This document shows, in pieces, positions 1-49,085 of a stretch of 49,085 bases of DNA. The stretch comes from Methanothrix sp. (GTDB lineage Archaea > Halobacteriota > Methanosarcinia > Methanotrichales > Methanotrichaceae), in contig JARYLI010000012.1 of NCBI GenBank assembly GCA_029907715.1, forward strand, positions 2,105 through 51,189, given 5' to 3'. A model generated the notes under the pieces. The model saw only the letters and a list, made by a program, of their open reading frames with translations, was not told the DNA's origin and searched no databases. The translations under genes and the position numbers were made by a program. Positions within the stretch are counted from its first letter, which is position 1, and each line of letters starts with the position of its first letter.

Positions 1-78
1 CAGGATGTAGGTAAGGTATATCGCCTTCCCCAGCCCCGTACACCAAGCCGACTTTATTACTCCATATAACCAAGTTAA
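1..78. repeat. 78-bp direct repeat, copy 1 (inside membrane-protein gene)
   Basis: Identical to 367-444 at every base. The offset is 366 bp, so the reading frame is kept (122 codons). It may extend past the left edge of the window. Confidence 0.9.
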
Positions 79-690
79 TGCGCCCTTTATGGCCAATAAA
101 ATATGTGATATTGCAGCTTTTATTAGGTGCCAGGTTTTGCTCAGGATTGAAATCAATCCTGCTAAGAGATATTTAATAAATACAGTTACTCTGGTTAATA
201 TCCAGATAAAGAATTGAATATATATGGAAATTAAAAAAGCCGCCAAAGTATATAATACTATAAAAAGAATGGCAAATGTTGACATGCCGGTGGTTTCGAC
301 TATCCGGCTAACAATAGCATCTGGAGGTATTTCGTCTGATACCAATAATGCCACACATATTATTCCCAGGATGTAGGTAAGGTATATCGCCTTCCCCAGC
401 CCCGTACACCAAGCCGACTTTATTACTCCATATAACCAAGTTAAAGTTTTTATAATATATTCAGAATAAATATATGCTATTAATAAAAACCACAAAGAAG
501 TATATGACATCATCAATATTTCTTTATAAATAAGTAACTTTTCATTGTAAATTGCGAAAATCCCAGAAAGATATATCAATAATGATGAAATCGATTGTAA
601 GATACGACGATGTTTTAAATCGATGATAAAAAATGTCAAGAATAAAACAAAAGAAAATATTGTTATTAAAAAAAGTTCCATGGCGTGCAT
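1..690 (-). CDS. Multi-pass membrane protein, C-terminus beyond window
   Basis: The reverse strand reads open from an ATG at 690 to the window edge, giving about 230 residues with no stop. A TAA sits directly before the ATG and a GGAGG lies at 703-707, which fixes the start. The product begins MHAMELFLITIFSFVLF and has several hydrophobic segments, so it is an integral membrane protein; I do not recognise the family. A 26-residue block (starting LTWLYGVIKSAW) occurs twice, 122 residues apart, encoded by identical 78-bp DNA at 1-78 and 367-444. Base composition is AT-rich compared with the housekeeping genes here, which suggests an accessory gene. Function unknown. Confidence 0.6.
   Translation of the reverse strand, partial: MHAMELFLITIFSFVLFLTFFIIDLKHRRILQSISSLLIYLSGIFAIYNEKLLIYKEILMMSYTSLWFLLIAYIYSEYIIKTLTWLYGVIKSAWCTGLGKAIYLTYILGIICVALLVSDEIPPDAIVSRIVETTGMSTFAILFIVLYTLAAFLISIYIQFFIWILTRVTVFIKYLLAGLISILSKTWHLIKAAISHILLAIKGALTWLYGVIKSAWCTGLGKAIYLTYIL
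367..444. repeat. 78-bp direct repeat, copy 2
   Basis: Second copy of the 1-78 repeat. The flanking sequences on both sides differ, so identity stops sharply at the end of the unit. Confidence 0.9.
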
Positions 691-755
691 TTAGGCAGTC
701 ATCCTCCATTAAGTTGGTCTGGAAGGTTTGTCTCCCATAAATTTTTCACTCATAT

Positions 756-880
756 CACTCATATTCATCTGGCGACTTGTCAGAATAGGCACTGGTTCTG
801 ATATTGTGTTCGTATCGATTGAAAGAGTGCTTCCAACAACCATATTGCAAGACTTCCAAGTTGCTAATTACATAAGAGCG
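756..880 (-). mobile_element. MITE family A, degenerate copy
   Basis: The right end, reading ...AGTTGCTAATTACATAAGAGCG, matches the left terminus of the family in inverted orientation. The left end (CACTCATATTCATCTGG) is a decayed form of CGCTCTTATCCATCTGA. Length is about 125 bp, as in the intact copies. No flanking duplication can be seen, consistent with age. It encodes nothing. Confidence 0.55.
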
Positions 881-1078
881 AAATGCGTTTATTTTAAACG
901 ATAATAAGATAGAAATCGATAGCCATAGAGTCCCACGCCCACGTGTTATTGGAGCTCTTTGTTGAGACTGACTTTTCGTATGCATTGTGGACCTTTTCGT
1001 CATGCACCCACTTCCCTGCTAAATCACCCGGATGGTCTCCTGAGTGCCTGCATTTATATACCTCCAATATACCTCCAT

Positions 1079-1201
1079 CGCTCTTATGTATCCAGCAACT
1101 TGGAGGTCATGCGGTAGGTTGCTGAATGCACTCATCCGCTCACCAGGAGCGCATAGCATGACTGCTGCCTCTCCGGGCAAGTTATCAGATGGATAAGAGC
1201 G
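1079..1201 (+). mobile_element. MITE family A, full-length copy
   Basis: A 123-bp element beginning CGCTCTTATGTATCCAGCAA and ending AGATGGATAAGAGCG. The flanks are ACCTCCAT on the left and CCCTCCAT on the right, an 8-bp direct repeat with one mismatch, so it looks like a transposed unit. An internal imperfect hairpin joins CCAGCAACTT near 1091 to AGGTTGCTGAA near 1116. No coding capacity. Confidence 0.8.
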
Positions 1202-1314
1202 CCCTCCATTTATTCATGATGACGCTTTGCCACCATTAATATTAATTTGTAACTTTACAATACCCTTTACAATACCCTCCTTTCTTTAGTTTTCCCTGTG
1301 TTTGCTCGATAGTT

Positions 1315-1438
1315 TGCTCAATATCGTGAGTGTACTTGAGTTACTGATCAAGTGAAGCCGCTATCATCGGGCATGATCGTTTATCCAGAAATCCGCCAAG
1401 AGGGCAATTTACCTCAACGGATTGAGCATGTTCTTTTC
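1315..1438 (-). mobile_element. Inverted-repeat element family B, copy 1
   Basis: It starts TGCTCAATATCGTGAG and ends CGGATTGAGCA, giving imperfect terminal inverted repeats of about 16 bp. The interior matches the copies at 5978-6090 and 31227-31334 when reversed (it shares the blocks AGTTACTGATCAAGTGA and GAGGGCAATTTACCTCAAC). Non-coding and MITE-like. Confidence 0.65.
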
Positions 1439-1493
1439 CCCCGACCATCGATAAATAATTTTCGCAGCTATCCTGACTTTGGGTAGTCTACCA

Positions 1494-1549
1494 CGCTCTT
1501 ATGTGTTTGGTAACTTGGAGGCTGTGTGGTTTTGCTGCTGTAATCATTC
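1494..1549 (+). mobile_element. MITE family A, left half, split by IS insertion
   Basis: It begins CGCTCTTATGTGTTTGGTAA and follows the family for about 56 bp until the IS terminal repeat at 1550. The missing right half resumes directly after the IS at 2693. The two halves together total 126 bp, the normal size of the element. Confidence 0.7.
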
Positions 1550-2692
1550 GAGGATTCCTATTTACACTTATCTTCAGCTCGTCACCTGGCTTTGATTGTT
1601 TATCTGGCATATTTGGGTCCGAATTTTCCTGATTTGCCATGTTTTTACCATGTTTTTTGGTATTTACTTTGATAGCCTCCGCTAGGTTCAAATTATGCTG
1701 GCATTTTTGAGTGTGCAGAGCTGGTAGAGGTTATAAGCGATAGCATTGACCACCATTTTCACGTGCACTCTTTTGACTGTGGTAACAAGCACGGTGCCTG
1801 CGTTGAAGACTCTCTTTATCACGGCATGAGGTCGTTCGCATGGTGCTCTGATTTTGCTTATCCAGCAGTTGTATTCTTTATCGAATTCTCCAAGAGGTTT
1901 CCTGGGAGGTTTGCGTTTTCATTGTGTAATCGATACCTTTAGCTTCTGCGCCGGAGTATCCTCGGTCTCTGAAGACGGTTTCGTTCTCTGTGGATAGATC
2001 TATCTGGCTATCGTGAAGCGAAGCTGTAGACGTATCTATATCCCTTATGAGGCTGTAATTGAGGTCTGTCTTCTGATGTAGCTTGTATCCGAAGTGGACC
2101 TCATTGCCCTTTTTGGCCCGCGTCCCATCCCTGCTCCGACGCGTCTTTGCATCGTCACCGCGTGGCTTTTTTGAGCTTCCAGGATCCGCCTCGATGAAAG
2201 TTGCATCCTGCACAGTCCCACTCACAACCTTCAGACCCATCGAATCGAGCTGGCTCTGAAACTCAGCCCAGACAACCTCGTGCATACCGGTTCTGCTGAG
2301 ACGCTCTCTGAACAGCCATATCGTCCTGGAATCCGGAATCTCAGCCGGCCAGCCGAGAAACTCCATGGATGAGATCCTGTCCGCGATCTGCCTCTCAGCC
2401 TACATTTCGCTCAAGCCATACCACTGATGAAGTACCAGAACCTTGAACATCATTATCACATCGCAGTTCGGCCTGCCTCCCCGCTCACTCCTGTTATCGT
2501 ACATCACTTCAAGATGCACACGTATACTCTCCTAGTCTATCAACTCTGAGACCTGAAGAAGCTTCGTGTCTCGCTTGCGTGCCGCGTCCTTCTTCTTAAG
2601 CTCAAAAAGAGCCCAATCCATAAAAGAATTAATAATTAATAATAGTATCTAAAGTATATAAAGATTTTAATGGGTGGCTTATAGGAATCCTC
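1550..2692 (-). mobile_element. IS5-like insertion sequence (defective)
   Basis: The ends are a perfect 12-bp inverted repeat: GAGGATTCCTAT at 1550-1561 and ATAGGAATCCTC at 2681-2692. Between them lies one degraded DDE transposase gene on the minus strand, so the element is about 1.14 kb, a usual size for IS5-type elements. It interrupts a family A MITE. Flanks read ATTC on the left and ATTT on the right, possibly a short imperfect target duplication. Subgroup not determined. Confidence 0.75.
1688..2621 (-). pseudogene. IS5-like DDE transposase, two in-frame TAG stops and a frameshift
   Basis: The frame runs from ATG at 2621 (MDWALFELKKKDAARK...) through a DDE-type catalytic core. Candidate acidic residues lie in QDATFIEAD, in DIDTSTASLHDSQ and in FRDRGYSGAEAKG. 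Two in-frame TAG codons interrupt the N-terminal third, one just before ESIRVHLEV and one just before AERQIADR. A one-base insertion in an A run near 1920 then shifts the frame; the true C-terminus (KPPRKPLGEF...VNAIAYNLYQL) continues to a TGA at 1688. The longest intact stretch is 1878-2366. The enzyme should be inactive. Where UAG encodes pyrrolysine the stops might be read, but the frameshift would still kill it. Confidence 0.8.
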
Positions 2693-2762
2693 ATTTATCT
2701 GCCATGGATGGCATAGCAGGACCCAATATCTCTTTAGGCAAGTCATCAGATGGATAAGAGCG
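2693..2762 (+). mobile_element. MITE family A, right half, split by IS insertion
   Basis: It carries the characteristic right end (CAAGTCATCAGATGGATAAG then AGCG) directly downstream of the IS right terminus and completes the half-element at 1494-1549. Confidence 0.7.
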
Positions 2763-3018
2763 AGAGCGTTTTAGTATTCCGATCGCTCGACCAACGCTCA
2801 GCCTCGTGTAGACCCGCCTGGCTGTTCCATGTCAGAATCTCCCCTCCGCTCTGGATCCTCCAGATGGCCACTTTTCCCTCTTGTTGTCTACGGGTCTCGC
2901 GAGCAAACAATCCCATATAAAGAAGATCTCCAGAACCGGTATCTCCCCGACGATACCTTCGTACGTGAGCACTTTCACAGTATTCCAATAGCCGCTTTCA
3001 GAGCCCATGCCCTCCATC

Positions 3019-4071
3019 TCATCTCCTGCACGCCATCGCCACGAGATCCACGAGATCGATGACCCTGCCGTGGCCCCCTGCCTCGTTCAGGTTCCTGACA
3101 CACATCGGGCATGCTGTCACTATATAGTTCGCCTCTGGAGGCGCATCATCGAGACGCCTTCGCGCTATCTCAAGAGATACATCCCTGTATCCGGCCCTGA
3201 CGCCACCCCCTCCGCCACAGCATCTAGCGAGCTCTCTGCTGTATCTCATCTCCTCCAGCTCGCAGATCTCCTTTATGACCTTCCTGGGCTGGTCGAATAT
3301 GCCGTTCACGCGGCCGAGATGGCACGGATCATGGTAGGTGACCGTGAGATCCAGAGGCCTGATCTCCAGCTCGGATACGCGAGAGGCCAGGAACTCCGCC
3401 ACGCTCATGACCTTCAGACCGTAATCGTTTTTGAGTGTGGTGTAGCATCCGGCACATCCTGTTATCACAACATCAACATCCATCTCGTTTATCTGGCGCA
3501 GGTTCTCCTCCATGCATTCCGAGGCATCCAGGCCGGTTCTGAGAAGCGGAGAGCCGCAGCACCGCTCTGATGGTAGGAGCGAGACACCGAATCCTCTCAG
3601 AATCCCGAACGTCCTCGCTGCGGTCTCGGGGTATCTGTAGGAGGCCATGCATCCTGCAAAGTAGACCTGGTCTGCCTTTACATCTGAGCAAGCGTCCGAC
3701 CCGAGCATTCTGAGCCAGCTGTGCCTCCGCCCCACCTCCCCCAGACTGTTCCCTGTGGATGAGATCCTGTCACGCAGCTCGATCTGCCAGGCTCCCGTGA
3801 TACTCCTGGATGCGAGCACCCTCCTCGCATCCTCCACGAGCCTCGAGGGGGTGACTCCAGCAGGACACATCTGAGAGCAGAGAGCGCACGTGGTGCACGT
3901 CCCGAGGCTGTCGAGCGCCCATGCGCCATCCATATCGTCAAGGATTTTCCTGATCAGAATCATCCTCCCGCGGGTGTTGAAGGACTCCCATCCCAGAACC
4001 TCGAAGCTGGGACAGACCGCTCGGCATGCACCGCACCTCACACATCGCCTGACCTGGTCGATATCGATCAC
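3019..4071 (-). CDS. Fe-S subunit of a GlcF/HdrD-like oxidoreductase
   Basis: 350 residues. Two ferredoxin-type [4Fe-4S] motifs are visible at C10-C13-C16-C20 and C59-C62-C65-C69. Two cysteine-rich CCG-type domains follow, with ERCCGSP and DPCHL...ARCCGGGGG. This is the architecture of the glycolate-oxidase iron-sulfur subunit (GlcF) and of HdrD-like electron-transfer proteins. It starts with GTG at 4071, preceded by GAGGTGAT overlapping the stop of the upstream FAD gene, so the two are translated together. It probably accepts electrons from the flavoprotein and passes them to a quinone-like carrier or heterodisulfide-type partner; the real acceptor cannot be read from sequence. Cytoplasmic or membrane-peripheral; no transmembrane segment. 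Confidence 0.85.
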   Translation of the reverse strand: MIDIDQVRRCVRCGACRAVCPSFEVLGWESFNTRGRMILIRKILDDMDGAWALDSLGTCTTCALCSQMCPAGVTPSRLVEDARRVLASRSITGAWQIELRDRISSTGNSLGEVGRRHSWLRMLGSDACSDVKADQVYFAGCMASYRYPETAARTFGILRGFGVSLLPSERCCGSPLLRTGLDASECMEENLRQINEMDVDVVITGCAGCYTTLKNDYGLKVMSVAEFLASRVSELEIRPLDLTVTYHDPCHLGRVNGIFDQPRKVIKEICELEEMRYSRELARCCGGGGGVRAGYRDVSLEIARRRLDDAPPEANYIVTACPMCVRNLNEAGGHGRVIDLVDLVAMACRR

Positions 4072-4082
4072 CCGACATCACC

Positions 4083-5468
4083 TCACAGACCCAGCTTGCC
4101 CGGGTTAAGTATCCCCTTAGGATCCAGAGCGCGCTTGATCGCGCGCATGATCTCCAAAGATGTCCCCCACTGCATCTCCATGTATCCAGCTCTTGACCCG
4201 CCGATGCCATGCTCCGAGCTTACAGTCCCGCCGAGCTCTATGGCAGCTCTGTGTATCATGTCTGCAGCTCTTCTGAGCCTGGTCCATTCCTCTTCACTGC
4301 TCACATCTATGAACCACGCGACGTGCAGGTTGCCATCGCCGATATGCCCGTACTTCATCGCCGGGATGCCGGTGCTGTCCGATATCTCCTGAACCTTTCT
4401 CATCAGAGTGGGAATCTCCTTCATCGGAACCCCCACGTCCTCTCCTACATAGACCCGGCTCTTCGATGGATCGAGCCTGGAGATCGCAGCGCCAACCAGT
4501 TCCCTCGCAGCCCAGATCTCCGACATCTCCCTATCGTCGGATGCGATTCTGATGCTCTGCGCCAGGCCTGTGCACACCTCCGATACCCTTCTCGCATCCT
4601 CGGCTGTCGAGAGGTCTGTTCCATCGACCTCAAATAGTATGATATCACCATCTGGAAGCACTATTTTTGGATCGCACCGCCTGAGAACCTTTACGGTCGT
4701 GCTGTCCAGTATCTCGCATGCGGATGGCACGATGCCTGCGGAGAATGTCTTCACAACAGCCATGCCTGCGAGCTCAGAACTCTCGAAGGATGCCATGACC
4801 AGCCTTCGTCTCTTAGGCAGGGGCACGATCCTGAGCCGCGCGGCTGTTATGACCCCAAGAGTGCCCTCTGCCCCGACCATCAGTCGCGTCAGGTCATAAC
4901 CGGCGGATGACTTCAGGACCTTGGAGCCTGTTCTGATGACAGTGCCGTCGGCCAGCACGACCTCAAGATCAAGAACATAGCTCTTGGTGGTGCCATACTT
5001 GACGCATCTCATGCCGCTTCCGTTGTTTGAGATCAACCCGCCTATCGTGCAGACGCTGGAGCTCCCCGGGTTGGGCGGAAAGAAGAAGCCGTGGGGCCTC
5101 AGAGCTCTGTTGAGCTGCTCAACAACAACCCCGGGCTCCACATGGACCTGCAGGTTCTCCACATCTATCTCCAGGAGTTTATTCATGCCGGACATGTCGA
5201 GAACTATGCCACCTCTGAGAGGCACTGCTCCGCCAGCTAGACCTGTTCCCGCGCCTCTGGCTGTGATGGGGATTTCGTGCTCATATGCAAGCCTGAGGAT
5301 TCTGGACACCTCATCTGTCGTCAGAGGTCGAACGACGTACTCCGGTAGACCATACACCTGAGATGCATCGCAGGAGTAGCAGCAGAGCTCGGCCGGCGAG
5401 TTCGAGGCCCTGGGTCCGACTATATCCCTCAGCGCATCTATGACGGAACTGCCCTCTTCCGGTGACAT
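4083..5468 (-). CDS. FAD-linked oxidase, GlcD / D-lactate dehydrogenase-like
   Basis: 461 residues, the usual length for the GlcD/D-LDH flavoprotein family. The N-terminal FAD_binding_4 domain has TARGAGTGLAGGAVP and PNPGSSSVCTIGGLISNNGS. The C-terminal FAD-oxidase domain has YGHIGDGNLH and SSEHGIGG, the flavin and substrate-site motifs. The ATG at 5468 follows GGAGGAGA. It is the first gene of a two-gene operon with the Fe-S subunit 11 nt downstream. The pair should oxidise a 2-hydroxy acid such as D-lactate or glycolate; the substrate is inferred from family only. Confidence 0.87.
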   Translation of the reverse strand: MSPEEGSSVIDALRDIVGPRASNSPAELCCYSCDASQVYGLPEYVVRPLTTDEVSRILRLAYEHEIPITARGAGTGLAGGAVPLRGGIVLDMSGMNKLLEIDVENLQVHVEPGVVVEQLNRALRPHGFFFPPNPGSSSVCTIGGLISNNGSGMRCVKYGTTKSYVLDLEVVLADGTVIRTGSKVLKSSAGYDLTRLMVGAEGTLGVITAARLRIVPLPKRRRLVMASFESSELAGMAVVKTFSAGIVPSACEILDSTTVKVLRRCDPKIVLPDGDIILFEVDGTDLSTAEDARRVSEVCTGLAQSIRIASDDREMSEIWAARELVGAAISRLDPSKSRVYVGEDVGVPMKEIPTLMRKVQEISDSTGIPAMKYGHIGDGNLHVAWFIDVSSEEEWTRLRRAADMIHRAAIELGGTVSSEHGIGGSRAGYMEMQWGTSLEIMRAIKRALDPKGILNPGKLGL

Positions 5469-5545
5469 TCTCCTCCAGGATTAACGGGAGATCTCGTAGC
5501 AGCGATGATACGATAAAAAGATTTTGTCTGGGATGCTGTGTTGAA

Positions 5546-5662
5546 TATAGTTCTTTGCGCCACTTCATGTAAATCCATTTAAAAGCTACTGGATATGTCA
5601 TACTTCATAGATGATTTTATGTGACATATGAGATTATATCAACTTATGCGGAATACTATAAT
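5546..5662 (+). repeat. Repeat family C, copy 1
   Basis: A 117-bp unit starting TATAGTTCTTTGCGCCACTT, repeated in the same direction at 5786-5902 with roughly 90% identity. The spacing between unit starts is 240 bp. No coding capacity recognised. Confidence 0.8.
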
Positions 5663-5669
5663 TAAGGCC

Positions 5670-5763
5670 TGTAAGGTCGAACGCCATCGATTTTTACTAT
5701 AATTACAATCAGTATGAATTGGCCACATGCTATCGGATTCTCAAACATTATTCAATACAGCAG
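5670..5763 (+). repeat. Repeat family D, uninterrupted copy
   Basis: The stretch TGTAAGGTCGAACGCC...TTCAATACAGCAG recurs at 33555-33753, where a truncated family A MITE sits inside it. This copy therefore shows the empty site. It lies exactly between the two family C units. Confidence 0.75.
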
Positions 5764-5785
5764 TCCGGAGGCAGATTGGCGGATC

Positions 5786-5902
5786 TATAGTTCTTTGCGC
5801 CACTTCATGTAAATCCATTTAAAAGCTACTGGATGTGTCATACTTCATAAATGATTTTATGTTGCGTGCAATATTATATCAACTTATACGGAATACTATA
5901 AT
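5786..5902 (+). repeat. Repeat family C, copy 2
   Basis: Second copy of the 117-bp unit at 5546-5662. Most differences fall near the right end, around 5860-5875. Confidence 0.8.
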
Positions 5903-5977
5903 CGCTGAAAACAGAGGATGCAATGAAAGACGTGCCAGAAGGATGAAAGTGCTTCCTGGTAGGGCTTTAGAGGAACA

Positions 5978-6090
5978 TGCTCAATATGTTGAGGTAAATT
6001 GCCCTCTTGGCGGATTTCTGGATAAACGACTATGGCCGATGATAGGGCCTCACTTGATCAGTAACTCAAGTACGCTCACGATATTGAGCA
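5978..6090 (+). mobile_element. Inverted-repeat element family B, copy 2
   Basis: It begins TGCTCAATATGTTGAG and ends CTCACGATATTGAGCA, a 16-bp terminal inverted repeat with two mismatches. The interior is shared with 31227-31334 and, inverted, with 1315-1438. The conserved sequence extends to GAACA on the left and AATACAT on the right. Non-coding. Confidence 0.7.
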
Positions 6091-6410
6091 AATACATTTA
6101 GAGTGCGAGGATTTGTAAAAATCACGATGCAATCGAGCTCTTTCATGGTAATGGCTGTCTGAGATCAGCATACACTGGTGTGATGCCTCCTCTCTGGTCG
6201 TGTGCTCATATCATTGAGATCAACAGCATGTGGCAGCACAAGATTTATGAGGTGTGGTGCGAACGATCATCATTCCTGAGAGACGTTCAATGAATCGAGT
6301 ACACGACCTCCTCTTTCACATGCGCCGAACTCGTGTAGTTGCAGCGACTGGATGCTCAAATGCTCACCGGCCTGCTCCAAAACATAAAATATATTCCGAC
6401 AGAGTCTGCG
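6091..6410. other. Gene-free spacer upstream of tfe
   Basis: No convincing gene on either strand. The stretch 6180-6240 (GATGCCTCCTCTCTGGTCGT... then ATCATTGAGATCAACAGCAT) is similar to about 25765-25820, so it holds another old repeat. Nothing else recognised. Confidence 0.5.
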
Positions 6411-6432
6411 AAGCTTTATAAGTAATCAGGAG

Positions 6433-6440
6433 TATATAAT
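6433..6440 (+). promoter_or_regulatory. TATA box for tfe
   Basis: GAGTATATAATAG lies 46-53 bp before the tfe start codon, a fitting archaeal TATA position. A second candidate, CTTTATAAG, is at 6414-6422. Confidence 0.5.
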
Positions 6441-6485
6441 AGATCGTTTGTTTTGTAATTCAGAGAGACTGCAAGTGGTGATCCA

Positions 6486-6989
6486 GTGGTAGCAGTGGAG
6501 AATCCCATCCACAGGGCATATCTGCTAAAGATCGTTGGCGAGGAGGGTCTGAGGATCGTCGAGGCCATGCCAGAGGATGAGGTGACCGATGAGCACCTCG
6601 CCGAGATCACGGGGATAAGCCTCAATACGGTGAGAAGATCTCTTTATCTGCTCTACGAGCACAGGCTGGCAGTCTACAGGAGAAAGAGAGACCCGGACAG
6701 CGGATGGCTCACGTATCTCTGGAAGCTCTGTCCTGAGAGCCTGGACAGCGCGCTTGAGGCAGAGGTCAGGAAGCTCATAAACAAGCTCAACGCCAGGCTC
6801 CGCTACGAGAAGGATCATGTTTTCTATGCATGTGTGAACGGATGCGCCCGATTTGTTTTCGAGGAGGCGAGCGAGAACAACTTCACATGCCCGTTCTGCC
6901 AGGGCAGCCTGGAGTACATGGAGAACAGCACAATCGTAGAGGTGATAGAGGAGCGGATAAAGGAGCTGAGTGCTGCGCTCTGCTCCTGA
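6486..6989 (+). CDS. tfe: Transcription factor E (TFE alpha)
   Basis: 167 residues, normal for archaeal TFE. The N-terminal extended winged-helix domain (about residues 8-90) contains the HTH core EHLAEITGISLNTVRRSLYL. The C-terminal zinc ribbon is formed by C116, C120, C135 and C138. TFE is the TFIIE-alpha homologue that helps RNA polymerase with TBP and TFB to melt promoters. The chosen start is GTG at 6486 (VAVENPIHR), which gives the family's usual N-terminus. The gene stands alone between a repeat island and the YjbQ-family gene. Confidence 0.93.
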   Translation: MVAVENPIHRAYLLKIVGEEGLRIVEAMPEDEVTDEHLAEITGISLNTVRRSLYLLYEHRLAVYRRKRDPDSGWLTYLWKLCPESLDSALEAEVRKLINKLNARLRYEKDHVFYACVNGCARFVFEEASENNFTCPFCQGSLEYMENSTIVEVIEERIKELSAALCS

Positions 6990-7160
6990 TGGAATGGCAC
7001 GAAAATATCATCGGATGCAGACCATTCCATCCAAGGGTGACCATGCGCCATAAAGCGTTTTCTGAGCTGATAGTATGGCCGGTGAGAGTATAGATGGTGA
7101 GAGCAACACTGACAAATTGACCTCCTGCTGGAGCACCGAAACCGCCTGCGTTGTTCCCTT

Positions 7161-7604
7161 ATGCGGATCATTATGATCGAAACACGACACATCGAGTTCG
7201 AGACAAAGGGCGATGCTGATGTGGTGGACATCACACGGATGGTCGTCAATGCCGTCAGGAGCAGCGAATTGACAGATGGCATTGTGGTTGTCTTCGTGCC
7301 TGGCGCCACAGGCGCTCTCACGACGATTGAGTATGAGCCCGGGCTGGTGGCTGATATGCGCAGAGCGCTCGAGAGGGTCGCCCCTGAGGGTGAGGAGTAC
7401 GAGCACAACCGGAGATGGGGCGATGGCAACGGCCACTCCCACATCCGCGCATCGCTCATCGGCCCAAGCCTCACAGTGCCTGTGGTGAACGGCGAACTCG
7501 CCCTCGGCAGATGGCAGCAGATGGTCTTTATTGATATGGACAACAGACCCAGGCGCAGAAGGCTTCTGCTTCAGATCATGGGAGAAACAAGATCAGACCG
7601 GTAA
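7161..7604 (+). CDS. YjbQ/UPF0047 family protein
   Basis: 147 residues, the family's standard length. The conserved core lies at residues 80-125: EHNRRWGDGNGHSHIRASLI, then PSLTVPVVNG and LGRWQQMVFID; H82, H92 and H94 form the likely metal or phosphate site. Members have been reported with weak thiamin-phosphate synthase activity, but the physiological role is unsettled. The start may be ATG 7161 or ATG 7173; neither has a strong ribosome-binding site. About 170 bp separate it from tfe, so it is probably transcribed on its own. Confidence 0.88.
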   Translation: MRIIMIETRHIEFETKGDADVVDITRMVVNAVRSSELTDGIVVVFVPGATGALTTIEYEPGLVADMRRALERVAPEGEEYEHNRRWGDGNGHSHIRASLIGPSLTVPVVNGELALGRWQQMVFIDMDNRPRRRRLLLQIMGETRSDR

Positions 7605-7638
7605 ACCTGCACAGTGCAGCCAGTTTAAATTTTTATTT

Positions 7639-7646
7639 TTTATAAA
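7639..7646 (+). promoter_or_regulatory. TATA box of the por operon
   Basis: TTTTTATAAATTATTTATC in a short AT-rich window about 100 bp before the GTG start of porG. It is the only promoter-like sequence before this co-directional gene run. Confidence 0.5.
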
Positions 7647-7744
7647 TTATTTATCTGCTTCCAGTCCACCACAGAGCCATGATCCGTTCTGCGCGAAAAT
7701 GCTTTATCTGGTTGATGCCTCTCGGCTTGAGAGGAGGTCTGCAG

Positions 7745-8284
7745 GTGAAGGAGATAAGGTTTCACGGGCGAGGAGGGCAGGGAGCGGTCACCGCTGCGGA
7801 GATGATCGCCATCGCAGCCTTCGAGGACGGCAGGTTCTCACAGGCGTTTCCCGCCTTCGGGGTTGAGCGCAGAGGCGCCCCTGTGCTGGCTTTCGCCAGG
7901 ATCAATGACAAGCCGATACGCATGAGAAGCCAGGTCTACGAGCCAGATTACGTCATCGTGCAGGACGTCACACTGCTCGATGTCGTCAATGTGACAGGTG
8001 GATTGAAGCCGGATGGAAAGATAATAATAAATACTGATAAAGACGCCTCTGCGCTCAAACTGAACACAGAGGCTGAGGTGGTGACCATAGACGCGACTCG
8101 AATCGCCATTGATACCCTCGGGAGGCCGATAGTCAACACAACAATGCTCGGCGCGTTCTGCGGGGCGACTGGAGAGGTGAAACTGGAGAGCCTGGAGAGG
8201 TCGATCCTCACCAGATTCTCAGGCAGCCTGGGTGAGAAGAACATCAAAGCCATAAGAACAGCCTATGAGAGGGTCGCCAGATGA
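7745..8284 (+). CDS. porG: Pyruvate:ferredoxin oxidoreductase, gamma subunit
   Basis: 179 residues starting [20 protein letters not shown], the classic N-terminus of the 2-oxoacid:ferredoxin oxidoreductase gamma chain, followed by [19 protein letters not shown]. An upstream ATG at 7679 is open, but GAGGAGGT at 7731-7738, six bases before GTG 7745, marks the true start. With PorD, PorA and PorB it forms the four-subunit archaeal enzyme that interconverts pyruvate with acetyl-CoA, CO2 and reduced ferredoxin; in a methanogen it mainly makes pyruvate for biosynthesis. Its stop overlaps the porD start (ATGA). Pyruvate specificity is inferred from gene order and similarity. Confidence 0.9.
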
Positions 8285-8538
8285 AGATCACAGTTGCAGC
8301 TCTGACAGAGCCAGGCAGCACTGTTGTTAACAAGACCGGGGGATGGAGGACATTCGTCCCGGTTGTGAATCACAGGAGATGCATAAAGTGCAGCCTCTGC
8401 GAGATATACTGCCCTGAGGGATGCATACATCAGATCGAGGGACTGTTCGTTCCGGATCTGGACTACTGCAAGGGATGCGGGGTCTGCGCTCATGAATGCC
8501 CCAGAAAGGCGATAGATATGGTCCTGGAGGAGAAATGA
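8281..8538 (+). CDS. porD: Pyruvate:ferredoxin oxidoreductase, delta (ferredoxin) subunit
   Basis: 85 residues with two [4Fe-4S] motifs: [14 protein letters not shown] and [15 protein letters not shown]. This is the electron-transfer subunit of archaeal PorABCD-type enzymes. It overlaps porG by four bases at its start and porA by four bases at its end, implying translational coupling. Confidence 0.92.
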
Positions 8539-9761
8539 AGATGATCGCCAAGGAAGAGATGAGCCTGAAGGAGAGAATGGCCAGGATGAAGGTCGTTGAG
8601 GGCTCATATGCAGTTGCACATGCAGTGAAGTGCTGCGCTCCCGATGTCATATCCGCATACCCAATAACACCTCAGACCCACATAGTCGAGCACCTCTCGC
8701 AGTTCGTCGCAGACGGCGAGCTGGACTCGGAGTTTCTCACCGTCGATTCCGAGTTCTCGGCGATGTCATCACTCGTCGGGGCGAGCGCCGCTGGAGCGAG
8801 ATGCTACTCATCGACCACAAGCCAGGGGCTTGCCCTCATGTGGGAGGTGCTTTACAATGCAGCCGGTATGAGGCTGCCGATAGTGATGACCGTGGCGAAC
8901 AGGGCGCTCAGCGCGCCTCTGAACATATGGAACGACCAGCAGGACAGCGTCGGCGCCCGGGACTCGGGATGGATTCAGCTTTACGCTGAGGATGTGCAGG
9001 AGGCGGCTGATGCTATACCCCAGGCGTACAAGATAGCGGAGGATCCTGAGATCCTGACGCCGGTGATGGTCTGCATGGACGGGTTCATACTCACTCACGT
9101 CTATGAGCCTGTGGAGCTCATGAGCGCGGAGGAGGTCGAGAGGTTCCTGCCGCCGTACAGGCCAGAGCACATTTTAGACCCGAATAACCCGAAGACCTTC
9201 GGAGCGTTCGCGGACCCATCGTACTTCACAGAGCTAAGATACATGCAGTGGGATGCCCACAGGCGTGCCCTCAACAAGATAGAGACCGTAGCCAGGGAGT
9301 TTGCGGAGCAGTTCGGCCGGTGGTACGGAGGGCTGATAGACACATACCACGCGGATGATGCTGAGGTGATGATTGTAACTATGGGCTCTGTCATCGGAAC
9401 CATCAAGGACTGCATAGATATGATGCGCAGCGAGGGGCTGAAGGTGGGTCTTGTGAAGATCAGGAGCTACAGGCCCTTCCCGACCGAGGCTCTGAGAAAG
9501 GCGCTGAAGGATGCTGAGGTCGTCGCTGTCATTGAGAAGGATGTCACAGTCGGAAACGAGGGCGCGCTTCTCACAGACCTGAAGGCAGCTCTTTACAACA
9601 CGCCGGCAAGGGTTCCCGTGATAGGGTTCCCCGCTGGCCTCGGAGGCAGAGATATAACGGTCAGGGACATCCGCAGGGTCGTCGACAAGGCGATCGCAGC
9701 GCGTGACAGGGGAATTGAGGCGGAGATGGAGTTCCTAAGTCTGAGAGAGGATCTGCTTTAG
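8535..9761 (+). CDS. porA: Pyruvate:ferredoxin oxidoreductase, alpha subunit
   Basis: 408 residues from ATG 8535, which overlaps the porD stop and lies just after CTGGAGG. The earlier in-frame start at 8496 is inside porD and is less likely. The N-terminal domain shows SAYPITPQTHIVEHLSQF and FSAMSSLVGASAAGAR, the pyrimidine-binding and substrate-facing part of the alpha chain. The later part (VMIVTMGSVIGTIKD and KIRSYRPFP) is the transketolase C-terminal-like domain. The beta subunit follows. Confidence 0.92.
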   Translation: MKMIAKEEMSLKERMARMKVVEGSYAVAHAVKCCAPDVISAYPITPQTHIVEHLSQFVADGELDSEFLTVDSEFSAMSSLVGASAAGARCYSSTTSQGLALMWEVLYNAAGMRLPIVMTVANRALSAPLNIWNDQQDSVGARDSGWIQLYAEDVQEAADAIPQAYKIAEDPEILTPVMVCMDGFILTHVYEPVELMSAEEVERFLPPYRPEHILDPNNPKTFGAFADPSYFTELRYMQWDAHRRALNKIETVAREFAEQFGRWYGGLIDTYHADDAEVMIVTMGSVIGTIKDCIDMMRSEGLKVGLVKIRSYRPFPTEALRKALKDAEVVAVIEKDVTVGNEGALLTDLKAALYNTPARVPVIGFPAGLGGRDITVRDIRRVVDKAIAARDRGIEAEMEFLSLREDLL

Positions 9762-9771
9762 GAGGATCTTT

Positions 9772-10674
9772 ATGGAGAAGCTACTTGCACCCGGGCACAG
9801 GGCATGCGCAGGATGCTCAATGCCAACTGTGATCAATCTGGTACTGGACGCCGCTGGACCCAACACGATAGTTGCAACGCCAACAGGATGCATCGAGGTG
9901 ACGACAACACCGTATCCTGAGAGCGCCTGGAGGGTTCCGTGGATCCACTCGCTCTTCGAGAATGCAGCGGCTGTCGCCTCTGGAATAGAAGCCGCTCTCA
10001 ATCACTTCGGGAAAAACCATAACGTCTTCGTCATAGCCGGCGATGGCAGCACACTGGACATAGGCATGGGCTGCATATCCGGCATGTTCGATCGCGGGCA
10101 CAATGTGAAGTATGTTTGCTATGATAATGAGGCGTACATGAACACAGGCGTCCAGAGGAGCAGCTCGACACCTCCATGCACATCAACGACGACCACGCCA
10201 TCCGGAAAGGTCAGCTTCGGAAACCCGAGGCCGAAGAAGGACATGCCCGCCATAGCTGTCGCACACAGAGTGCCGTATGTCGCAACAGCCTCTGTCGCCT
10301 ATCCTGTGGACCTCAGGCGGAAGGTGAAGAGGGCCATATCGATTCCAGGGCCTGCGTACATACAGGTCAACGCGCCGTGCATCACAGGCTGGTCGTTCGA
10401 GGCTGGGACCACTGTGGAGATAGCGCGGCTTGCGGTCGAGACCTGCCTCTGGCCTCTCTACGAGTACGTCAACGGAGAGCTTGCTGGCGTCAAGAAGATC
10501 CATGTAAAGAGGCCTGTTGAGGATTACCTCAAGGCACAGGGGAGGTACAGGCATCTCTTCCGCATGAAGGGTGGAGATGAGATGATCCGGGTCCTCCAGC
10601 AGATGGCTGATGAGAACGCCCGGAAGTTCGGACTTCTTTATGAGGGAGATGTCACGTGTACGTCGGGAGAATAG
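9772..10674 (+). CDS. porB: Pyruvate:ferredoxin oxidoreductase, beta (TPP-binding) subunit
   Basis: 300 residues. APGHRACAGCSMPT near the N-terminus supplies cluster cysteines. The thiamin diphosphate motif begins IAGDGSTLDIGMGC and continues to YDNEAYMNTGVQRSSSTP. The ATG at 9772 follows GGAGGATC. The last 19 nt overlap the purO start. It completes the por set in the order gamma-delta-alpha-beta, which is common in archaea. Confidence 0.93.
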   Translation: MEKLLAPGHRACAGCSMPTVINLVLDAAGPNTIVATPTGCIEVTTTPYPESAWRVPWIHSLFENAAAVASGIEAALNHFGKNHNVFVIAGDGSTLDIGMGCISGMFDRGHNVKYVCYDNEAYMNTGVQRSSSTPPCTSTTTTPSGKVSFGNPRPKKDMPAIAVAHRVPYVATASVAYPVDLRRKVKRAISIPGPAYIQVNAPCITGWSFEAGTTVEIARLAVETCLWPLYEYVNGELAGVKKIHVKRPVEDYLKAQGRYRHLFRMKGGDEMIRVLQQMADENARKFGLLYEGDVTCTSGE

Positions 10675-11255
10675 TCGCAGTCGGAATCTCCGGCGATGGG
10701 GTCTGGGTGGGCTACAGGGTCTCATCCAGATCCTTCCCGAACCGCAGGGCAACTGCATCCGGATCCTCGATATTTGTGCATCCTCTCGATCCATCCGATC
10801 TCCTGAAGAACCCCTACATAACATATCCATGCATAAGAGCCTCGAATGATTTCGCGGTCGTATCGAACGGAGATCACACAGACATGATATTCGACCGGAT
10901 CGAGGACGGGTCAGGACCTCTGGACGCCGTGGCCCTGAGCCTGGTGGCCTACGGTTACGAGAGGGATGATCTCCGGACTCCTAGAATCGCCGGCGTCGTC
11001 TCAGGGCGGCGCGCGGTCATGGGAATCGCGGCTCACGATGAGATCCACGTCAGGGAGATCGAGCTTCATGATGGGGATGCATGGATGGTGGCGACGTATG
11101 AGAAGACCGGATTCGAGCCCGTATCCATGGAGGGGACTAGCGCATCGAGCATCGCTAGATCCCTCTTCGGCCTCCCCTTCGAGCGTCCGGTGTGCTCTGC
11201 TGCTGCGTTCAGGAAAGGAGATGGCTTTGAGCTTGCTGTGTACAATCCAAGGTGA
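10656..11255 (+). CDS. purO: IMP cyclohydrolase, archaeal type
   Basis: 199 residues, matching archaeal PurO (about 200). It begins VYVGRIVAVG and contains SNGDHTD, a conserved segment of the Ntn-hydrolase-like fold. PurO closes FAICAR to IMP, the last step of purine synthesis, replacing bacterial PurH. It starts with GTG at 10656 inside the end of porB, and its stop lies five bases before the ftr ATG, so it is wedged between two C1/C2-metabolism genes. Formyl transfer links purine synthesis to the same C1 pool, but the operon position may be fortuitous. Confidence 0.9.
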   Translation: MYVGRIVAVGISGDGVWVGYRVSSRSFPNRRATASGSSIFVHPLDPSDLLKNPYITYPCIRASNDFAVVSNGDHTDMIFDRIEDGSGPLDAVALSLVAYGYERDDLRTPRIAGVVSGRRAVMGIAAHDEIHVREIELHDGDAWMVATYEKTGFEPVSMEGTSASSIARSLFGLPFERPVCSAAAFRKGDGFELAVYNPR

Positions 11256-11260
11256 TCCGA

Positions 11261-12154
11261 ATGGAGATTAATGGTGTGGAGATAGATGATACGTTCGCGG
11301 AGGCGTTCCCGATAAAGATTGGGAGGGTGCTGATAACCGCGATCAGTGAGCGCTGGGCGCTTGAGGCGGCCCGCGAGGCCACCGGCTTCGGGACCTCGGT
11401 GATAATGTGCCCTGCTGAGGCCGGAATAGAATGTATTGTTCCAACCACCGAGACGCCTGACGGTAGGCCCGGGGTATACATACAGATATGCAACATGAGC
11501 TGGAAGAGCCTGGAGACGTCGCTCCTGGCGCGCATAGGCCAGTGTGTCCTCACAGCTCCTACAACAGCTGTGTTCAACGGCCTGCCCGGGGCTGAGAGGC
11601 AGTTCGACACAGGAAAGAAGCTGGGCTACTTCGGAGATGGATACCAGTGCGAGATCGAGTACTGCAACAGGAAGTTCTGCAAGATCCCCATCATGGAGGG
11701 TGATTTCCTCGTGGAGGAGACCATCGGGGCAGTTGATGGGATAGCCGGCGGCAACTTCTACATTCTGGGGCAGAACCAGCCTGCTGCGCTCATGGCCGCT
11801 GAGGCCGCGGTCGATGCGATAAGCAAGCTCAGAGGGACGATAACGCCGTTCCCGGGAGGCGTGGTCGCGAGCGGCTCCAAGGTCGGGAGCAGGTACAAGT
11901 TCCTGAAGGCCTCTACGAATGTTGCATTCTGCCCCAGCCTGAAGGAGCAGGGGGTCTGCGCACTTCCTGAGAACGTCACTGCAGGGTACGAGATCGTGAT
12001 CAACGGGATAAGCAGGGAGGCGATAGAGGAGGCGATGCGCGTCGGGATCAGGGCTGCCTGCAGGGTTCCCGGCGTGATCAGGATATCCGCGGGGAACTTC
12101 GGAGGCAAGCTGGGGCCGCATCAGTTCCATCTGCACAGGATACTCGAGCAATGA
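11261..12154 (+). CDS. ftr: Formylmethanofuran:tetrahydromethanopterin formyltransferase
   Basis: 297 residues from ATG 11261 (MEINGVEIDDTFAEAFPIKI), the family's standard N-terminus. An in-frame GTG nine bases earlier is less likely. Highly conserved segments include ATGFGTSVIMCPAEAGIE, TPDGRPGV and SAGNFGGKLG. The enzyme moves the formyl group from formylmethanofuran to H4MPT (or H4SPT), the second step of CO2 reduction to methane; in an acetate-using methanogen it runs mainly for biosynthesis or oxidation. Last gene of the por-purO-ftr run. Confidence 0.96.
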   Translation: MEINGVEIDDTFAEAFPIKIGRVLITAISERWALEAAREATGFGTSVIMCPAEAGIECIVPTTETPDGRPGVYIQICNMSWKSLETSLLARIGQCVLTAPTTAVFNGLPGAERQFDTGKKLGYFGDGYQCEIEYCNRKFCKIPIMEGDFLVEETIGAVDGIAGGNFYILGQNQPAALMAAEAAVDAISKLRGTITPFPGGVVASGSKVGSRYKFLKASTNVAFCPSLKEQGVCALPENVTAGYEIVINGISREAIEEAMRVGIRAACRVPGVIRISAGNFGGKLGPHQFHLHRILEQ

Positions 12155-12323
12155 GTGTCGCTGTTCAGCGGGATCTGCCCCCCATTTTTGAGAGCAGCAT
12201 CATGCGGTGAGCTGATCCAGATCTGAATGCTTCGCTGCCCTCTTGAAAGACTCTCACGCTGTCGGCTGAGTCCAGACTGAGCTCTGAGTCGAAACTGACG
12301 ATCGGCCTGTAAAAACAGTTGGA

Positions 12324-12396
12324 TGGACACGGCGGGATTCGGACCCGCGGCCTCTACCTTGCGAAGGTAGCGATCTTCCAGCTGATCTACGTGCCC
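12324..12396 (-). tRNA. tRNA-Ala (anticodon CGC)
   Basis: The reverse strand folds into a 73-nt cloverleaf. The acceptor is GGGCACG/CGTGTCC, including the G3-U70 wobble that identifies alanine tRNAs. The anticodon stem-loop is CTACC-TTCGCAA-GGTAG, and the T arm is GCGGG-TCCGAAT-CCCGC with discriminator A. CCA is not encoded. It starts only 13 bases after the aEF-1beta stop on the same strand, so it is probably co-transcribed. Confidence 0.95.
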
Positions 12397-12409
12397 ACAA
12401 ATTGGGAGG

Positions 12410-12679
12410 TCAGATGAGGCCTACCTCCTCGACCTCGACCGACTCCACGCCCTTCACCTTTGAGAACGCCTCCTCCACCTCCGCCGTCCCGCCGCCAGCC
12501 CTGTCGTCAAGGAGGACAACAGCTATCAGCGCCTTGAGGCCGAAGGCGATCGGTCGCACATCCATTGCGTGGAGCTTTACGGATGCTGGAACAACTGACC
12601 TGATGGATTCCTTCAGGGATTCCATGTCTATTTCAGTGCTCTCAGGCATGATTCTGATCTTTGCGGCTACAGTTCCCAT
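12410..12679 (-). CDS. Translation elongation factor 1-beta (aEF-1beta)
   Basis: 89 residues from ATG 12679 ([20 protein letters not shown]), with GAGGTG six bases upstream. Length and the ferredoxin-like beta-alpha-beta pattern fit archaeal aEF-1beta, which exchanges GDP for GTP on aEF-1alpha. The C-terminal [14 protein letters not shown] resembles the family's end. A GTG further upstream (12709) would overlap the preceding zinc-ribbon gene and is unlikely. Confidence 0.88.
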
Positions 12680-12689
12680 CTTCAACACC

Positions 12690-12857
12690 TCATGGACCGG
12701 TGAAACCACAGCTCTTGCATGTGTAGATATTGCTCTGCTTCTTGCATCTGTTGCATCTGGCGATGATCACACCACAGCTCGGACATGGAAATCTGACGCC
12801 TCCGGTGCCAAGCAGGGTAACACCGCACGATATACACTTCTCTGGTACGTCTTTCAT
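12690..12857 (-). CDS. Small four-CxxC zinc-ribbon protein
   Basis: 55 residues containing four CxxC pairs (C8/C11, C25/C28, C35/C38, C47/C50), enough for two zinc sites. This matches the short archaeal zinc-finger family usually found next to aEF-1beta, thought to be RNA- or ribosome-associated. The frame stays open upstream to 13181, but the start at 12857 has GGAGA just before it and a TATA box at 12889-12898. It lies 10 bases upstream of aEF-1beta. Confidence 0.87.
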
Positions 12858-12888
12858 GCTTCTCCGGTCACTCCTTCTTGACGTCCTG

Positions 12889-12898
12889 CTATAAACTT
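12889..12898 (-). promoter_or_regulatory. TATA box of the zinc-ribbon / aEF-1beta / tRNA-Ala unit
   Basis: On the reverse strand CGCAAAGTTTATAGC, about 35 bases before the ATG at 12857, with a purine-rich BRE-like CGCAAAG. It supports the short start of the zinc-ribbon gene. Confidence 0.6.
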
Positions 12899-12902
12899 TG
12901 CG

Positions 12903-13359
12903 ATCTGAACAGCAGATGCCCAAAAAGCATGACAAATGCATTTGTCGCCCGTTAACCGCGGGCCGAACATTCGCGTTATGCACGCTGTTTTCCTGTGTTT
13001 CATGCCAACTGATGTTAGTTCTGTCATGCTCCAGGATGATTTGATCCTGAGTTCCCCATTTTTGGGCATACGGAACCGGAAGATAACGATTAGTGATGCC
13101 TATCAGGCTTCGCTCAATTGGTTTAACATGGAGTGGTAGCCCGGTTTTAGACGTTTCAGTGCCCAAATGATGGGGAGGCAAGGTTCGATCTCATTCCTGG
13201 CATATGCGGATTCATGGAGATTCAGTGGATCGCAAACACATCCTTGATCGGGTGAGTATTCCTATTAACCCCCCCTTTTCTGCGATCTGCCCATGTCGCT
13301 AAGTGATTATATAGATTATATTTTATATAATATAAAGCAGGTATTTAGGGATTCTCGGA
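12903..13359. other. Gene-free stretch
   Basis: An open frame on the minus strand (13181-12858, in frame with the zinc-ribbon protein) has no recognisable domain and crosses that gene's promoter, so I do not call it. 13300-13340 is an AT-rich run (ATATAGATTATATTTTATAT). Nothing else identified. Confidence 0.4.
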
Positions 13360-13980
13360 TTACCATATCACAGTCCCGCGGCATCTCTCAGGCAGCTCTT
13401 CAACCATCGCGATGAGCTCATCGGGAACGGAGCCGTTGAGGACGAAGCATCTCGTCCCACAGGATTCGATTATCCTCAGAGTGCCCTGATCCACGCAGCT
13501 CCGATGCCCCATGAGCTCAGATGCTCTCACAGCAGACACCAGCCTCCCTGAAATCATGACCCCATCGACATCCGTCACCTTTATCATATCCGAGCCGAGC
13601 CGGCACGCCACAAGCGCCGCGATGGCATCCGATGTGTAATCCCAGCTGTGCTCCAGCCCCCTGTCGTTCTCCAGGAGATACCTGTAAGGCCTCAGGACGC
13701 GAACACCCTGCGATTGAGAGAGAGCATCCACAGGCTCTGCGCCAGTCCCGTCTGTCAGGAGATACGCGTACTCCTCCATGGCCAGAACCGCCATCCAGTG
13801 CGCGGCCTCGTCGCTCACCATTCCCCTGTTATAAAGAGATCTCACAAGATCCGCCATCGGGCCGCCACCCGGAACCACCAGAAAGCCGTACCCGCTCTCA
13901 GCGAGAATGGAGAGCCTCAGAACGATCTCCTTCGCGCATCCGATCAGGCTTCCACCGATCTTCACGACATAAAAGCGCAT
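13360..13980 (-). CDS. Amino-acid-kinase family protein, MfnE-like
   Basis: 206 residues with the amino-acid-kinase fold: VVKIGGSLIG at the N-terminus (phosphate loop), LVVPGGGPMAD (substrate/ATP glycine loop) and MIKVTDVDGVM (nucleotide site). Length and composition match the archaeal MJ0458-type kinases, of which MfnE phosphorylates an aminomethylfuran intermediate in methanofuran synthesis. Other members of the superfamily (uridylate, fosfomycin or isopentenyl-phosphate kinases) cannot be fully excluded. It lies 77 bases downstream of NAD kinase on the same strand, possibly in one operon. Confidence 0.72.
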   Translation of the reverse strand: MRFYVVKIGGSLIGCAKEIVLRLSILAESGYGFLVVPGGGPMADLVRSLYNRGMVSDEAAHWMAVLAMEEYAYLLTDGTGAEPVDALSQSQGVRVLRPYRYLLENDRGLEHSWDYTSDAIAALVACRLGSDMIKVTDVDGVMISGRLVSAVRASELMGHRSCVDQGTLRIIESCGTRCFVLNGSVPDELIAMVEELPERCRGTVIW

Positions 13981-14057
13981 GGTTTGTGTTGGAGAGCTGG
14001 GTAGATCTTAATCCTCGCGCATGTCACATCCCGGGCGCTCCGCGAATCTCCTCACGA

Positions 14058-14859
14058 TCAGACGAGCTTGGCCTTGACCTTCTCGTAGAACCCATCCCTG
14101 CTGGCCTTCACGAACCGCGCCGGCCTCTCAGCTCTTCGCATGATTATCTCATCGCCATGCGTCACTGTCGCCATCGTCTGGCCGTCGACGACGACCAGCG
14201 CCTCCTTTCCCGGGAGCTTCAGATCGACCTCTATCAGACTGTCCCCGCGGATCACCCAGGGCCGGGCTGAGAGCTTGAACGGTGCCACAGGCACCAGGAC
14301 TATCGCATCCAGGTGCGGGTCCACTATGGGCCCGCCGGCGGACATCGCATATGCTGTGGATCCTGTGGATGTCGCGAATATCATGCCGTCTGCGCGAAGC
14401 CGCTCCAGTGGCGATCCGTTGACCTTTATATCGAAATCGAGCATCTTGGCGGGACTGGAGGTTATGAGCGCGACCTCATTCGTCGCGGGCGGGAGCCTCT
14501 CCCCACGCAGCAGGGTCTCTATCCTGGTCCTCTCATCAACCTCAAAACCGAGAAGCAGATGCTCGATGGTCCTGACCGCATCCTTCGGCTCCACATCGAC
14601 AAGGAACCCCACTGTGCCCATGTTTATGCCAAGAATCGGCCTGGGATCCTCCATCTTGTGTATCGTCCTGAGGATGGTACCGTCTCCACCTATCGAAACT
14701 ATGAAGTCAACATCCATCTCCCCTACCGGTGTGCCCTTCAACCCAAGATGCTCCGCGAGCTCCGGATCGACAAAAATCTCAGCCCTGTCCCTGAAATGAT
14801 CTATGAGGGATCCTGCAAGTTTTATCGAGTCTGCATCGTTTCGTGAGACAAAGCCTATT

Positions 14860-14873
<14 letters not shown>
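14058..14873 (-). CDS. nadK: NAD kinase
   Basis: 271 residues. The diagnostic GGDGT is at 62-66, with LGINMGTVGFLVDV, TNEVALI and ATSTGSTAYAMSAGGPIVDP following in family order. It converts NAD to NADP using ATP or polyphosphate. The start is GTG at 14873, overlapping the end of the phosphatase gene by 14 bases, with GAGGGTG serving as both ribosome site and start. Fusion proteins of NAD kinase with an inositol-phosphatase domain exist in methanogens, and here the two activities are adjacent, separate genes. Confidence 0.93.
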
Positions 14874-16351
<1,478 letters not shown>

Positions 16352-16399
16352 CACTCCATGAGGAGACCGGTTCTGCGAGCTGTCGTAATCCGGTGCCCC

Positions 16400-17680
16400 T
16401 CATCTCCTCATCCGGATGCGCACGGATTCCGCGTGCGCCCTCAGCCCCTCAGACTCTGCCATCTTTATTATGACATCTGCGAGCGATTCGAGGCCCTCAC
16501 CGGTCATGCTCTGTACTGATATCTTCTTTGTGAACGCATCTATGTTCAGGCCGGAGAAGATCTTTGCATAACCTGCTGTGGGAAGCACATGGTTCGTCCC
16601 TGTTGCGTAATCGCCGGCGGCGACCGGCGTGTAGTGCCCGAGAAAAACAGATCCCGCGTTTCTGACCATGTTCAGAGCATCCATCGGATCCCTGACCATC
16701 AGCTCCAGATGCTCCGGAGCGAATGCATTCGAGAACGCCATGGCATCATCCAGGCTCTCGGCAAGCAGGAGAGCGCATCGCTCCAGGCTCGCCTGGACTA
16801 TATCCCTCCGCTCTGTCTTTTCTGCCTGGGATGAGAGCTCTGTCTCAACCGCCCTCATCAGTGGCTCGCTGGTTGTGACCACGACAGCTATGGATGATGG
16901 GTCGTGCTCCGCCTGAGCGATCATATCTGATGCTATGAACTCAGGATCAGCGGATGAATCCGCTACGATCAAAACCTCTGAAGGGCCAGCTGGAAAATCT
17001 ATCTCGACGCTACCCCTGACGAGCATTTTCGCTGCGGTGACGTACACATTCCCGGGCCCGACTATCTTCTCAACCCGCTCGATGCTCTCCGTGCCGAGAG
17101 CCATGGCAGCTATCGCCTGAGCCCCACCAAGCTTGTAGATCTCATCCGCTCCGGCGATATCCGCGGCAGCAAGCGTTAGCGGTGCGATTCTGCCAGAACC
17201 ATCCGGAGGTGTACATACGACCACCCTCTCAACGCCCGCGACCTTTGCTGGAATGACACACATCAGCGCAGAGCTGGGATACGCTGCCCTTCCTCCAGGG
17301 ACATAGGCGCCGACGCTCTCCAGCGGCACGACCTTCTGCCCTGCGACGACGCCTGGCGCGACCTGGTAGAGCCAGAGATCCTTTGTCCGCTCCTCATCGT
17401 GGAATGCGTAGATGTTCTGGGCCGCGAGCTCAAGAGCGCTGAGAATGCCCTCATCCAAAGCATCGTACGCTTCCTCGATCTCATCCTCTGAAACCCTGAA
17501 ACTCTCGAGGCGCACTCCATCGAACCGCTCCGTGTACTTCCTCAGGGCTTCATCGCCGTTCTCTGCTACATCCATCACTATATCGTTGACCCTCTGCAGG
17601 ACATCCTGTATTCCGATCTCTCTAGAAAGTAGAACCTTCAGGTCCTCTGAACTCAGCTCATTAAGTTTCTTCACGATCAT
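16400..17680 (-). CDS. hisD: Histidinol dehydrogenase
   Basis: 426 residues, standard size. Diagnostic blocks: [48 protein letters not shown] (zinc ligands) and [10 protein letters not shown]. It oxidises histidinol twice with NAD to histidine. It is 12 bases downstream of the DNA ligase gene and is the last of four co-directional genes, although its pathway (histidine) differs from that of homoserine dehydrogenase. Confidence 0.96.
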
Positions 17681-17692
17681 TTTAAAAGCTCC

Positions 17693-19351
17693 TTATCTCC
17701 TAGATCTGCCCCTCTGAAGCCGGTATATCTCGCTGATCCTCTCCAGCGTATCGGCCTCAGATGGCGATTTATCATCCCTCACGGCTATCAGCCTCGGAAA
17801 ACGCAGGGCGTAGCCAGATGAGTAATTGGGGCTCCTCTGGATCTCCTCATAGCCGACCTCGAAGACGATCTGCGGATGGACCTCCACCTCCATCCCCTCC
17901 TCCTTGACGATCAGGTCCCTGAAGAGATCGGTGAGCTCCGCGAGCATCTCATCGGTGATCCCTGTTGCGACCCAGCCGACGTCCTTCAGCTCCCCGGTAT
18001 CAGAGTCGACGCAGGCGAGCCTGTAAGAGCCGAGAAGGTTCGCCCTCTTTCCCTCTCCCCATCTCGCCCCGATAACCACGAGATCAAGGGACTCGAGAAG
18101 CGGCTTGATCTTGAGCCAGTTCTTGCCCCTCTTGCCCGGAGAGTACACAGATGCTGGATTCTTGAGCATCACGCCCTCATGCCCGGCTGCAAGCGCCTCT
18201 CTGTAGATCTCCTCCACCCTCTGGACATCGCTCGTCACGACCTGCTCAGCTATGATCTCAGGATCCGCCACGCTGACGAGGACCCTCCGCCTCTCCTCAA
18301 GAGGTTCATCAAGAAGGCTCGCCCCGTCCATGTATATTATGTCGAAGAGGTGCAGGTTCAGGGGTATCGTCTTCGCAGTCCTCGCGACTCCGTACTTCCT
18401 GCGGAACCTCCTCAGTATCTCCTGGAACGGAAGCGGCCTCCCGTCCTCGCCTGTTGCAACAGCCTCCCCATCAAGGATTGCTGTTTCAGCCCTGACATGC
18501 GCTATCACGATCTCCCGTATCTCAGGCAGGGACGATGTGACATCCTCCAGCCTGCGGGAGAATATCCTGACATTTTTACCATCCTTGTGGATCTGGACCC
18601 TGGCGCCATCGAACTTCCACTCCACCGCTGTCGCGCCCTCTGCAAGCGACGCCTCAATGCTCTCACCGATCTGCGCGAGCATCATCTTGATCGGGCGGTT
18701 TATGCTTATGCCAAGCTCGTTCAGCCTTTTGAGCTTCGTGTACTCTGCGACCAGCCCGAGATCATTCGTCAGGTTGTACGCCCTCTCGACATCCTCTTTT
18801 GACGCTCCGAATGCCTTTGCTATCGCGTCCCTCACCAGACCCTCGCCGACGCCAATCCTCATGTCCTCCATCGCGAGCCTGGCTATGTACTTCGCCTCCA
18901 GCGGCGAGGCCTCGCTGAAGAGGTACTGAAGGTTCTTCACCCTGATATCCTGGCTGCCCCTGCCAGAGGCCTTTGCTATCGAGAGGAACCTCTGATAGAC
19001 ATCCTTTATATCCAGACCATCGCTTCCGGAGAAGGCTGCAAGCGTGAGCGGTTTTCTCCTCTCAACAGCCCTGTACGCGACGAGCCCGGGATCTCCGGTG
19101 GCCCGGAGAAGCTCTTTTATCGCTTCAGGGCTCAGACCAGTGGCCTTGCTTATGGACTCGTAGAGCAGGCTCGGGCCGACGCCTAGCTCCGTGCCAGGTA
19201 TGACAACACCCATGACGAAGCCTGCGACGATTCTGAGATCATCAGGTTCCAGAGCTGAGAGAAATGATGCCAGTATGTCCGTCTTCTCCAGGGAGCCTGA
19301 TGTCTGTGATATCCGCTCGCAGAGCTCTGCGAATCTCGCGAAGCCTGTCAT
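17693..19351 (-). CDS. lig: ATP-dependent DNA ligase
   Basis: 552 residues, matching archaeal replicative ligases (about 550-600). An N-terminal DNA-binding domain occupies about 1-220. The nucleotidyl-accepting lysine is K246 in EWKFDGARVQ, followed by IFSRRLEDVT, AILDGEAVA, EGVMLKNP and NWLKIKP (motifs III-V). It seals nicks in replication and repair. It overlaps the homoserine dehydrogenase stop by one base and lies upstream of hisD. Confidence 0.95.
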   Translation of the reverse strand: MTGFARFAELCERISQTSGSLEKTDILASFLSALEPDDLRIVAGFVMGVVIPGTELGVGPSLLYESISKATGLSPEAIKELLRATGDPGLVAYRAVERRKPLTLAAFSGSDGLDIKDVYQRFLSIAKASGRGSQDIRVKNLQYLFSEASPLEAKYIARLAMEDMRIGVGEGLVRDAIAKAFGASKEDVERAYNLTNDLGLVAEYTKLKRLNELGISINRPIKMMLAQIGESIEASLAEGATAVEWKFDGARVQIHKDGKNVRIFSRRLEDVTSSLPEIREIVIAHVRAETAILDGEAVATGEDGRPLPFQEILRRFRRKYGVARTAKTIPLNLHLFDIIYMDGASLLDEPLEERRRVLVSVADPEIIAEQVVTSDVQRVEEIYREALAAGHEGVMLKNPASVYSPGKRGKNWLKIKPLLESLDLVVIGARWGEGKRANLLGSYRLACVDSDTGELKDVGWVATGITDEMLAELTDLFRDLIVKEEGMEVEVHPQIVFEVGYEEIQRSPNYSSGYALRFPRLIAVRDDKSPSEADTLERISEIYRLQRGRSRR

Positions 19352-20358
19352 CAGAATATCGCATCCACCCGCTTTGTCCTGTATATGCTCACTATATCGC
19401 TCAGTATCGCGGCTGCTGTCTCCACGCCCCCAGCCCCGAGACCCGTGACCGTTATCGTCCCTGAGAGGTCTGTGTAGATCGCAGCTGCGTTCAGAGTGGA
19501 GCCGACAGCGAGCGGGCTTCTTATGGGCACCAGCATCGGCCTCACAGTCAGCGCCGGCACCTCGCCGATCAGCTTTATGACATACCCGTGCTTCTTTGCA
19601 AGCGCCAGTGCCTCAGGTGTGATCTCTGTTATGCCCCTCACCTGGACATCGTTGTACTTCACGTTCATGTTGAATATCGCGTTCGCCAGTATGACGATCT
19701 TTGCAGCAGTATCGACGCCCTCTATATCGTATGTAGGGTCTGCCTCAGCATATCCCAGCTCCTGCGCCTCAGCCAGGGCCCGGCTGAACGGATACTGCTC
19801 ATCGGCCATCCTTGTGAGGATGTAGTTGCATGTGCCGTTGAATATGCCGCGTATCCCGAGGATGGTGTTCCCGACGAGCGTTCTCTCTATGAGATTTATC
19901 AGGGGCATCGTTCCGCCGACTGTCGCCTCAAACTTCAGCATCACCCCGTTATCATCAGCCAGACGCTTCAGCCTGTTGTATGCAACGACAAGAGGCCCTT
20001 TGTTTGAGGTGACCACATGCTTTCCGCTGGCGAGAGCCTCCTCCATGTGGCCCAGGCCGGGCTGGCCGTGGACTATGTTTGTCGGCGTGACCTCCACCAC
20101 CAGCTCTGAGTTCACGGATCTTATGGTCTCCTTGGCGCTCATCTCCGAGTTCGCAATCTCCTGAAGGGTCCGATGGCCCAGAACCTTCTCCCCTGATATC
20201 CCATCCTCCTCAACCAGCGTGCCTGTATGATCCGTGATGCTTACGAGCTTGAGATCGAGTCCCAGCTCTCTGAGCATCTTGCGCTTCCTGCTGATAACAT
20301 CGACAACTCCGTGCCCCACAACCCCGTAGCCGACCAGCGAGATCCTGACCTCTCTCAT
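19351..20358 (-). CDS. hom: Homoserine dehydrogenase
   Basis: 335 residues. The N-terminal Rossmann motif is VGYGVVGHGVVDVI. Then come TPTNIVHG, HVVTSNKGPLVVAYNRL, GGTMPLINL, IFNGTCNYILTRM and EADPTYDIEGVDTAAKI, all hallmarks of the family. It reduces aspartate semialdehyde to homoserine for threonine and methionine. The fused C-terminal ACT domain of the bacterial enzyme is absent; a separate ACT protein is encoded immediately upstream with a 4-base overlap. Confidence 0.95.
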   Translation of the reverse strand: MREVRISLVGYGVVGHGVVDVISRKRKMLRELGLDLKLVSITDHTGTLVEEDGISGEKVLGHRTLQEIANSEMSAKETIRSVNSELVVEVTPTNIVHGQPGLGHMEEALASGKHVVTSNKGPLVVAYNRLKRLADDNGVMLKFEATVGGTMPLINLIERTLVGNTILGIRGIFNGTCNYILTRMADEQYPFSRALAEAQELGYAEADPTYDIEGVDTAAKIVILANAIFNMNVKYNDVQVRGITEITPEALALAKKHGYVIKLIGEVPALTVRPMLVPIRSPLAVGSTLNAAAIYTDLSGTITVTGLGAGGVETAAAILSDIVSIYRTKRVDAIF

Positions 20359-20858
20359 AGATCGTCCTCCACGGGCTCTATCACGAGCAGCTTCTTCTGA
20401 GCTCCAACCTCACGCAGAATCTTCAGAGCCCTCTGCATCTCCTCCTTCCCTGTGGCTCTGATCTTCATGTACGCAGATGATGGCTCATCAACGCCCGGCA
20501 TGGAGAGAGAGAGGTCCATGACCTCTGCATACCCTGTCGAGTCGATCCTGCTCACGGTATCACCGAGATCGCTGTCGAGAACATGGCCAACAAGTATCAC
20601 CGAGACCTCCTCTATGAAGCGCTCCTCCCCCGCGCGCACAACGACAATCCCGCTCTTCTCCAGGTCTCTTTTGACACCATCCAGCTTCGACCTGTCCATC
20701 TCAACGATGAGCCTCACAGGCACTGTGCCCCTGGGAGTTTTCCTGTCCCTGTGGTGCACGACGCTGATTATGTTCCCTCTTGCGTCCCTTATGGGTTGCA
20801 GTGCTAGGAGCAGTTGCCCCGGCACGTCCTGCAGCTCCAACTCCATCGAAAGTCGCAT
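20355..20858 (-). CDS. ACT-domain regulatory protein paired with homoserine dehydrogenase
   Basis: 167 residues. The N-terminus (LELQDVPGQLLLALQPI...NIISVVHH) is an ACT domain, followed by RLIVEMDRSKLDGVKRDLEKSG and a further regulatory-like half. Its place directly before hom, with a 4-base overlap, suggests that it senses an end-product amino acid (threonine or similar) for that enzyme. This is inference from context. The ATG at 20858 follows AGGGGAATTGT. Confidence 0.8.
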   Translation of the reverse strand: MRLSMELELQDVPGQLLLALQPIRDARGNIISVVHHRDRKTPRGTVPVRLIVEMDRSKLDGVKRDLEKSGIVVVRAGEERFIEEVSVILVGHVLDSDLGDTVSRIDSTGYAEVMDLSLSMPGVDEPSSAYMKIRATGKEEMQRALKILREVGAQKKLLVIEPVEDDL

Positions 20859-20937
20859 ACAATTCCCCTAAGTCGCTCTCTTCTCCAAATGCTTTTAAGA
20901 CATAAAGCTTGTTGTGCACGTGGGAGGATGTGATGGG

Positions 20938-21453
20938 ATGAAGAGGCATTTATGCATCATGATTGTGTGTGCCATAATCATAGTTTCACTGCCTGCTGCA
21001 GCAGTGACCGTATGCGGAGAGGGGTGCGATTTCTCTAGCGTGCAGGAGGCGATAAATGCTGCCAACGCCGGGGACACCATCGAGGTACACAGCGGTACAT
21101 ACTTCGAGCACGTCTACGTCTCGAAGAGCCTGACGCTTATCGGCGTGGACACCGGCGGAGGGATGCCTGTGATAGATGCGGAGGGAATCGGCAGCGCAAT
21201 AACGATAAGCTCAGACAATGTGACCCTGCGGGGGTTCAGGGTCACGAACTCCGGGAGATGCGGATGCGGCAACGCTGGCATAAATGTGCTCTCGAACAAC
21301 AACACGATCACAGATAACGTCGCACAGGGCAACAAGTACGGAATCCACTGCACCGGAAGCATGAACACCTTCATGAGGAATGACATTCACGATAACGACA
21401 TCAGCATGAAGGATGATGGGGAGGACAACGTGTGGGAGACGGGAGATAGCTGA
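20938..21453 (+). CDS. Secreted right-handed beta-helix (NosD-like) protein
   Basis: 171 residues from ATG 20938, with GGAGGATG upstream; an in-frame GTG at 20914 is less likely. A signal peptide is visible (MKRHLCIMIVCAIIIVSLP). The rest has beta-helix repeats (FSSVQEAINAANAGDTIEV, SGTYFEHVYVSKSLTLIGV and NNNTITDNVAQGNKYG), as in NosD/CASH proteins. No membrane anchor. It is a short paralogue of the N-terminal half of the protein at 31677-33329. Probably cell-surface or secreted; function unknown. Confidence 0.75.
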   Translation: MKRHLCIMIVCAIIIVSLPAAAVTVCGEGCDFSSVQEAINAANAGDTIEVHSGTYFEHVYVSKSLTLIGVDTGGGMPVIDAEGIGSAITISSDNVTLRGFRVTNSGRCGCGNAGINVLSNNNTITDNVAQGNKYGIHCTGSMNTFMRNDIHDNDISMKDDGEDNVWETGDS

Positions 21454-21476
21454 TCGCAGGCAGAATCTGTCTCAAA

Positions 21477-21604
21477 CGCTTTTTTTTGTATTCAGCAACC
21501 TGGAGGTCATGCGGCAGGTTGATGAAGGCACTCACTCCCTCGCCAGGAGCGGAGCGCATGGCATGACTGCTCTCTGCGGACAGGTCATCCGATGAATAAA
21601 AGCG
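21477..21604 (+). mobile_element. MITE family A copy
   Basis: A 128-bp copy. Its ends have drifted (CGCTTTTTTTTGTATTCAGC on the left, GAATAAAAGCG on the right), but the interior matches the family. It is flanked by GTCTCAAA and GTCTCAGA (7 of 8 bases). The T8 run in its left end, 24 bases after the stop of the beta-helix gene, may act as that gene's terminator. Confidence 0.8.
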
Positions 21605-21761
21605 GTCTCAGAATCGCCAGCCTCCGGCAGGTCGCATGGATGCTACAAGCACCTGTGCAGGATCGTTTATCGCAGCCGATTGCCATGCAGCGGATGACCT
21701 GATGGCAGCGGAGGCGGGATGTGGTGTTGTGCTGCGGTTTCTGCGGCATTGCAGGGAAGAC

Positions 21762-21769
21762 ATATAATA
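21762..21769 (+). promoter_or_regulatory. TATA box for the DUF2124-like gene
   Basis: ACATATAATACT, about 38-45 bases before ATG 21807. Confidence 0.5.
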
Positions 21770-21806
21770 CTAATATTGGATGACATATTAACGTGAGGTC
21801 TCGAAT

Positions 21807-22262
21807 ATGGAGAAGGTACAGGATGTGAAAGGGCTTGGTGGAATGCTGAACGGCTTCAGGGACATGGTGAAGGAGTTCGAGAGCATCACGTTCATAGGCT
21901 CCCCTGGATTCTGCACACCATTTGCGCTCTTCCTGGGGTATCCTGTGAGGGATAAGAGGCTCGCGTTCGTGCCGGGGCTGAGCGTGGACAAGACGCGCAG
22001 GATCATCGCCACCGAGTACGGAATGGAGCTGGGAGAGATGTGCTCTCCAGATGCTGATGTTCTCGTGATCCTCGGCGGAATGGCCATGCCGAAGATCGGC
22101 GTCTGCATCGAGGATATGAAGCAGCTTCTGGGCAAAATCCCACACAGCAGCGTCATGGGAGTCTGCTTCATGGGGATATTCGAGAAGGCCGGATGGTGCG
22201 ATAGGATAGAGTTTGATTACGTGATGAACACCATCATAGAGGGCGATATAACAAAGAGATAA
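21807..22262 (+). CDS. DUF2124-like archaeal protein
   Basis: 151 residues with a compact alpha/beta pattern: ITFIGSPGFCTPFALFLGYP near the N-terminus, then VLVILGGMAMPKIGV and SSVMGVCFMGIFEKAGWCD. No signal or membrane segment. It resembles the methanogen proteins grouped as DUF2124; I am fairly but not fully sure of that match. The start has GTGAGGTC seven bases upstream. Its only neighbour is a tRNA on the other strand. Function unknown. Confidence 0.7.
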   Translation: MEKVQDVKGLGGMLNGFRDMVKEFESITFIGSPGFCTPFALFLGYPVRDKRLAFVPGLSVDKTRRIIATEYGMELGEMCSPDADVLVILGGMAMPKIGVCIEDMKQLLGKIPHSSVMGVCFMGIFEKAGWCDRIEFDYVMNTIIEGDITKR

Positions 22263-22267
22263 AAAGA

Positions 22268-22341
22268 TGGGCCCGACGCGATTCGAACGCGTGACCTCAC
22301 GGTTATCAGCCGTGCGCTCCGCCAGGCTAAGCTACGAGCCC
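22268..22341 (-). tRNA. tRNA-Ile (anticodon GAT)
   Basis: The reverse strand gives a 74-nt cloverleaf. Acceptor GGGCTCG/CGGGCCC, anticodon stem-loop CACGG-CTGATAA-CCGTG, T arm ACGCG-TTCGAAT-CGCGT, discriminator A. CCA is not encoded. Confidence 0.95.
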
Positions 22342-22370
22342 GCGAACGTGGTGTCTGATAGAGCGTCCAG

Positions 22371-22378
22371 CTTATAAC
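22371..22378 (-). promoter_or_regulatory. TATA box of tRNA-Ile
   Basis: Reverse strand GAAAACGTTATAAGC, centred about 33 bases before the mature tRNA 5' end, with the A-rich BRE-like GAAAACG. Confidence 0.6.
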
Positions 22379-22446
22379 GTTTTCCCTTCGAGGATGCGCC
22401 CGGGCTGTGAGATACAAGTACTGAATGATCTGAGAGGAGGATTTGA

Positions 22447-23139
22447 ATGGGTCTTTTGGATCGTATGGGAACGATTGTAAAATCGAAGATGAGCAGGATA
22501 ATGGACAGGATGGAGGATCCGAGAGAAGTGCTGGATTACTCCTATGAAAAGCAGCTCGAGCTGCTCCAGAACGTCAAGAGGGGCATCGCAGAGGTCGCCA
22601 CATCGAAGAAGCGCCTGGAGCTCCAGCGCGCCAGGCTTGCGCAGAGCGCGGAGCAGCTCGAAGGGAAGGCGCGCGAAGCCCTGAGCGCCGGGAGAGAGGA
22701 TCTCGCAAGGCAGGCGCTTGAAAGAAAGGTATCCCTGCAGAACCAGATCGAGATCCTGGATTCGCAGATCGCCGAGCTGGACCGCGAGGAGCAGAAGCTC
22801 ATCGGTGTGGAGACACGCCTCTCGACGAAGATCGAGACGCTTCGCGCCAGGAAGGAGGCGATAAAGGCGCAGTACTCCGCAGCAGAGGCGCAGGTGAAGG
22901 TGACCGAGTCTGTGACAGGCATAAGCGAGGAGCTCGCAGACGTCGGACTTGCGATACAGCGCGCCGAGGAGAAGACTGAAGGCATGAAGGCCCGCGCTGC
23001 GGCGCTTGACGATCTCCTCGAGAAGGGGGCTCTTGAGGACTACACCGGGGGGGACGCGCTGGAGCGCGAGCTCTCAAAGGTCAGGACGTCAGGCGCTGTA
23101 GAGGCGGAGCTGGCCAGGCTCAGGGGTGAGATGAAATGA
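22447..23139 (+). CDS. pspA: PspA/IM30 family membrane-stress protein
   Basis: 230 residues, almost entirely alpha-helical coiled coil. MGLLDRMGTIVKSKMSRIMD is the amphipathic N-terminal helix, then DPREVLDYSYEKQLELLQNV and long heptads rich in E, K and R. PspA/IM30 proteins are ESCRT-III-like and bind and repair stressed membranes. The ATG follows GAGAGGAGG. The next gene (PspAA) overlaps by four bases. Confidence 0.93.
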   Translation: MGLLDRMGTIVKSKMSRIMDRMEDPREVLDYSYEKQLELLQNVKRGIAEVATSKKRLELQRARLAQSAEQLEGKAREALSAGREDLARQALERKVSLQNQIEILDSQIAELDREEQKLIGVETRLSTKIETLRARKEAIKAQYSAAEAQVKVTESVTGISEELADVGLAIQRAEEKTEGMKARAAALDDLLEKGALEDYTGGDALERELSKVRTSGAVEAELARLRGEMK

Positions 23140-23414
23140 TCATCAGGATCCTGGGCGAGGGACAGTACAGGGCGCCTGATACCATTCTCGAGGATCTGAA
23201 CGCCATAGACAACCGCATCGTGGAGCTTGTGGAGAAGGGCGACAGAGAGGGATTCCGGAACGAGCTGCTGCGGATGGTCTCCCTAATCAGGGAGCGGTGC
23301 GAACCACTGGACGCGACTGAGATCACAGAATCTGATCTGATACTCCCACCTCCTGATCTGACGTTCGAGGAGGCGAGGGGTATATTCAGGGGTCAGGGTC
23401 TGATAGAGGATTAG
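23136..23414 (+). CDS. PspA-associated protein PspAA
   Basis: 92 residues. MIIRILGEGQYRAPDTILED, then NAIDNRIVELVEKGD and PDLTFEEARGIFRGQGLIED match the PspAA family, a small partner of PspA in archaea and actinobacteria. Its start overlaps the pspA stop (ATGA), and its own stop overlaps by four bases the stop of pspAB coming from the other strand. Confidence 0.85.
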   Translation: MIIRILGEGQYRAPDTILEDLNAIDNRIVELVEKGDREGFRNELLRMVSLIRERCEPLDATEITESDLILPPPDLTFEEARGIFRGQGLIED

Positions 23415-23983
23415 AGCGGCATCTCCCATATGGGATACCACCGCTCCACGTCCTTTTCGATGGGTAGCTCTTCCGCCATCACAGACCTCAGCCTGAGCTC
23501 CAGCGCGCTGTCCCGCTCGCTTCTGGGTTTTTCTCTGGATGGGACGAACGGGTAGTATGCGCCCAGCTTGAAGCTGAATATCCAGTAAACCTTGAAGCCA
23601 TTGGAGAATGGATATACCGCGCACAAAAGCTGCTGACCGAGACCGCTGTCTGTGAGGCTTCCGACAACCATGTGAACCCCCGAGACGAGATCCTCGAACT
23701 CGGGATCCGTGAGCACCACCCACATGTAGCCGTAGCTGTCATTCTCAATCCGGTATGCAGTGCCGGTCTCTCTTGATCCCAGCCTTAGCAGGTCCTCGAT
23801 CTCGGCGCGCGTGCGCTCGTAGGTCGATGACTCCAGAGGCTTTATGCAGATCGCCGCGCTTCCCGTTGGCTTCAGCCCGAGCTTCGCCTCGAGCGTGACC
23901 CTCGCTGTGGCTATGGCGAAGAGCCTCTCCGACTTCGGCTGTGGCAGCTTTGTGGATCCGAGAATAAAGTCGATGAAGCCCAT
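23411..23983 (-). CDS. PspA-associated protein PspAB
   Basis: 190 residues, soluble. It begins MGFIDFILGSTKLPQPKSER, with later blocks GSAAICIKPLESSTYERTRA and GQQLLCAVYPFSNG. This is the protein usually found next to HtpX in PspA-containing archaea and actinobacteria (PspAB). It directly follows htpX and ends against pspAA. The role is presumed to be linking the HtpX protease to the Psp envelope response; not proven here. Confidence 0.8.
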   Translation of the reverse strand: MGFIDFILGSTKLPQPKSERLFAIATARVTLEAKLGLKPTGSAAICIKPLESSTYERTRAEIEDLLRLGSRETGTAYRIENDSYGYMWVVLTDPEFEDLVSGVHMVVGSLTDSGLGQQLLCAVYPFSNGFKVYWIFSFKLGAYYPFVPSREKPRSERDSALELRLRSVMAEELPIEKDVERWYPIWEMPL

Positions 23984-24846
23984 CAGAGGATCTCCCTCTC
24001 AAGCCGCTCAAGAGCCGCTATTCTCGCCTCTATGGGCGGATGTGTTGACAGAAGGTTCGCTATTGCGCCTGTGGGGATTATGAAGAACGCGTTCATCCCC
24101 TCAACCCTCCTGAGATCCTCTTTCGGGATCCTGGCCATGGTTCCGCTGATCTTCATGAGTGCAGATACGAGCGCTGATGGTCTTCCAGTAATTATCGCCG
24201 AGCCCCTGTCAGCAGAGAACTCCCTGTACCTTGATAGCGCTCTTATGAGTATGAAGCTCACGATCCACACCACCAGCGATACGATCCACACAGCGATGAG
24301 GCTGCCCGATTCCCGGTCACGCCTGTCGCCCAGGAAGAAGATATTCTGAACGATAACAGATGCCACTGTCGATAGGAAGCTCGCGATCGTCATCACGGCC
24401 ACATCTCTGTTTTTGATGTGCGATAGCTCATGTGCGAGAACGGCCTCCAGCTCGCTTTTATCAAGTCTTCTGAGAAGACCGGTGGTGACCGCGACCACGG
24501 AGCTTGACTGGCTCCGGCCGGTGGCAAATGCATTGGGCACATCTGTGCGAACAATCGCTATCCCTGGCTTTGGGAGACCTGCTATGGCGCAGAGCCTCCC
24601 CACAAGCTCGTGCAGCTCCGGAGCCTCGCTCTCAGAGACGATCCGCGCGCCGACACTGGCCAGGGCTATTTTGTCCGAGTAGAAGTACTGTATGAAGAGA
24701 AATACGCCCATGATCAGGACGACTCCCTGTATACCAACACCCATGGCCATTATGACGTTGATGAATATCAGGTATACAGCTGCAAGCAGGAACATCGTCA
24801 GAAGCATCCTTGCCTGCAAGCCCCGATCAGCGCTCCATCGTACCAT
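23983..24846 (-). CDS. htpX: Protease HtpX homologue
   Basis: 287 residues of an M48 zinc metalloprotease. HELSH (H139, E140, H143) carries the first zinc ligands and the catalytic glutamate; EFSADRGSA supplies the third ligand. There are two transmembrane segments at about 15-55 and two more at about 150-210. It degrades misfolded membrane proteins. Its stop overlaps the pspAB start by one base. Confidence 0.93.
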   Translation of the reverse strand: MVRWSADRGLQARMLLTMFLLAAVYLIFINVIMAMGVGIQGVVLIMGVFLFIQYFYSDKIALASVGARIVSESEAPELHELVGRLCAIAGLPKPGIAIVRTDVPNAFATGRSQSSSVVAVTTGLLRRLDKSELEAVLAHELSHIKNRDVAVMTIASFLSTVASVIVQNIFFLGDRRDRESGSLIAVWIVSLVVWIVSFILIRALSRYREFSADRGSAIITGRPSALVSALMKISGTMARIPKEDLRRVEGMNAFFIIPTGAIANLLSTHPPIEARIAALERLEREIL

Positions 24847-24899
24847 GACTCACACCTCAATGCCAGATACGGCTCATGAGATATAAGCGATTTGTTGCC

Positions 24900-25440
24900 A
24901 GCCGGCGATTTTCATGATATAAAATTTAATTTATCTTAATGAGCTCTCACTTTTGAGATGCATGTTCTGCTTCTTAAAATACTGCTTTTAAAATAATGCA
25001 AGTACTTTTATATTATAAAAATTGTCATATGAAGTAAAAAAATATTAGTTTAATGAAGTTAAAATATTAAATTATAATTTTTTAACAATTATGTGTAATA
25101 AATGAATAATATTTTTTAAATAAGTTATTATATGTAGTATATCAAATTTGACAATAACTTATAATAAATTAGTATAAAATATTCGATTACCATATTGAGC
25201 AACAATATATGCTTTATTTCAAGTTATCTTTATAATGAACTTAATAGTATAAATTAATTTTCGCCTCGTCGAGAAAAGGAGCAGGACATGATATTTTATT
25301 TTATAATTTATGTCTTAAACTATACGAGAAGTGTTTTATTCTTAGATATTATGTGCACAAGGATCTGTGATCTTTTGAATTCCCCTTCAGAGCAGTTTTC
25401 TGTGCAGTGAAGGAGGGGTATGCGCGCCATGAGGGGCAAA
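24900..25440. other. AT-rich gene-free stretch
   Basis: Mostly A and T with no coding frame. Near 25383-25418 a hairpin-like pair (CCCCTTCA...TGAAGGAGGGG) stands out after a TATA-like run (TTTTATTTTATAATTTATG near 25293). It might be a small RNA, but this is weak. No repeat array seen. Confidence 0.35.
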
Positions 25441-25817
25441 TTCACATATCATGTGGAATAAATGGGTTTGTAAAATTGATGTTTCCCGGAAGGACATCTA
25501 GATCGATACCATATGATATATGAATAAATACAGGCAGCCTCTCTGTTTCTGGGTCGCGCACATGGTTCAGCTCGCGCATGTGTATTTCTGGAGTGCCAGA
25601 CCGAACCAGACGAGGATTCCTGAAATCCCAGCTTTGTGTAATAAGCTTATTTGATAAAAGCATGCAGCGGCATTCGCATATCCCTGAACAGCAGTTAAAA
25701 GGATTACTTACGCCATACCAGCACAGCAGAAACCCCAGCACACCACAAATACATGAATGAGAAGGATGCCTGTTCGTGTACTCGTATCATTGTGATCAAC
25801 AGCATTTGTGATCTACT

Positions 25818-25959
25818 GTGCCGTAAGATGCTGGTTTTCTGACAACCATCCGATGATTCGATTCCAACATCCACTGCTCTGAGGTTGAGTGCCGTAAGAT
25901 GCTGGTTTTCTGACAACCATCCGATGATTCGATTCCAACATCCACTGCTCTGAGGTTGA
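25818..25959 (+). repeat. Perfect tandem duplication, two 71-bp units
   Basis: 25818-25888 and 25889-25959 are identical (GTGCCGTAAGATGCTGG...CTCTGAGGTTGA) and abut directly. Apparent open frames across it simply repeat. The surrounding stretch (25441-26020) shows no recognisable gene. Confidence 0.92.
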
Positions 25960-26019
25960 TTTCTCTTCCCGGTATGTGCTCCCAAATGATCGACGACCCG
26001 GATCTCCACCAATCATCTG

Positions 26020-26260
26020 TTACACACAGTTAATGCGAATAAAATCTAAAACAAATTAGTACAAAAATAATTTATTTTTAAAAATTGTACTTTTTAGTGG
26101 ATACATAATTTATTTAAAATTATTAAAAACTGTGATACAATTAATTTAAATTTTAATAAATAATTTAAATTAAATATCTATTTTATTGAAATATGAAATT
26201 ATTTGCATAAATTTGTATTACAGACGATACCAGACCACGTTTCCCCGAAAGTGAGAGTTT
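26020..26260. other. AT-rich gene-free stretch
   Basis: Runs of A/T (TTAAAATTATTAAAAACTGT and similar) without coding potential or visible repeat. Confidence 0.4.
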
Positions 26261-26382
26261 TGCTGTGTGGCCAGATGTGGATAGCCCGAGCCCCGAGATC
26301 CGGGCACGCTGCTCCAGCATACTGATTATATGGATCGATGTACAGTGTGCCTCCTGCAGGAAAACAGGCTTACGTGCCCGTA

Positions 26383-26506
26383 CGCCCTTATGTGTTTGGC
26401 AGCCTGGAGTTCGTGCAATTACAGCTGCCGTAAGCTTTCATCCTTCTGGCACGCATCCACTGCCGCATGCTGGGTTTACAGTTGTTCAAGCTCATGACCA
26501 GAAACG
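26383..26506 (+). mobile_element. MITE family A, degenerate copy
   Basis: The left end CGCCCTTATGTGTTTGGCAG is close to the family. The interior is only partly recognisable and the right end is decayed (CAAGCTCATGACCAGAAACG). It stops about a dozen bases before the next, better preserved copy. Confidence 0.5.
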
Positions 26507-26517
26507 ATGCTGTTTTT

Positions 26518-26641
26518 CGCTCTTATCCATCTGATAACTTGGCCCGAAGAGGCACCAGCACACTATGCGTTCCTTCCGAGGATATGAGTGCATTCAGCGA
26601 CCATCCCGCATCTCCTTCAAGTTGCTGAATACATAAGAGCG
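26518..26641 (-). mobile_element. MITE family A copy
   Basis: 124 bp: CGCTCTTATCCATCTGATAA...GTTGCTGAATACATAAGAGCG. Flanked by CTGTTTTT and CTGCTTTT (7 of 8 bases). Inverted relative to the copy at 1079. Confidence 0.8.
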
Positions 26642-26795
26642 CTGCTTTTTTTTGGCAACTGGAGTCAGGCAAGCTGGCTGGTAAACACCCGCTTACCATC
26701 ATTGAACGCATACAGGACCAATGCCCAAAGTTATCGATGGATGATAGCAAAAGATAGGGAAATGGCGCCTGCACAGGCAGCGCCTCTCCCGCGGA

Positions 26796-27143
<348 letters not shown>

Positions 27144-28364
27144 TCACGCGTAGGCCTTCTCGCCATGCACGGCGATGTCCAGACCGACATACTCCTCATC
27201 CTCTGTCACCCTGAGACCGAGTGTGGCATCCACCAGCCTGGCCAGCACATAGGACACAACGAAAGCATATGCCACAGACGCCAGTGCCGCCACGATCTGG
27301 GCCGTGAACTGCTCCGGGTTCCCGTATATCAGTCCTGAGTAGCTGTTCACAGCAGGGTTTGCGAATATCCCCGTCGCCAGTGCTCCCCAGAGCCCTCCGA
27401 CGCCGTGAACCGCCCAGGCATCCAGGCTCTCGTCAAGCCCGATACTGACGCGGAAGAGCAGAGCCGAGTAGCAGACAAGTCCTGCGAATGCTCCTATCAG
27501 CAGCGCTGAGATGGTGTCGACGTAACCTGCGGCAGGCGTTATCGCCACCAGCCCTGCTATTGCTCCGCTGACCATCCCCAGAGCACTTGGCTTTCCTCTG
27601 ACCCAGCTGCCCAGGAGCCACGCGAGGGCTCCTGCCGCTGCAGAGGTGTTTGTCACCACAAATGCGCTGGCAGCAAGACCTCCAGCGGTCAGCGCAGAGC
27701 CTGCGTTGAACCCGAACCATCCGAACCACAGGAGGGCAGCGCCTATCATCGCCATGGGTATGTTGTGCGGCTCCAGCACGTAGGTATCGAAGCCAGCCCG
27801 CTTTCCTATGACTAGGGCGATCGCAAGCGCGGAGAAGCCCGAGCTTATGTGAACCACAGTTCCACCCGCAAAGTCGAGGGCCCCGAGGTTCGCGAGCCAG
27901 CCGCCACCCCACACCCAGTGCGCCAGCGGATCATACACAAGTGTCGTCCAGAGGATGCTCAGCACTATGAAAGAGCTGAGCTTTATCCGCTCGGCCACTG
28001 CAGATGTGAGTATGGCGAGAGTCACGGCCGCGAAGACCAGCTGGAACATCATGTATGCCAGATGCGGAACCGTCCCGGCAAGCGGGGCCTCGCTCATTCC
28101 AACGTTGCGCATTAAGATGAAATCCAGTCCACCTACGAGCCCCATGACATCTGAGCCAAATGCCATGCTGTATCCCACCAGCACCCACTGTATGCTCGCC
28201 AGAGATATTGCCAGGATCGACAGAGATATCATCGAGACCACAGACTTGGAGCGGACCAGCCCGCCGTAGAACAGGCCGACGCCTGGGGTCATGAGCATCA
28301 CCAGTGCAGCTGAGATCATGATCCAGGCCGTATCCCCTGTGTCTATTGCCAACCGAATCACCAA
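27144..28364 (-). CDS. amt: Ammonium transporter
   Basis: 406 residues and about 11 transmembrane helices. Diagnostic segments: [47 protein letters not shown] and [15 protein letters not shown], including the pore histidines. It conducts ammonium under nitrogen limitation. The start is tentative: GTG 28364 gives [13 protein letters not shown], with TTG 28352 as an alternative. A perfect inverted repeat sits just upstream (28371-28386). Confidence 0.93.
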
Positions 28365-28370
28365 AACCAG

Positions 28371-28391
28371 ATAAGAAGTTTCTTATAAAAA
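28371..28391 (-). promoter_or_regulatory. Palindromic operator candidate and TATA element of amt-glnK
   Basis: ATAAGAAGTTTCTTAT (28371-28386) is a perfect 7-bp inverted repeat around GT and overlaps TTTTTATAA on the minus strand. A second TATA-like ATTTATCAAA lies near 28397-28406. A GAA...TTC core so close to the start would suit a nitrogen repressor such as NrpR, but the spacing differs from published NrpR sites; inference only. Confidence 0.45.
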
Positions 28392-28463
28392 GATATTTGA
28401 TAAATTTTCTTAAAAATTATGAAAAATTAAGCTTCTGGCTCCTGCTTCCGGGTGACGGTCATG

Positions 28464-28479
28464 CTCGAATAAATTCGAG
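28464..28479. repeat. 16-bp perfect palindrome CTCGAATAAATTCGAG
   Basis: Two 7-bp arms around AA, about 100 bp upstream of amt and about 180 bp upstream of psmB on the other strand. It could be a regulator site or a small hairpin; no further support. Confidence 0.4.
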
Positions 28480-28592
28480 AATCGTGCATCCAGCAAGTAC
28501 CAAACCCAGAGTCGCATGCGTCTGGCTCCATGATCCGTGTCTCCAGCTCATTGATTCGAAAGACAGCAGTCCTCCCCAACTCAGATGAGAAA

Positions 28593-28601
28593 GTTTATAT
28601 A
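28593..28601 (+). promoter_or_regulatory. TATA box of psmB
   Basis: GAGAAAGTTTATATATGG, with a BRE-like GAGAAAG, 56 bases before the psmB ATG. Confidence 0.65.
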
Positions 28602-28656
28602 TGGACTGGCATAGAAGAAAACCTGTCGTTTTCTAGTTTTAGTACGAGGTATCCAG

Positions 28657-29280
28657 ATGGTCGAGGCGTTCAAAGGTACAACAACGGTTGGCATAGTCTG
28701 TGATGGGGGTGTGGTTCTCGCCTCAGAGAGCCGTGCCACCATGGGCAGCTTTATAGCCAGCAGGACAGCTAAGAAGATCTACCAGATCGACGACCTCGTA
28801 GGGCTTACCACGGCAGGGGTTGTTGGCGATGCCCAGGCCCTTGTGAGGATGATACAGGCTGAGGCAAGGCTCTACAGGATGCAGAGGGGTGAGCCGCTCA
28901 CCATTAAAGCCATAACATCTCTCCTCTCGAACATCCTCAGCGCGCGCCGGTACTTCCCGTTTCTGGTGCAGCTCGTGGTCGGTGGCGTTGACAAGATGGG
29001 GCCGAAGATATTCTCCCTCGATGCGCTTGGGGGACAGATCGAGGAGCACGATATCGTCTCCACAGGCTCGGGCTCGCCGGTAGCATACGGCGTTCTGGAG
29101 TCTCTTTACAGACCCGGCCTCAGCATGCAGGAGGGCTCGGTGCTGTGTGTCAGGGCGGTCCACACTGCCATGAAGCGCGACTCGGCCTCGGGCAATGGTA
29201 TAGCTCTCGTGAGGATCACAAAGGACAGATATGAGGAAGTTCCAGCCTCCGAGGTGGAGGAGATCGTGAGATCTCTCTGA
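28657..29280 (+). CDS. psmB: Proteasome beta subunit
   Basis: 207 residues. A short propeptide MVEAFKG precedes [20 protein letters not shown], so autocleavage would expose the catalytic Thr8. [15 protein letters not shown] and [11 protein letters not shown] are typical of the beta chain of the 20S core. The complex degrades unfolded proteins together with PAN. The start follows a clear TATA promoter. FttA is encoded 21 bases downstream and is probably co-transcribed. Confidence 0.95.
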
Positions 29281-29301
29281 GCTATTTTTGGGTGTGTTCT
29301 T

Positions 29302-31209
29302 TTGTCGGTTGAGGATGTTCTATCAGAGCTCAGGCGCAGGATCCAGAGCAAGTTGCCTGCAGATATTAACGTCACAGGTCTGGAGTTTGAGGGCCCTGAG
29401 CTGGTAATATACACAGACGATCCGAGGCGGCTTGCTGACGACGGTGAGATCATACGATCCCTGGCCAAGGATCTCCGGAAGAGGGTTGTGGTCAGGCCGG
29501 ATCTTAAGGTCCTGATGGACCCGGAGGAGGCCATAAAGAGGATACAGGAGGTCGTGCCAAAGGAGGCGGCTCTCACAAACTACTACTTCGACGGAGAGAC
29601 AGGTGAGGTGATCATAGAGGCGGAGAAACCCGGGCTGGTCATAGGGAGACACGGCGCAACACTGAGGGAGATAACCAAGCTGATAGGCTGGACGCCAAAG
29701 GTCGTGAGGACTCCGCCGGTCAGGTCGTCGACCATCGCAAACATCAAGGACTACCTGAGATCTGTTCAGACAGAGCGCAAGAGCATACTCAGATCCATCG
29801 GCAGGAAGATACACAGAGATATAGCCTCGAAGGATCAGTGGGTCAGGATATCGACGCTAGGCGGATGCAGGGAGGTCGGAAGGAGCTGCATGCTTCTCTC
29901 GACCCCGGAGTCGAAGATCATCATCGACTGTGGAATAAACGTCGGATCGGATGACAGCGCGACTCCATACCTGTACGTTCCCGAGGTCTACCCGCTGAGC
30001 CAGATAGATGCTGTTGTGCTAACGCATGCACACCTCGATCATTCCGGGCTCGTCCCGATGCTGTACAAGTACGGCTACGAGGGGCCAATTTACTGCACGC
30101 CGCCCACAAGAGATCTGTATGTGCTTCTGCAGCTGGACTACATCGAGGTGGCCGGGCGCGAGGGCAAGAGGCTGCCGTATGAATCAGCGATGATACGAGA
30201 GGCCCTGAAGCACACGATAACCCTGAACTATGGAGATGTCACCGATATCGCTCCTGACACAAAGCTCACGATGCACAACGCAGGGCACATTCTGGGATCT
30301 GCGATAGCGCACTTCCACATCGGCGACGGTCTGTACAACGTCGCGTTCACAGGCGACTTCAAGTACGAGAGGACGCGGCTTTTCGACCCTGCTGTAAACA
30401 GCTTCCCCAGGCTTGAGACCCTGGTGATAGAGGCGACATACGGAGGGGCCAACAGCATTCAGCCCTCGCGAAAGGACGCTGAGAACCACCTCCTCAAAGT
30501 CGTCAGGGAGACCATAGGGAGGGGAGGGAAGGTTGTGATACCGGCGTTCGCTGTCGGCAGGAGCCAGGAGGTGATGGTGGTGCTCGAGGAGGCCATAAGG
30601 AAGGGCCTGATCGAGGAATTCCCCGTCTACCTTGACGGCATGATCTACGAGGCCACCGCGATACACACAAGCTATCCGGAGTACCTGAACAACGAGCTTC
30701 GAGACATGATCTTCCACAAGGGGATAAACCCGTTCCTCGCCGAGTGCTTCGTCCAGGTCGAGAACTCCAAGCAGAGGGACGAGATAATAAACGGGGAGCC
30801 CGCGGTCATCCTGGCCACAAGCGGCATGCTGAACGGCGGGCCGATAATGGAGTACCTCAAGGGTCTCGGGCCGGACGAGAAGAACACGCTCGTGATAGTC
30901 GGATACCAGGCTGAAGGCACACTGGGTAGAAGAATCCAGAAGGGATGGAAGGAGATACCGCTCACCGTCGAGGGAAAGACTCAGACGGTCAAGATGAACA
31001 TGGATGTCATCACCGTGGACGGATTCTCAGGCCACTCGGACAGGAACCAGCTCATGGAGTACGTGAGAAGGGTGTATCCGAAACCCAGCAGGATCATCAC
31101 AAACCATGGCGACGAGAGCAACTGCCTGGATCTGGCGAGCTCGATATACAAGAAGTACAGGATACCGACATCCGCTCCGATGAACCTGGAGACGATACGG
31201 CTGGTGTGA
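29302..31209 (+). CDS. fttA: KH/beta-CASP ribonuclease, transcription terminator FttA (aCPSF1)
   Basis: 635 residues. The N-terminal KH-type domains (about 1-150) include [20 protein letters not shown]. The metallo-beta-lactamase core has THAHLDHSG (H242, H244, D246, H247), then [17 protein letters not shown] and VIEATYGG. The beta-CASP part follows, ending with [12 protein letters not shown] and TNHGDE. FttA cuts U-rich nascent RNA 3' ends and terminates transcription in archaea, acting with RNA polymerase. The start appears to be TTG at 29302 ([11 protein letters not shown]). Confidence 0.95.
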
Positions 31210-31226
31210 TCGATCCGGCGGAACAT

Positions 31227-31334
31227 GCTCAATACGTTGAGCTAAATTGCCATCTCGATGGATCTCTGGATGAACGAATCTGCCACAGCAGCTTCACTTG
31301 ATCGGTAACTCAAGCACGCTCACCATATTGAGCA
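31227..31334 (+). mobile_element. Inverted-repeat element family B, copy 3
   Basis: TGCTCAATACGTTGAG to CTCACCATATTGAGCA, 108 bp, same orientation as 5978-6090 and closely similar inside. It begins only 18 bases after the fttA stop, so it may lie in the 3' end of that transcript. Confidence 0.7.
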
Positions 31335-31443
31335 AATACATCCGGCGGTCTGCACATTGAAATGAAATCATCCAGGGATTCAGCTAACCGGCAATCTCGC
31401 AGAAAGATGCAGTATCGTCTGACGCCGATTCGAGTTCCAGAGT

Positions 31444-31599
31444 CGCTCTTATCCATCTGATAACCTGCCAGCAGAGAGCAGTCATGCCATGCGCTCGTTT
31501 CGACTTATCTTCGACTGCGTCGATGGCCTGGCGAGCGGATGAGTGCGTTCATCAACTGGCATGTCCTTCAAGTTGTTAAATACAAAAAACAAAAGAGCC
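31444..31599 (-). mobile_element. MITE family A, longer copy
   Basis: 156 bp: CGCTCTTATCCATCTGATAA...ACAAAAGAGCC. Flanked by a perfect 8-bp direct repeat, TCCAGAGT at 31436-31443 and 31600-31607. About 30 extra bases lie in the middle (around TTTCGACTTATCTTCGACTG), and the last base of the end is changed. Confidence 0.8.
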
Positions 31600-31676
31600 T
31601 CCAGAGTCTGCCTCTCCGACTATCCAATCACATGAGCCCCATAAAAAAGATCGGATCTGTGGCTGCCCACAGATCC

Positions 31677-33329
31677 TCACCATCCGGCCCTGAAGGAGTA
31701 TGGCGGTTTGAGCCAGGATCTGAACGATGTGTAGTATCCTCCGAAGTCCGGCCTCCATGCCATGAACGAGTACCCCTTCTGTATCGTGAAGTCCGCGTCG
31801 CTCGTGTCAGATGCCTCGGCGCCAGTATCATATATCACCGTGACCTTGACGCGCGCCTGTGTTGTTGCTATGTTCGGTGGTCGCCAGGTGAAACTCGTCG
31901 CAGGTCCCATTATGCTCGCTATCGTGTGCGGGAATGTCCTTCCTCCGTCTGTTGAGTATGAGAGCACAACACCCGATACAGAAGCTGATGATGGCATCGT
32001 CCAGGTGATCGTGAATGGAATCTGCCTCTTCAGGACCTCTCCGCCATTCGGGGTTACGAGCCTTACAAGGTTGGAGTCCATGGATTTGACGAAGAGCCAG
32101 GTCTCTGTGATATCCGGCGCACCTGCTCTTGTGAACTTGAATGTTATGACATGACTGCCGGCTCCAAGCCCGGCCCATTCAGCATCTGTCATCGACCATC
32201 CAGGATAGTACCAGATCTTGGCGTTTATGCCCGTGCTTATCGTATTCCAGTTACCGCCGTCGATCTTGTACTCTGCTGTGAGCAGATCCCATATCGACTG
32301 CACCTGGAACGTTGTGAGGACAGGCTTGGTGTTATACGGAACCGGGCTCGAAGCTGGCTCTATTGTGACACTGTAATCCTTGCCTGCAAGAGCAATCGGA
32401 GATCCAGTGAGCAGAGATGCTGAGAACTTTCCGCTCACACGGTTCTCAGCTGCGTTCACAACAGTATCCCTGGCCTGGATCCAGTTGTTCCCATCCCAGA
32501 CATAGAGGTTGAGCGAGTTCTCGGCAACGTATGTGAGATCCGCATCAGCGTAGGACGTGGTTATGGTGGCCTCGCCGCCCGGATTGCCCGTCAGTATGAC
32601 ATCAAAGTATCTGATCGGTATGGCGGGAAGTTTTGATGCATCGTACGGCTCCTCTCCAGGCATGTATGCTGCGCTGCCCATTATGGTCCCGCTGTACACA
32701 ATTCCCCTCAGCTCGACCATGATACCTGCATCCGGATTGTTGAAGACCACAGGAGATGCGGTTGTCGCCTTTCCGTTTATGGTCCTGGCAGTGAGCCACG
32801 GGGCGTAATCCACAGAGCCGATCACAACGTTGTTCGGGCTCACAGGCTTGCCCTTATCTCTTCCAGAACCTCCATCACCCCAGAAACATGCCCTTGAGAG
32901 AATCGTTGACGCCAGGGTATTTCTGAGGCCCACGCCATTGCCCTCTATGTTATTGTACAGTATAAGTGGGCTTGTGTTTGATACATCTATGCCGTTGCCG
33001 GTCGATGCGCCAGTGATCGTGAAGCCGGTCAGAACCACGCCAGAGCCGGTGATTGATACAGCGTTTCCTGACGGATTGGCCGCTTTGATTGTGGGATTGT
33101 TGATGCCCACCAGCTTCAACGCCTTATCCACCACCACGTTCTCATTGTATGTGCCAGAGTATACCACGATGGTGTCTCCCGGGCTGGCATTGTTGATGGC
33201 ATCCTGGATGCTGCTCTTGGTACACCCGTATGAGCATACAGTATAAGTGGCAGCATCCGCTGATGCAACCAGGATCAAAATCGCCAGCCAGAGAGGCAGA
33301 ACTAAGCTTACCCCCCTTCTCGAAATCAT
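31677..33329 (-). CDS. Large secreted beta-helix surface protein
   Basis: 550 residues. A signal peptide (hydrophobic core VLPLWLAILILVASADA) is followed by a beta-helix start (SSIQDAINNASPGDTIVVYS and GTYNENVVVDKALKLVGI) like that of the protein at 20938-21453. The middle holds SPNNVVIGSVDYAPWLTA and similar strands. Near 440-535 an Ig-like module starts LVTPNGGEVLKRQIPFTITW and ends in SDADFTI. No C-terminal anchor or sorting signal is clear. Probably exported and attached to or released from the envelope; ligand unknown. GGTGAG precedes the ATG. Confidence 0.75.
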   Translation of the reverse strand: MISRRGVSLVLPLWLAILILVASADAATYTVCSYGCTKSSIQDAINNASPGDTIVVYSGTYNENVVVDKALKLVGINNPTIKAANPSGNAVSITGSGVVLTGFTITGASTGNGIDVSNTSPLILYNNIEGNGVGLRNTLASTILSRACFWGDGGSGRDKGKPVSPNNVVIGSVDYAPWLTARTINGKATTASPVVFNNPDAGIMVELRGIVYSGTIMGSAAYMPGEEPYDASKLPAIPIRYFDVILTGNPGGEATITTSYADADLTYVAENSLNLYVWDGNNWIQARDTVVNAAENRVSGKFSASLLTGSPIALAGKDYSVTIEPASSPVPYNTKPVLTTFQVQSIWDLLTAEYKIDGGNWNTISTGINAKIWYYPGWSMTDAEWAGLGAGSHVITFKFTRAGAPDITETWLFVKSMDSNLVRLVTPNGGEVLKRQIPFTITWTMPSSASVSGVVLSYSTDGGRTFPHTIASIMGPATSFTWRPPNIATTQARVKVTVIYDTGAEASDTSDADFTIQKGYSFMAWRPDFGGYYTSFRSWLKPPYSFRAGW

Positions 33330-33554
33330 CGCTACTCACCATATTTGCTTATTGAGTAATGATTATTAGTATGTAATATATATACTTTCCTGCCAAGCAA
33401 ACGCATATCTGGTTTTAAAAATATGATGAATTAAAAAAGTTATTAACATTATTATTCAATTTATTGGAGTGCTCCCGCATATGAGTGCAGAACCCTGTCG
33501 AGAGGCTGGAGATGGCGTGGGAATAGACCAGCAAATACTGCTGTGCTGAATAAT

Positions 33555-33753
33555 TGTAAGGTCGAACGCCACCGATTTTGTAATTACGCTCTTATGTATT
33601 CAGCAACTTGGAGATCATGCGGTAGGTTGCTGAATGCACTCATCCGCTCGCCAGGAGCGCATAGCATGACTGCTGCCTCTCCGGGCAAGGAGCGATTACA
33701 ATTTGTATGAATTGCCCTCTGCTATCGTATTCTCAAACATCATTCAACAGCAG
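33555..33753 (+). repeat. Repeat family D, copy interrupted by a MITE
   Basis: 33555-33586 and 33695-33753 together match 5670-5763; the family A element at 33587-33694 lies between them. The sequence ATTA occurs on both sides of the insert. Confidence 0.75.
33587..33694 (+). mobile_element. MITE family A, right end deleted
   Basis: Starts CGCTCTTATGTATTCAGCAA and follows the 1079 copy closely, but jumps from GGGCAAG directly to GAGCG, losing about 16 bases. It is inserted in repeat D. Confidence 0.75.
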
Positions 33754-33825
33754 ATACACAACCTTTATCACAGAGGCATGCAGAGAGTCTGATCTGCCTG
33801 ATGAACTCGATTAGGAGTTGCCCTG

Positions 33826-34470
33826 ATGGAGACCCTGGGAGATCTGATCCGCGGGCTCCGGGAGATTTCGCGCGTGGAGCCCTCAAGGGATGATGTTGAG
33901 AGAATATTAGGATGGCGCCCCGAGTCCATACGGGTTCTCGCGCCCTCCGAGGACGAGAGCATAATGGTGATCGTCTTTGAGAGGGGCATGGTGCTCGAGG
34001 TCCGGTACTTCCTCAACGACAGCCTGAGAGCCATGGGGGACGATATGGAGATGCGCCTCATGCTCCAGGTGGATATCACCTCCAGGGTGGGATACAGCGT
34101 CTTCTACTCGAAGTACATCCACGGACAGGGATACATAAGGGTATCACTGAGAGATGTCGAGAACAAGATGGTCCAGAAGATCCTGGAGGACTATTACCTT
34201 CCCAGGCTCAGAGGCATATACAAGCCTGTGATCATGGAGTTCAGAGGTTTCTCCGACAGGGATTTCTTCGGCGTCGAGGCCGGGAGAGAGCACGGCTACA
34301 TCTACTACTCCCCTGTCCGGCCGAAGAGCGGAGAGAACGAGGTGAGAATCCTGGATGTGGTCGCAAGACTCTACCATCTGGAGTCCATCCTGAAAAACAG
34401 AGATGTCCAGCACCAGCTTGCAGAGCTCGAGCTGCAGATGAGCCTGCTCCCAAGCGTGATGTGGATGTGA
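33826..34470 (+). CDS. Uncharacterised 214-residue protein
   Basis: No family recognised. It is soluble, acidic and mixed alpha/beta: METLGDLIRGLREISRVEP, then SIRVLAPSEDESIMVIVFER, a central stretch RVGYSVFYSKYIHGQGYIRV and a helical C-terminus. No signal peptide, metal motif or nucleotide loop is visible. The ATG follows AGGAG at 33813-33817, and codon use resembles the housekeeping genes, so it is likely real. It stands alone between a repeat island and alkD on the other strand. Confidence 0.65.
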   Translation: METLGDLIRGLREISRVEPSRDDVERILGWRPESIRVLAPSEDESIMVIVFERGMVLEVRYFLNDSLRAMGDDMEMRLMLQVDITSRVGYSVFYSKYIHGQGYIRVSLRDVENKMVQKILEDYYLPRLRGIYKPVIMEFRGFSDRDFFGVEAGREHGYIYYSPVRPKSGENEVRILDVVARLYHLESILKNRDVQHQLAELELQMSLLPSVMWM

Positions 34471-34601
34471 TCTCCGGATTCATGTGCAGGGGCTAAAGAT
34501 GCCAGCTCGGTGCGCACAGTCGTCCTTGCACAGGCAATGCAGAGCGATCCTGCATAATATCCGGCTTCCAGGGTCCATCAGGTGACGGTTTTGGGCAGGT
34601 T

Positions 34602-35321
34602 CTACCTCTCCATCGCCATTCTTCTCATATCAGGAGGCATCCTCTCGATGGCGTAGCGCAGCGTGGTCCTGGGCATCACTGCCTTCCGGGATATGATGTA
34701 CTGGAAGACCTCCTGCTGGTGGCACCTGCTGGCCTCCTTGAGAAGCCAGCCGCAGCCCTTCTGGACCATGTCATCAGTGTCTTTAAGCAGCAGATCGGCG
34801 ATCTCGAGCACATCGCTCAGGAACAGCCCTCTGCGCGCTGGGAGTATCATGGTCGCGGCCGCAGCCCTCCGCACCCACCGGTTGTCTGATCCAGACCATC
34901 TCTTCAACCTCTCGATCTGCTGGGGATACATCTCAACGAATGTTCCAAGAGAGTGGTTGCAGAATGTATCGCACTTGACCCAGTTGTTGATGTAGGCTGC
35001 AACCCATCGCTCGAACACCTGAAAATCCCGGGGCTCGTAGCTCCTCCGGAGGGAGTACGCCCACTCGAATGCCACGATCGCGTCCTCTGTGTAATCCGTC
35101 TCCAGAAGGTCCTCGCAGAGCTCAAAGATATCGGTTTTCCCCAGGTGGCGGAGCCTCCTGAAATGACGCCTGGCGATCTCTCTGACCACAGGCGTCCTCA
35201 CACCGTAAAGCCTCACAGGCTCCCTGAAGAAGCGCTGAGCAGACTCCCGCGCCCGGGCGTCAGCGTTCTGCAGCAGCTCGGCTCTTACCAGAGATACAGG
35301 ATCCTCGCACATTCCATACAT
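34602..35321 (-). CDS. DNA alkylation repair protein, AlkD-like
   Basis: About 239 residues of HEAT-like helical repeats. Family segments: RLYGVRTPVVREIARRHFR, DAIVAFEWAYSLRR, WVKCDTFCNHSLGTFVE and WVRRAAAATMILPAR. AlkD-type glycosylases remove bulky or charged alkylated purines. The native start is taken as ATG 35321 (MYGMCEDPVSLVRA). The frame can begin at an ATG seven codons earlier (35342), but that one lies inside the family A MITE just upstream. Before the insertion the gene would have started nine bases after the LOR/SDH gene. Confidence 0.82.
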   Translation of the reverse strand: MYGMCEDPVSLVRAELLQNADARARESAQRFFREPVRLYGVRTPVVREIARRHFRRLRHLGKTDIFELCEDLLETDYTEDAIVAFEWAYSLRRSYEPRDFQVFERWVAAYINNWVKCDTFCNHSLGTFVEMYPQQIERLKRWSGSDNRWVRRAAAATMILPARRGLFLSDVLEIADLLLKDTDDMVQKGCGWLLKEASRCHQQEVFQYIISRKAVMPRTTLRYAIERMPPDMRRMAMER

Positions 35322-35329
35322 GATTCTTG

Positions 35330-35454
35330 CGCTCTTATCCATATGTTAACTTGCCCAATAGAAGCACTGGGCTTGCTATGCATTCCAGGTAAATGAATAA
35401 GTGCGTTCAGCAACCATATTGCACGACCCGCAAGTTGCCAAACACATAAGAGCG
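35330..35454 (-). mobile_element. MITE family A copy between alkD and the LOR/SDH gene
   Basis: 125 bp, CGCTCTTATCCATATGTTAA...AACACATAAGAGCG, flanked by a perfect 8-bp repeat GATTCTTG (35322-35329 and 35455-35462). Its left edge is nine bases from the alkD ATG and its right edge ten bases from the stop of the preceding gene. Confidence 0.88.
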
Positions 35455-35463
35455 GATTCTTGT

Positions 35464-36705
35464 TCATGAGGAGTCCAGACTGCCGGACTGATATCCTCCA
35501 GCCTTCCTGATCTCCCCGGCAAGCATCGGCAGGAACGTCCCGACATCCGTGACCAGGCCTATCGCCTGGGCTGTGCCCCTGTCCATGAGCTTCGTGACGG
35601 TCGCGGGGTTGATATCCACGCACAGCGTCTTGACATAGGAGGGAAGTAGGTTCCCGGTCGCGATCGAGTGGAGCATCGTCGCCATCATCAGAGCCATGTC
35701 CACCCCTTTCAACGCCTCTGCCATCGCATCCTTCGCCCTGACTGTATCTGTTATGACCTCGGGAAGGGGGCCGTCATCTCTTATCGATCCGGCAAGCACG
35801 AAGGGTATTCCCTTTTTGATGCACTCGTACATTATGCCCCCCCGGATCTTGCCCTCCTTTATCGCGTTCTCTATCGAGCCGCTGGCGATGATCTCGCTTA
35901 TCGCATAGAGGTGGTTCCTGTGACCCCCTGAGGTCGCGTTCCCCTTCATGTCCATTCCGAGGCTTGTGCCGAAGAGCTGTCTCTCTATGTCATGAACAGC
36001 GAGCGCATTTCCTGAGAGGAGGACATCGATGTATCCCTCCCTGATGAGCTGGGCAAGCGCAGGCGCGGCGCCGGTATGGACCACCGCGGGGCCGCAGATC
36101 GCAGCGATCCTCCCGCCCTTTCTCTTTGTCGAGACTATCTCCTCTGCGATCTGCCTCACGATCTCCACACTGGGACGCTCTGATGAGACCTCATTCCTCA
36201 TGAAGCCGAAGAATGATTTCTCCCTGGGGCGCTCTGGTGGCACGACCTTAACGCCAGTGGTCCCCACGACGACCATGTCCCCCTTTTTTATGTGATGTAT
36301 CGGAGTGCATCTCGCGCTGCTTCCTGACACCACTATGAGGCAGTCCATCCGGCTCCCCTCGACAGGGATCCAGGTTCCTCTGAGCCTGATATACGTGGGA
36401 TGGTTTGTGGTCGAGTAGAACCCCCTGGGAACCACCATGTCGCTGGGCGCTGGCTCCAGCCTGACATCCTCCGAGTCCACGAGCCTCGCACCAAGCGCAT
36501 TCAGCGCCTCAAGGATCTGGTTGAGATGCGACTGGTCCCTGCCGATAAGCGTGAGCCTGACATGGCTTGGCTCGTCCTTTCTCTTGCCCACAGTGAACTC
36601 CTTTATCTCGAACTCGCCCCCCATGTCCATGATCCTGTCAAGCGCCTTCGTCAGGATAAGCGAGTCGATCAGATGCCCCTCCATCTCTATATCGCATATC
36701 TCACT
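35464..36705 (-). CDS. LOR/SDH-domain enzyme, TIGR00300 type (probable ornithine cyclodeaminase)
   Basis: 413 residues from ATG 36705 (MSEICDIEMEGHLIDSLILT), with GGAG upstream; a GTG 11 codons earlier overlaps the RNA ligase. The N-terminal LOR/SDH domain is followed by GGRIAAICGPAVVHTGAAPA, DVLLSGNALAVHDIE, GMDMKGNATSGGHRNHLYAI and PSYVKTLCVDINPATVTKLM. Archaeal proteins of this type have been linked to ornithine cyclodeamination to proline; the assignment rests on family recall. It sits between the RNA ligase and alkD. Confidence 0.75.
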   Translation of the reverse strand, partial: SEICDIEMEGHLIDSLILTKALDRIMDMGGEFEIKEFTVGKRKDEPSHVRLTLIGRDQSHLNQILEALNALGARLVDSEDVRLEPAPSDMVVPRGFYSTTNHPTYIRLRGTWIPVEGSRMDCLIVVSGSSARCTPIHHIKKGDMVVVGTTGVKVVPPERPREKSFFGFMRNEVSSERPSVEIVRQIAEEIVSTKRKGGRIAAICGPAVVHTGAAPALAQLIREGYIDVLLSGNALAVHDIERQLFGTSLGMDMKGNATSGGHRNHLYAISEIIASGSIENAIKEGKIRGGIMYECIKKGIPFVLAGSIRDDGPLPEVITDTVRAKDAMAEALKGVDMALMMATMLHSIATGNLLPSYVKTLCVDINPATVTKLMDRGTAQAIGLVTDVGTFLPMLAGEIRKAGGYQSGSLDSS

Positions 36706-36734
36706 CATACAAACAACAGCTCCAGAAACTCCGC

Positions 36735-37856
36735 TCACCAGGGCTGGCCCTCGATGACCGCGAGGGTCTTGTCGTTGGTGGACATCACCTGCTTCAGGAT
36801 CCTGACCACATACCTGTCTCCGTCCTGCTCCGGTATATCGAAGATGGCCTTCGTCCCCATCCGTCTGAGGTGCTGCTCGAAGTCACGCGCGGTCTGTATC
36901 GATCTCACCCTTATCTGCACCTGCTGCACGATCTGCTCGCCCTGCATTCTTCTGCGGATCGTATCGGTGAGCGGCACCAGTATGCTCTCCCCAAGCCTTA
37001 AAGCTCTTTCTCTCAGTGCCGCTTCATCCTCATTCCACTCGACCGACTGGAACCCCTCACGAACGACCCTTGAGAAGAAGAAGTCCTGCGCGTAATCGTT
37101 GTAGTACCTGAAGGCGAACTCCAGGTCGCTGCAGTTGCTCTCCGAGGCGGTGTACTTCAAAGGGCTCGCCCGATTCTCAGGATCCTTTATGACCACCCCC
37201 TCCCGCCCGGCCCTCCCGAGCCTCTTTATTATGCGAAATATCTCATCTGCAGCCCTCTCAACCGGGAACTCGCCGAAGAACGGGACGACCTTAACGCCGT
37301 ACTCCTCTGCAAGCGCATGCGTGGCATGAACGCCCATAATCGACCGGCAGTTCTTCTTCGAGATGTCGAAGAGGTAGAAGTCGATGCTCTCGACCGGATA
37401 GACGTCCTTAGGCACATATGGATTCTCAGGACCGACCATCTCCCCGCACAGGACAATGTCCGGATTATCCTCGAAGAGATCCGGATCCACCCTCTCCCGA
37501 ACGATCTCTGTCGAGAAGGGGCATATGTATCCTCCCCTGGTCAGAGCATACACATCACCGTCCACGGAGACGGCTCTTATGTTGTAGCCGTTCATCTTCT
37601 CCTCGACCGCCACCCTGTCGAGAAAGTTCCTCCTGATGGCGGGGGCCAGCATCATGGCCCTCCTTATCTTCGGATACCCGTGTACCACATCACCGTTCTC
37701 GAATATCACAGTCCCGGGCTCAACCCCGGATATGCCCTTCTCGAATCGGAGGAGACGGGGCTCAGGCCAGCTGGAGAGTTTCAGGATGCCTTCCATCAGA
37801 GACTCAAGCCTCTCGACAGGCACACCCAGGCTCCTCGCTGCCCTGCTCAGGTTCAT
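36735..37856 (-). CDS. ATP-dependent RNA ligase, Rnl3 (Pab1020-like) family
   Basis: 373 residues. The nucleotidyl lysine is K87 in VEEKMNGYNIR (KxNG rather than the DNA-ligase KxDG), followed by DIVLCGEMVGPENPYV, DFYLFDIS and REGVVIKDP. The C-terminal dimerisation-like part (SVEWNEDEAALRERALRLG...) matches archaeal Rnl3 enzymes, which circularise RNA. Its substrate in vivo is unknown. It lies 25 bases downstream of the first of five CBS genes, on the same strand, and just before the LOR/SDH gene. Confidence 0.9.
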   Translation of the reverse strand: MNLSRAARSLGVPVERLESLMEGILKLSSWPEPRLLRFEKGISGVEPGTVIFENGDVVHGYPKIRRAMMLAPAIRRNFLDRVAVEEKMNGYNIRAVSVDGDVYALTRGGYICPFSTEIVRERVDPDLFEDNPDIVLCGEMVGPENPYVPKDVYPVESIDFYLFDISKKNCRSIMGVHATHALAEEYGVKVVPFFGEFPVERAADEIFRIIKRLGRAGREGVVIKDPENRASPLKYTASESNCSDLEFAFRYYNDYAQDFFFSRVVREGFQSVEWNEDEAALRERALRLGESILVPLTDTIRRRMQGEQIVQQVQIRVRSIQTARDFEQHLRRMGTKAIFDIPEQDGDRYVVRILKQVMSTNDKTLAVIEGQPW

Positions 37857-37881
37857 GATCGAGAGCCCCTGAAAAAGAGGA

Positions 37882-38670
37882 TCAGGCGGCCAGGGCCCTG
37901 GTCCTGACCAGGTAGTCTATGAGGCACCTTCTGGTGATCATGCCCGCAAGTGATCCGTCCCTGTTGAGCACCGGAAGACCTCCGCGGTTCTCCTCCAGGA
38001 TTATCTTGCGGACCTCCTCAAGCGGCGTGTCCACATAGACGTACTTCACATCATGCGTCATGACATCAGATACCAGAAGGTTCTTTATCCTGGTCTCCTG
38101 CTGTCTCCACGAAACAAGATCTCGAAACGCCCTCAGGGCCCTTGCTATGTCCCTCTCTGTGAGGATACCCACGAGCTTTCCGCCATCGAGAACCGGAAGC
38201 CTTCCGATATCCCTGTCCATCATCATTCTTCTGGCATGTATGAGCCTGTCCCTCGGAGATACTGTCAGGGCTGAGCGCATGGCATCCTTCGAGACGCCTG
38301 TGAGCTTGACGCTGGCAAGGATCTCCCTCGGCCTCACCCATCCCAGGATCTCGTCGTTCTGAGTAACGACCAGAACAGACGTCTTCTGGAGAAGCAGTAT
38401 CGCCTCATCGACACCCATCTCGGGGTGCACCGGTATCACAGCATCAAGCGTCGCAGCTGCCACGTGGAGTGAGGAGGCGGGCATCCCAAGCCGTCTCCTC
38501 GTGCCGAGGACCCTGGCGATCTGTCGCATCGTTATTATGCCGCCGAGCTTGCCGTTGTTTGTCACAAGCAGCCTCCGGGTGCCGTGCTTCTCCATAAGAT
38601 CAAGCGCGTGCCCGAGACGCTCAGATTTGTCTATCGTTATCGGCGGGGTCATTATATCCTTAACCTGCAT
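37882..38670 (-). CDS. CBS-domain protein 1 (four CBS motifs)
   Basis: 262 residues made of two CBS pairs: VKDIMTPPITIDKSERLGHA, a degenerate second motif (LDAVIPVHPEMGVDEAILLL), then MRSALTVSPRDRLIHARRMM and VSDVMTHDVKYVYVDTPLEE. CBS pairs bind adenosine ligands (AMP, ATP, SAM) and act as sensors. No catalytic domain is attached. It is three bases from the next CBS gene and 25 bases upstream of the RNA ligase, so probably in one operon. Confidence 0.85.
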   Translation of the reverse strand: MQVKDIMTPPITIDKSERLGHALDLMEKHGTRRLLVTNNGKLGGIITMRQIARVLGTRRRLGMPASSLHVAAATLDAVIPVHPEMGVDEAILLLQKTSVLVVTQNDEILGWVRPREILASVKLTGVSKDAMRSALTVSPRDRLIHARRMMMDRDIGRLPVLDGGKLVGILTERDIARALRAFRDLVSWRQQETRIKNLLVSDVMTHDVKYVYVDTPLEEVRKIILEENRGGLPVLNRDGSLAGMITRRCLIDYLVRTRALAA

Positions 38671-38673
38671 GCA

Positions 38674-39522
38674 TCACCATCTCCCTATCTCTGCGACGAC
38701 CTCTCTGGTGGAGAAGAACCCGACCATGCTGTCGTTCTCGATGACAGGCATGCCGCATATACTCTTCTCCACGAGAACCTTTGCATCGTCGACAGCTCTA
38801 TCGTCGACACGCGCTGCTATGATCGGCGACGACATGATGTCCTCCGCAACGAGCGGCACCTGCTTTATGTACCTGTACTGCTTCCGCCCGGCTGTGCTCT
38901 CCTTTCTGGTCATCTTTATGCTCTTCATCCTCGGCTGATCGAACGAATCGAATATGCCCGCAAATGTCAGGTTCGATCTTGTTATGACTCCCACAGGCCG
39001 CATGTTGTCCTCGTAGACCAGCACCCTGCTCACCCCGTGAAGGTTCATCTGCTCCACGACATGCGCTATTGTGTGATGCCTGTGAACGCTGACCATGCCC
39101 TCAGCCATGAGATCCCCGACCTTCGAATCGAGGTTCTGCTCTGCGAAATACCTGAGCAGATCCCTGGAGGTTATTATGCCCACGAGCTCCCCATCCTTCT
39201 CCACAGGAAGTCCATCGATCTCGTTCTCCATCATGAGCTCTGCAGCCTGGGTGAGCGTTGCGTCCGGATATATCGTGATCGGGTTCTCAGTCATCACAAG
39301 CTGCACGGGGATCCTGTCGATCGGCCTTCTTCTCCATTCAGGCGCCGCCTGAGCGAGCCTGTTTGATATGTCGTACTTTGTGACTATTCCCACAAGCTTC
39401 CCCTTGTCCATCACGGGAAGCCTGCTTATGTCATGCTTGAACATCAGGTTCCTGGCCCTCTGGATGGGCTCGTTCCTCTCCACCACCCAGACAGGTGTTG
39501 CCATGTAATCCTTAACTCTCAT
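38674..39522 (-). CDS. CBS-domain protein 2 (four CBS motifs)
   Basis: 282 residues: VKDYMATPVWVVERNEPIQR, VMTENPITIYPDATLTQAAE, VGDLMAEGMVSVHRHHTIAH and EDIMSSPIIAARVDDRAVDD head the four motifs. Each ends in a glycine-rich GIVT or GIIT strand. There is no fused enzyme. It overlaps the preceding CBS gene by four bases. Confidence 0.87.
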   Translation of the reverse strand: MRVKDYMATPVWVVERNEPIQRARNLMFKHDISRLPVMDKGKLVGIVTKYDISNRLAQAAPEWRRRPIDRIPVQLVMTENPITIYPDATLTQAAELMMENEIDGLPVEKDGELVGIITSRDLLRYFAEQNLDSKVGDLMAEGMVSVHRHHTIAHVVEQMNLHGVSRVLVYEDNMRPVGVITRSNLTFAGIFDSFDQPRMKSIKMTRKESTAGRKQYRYIKQVPLVAEDIMSSPIIAARVDDRAVDDAKVLVEKSICGMPVIENDSMVGFFSTREVVAEIGRW

Positions 39523-40481
39523 CTCGCAACTCCCCTATGCTCCGCCAAAGCCCTCAGGAAATCCCTCTCAGTTATGATCCCCACCATGGAGCCGCCCTCC
39601 ATGACAGGCAGGGATCCCACATCCTTCTCCACCATCAGGTTTGCAGCGTCCTTCAGCCTGGTCCTCGGGTCTGTCATGATGAGAGATCTCTTTATGAGGC
39701 CCTTTATCGGCTGATCCATCACATCCTTTATATCGCCTGTGATTATCTTGCTGAACGCCTCCCCTGAGGCCATGTACTTCATGATGTCTGAGGCTGTTAT
39801 TATCCCTGTCAGAACGCCATCCTGAATTACCGGAAGGCGCCTGAACCCCTTCTGCACTATCATCCTGGACGTCTTCTCTATGGACATGCTGGCGGGGGCT
39901 GTAACCACATTCGGGCTCATGTACTCCCTGACGGTCCTGTCCATGTCAAGGCCTCTCACAACCTCCACGAAGTCCTCCTCTGTTACGATCGCCTTTATCC
40001 TCGACCTCTCATCCACGATCGGAAGACCGCCCACGTTGCGCTCGTACATGATCCTCAGCGCCTCATCCACCGAAGCGGTATCCGGAGCCGAGATCAACTT
40101 CGTGCTCATGATCTCCCGTATCTCAGCATTGATGGCCGCCAGAATGTTGCCCTCGTACTTCTTTCTCACCAGGTTGTGCCTTATGCCCCCTCCAAGAAAG
40201 TCCACGATATCCACGCACGTCACGAATCCTAGAAGCCGGTTCGTGCCTGCGTCCGCTATCGGCAGCCTCCTGAAGCCGTAGCTGTTCATTATCTTGATCG
40301 CGCCGATTATCGTTGTCGTGGGTGGGGCAGTGACAACCTCTGTGCTCGCTATGCTCAGAATATCCCCCTGGCGTCTCGCCACCCTCGAATCGAACTCAAC
40401 CGGTCCTCTGTCCATGCTGCCCGGAGGGACTGGTATCCCCTCGACCCTCTGATCCCCAATCCTGTGATCAACTCTCTTCAT
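39519..40481 (-). CDS. CBS-domain protein 3 (four CBS motifs)
   Basis: 320 residues. A non-CBS N-terminal lead of about 30 residues precedes SIASTEVVTAPPTTTIIGAI, EIMSTKLISAPDTASVDEAL, VREYMSPNVVTAPASMSIEK and a last motif around RSLIMTDPRTRLKDAANLMV. It ends almost exactly where the next gene's stop begins (40481/40482). Confidence 0.85.
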   Translation of the reverse strand: MKRVDHRIGDQRVEGIPVPPGSMDRGPVEFDSRVARRQGDILSIASTEVVTAPPTTTIIGAIKIMNSYGFRRLPIADAGTNRLLGFVTCVDIVDFLGGGIRHNLVRKKYEGNILAAINAEIREIMSTKLISAPDTASVDEALRIMYERNVGGLPIVDERSRIKAIVTEEDFVEVVRGLDMDRTVREYMSPNVVTAPASMSIEKTSRMIVQKGFRRLPVIQDGVLTGIITASDIMKYMASGEAFSKIITGDIKDVMDQPIKGLIKRSLIMTDPRTRLKDAANLMVEKDVGSLPVMEGGSMVGIITERDFLRALAEHRGVAR

Positions 40482-41267
40482 TCAAACATCACCAAGGACC
40501 GCTTTAATAAGATCATACCTATCGACTATACCTACCAGCACATCATTCTCCACCACAGAGATGCGTCCGATGTCGTGCTTCAGCATCACCTCCACCGCCT
40601 GCCTGAGCGGGGCGTCTCTCTTGATGCTGTACAGAGGAGTGCTCATCAGCTTCTCCACCCTGATCTTGGCGGTGTCCTTAGACCTGTACATGTCCTCCTT
40701 GCCCAGCCTGGCCCACCCCCTTTTCAGTATATCAAACCTGGTGATGATCCCGATGGGCCTCCCGGACTCATTCACCACCGGGAGACCCGTAATGTCCTCT
40801 TCAAGCATCCTGTCCCATACCTTCGATATCGGGTCGTCGGGCCTGGCGGTGATCACATCTCTGGACATGATGGCATCGACCGGCTTATCCGGAATCCTGC
40901 TGAGGTCGAGGTGTTTGAATATGTCCAGAAGGCTCACAACACCCCTGAGCATCCTGCTGGAAGGCGAGTCCACGACCGGGAGAAGCGTCACCTTCTCCTG
41001 GAACATCAGCCTGGCCGCGTCCATCATATCCATCTCCTCGGTGATGAGAGGCACGCTGACAGTGAATCCCGCCACAGTGACGTTCGACCTTGTGGAGGTT
41101 ATCCTGAGCATATCCTGGTTTGTCACGATGCCGATGACGCGACCCTCTGGGTCTATGACGGGAAGTCCGCGCACATGGTTATCCCTTATGAGCTGGCGCG
41201 CCCTGGTCGCAAAATCTGTCTTCTCCACATAAAGTGGATCCCTGGACATAATATCAGCTACTTTCAT
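40482..41267 (-). CDS. CBS-domain protein 4 (four CBS motifs)
   Basis: 261 residues: VADIMSRDPLYVEKTDFATR, a second around MEDAARLM-type spacing (EMDMMDAARLMFQEKVTLLP), DAIMSRDVITARPDDPISKV and VEKLMSTPLYSIKRDAPLRQ. Pure CBS, same strand as its neighbours. Confidence 0.86.
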   Translation of the reverse strand: MKVADIMSRDPLYVEKTDFATRARQLIRDNHVRGLPVIDPEGRVIGIVTNQDMLRITSTRSNVTVAGFTVSVPLITEEMDMMDAARLMFQEKVTLLPVVDSPSSRMLRGVVSLLDIFKHLDLSRIPDKPVDAIMSRDVITARPDDPISKVWDRMLEEDITGLPVVNESGRPIGIITRFDILKRGWARLGKEDMYRSKDTAKIRVEKLMSTPLYSIKRDAPLRQAVEVMLKHDIGRISVVENDVLVGIVDRYDLIKAVLGDV

Positions 41268-41315
41268 TGTTGCTCCCCATCCAGAATGCCTGACAATAAT
41301 CCGAAGCAGAGAATA

Positions 41316-41873
41316 TCATCTGCTGATATCCCGACAGCTCCAACAGAGCATCTCCCCATCAACAGAGACCAGAGAGTCTGAAAGCTGACCGCAGCGCTCG
41401 CATATCCCTCTGACCATCTCGCTTGGCTCCTGGAAGTGCACGCTCTCCCTGTGCATCTCTATGAGATCCGCCAGAATGTCGTTCAGCCCGAGAGATGCAC
41501 CGGAGACGAGATCTGTGTCGGTGATTATCCCCACCAGTCTGCCATCGTCGGAGATGACCGGAAGCCGCTTCACGCCGGATTTAAGCATGAGCTCGGCAGC
41601 ATCACGGAGGCTTGCATCCGGGTGGATCTTTATCAGCGGGGAGTTCATGACATCCCCCACCCGCACCTTTCTGGGATCCTCAGCTCTGGCGACTACTTTC
41701 TTCACGAGATCTCGCTCGGTTATGATTCCAATGGGTTTTCCCTCCCGAACCACTATCAGGCTGCCAACATTGGCAGAGATCATCCTGCCTGCAGCATCCA
41801 GCACGTCCATATCTGCGTCGACTGTCAGCACCGGGCGGCTCATGATCTCTCGCACACGCATCGTAGTCTCCAT
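41316..41873 (-). CDS. CBS-domain protein 5 with C-terminal zinc-binding tail
   Basis: 185 residues: one CBS pair (REIMSRPVLTVDADMDVLDA and VGDVMNSPLIKIHPDASLRD) and then, after a linker, C158-x2-C161 and C177-x2-C180, a small zinc-ribbon-like module (CERCG...CWSC). The tail may bind nucleic acid or a partner protein; inference. It is the promoter-proximal member of the five-gene set, 48 bases before gene 4. Confidence 0.85.
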   Translation of the reverse strand: METTMRVREIMSRPVLTVDADMDVLDAAGRMISANVGSLIVVREGKPIGIITERDLVKKVVARAEDPRKVRVGDVMNSPLIKIHPDASLRDAAELMLKSGVKRLPVISDDGRLVGIITDTDLVSGASLGLNDILADLIEMHRESVHFQEPSEMVRGICERCGQLSDSLVSVDGEMLCWSCRDISR

Positions 41874-41986
41874 CGCCTCAACCTCCGTTTCTTCATACTC
41901 TATAATTCCGCATTCAAATTCTTAGCGAACTCAACCTATAAAAGAGTCTCTGTGGGCCAGCAGATGCATAACAAGATCCATTAAAC

Positions 41987-42020
41987 CTTCGACTTCGTCG
42001 GATGGCCCCGACGGTCGAAG
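41987..42020. repeat. Strong hairpin upstream of the CBS array
   Basis: CTTCGAC-TT-CGTCGG pairs with CCGACG-GTCGAAG around a 6-base loop (ATGGCC): 13 paired bases with a two-base bulge. It lies in the 400-bp gap between two divergent genes and could be an RNA structure, a regulator site or a mobile-element relic. Confidence 0.6.
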
Positions 42021-42027
42021 CCAGGAA

Positions 42028-42165
42028 GCCCCATCATATTTTTTATGATCCGCACATCGAACCGTTCCTCAGCATTTCTGCGGCTTTGCTTCCCCCATCC
42101 TCGATCAGCTCAGGCTCAAGAGCGAAATTCTACACAGCATCTGCGAGCGCCTCTCAGTCACGCGG
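42028..42165 (-). pseudogene. Fragment of a GT4 glycosyltransferase (C-terminal end)
   Basis: The stretch shares long matching blocks with the C-terminal coding DNA of the glycosyltransferase at 43618-44757 (for example TTTATGATCCGCACATCGAA and GATCAGCTCAGGCTCAAGA), same orientation. Frame shifts and substitutions have destroyed the frame. It is a relic of a duplicated copy. Confidence 0.7.
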
Positions 42166-42237
42166 GTGAGAGATGTTAGAAGGGAGCATCTCGAATCATG
42201 CTGCAGCTGCCGAACCAGGAGCCAAGAGAACTCGAAC

Positions 42238-42246
42238 TTATTTATA
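42238..42246 (+). promoter_or_regulatory. TATA box for the acylphosphatase fusion gene
   Basis: AACTTATTTATAGATTG about 25-33 bases before ATG 42271; GAAGGAGATC follows as ribosome site. The leader would be very short. Confidence 0.5.
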
Positions 42247-42270
42247 GATTGAAGGAGATCCTCGTTTTGT

Positions 42271-42849
42271 ATGCGCAGAGCTGTTGTGATTGCCTCGGGT
42301 GATGTGCAGCGTGTCGGCTACCGGGATGCTGTCCTCAGGGCAGCCCGAGATCTTGGCATCTCAGGCTATGTTAAGAACATCAAGCCGTATGATGTGGAGA
42401 TAGTGGCCGAGGGCGAAGAGGGGGATCTGAAGAGGTTCATCGAGGCCATCCGGATTCAGAGGTACCCAATCAATGTGAGATCGCTCTCTGTGAGATGGGA
42501 GGATGCGACAGGGGAGTTCGAGTACTTCAGGATCATATACGGGAAGTGGACCGAGGAGCTCCTCGAGAGGATCGATACAGCAGTAGCGCTGCTTTACAGA
42601 AGTGTGGAGCTGGGTGAGAAGAGCGTCGCAATCGGAAGGGAGATGCTGAAGAAGCAGGATCAGATGCTGCAAAAACAGGACGTGATGATCGAAAAACAGG
42701 ACATGATGCTTGAGAGGCAGGAGGAGACGATCGAGGAGCTCCGCGGTGTGAGATCTGATCTCAAGGAGCACATGGAGCAGAGGTTCGCCAGGATCGAGGA
42801 GGAGATCGCTGAGATCAAGAGGGCGCTGAGGGAGCTCGGCGTCAGCTGA
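42271..42849 (+). CDS. Acylphosphatase domain fused to a coiled-coil tail
   Basis: 192 residues. The first 90 are an acylphosphatase: VIASGDVQRVGYRDAVLRAA with catalytic Arg18, and GYVKNIKPYDVEIVAEG with Asn36. The rest (about 100-190) is a highly charged coiled coil with a repeated phrase (KKQDQMLQKQDVMIEKQD and then MMLERQEETIEELR). Free-standing acylphosphatases have about 90 residues, so the tail doubles the protein and suggests oligomerisation or tethering. Its substrate is unknown. A sugar nucleotidyltransferase gene follows 22 bases later. Confidence 0.88.
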   Translation: MRRAVVIASGDVQRVGYRDAVLRAARDLGISGYVKNIKPYDVEIVAEGEEGDLKRFIEAIRIQRYPINVRSLSVRWEDATGEFEYFRIIYGKWTEELLERIDTAVALLYRSVELGEKSVAIGREMLKKQDQMLQKQDVMIEKQDMMLERQEETIEELRGVRSDLKEHMEQRFARIEEEIAEIKRALRELGVS

Positions 42850-42871
42850 TCCTGCGGATGGAGAGAGGAGG

Positions 42872-43612
42872 ATGGTGAAACTTGGAGTCATACCTGCGGC
42901 AGGCTCCGGCACGCGCCTCGGGCCGTTCACGAATGCGATAGCGAAGGAGCTTCTGCCGGTGGGAGAAAAGGCTGTCATAGAGCATGTCGTTGAAGCGATG
43001 AGGCTTTCTGGAATAGAGGATATAGCGATAGTATGCAGCCCGCACAAGCATGGGCTCTGCGATTACCTGGGATCAGGCAGGCGGTTCGGCGTGAATCTCG
43101 TCTACGTCATGCAGGACGAGCGGAGGGGGTTAGGGGACGCGGTTCTCGCTGCTGAGCACGTCATCGACGAGAGCTTCGCGGTCGTGCTCGGCGACAACTT
43201 CTTCCACCCGAAATCGTTTCTGAGCGAGCTGATCTCATATCATCTTGAGAGAAGGGCGGATGCAACCCTGGGCGTCGCGGAGGTCGAGGACGTCACGAGA
43301 CACGGCATCATCAAGCCTGAGGGCGACAGTATCGTCGACATCGTGGAGAAGCCATCGCCCGAGAGGGCGTTCAGCAATCTCGGAGCCATCGGGATGTACG
43401 TATTCTCCCCCGATATCTTCGATGCGATACGGGAGACGGAGCCGGGGTACAGGGGTGAGATCCAGCTCACGGACGCCGTGAAGGTCATGATCGATCGTGG
43501 GAGAAGTATCTTATACAGAAAGATCGATGGGATCCACATCGATGTCGGAACTCCAAAAGATCTGATGAGGGCGAACGAGTGGTATCTGAGGAACTTCATG
43601 GATCGCTGCTGA
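42872..43612 (+). CDS. Sugar-1-phosphate nucleotidyltransferase
   Basis: 246 residues with the GT-A-like pyrophosphorylase signature GVIPAAGSGTRLGPFTNAIA, then KELLPVGEKAVIEHVVEAM and VVLGDNFF, EKPSPERAFSNLGAIGMYVF and HIDVGTPKDL. It is probably a glucose-1-phosphate thymidylyl- or uridylyltransferase that activates sugars for the glycan cluster next door. Exact nucleotide and sugar not decided. Confidence 0.88.
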   Translation: MVKLGVIPAAGSGTRLGPFTNAIAKELLPVGEKAVIEHVVEAMRLSGIEDIAIVCSPHKHGLCDYLGSGRRFGVNLVYVMQDERRGLGDAVLAAEHVIDESFAVVLGDNFFHPKSFLSELISYHLERRADATLGVAEVEDVTRHGIIKPEGDSIVDIVEKPSPERAFSNLGAIGMYVFSPDIFDAIRETEPGYRGEIQLTDAVKVMIDRGRSILYRKIDGIHIDVGTPKDLMRANEWYLRNFMDRC

Positions 43613-43617
43613 TTCGT

Positions 43618-44757
43618 TCATCCGAGACCCATCGCCTCCATCATTCTTTTGTTTATGATCCGCACATCGAAACGCTCCTCAGCGATTCGACGGCTCGCCT
43701 CTCCCATCCGCCCGATCAGCTCAGGCTCAAGAACGAAACGCTCCATCGCCTCAGCGAGCGCTCCGACGTCGCGGGGAGGCACCAGGAATCCGTTTTTGCC
43801 CTCGAACACGGTCTCGCGGCAGCCAGGAGCGTCCGTCGTGATCACAGGCCGGGCCATCGCCATCGCCTCCTGGGTGCTGCGGGGCACGCCCTCTCTGTAG
43901 TAGGATGGCAGAACGAAGACGCTCGCCTGTGCGAGCCATGGACGCACATCGGGGACGTGGCCGGGCCACTCCAGGATGCCCTCTGAGACCCAGGCCTCGA
44001 TCTCGTCCCTCCTGAGGCCGCCCGGGTTTGTGTCGAGGCCGCCGAGCAAGATGAAACGCGTATCAGGGTACCTGGACCTGACAAGCCTTGCGGCCTCCGC
44101 GTACTCGACGATGCCCTTCTCCCGAAGGAGGCGGGCTGCGAGGAGGAATGTAACGGGATGCTTTACAGGAGGTGCTGGTTTCCATTCATCAAGATCGACA
44201 CCGATGCCGCCGAGGAGGAACGCCTTATCAGAGGAGACCAGCCCGCGGCTGAGGAACTCCTGAACGTCATCTCTATTCAGGAAGATCACCCTGGCAGCAC
44301 GGCTCAGCGCTGCTCTGTAGAGCTGCTCGACTACGTGTCTTAGCACCCTGCGCTTCAGCGGCTCTCTGCCCTCCGGTGGGGTGAAGACGTAGCCGAGGCC
44401 CTCGATCATCGCAAACCTCCGCGGCACCCCTGCAAGCCATGCAGCAATCGTCCCGTAGATCACGGGCTTTATGGCATAGCCCAGCGTCAGATCAGGCTTC
44501 AACCTGCGAAGAAGGAATGCCAGGCGCAGCATGTCGAGTAGATCACTCAGCGGGTTCATGCCCGTTCTCGATAGCGAGAAGCTCACCGGCTCTGCGCCCA
44601 GTGCTCTGACGGCTGATCGCGTGCTTTCATCATAGTCTGGCGCCAGGGCCATGACCCTGTGGCCTGCTGCCACCATATCAGCGATCAGCGGGCCGCGGAA
44701 GTTCACGAGCGAGAAGGCCTGGTTGCCGATGAGGCAGATGCGAAGCTTTTTGGGCAT
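43618..44757 (-). CDS. Glycosyltransferase, GT4 family
   Basis: 379 residues. Start ICLIGNQAFSLVNFRGPLIA; later ARLLREKGIVEYAEAARLVR, FVLPSYYREGVPRSTQEAMA and ITTDAPGCRETVFEGKNGFL, with the E-x7-E type nucleotide-sugar site typical of GT-B enzymes. It transfers a sugar onto a lipid-linked or surface glycan. It follows the truncated GT4 and GT4/GT2 genes on the same strand; a decayed copy of its C-terminus lies at 42028-42165. Confidence 0.9.
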   Translation of the reverse strand: MPKKLRICLIGNQAFSLVNFRGPLIADMVAAGHRVMALAPDYDESTRSAVRALGAEPVSFSLSRTGMNPLSDLLDMLRLAFLLRRLKPDLTLGYAIKPVIYGTIAAWLAGVPRRFAMIEGLGYVFTPPEGREPLKRRVLRHVVEQLYRAALSRAARVIFLNRDDVQEFLSRGLVSSDKAFLLGGIGVDLDEWKPAPPVKHPVTFLLAARLLREKGIVEYAEAARLVRSRYPDTRFILLGGLDTNPGGLRRDEIEAWVSEGILEWPGHVPDVRPWLAQASVFVLPSYYREGVPRSTQEAMAMARPVITTDAPGCRETVFEGKNGFLVPPRDVGALAEAMERFVLEPELIGRMGEASRRIAEERFDVRIINKRMMEAMGLG

Positions 44758-44761
44758 GCTC

Positions 44762-45109
44762 TCAGATCCCTTTCCTGCTCAGAAGCTCCCTGTAGAGCTC
44801 CTCCCACATCTCCACCACCCGGTCCAGCGAGTAGTTTGCCTCGATGTACCTGCGACCTGCCTCGCCCATGCGCCTGCGCTCCTCCTCGGGAAGTGACATC
44901 AAGCGCAGCATCGCGTCTGCCAGAGCCACTGGCGCCTTGGGGGGCACCAGGAAACCTGTCTCGCCATCACGGACGACCTCGCGGTTGCCGCCGACGTCGA
45001 TGGCGACGATTGGCTGGCCATACAACAGTACAAACATGCCCTCCAACACTACCTTTATGGTTATCTTTTTCATGACCTGTAGGTGCATTTCGTTTCCACA
45101 TTCATACAT
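44762..45109 (-). pseudogene. GT4 glycosyltransferase, C-terminal remnant
   Basis: 115 residues, against about 380 for the family. Only the UDP-sugar-binding end remains: LEGMFVLLYGQPIVAIDVGG, then NREVVRDGETGFLVPPKAPV and an alpha-helical tail. The usual EGMPNVLLEAMA is altered to EGMFVLLYG. The first residues (MYECGNEMHLQVMKKI) are unrelated to the family, so the N-terminal three quarters have been lost. It lies between two intact GT4 genes and probably has no activity. Confidence 0.75.
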
Positions 45110-45119
45110 TTAGATGGTG

Positions 45120-46181
45120 CTACTCGCAGACAGAGTGTAGTATCTCAGCCAGGCGGGGAGCCGTAACCTGTAAACAGTAATGTGTCTCAACTTTTTTGCG
45201 ACCGGCGATACCCATGCGCACTCTTAAGTCGTGATCATCTATCAGGGCGTTCAATGCACGCACCCACTCCTCTTTGGTAGATGCAAGGAAACCATTAACT
45301 CCATCTTCGACAATTTGATTATTTACACCAACAGGAGATGCTACCACAGGCCTGCCGCATGCCATGTACTGAATCAGCTTGTATCCACACTTGCCACGCT
45401 CCCATGGGGAATCCAGCAGAGGCATGATCCCTACGTCAAAGCTGTGAATAGCCTCAACCTCAGTTTCTTTCGACCATGGACGGACCTCTACAGGCACACC
45501 ATCAAGAGCGATATGACCAGATCCCACCAAAAGCACACGCGCTAGGTTATTCTGACACACATCAGTAAGTGCAGAACCAGCAACATGAAGATATCTAGCA
45601 GTCACAGGGGTGCCGATCCATCCGATCGTAAAAATCTTGTTCCTGTTAATGGGCCCTGGAGAATATTGCTCTAAATCGATCACAGTTGGTAGGATCTCTA
45701 CCCTCCTTGCTCCAGAAATTCTTGCTCGCTTTGCGATGTACTCATTACCAGCTATTACCACGGCGGCTTGTCGCATAACCGCATCTATTTTATGACCAAG
45801 CAGGTGGCGAACTGCTCGATTTGAGTTAAGATCATATCTGTGAAAGACTGCATCATCATATTCAACTATATAGGGAATTTTCAGTCGAGTGAGCATGCCT
45901 TCTGCCCAGGCTGGCAGCCAGGGAAATAGCTCCTTTTCGATCCATAGCAGGTCATAGCTTCGAGCATCGAGAAGAGAACGAATCCGCTGAATGTATGAAG
46001 ATATAACCAAGCTGATGCGCTTTCTTTTGCCAGCATAAAGGTCTTTGATGTAATTATCATCAAGTAGCGGAGCGACTGTGACATCAAAACCCTGATTCCT
46101 GAGATACGGAATGTATTGGTAGCATCGAACACGACTGCTGGCGCCTAGGTAGCTATAGCGACTCAGCAGGAGCACCTTCAT
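45120..46181 (-). CDS. Glycosyltransferase, GT4 family
   Basis: 353 residues from ATG 46181 (MKVLLLSRYSYLGASSRVRC). A longer frame up to 46319 would overlap the GT2 gene too deeply. Core elements: SYDLLWIEKELFPWLPAW, IGWIGTPVTARYLHVAG, ERGKCGYKLIQYMACGRPVV and NNQIVEDGVNGFLA. It overlaps the GT2 stop by 29 bases. More AT-rich than the housekeeping genes, suggesting lateral origin for this part. Confidence 0.87.
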   Translation of the reverse strand: MKVLLLSRYSYLGASSRVRCYQYIPYLRNQGFDVTVAPLLDDNYIKDLYAGKRKRISLVISSYIQRIRSLLDARSYDLLWIEKELFPWLPAWAEGMLTRLKIPYIVEYDDAVFHRYDLNSNRAVRHLLGHKIDAVMRQAAVVIAGNEYIAKRARISGARRVEILPTVIDLEQYSPGPINRNKIFTIGWIGTPVTARYLHVAGSALTDVCQNNLARVLLVGSGHIALDGVPVEVRPWSKETEVEAIHSFDVGIMPLLDSPWERGKCGYKLIQYMACGRPVVASPVGVNNQIVEDGVNGFLASTKEEWVRALNALIDDHDLRVRMGIAGRKKVETHYCLQVTAPRLAEILHSVCE

Positions 46182-47133
46182 ACTTGCCCAGCCCCCATAC
46201 ATATTTAAAAATCTTTGGAGCTTCTCTCCATAGCAGGATATATCCTTTAAGAGTATTCGCCATTTCTGTAACCGATAGTCTGGCAACTGCCCAGACCAAA
46301 CGCGTAAATGGCTCGACAAGCAGCGTCATGAGTGTCACCACTGTAGCTGATCCCCACCCAAAGTGTTTATAGCTGTAGAGAATCCTGCTTCTTAGACTGT
46401 AGAATAGTCTCCGGTCCTTTACCTGCCTGCTCGTTCCACCACCTTTATGGTATGCCTGAGCATCTGCAAGGTATAAGCTTTTCCATCCAGACTTCCAGGC
46501 GCGGTAGGAGAGGTCTAGATCCTCATAGTAGACGAAGAAGCGCTCGTCAAATCCGCCTAAGCGTTGAAATAATGATCTACGTATCAATAAGAAGGCACCC
46601 ATGACCTGATCTACCTCCCGGCTTTCTTTGTGATCCCATTCTTTCATGAAATGGTCTGGGAACATCTTTGGGAACAGCTTGCTCAGCCCAAGAGAAAGAA
46701 AACAGAAACTGGCGGGCGTAGGAAACCGAGCGCATGTCCGTGCGACATCTCCAGATTCATTCAAGAGCTGGATGCCAACGATGCCGACCATTTGGCTATC
46801 TAGTCGCTCCATGAAGTCAAGAGGTTTTATCAGAGAACCCTCAAGAAGTTTTACGTCGGGGTTCAAGAAGAGTAGATAATCGCTTTGACTGGATCTGGCA
46901 CCCTGGTTGCAGGCAGTAGCAAAACCTTTGTTATCTTCGTTACGAATAATCCGGATCGGTAAATCGAAATTGCCTATACCATTCATGGAGCCATCATGGG
47001 ATCCATTATCGACGATGCAGACGTTGGAGAGCCTAAAGCCATCTTTGGATGCACCCATGATGCTCTCAATGCATTGATGCAGCTGTTTTCCCGAGTTCCA
47101 ATTGACGATTATTATATCGAGCGATGGTATCAT
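46153..47133 (-). CDS. Glycosyltransferase, GT2 family (rhamnosyltransferase-like)
   Basis: 326 residues: LDIIIVNWNSGKQLHQCIES at the N-terminus, NEDNKGFATACNQGARSSQS, LLFLNPDVKLLEGSL (metal site DxD-like) and FVYYEDLDLSYRAWKSGWKS. Near the C-terminus, one or two hydrophobic stretches (TVVTLMTLLVEPFTRLVW) may anchor it in the membrane. Overlaps the polymerase gene by four bases. Confidence 0.9.
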   Translation of the reverse strand: MIPSLDIIIVNWNSGKQLHQCIESIMGASKDGFRLSNVCIVDNGSHDGSMNGIGNFDLPIRIIRNEDNKGFATACNQGARSSQSDYLLFLNPDVKLLEGSLIKPLDFMERLDSQMVGIVGIQLLNESGDVARTCARFPTPASFCFLSLGLSKLFPKMFPDHFMKEWDHKESREVDQVMGAFLLIRRSLFQRLGGFDERFFVYYEDLDLSYRAWKSGWKSLYLADAQAYHKGGGTSRQVKDRRLFYSLRSRILYSYKHFGWGSATVVTLMTLLVEPFTRLVWAVARLSVTEMANTLKGYILLWREAPKIFKYVWGLGKYEGAPAESL

Positions 47134-48467
47134 TGGGCTTCACGCCTCCTTTTGGAGAGCTGGCCTTTATGCCACTCGTTGCGATTCAGCAGCCAAAAGT
47201 TTATAAAAGCGATCGGGAGGAAGATCACCCACATATAGTCGAATTTTGCGAGATACGGATTCGTTGCATTGGCAATCAAGAAACAGCTCATTCCCACTAG
47301 CGTAGGCAACATCCACAGTCCGATCGTGTCACCTGAACGTATAATCGCTAATCCCATATAAAAGATCCAAGCAACGGCCATGGCATATGCGAAGAATCCC
47401 AACAGACCGGTTTGAAACAGCAGTGCCATATACGATAATTCATAAGCCCAGGGCATTTCTTCGCTTCGTATGCAACCCGGCACCGATGCCCCCAGACCAG
47501 CGCCTAATAGGGGAGACCTTGCCCAGGCATCTAGCAGGGCGAAGAATTGCTCTTTCCGTATGGAGTTGCTTATATCTTCTGTGCTAAAAATCGACTCTAT
47601 TATTAGCATCAATGAGATATTGTGGATGTACTGAAGCCATGCAATGAAAACCACTAATAAAATCACCACAATAATAAAAGCGCGCATTATCTGTGTCCGA
47701 GTAGTTCGCCTTATGCTCTGCGGCAAAAAGGAACAGAACAATAGTGAAATGATTGGAGACATGAAAATTATAAGAATTAGCGCTCTACGTGCACTAAGGA
47801 ATGAAACGACCAACCCAACAATCAATGCGGCAAAGATCCAAGGTCGAGGGATCGGCGTCGCATCCTTCGGCCAAATTAATAGTGCTGCAATTAGGAACGG
47901 AATAAGGAACACCAGGGAAGATATATTATATAGATTATACTCTATATATCCCTCATAAAAACCGATCGCTTGACCTTGGTCAATTGAAATGTAAAAGGCC
48001 TCTGGTAGCCAACCTGCCGCAAAAAGGATGTAGCTTAAATTGTAGAGGCTGATAGCAAATACGGCAATGATCAGTATCCTGATCAGATCTCGGATTACCC
48101 TATTATTAGAAGCATATGATGCAAGCAGAGTAAACAGCATCGGCCAAAAAACATATACTGTCGCAACACGCAATGCTCCTGGGGCCCCATTAAATAATCC
48201 TAAAATTATAAATATAAGACCTATAGAGACTACAAATAGCGTCCATATTAACACGTTATAATGAAGAGGAAGCCTGCCACGATGTAATGTGATAATAATA
48301 ATTGATAAAAATATTATTAATAATAATATCAATTTTAATAATTTATAGGTTGTTGGCACAAACAACATGAGGAAGAATAAAAGATAACCTGGTGAGAGAA
48401 AGATGCATTTTTTGCTGGGTAAGTGTAACTGAATTCTCGCCACCTTCGGCCACTCCTCTCCTGCCAT
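47130..48467 (-). CDS. O-antigen polymerase/ligase-like membrane protein
   Basis: 445 residues from ATG 48467 (MAGEEWPKVARIQLHLPSKK), with GGGAGGAGAG upstream. The longer frame to 48635 adds an Arg/Gly-rich, GC-rich leader that is probably not translated. About ten transmembrane helices, with a large loop near ALLDAWARSPLLGAGLGASV, the pattern of the Wzy/WaaL O-antigen ligase family. It would polymerise or transfer glycan units outside the membrane. First gene of the minus-strand glycan operon. Confidence 0.83.
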   Translation of the reverse strand: MAGEEWPKVARIQLHLPSKKCIFLSPGYLLFFLMLFVPTTYKLLKLILLLIIFLSIIIITLHRGRLPLHYNVLIWTLFVVSIGLIFIILGLFNGAPGALRVATVYVFWPMLFTLLASYASNNRVIRDLIRILIIAVFAISLYNLSYILFAAGWLPEAFYISIDQGQAIGFYEGYIEYNLYNISSLVFLIPFLIAALLIWPKDATPIPRPWIFAALIVGLVVSFLSARRALILIIFMSPIISLLFCSFLPQSIRRTTRTQIMRAFIIVVILLVVFIAWLQYIHNISLMLIIESIFSTEDISNSIRKEQFFALLDAWARSPLLGAGLGASVPGCIRSEEMPWAYELSYMALLFQTGLLGFFAYAMAVAWIFYMGLAIIRSGDTIGLWMLPTLVGMSCFLIANATNPYLAKFDYMWVIFLPIAFINFWLLNRNEWHKGQLSKRRREAQ

Positions 48468-48790
48468 CACCCTCTCCTCCCCGCGACCATCACGACCTCC
48501 TCGCCCCCGCCGCGCGCATGCTCGATCGCCTGGAACGCGAGCCCCTGGAGGCGCATGCGCACCCCCGTGCGCGCGGGTGAGCCGTGCGGGAGAGAGCCAT
48601 CGCGGCGGATGATGGCAGAGGCGGCGTGCATCCACCGCGCGCTCCTCACAGTTGTGAGCTGATGAAAGCCCAAAGCCTGCACACCCTGTGGACCACGGAT
48701 CATCTTAATACATCCTCCGCGCAGCTTTACAACCACCTTACCGATCGAGCTGCTAGAAAGATCTTTCGCTACTGATTCCGGGTCTGCTCG
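48468..48790. other. GC-rich segment, no gene called
   Basis: 48440-48640 is unusually GC-rich against AT-rich flanks. A minus-strand frame (48805-48467) encodes MFGNCRADPESVAKD...EEVVMVAGRRG with no recognised family. Perhaps a relic of a gene; not called as CDS. Confidence 0.35.
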
Positions 48791-48814
48791 GCAGTTGCCA
48801 AACACATAAGAGCG
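48791..48814 (-). mobile_element. Solo terminus of MITE family A
   Basis: GCAGTTGCCAAACACATAAG then AGCG matches the right end of the 35330 copy; the rest of the element cannot be found upstream. A TATA-like sequence follows directly (TATACTTTATATCG, 48815-48828). Confidence 0.55.
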
Positions 48815-48873
48815 TATACTTTATATCGATCTGAAGATGAGAGATTAAAAGCAGTTGAACCGGGAGAAAATTC

Positions 48874-49035
48874 ATGGCTGCTATTACAAAAAATGAAATC
48901 GCGTATTATGATCAGAAATGTGTGTGGGATAAATATGATAATAGTCCAGAGGAAACGAGGCGGGCTATTGCTACTATCCGGCTCATACCAGAAGAGGTTA
49001 AATCAGTTCTAGTGCTCAGTAACATTAATTTTTAA
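48874..49035 (+). pseudogene. Truncated class I methyltransferase, N-terminus only
   Basis: 53 residues from ATG 48874, with GGGAG upstream: MAAITKNEIAYYDQKCVWDK and then ETRRAIATIRLIPEEVKSVL. This is the usual lead-in to a SAM-binding motif (VLDVGCGxG), but the frame turns into VLSNINF and a stop at 49035. The change at about 49012 looks like an insertion or deletion junction, possibly an IS end beyond the window. Confidence 0.6.
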
Positions 49036-49085
49036 TCATATTGTAGTGTCGTTTGAGTTTTGCTCTGGCGTTATCTTTGCTGAAC

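Follow-up and report, generated by a model that had tools for sequence, protein, structure and literature searches.

The Chunjie MITE of Geobacter uraniireducens (Chen et al. 2008) lies inside an operon, reportedly without disturbing it, and the SM1-SM4 MITEs of Sulfolobus solfataricus occur in 25-44 copies each, according to an excerpt of PMC10969869. The same excerpt describes ERIC elements as intergenic sequences present in tens to hundreds of copies in Enterobacteriaceae and Vibrionaceae (PMC10969869).

The locus analysed here belongs to a 49,085-nt stretch of Methanothrix sp. DNA, whose full length is called the window throughout, and carries a 125-bp MITE directly before alkD, a gene for DNA alkylation repair. 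With a probability of about 88%, we regard it as a young insertion, mobilised in trans, with alkD read from the ATG at 35312 and with a modest effect, or none, on alkD expression.

Element structure and copy number

The element, its ends, and its flanking duplications were placed as follows:

35330-35454, no strand assigned: MITE copy of subfamily A, 125 bp (BLAST matches, subfamily consensus)
35330-35354, plus strand: left terminal inverted repeat, with outer block CGCTCTTAT and inner block AACTTG
35430-35454, minus strand: right terminal inverted repeat (arm comparison, family end pattern)
35322-35329, plus strand: target site duplication, copy 1, GATTCTTG
35455-35462, plus strand: target site duplication, copy 2, GATTCTTG

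The two arms, 25 nt each, are 76% complementary, perfectly so in the outer nine bases and the inner block, and the flanking copies of GATTCTTG are identical at 8/8 bases, as an earlier note on this DNA had stated in calling the duplications perfect. At 125 bp, the element is too short for a transposase, and the ORFs crossing it enter from outside. With terminal inverted repeats, a target site duplication, and many mobile copies, it has the properties of a MITE. The MITE insertion that the note had proposed is borne out by the inverted ends, the 8/8 duplication, the multicopy family, and the empty sites of the sister genomes (see below). The element stands 8 nt away from ATG 35321, the spacing that had been given for the alkD start; the distance to the upstream TGA (35464-35466) is 9 nt, instead of the ten bases claimed. 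Moreover, the two genes would indeed stand nine bases apart without the element, when counted to ATG 35321 and with one duplication also removed.

A BLAST search of the element's own genome gave at least 49 matches, with 40 of the 176 candidates scored. A 24-base end pattern, allowed up to three mismatches, occurred at 338 sites (173 forward, 165 reverse) in 2,006,954 bases, while the reversed pattern used as the control gave 0; at two ends per copy, this would correspond to about 170 copies, or roughly 1% of the 2.0-Mb genome. The window contains 14 such sites versus 0.02 expected. Among the best 30 own-genome copies, the duplication was 8/8 in 10 and 7/8 in 6 more, and copy L028 had a shifted 9-bp duplication. 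In a pool of 126 distinct elements from this genome and other loci, 61 had exact 8-bp duplications and 26 matched at 7/8 bases. A family profile built from 103 of the 126 was used to mark the window copies, and revealed further full, diverged, or partial ones:

756-880: family copy (profile)
1079-1201: family copy (profile)
21484-21604: family copy (profile)
26384-26481: family copy (profile)
26518-26641: family copy (profile)
31444-31587: family copy (profile)
33587-33709: family copy (profile)
48787-48814: family copy (profile)

Three window copies are clustered near 26384-26724. Elsewhere, copy L196 (G000:C6, 2163-2286) interrupts an IS256-type transposase gene, and copy L199 (G000:C26, 1827-1950) lies near IS256-type transposase fragments.

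For copies with 7-8 matching duplication bases, 4 of 16 fell into an ORF of ≥120 aa after the flanks were rejoined, in comparison with 68% of random positions drawn from the same loci; the intergenic insertion site at alkD is typical of the family. Such a preference for non-coding positions, together with the very high copy number, would also suit a selected regulatory or structural repeat of the REP or ERIC kind that does not move. However, this explanation is hardly credible in view of the exact 8-bp duplications, whose sequence differs between many sites, the copy inserted in an IS gene, the family copies found inside one another, and the dominant subfamily, which differs from genome to genome. 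A mobile MITE is the reading that we retain.

Empty sites and age of the insertion

Of 60 relatives, 45 had an alkD homologue, and 30 loci were kept, the window's own included. The order RNA ligase-TIGR00300-alkD is maintained in 6/6 genomes of the genus, whereas none of the 24 loci retained for other genera and families has such a neighbour within about 1.5 kb. The earlier note had suggested looking for the empty site in related genomes and had regarded an element shared by all of them as evidence against its proposal: the five sister genomes (5/5) have the same gene order without the element. No sister site among the five retains the pre-insertion 8-mer itself, and it is the alignment together with the gene order, instead of a base-level match, that demonstrates the empty site. 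In the window, the gap from the upstream stop to ATG 35312 is 151 nt, and it shrinks to 18 nt when the element and one duplication are subtracted; the gaps between the stop and the conserved ATG in the sisters are 14 nt (G005), 28 nt (G003), 39 nt (G001), 43 nt (G004), and 86 nt (G002).

The window copy departs from the nine-copy subfamily consensus at a single base, a change that is common to another copy. Since the divergence is limited to that one base and the sister sites are empty, the insertion is recent, and it probably postdates the split of its own lineage from the five sister genomes.

The alkD start and predicted effects on expression

The genes and candidate starts around the insertion are all on the minus strand:

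34602-35312, minus strand: alkD-like DNA alkylation repair gene (PF08713), 236 aa from the genus-conserved start
35321 and 35342, minus strand: alternative ATG starts of alkD
35340-35342, minus strand: additional in-frame ATG contributed by the element, the start of the longest alkD ORF
35464-36738, minus strand: upstream gene, TIGR00300 / ArgZ-like, ornithine cyclodeaminase-type, 424 aa
36735-37856, minus strand: next gene upstream, TIGR01209-type RNA ligase (Pfam, NCBIfam)

Pfam assigned DNA_alkylation to alkD and ArgZ-like/LOR-SDH domains to the upstream gene, which NCBIfam placed in TIGR00300; the next gene, a TIGR01209 RNA ligase according to NCBIfam, overlaps the TIGR00300 gene by 4 nt. 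The Rfam scan of the window returned only two tRNAs.

The longest alkD ORF, 246 aa, begins at ATG 35342 inside the element, in frame and with no stop in between, which would allow a true start there and a new N-terminus. We consider this very unlikely, because the homologous alkD sequence begins at 35312 and no sister has comparable upstream residues. Indeed, ATG 35312 (MCED..., M[CR] across the genus) is present in 6/6 genus genomes, no in-frame start upstream of it is common to the six, and in G003 and G004 no other in-frame start lies between the upstream stop and the conserved ATG. As the homology to alkD of other genera also starts at or just after 35312, this conserved ATG is the likely start, and the over-call would then be ten codons. 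The spurious in-frame ATG that the earlier note had pointed out thus exists at 35342, while its estimate of a start called seven codons too early has to be replaced by ten. The TIGR00300 gene keeps its own stop and the alkD start is conserved, so neither protein is altered. An automatically called start can fall within a mobile element, which is a caution for annotation.

From the position of the insertion, we infer that a putative operon may be split and alkD expression altered, as had been proposed; most likely the effect would be mild, with a longer leader and weaker coupling. A stronger version, in which the element rewires alkD by cutting it off from the operon promoter and placing it under separate regulation through its own promoter or a processed hairpin, would draw on several features of the insert. 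For the RNA of 35300-35480, the fold is a long hairpin of -53.2 kcal/mol, and two weak TATA-like octamers lie at two mismatches to TTTATATA. In addition, two weak matches of the sigma-70 kind occur on the alkD strand of 35200-35600, against an expectation of 0.3, but promoters of this type would not be used by an archaeon. However, the fold has a z of only -1.43 (18/200 shuffles were as stable), 35200-35600 contains no terminator-like site, and the TATA-like matches are no better than two mismatches. The gaps in the sister genomes, moreover, already range over 14-86 nt. Rewiring is, therefore, improbable. Every TATTTATATA-type match had at least two mismatches to TTTATATA, and the ribosome-binding motifs included in the scan were absent. 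The element alone, folded as DNA, had a z of -2.30, with 4/200 shuffles as stable. The folds and the weak promoter-like matches do not establish a regulatory part. Filled and empty sites in sister species at a conserved methanogen gene pair would make the influence of a MITE on gene coupling directly measurable.

Distribution and candidate parental elements

With at most one mismatch, the end pattern was found in 6/6 genus genomes and in 0/44 other genomes of the archaeal family. With a slightly looser pattern (up to three mismatches), the six genus genomes had 339, 259, 119, 109, 35, and 5 sites, and 21 of the 44 other-genus genomes had 1-7 sites, about the control level. In a collection of genome contigs, which may omit the window's own or near genomes, the 24-base pattern marked 30 stretches, 28 of them in the MAG JAKPCO01 and 2 in Methanothrix sp. 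SKW87. Viral contigs gave 0 family matches, and a literature search by titles and the beginnings of abstracts found no description of this MITE family. Recent transposition within the genus might be traced with this family as a marker.

In G002, subfamily A is represented at an unrelated site by a copy with 98% identity to the window copy, versus 83-90% between G000 and G002 in the alkD region. This fits a recent transfer between species, as judged on very few copies. A stretch of 3.1 kb that contains two MITEs (L005 / L062) is 97.7% identical between G000 and G005, which share 90-94% around alkD; it possibly represents a recent transfer as well. In the single-contig genome G002:C1, copies at 1641513, 1648398, and 1655283 are spaced by exactly 6885 bases, which points to a tandem duplication of roughly 6.9 kb.

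No autonomous element with the family ends was found among the PF01610, PF01609, PF00872, and PF12762 transposases of the six genus genomes, of which those in single copy or at contig edges were only partly assessable. The ISL3 transposase (PF01610) was detected in 0/6, and the family does not qualify as an ISL3 derivative. PF00872 was present in 2/6 and PF12762 in 1/6 genomes, in both cases with no matching flanking pair, and the IS256 and IS1595 searches yielded no parent. PF01609 occurred in 4/6 genomes, and its ends differ from those of the MITE in the groups with readable ends; these ends are GAGGATTCC, TGCTGTGTT, and GGGTGTGTC, which speaks against a derivative of the IS5-like DDE_Tnp_1 elements detected in the genus.

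Three candidates were rejected. The first, at 1494-2762 of the window, has family ends on both sides of a transposase remnant and turned out to be a MITE that an IS5-type element (about 1550-2692), with GAGGATTCC ends and a decayed transposase, has split in two; the MITE halves around it match profile positions 1-71 and 69-124. Relatives of the decayed transposase gave matches in 32 of 50 genomes, with GAGGATTCC-type ends in 6 of 8 inspected loci from other genera; when 23 such loci were searched automatically for flanking 8-bp duplications, only noise resulted. The second candidate was an IS of 988 bp with nine copies in G002, where the apparent MITE end is a chance internal match. The third, a set of similar 24-mers (six in G019, one in G015), belongs to a different repeat: the match extends beyond the 24-mers, and no partner end turned up. 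A repeat other than the MITE, GGCTCCTCGCTATTTTGTATGGGTGAACTTG, lies near base 990 of L204, L205, and L207 and recurs in G019, with a variant in G015.

Proposed history and comparison with known systems

A 125-bp non-autonomous element of a large, genus-restricted family entered the 18-nt gap between TIGR00300 and alkD via an 8-bp staggered cut. In the history that we favour, a DDE-type transposase, to which the ends and the 8-bp duplications point, would have acted in trans on the 24-25 bp ends. Translation of alkD would still begin at the conserved ATG 35312, and, as the main consequence, a leader lengthened from 18 to 151 nt may weaken the translational coupling to the upstream gene, if there is any. 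Overall, this is a real and recent insertion of a known kind of element, and an ordinary event. A broader picture is tentative and, in our judgement, rather doubtful: that of an orphan family, unusually abundant for an archaeon and moved by some other transposase, which would have recently crossed between species and would still be reshaping the gap lengths of gene clusters.

The Chunjie MITE resembles the present case as a small MITE in an operon with many other intergenic copies, as far as the excerpt of the source describes it (PMC10969869). It differs in being bacterial and 178-235 bp long, and the operon here is a putative one, suggested by gene order. The 988-bp DDE_Tnp_1 (PF01609) IS of G002 has the genus, inverted repeats, and 8-bp duplications in common with the MITE, but its ends TGCTGTGTTGGATAA do not match. 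ERIC elements are similar in size to the present MITE. Compared by their excerpted description only, they are also alike in copy number and intergenic position, and unlike in their hosts. The SM1-SM4 elements, likewise known to us by excerpted description, share the character of high-copy archaeal MITE families; set against their 25-44 copies each, the approximately 170 copies inferred in 2.0 Mb make the present family a large one for an archaeon.
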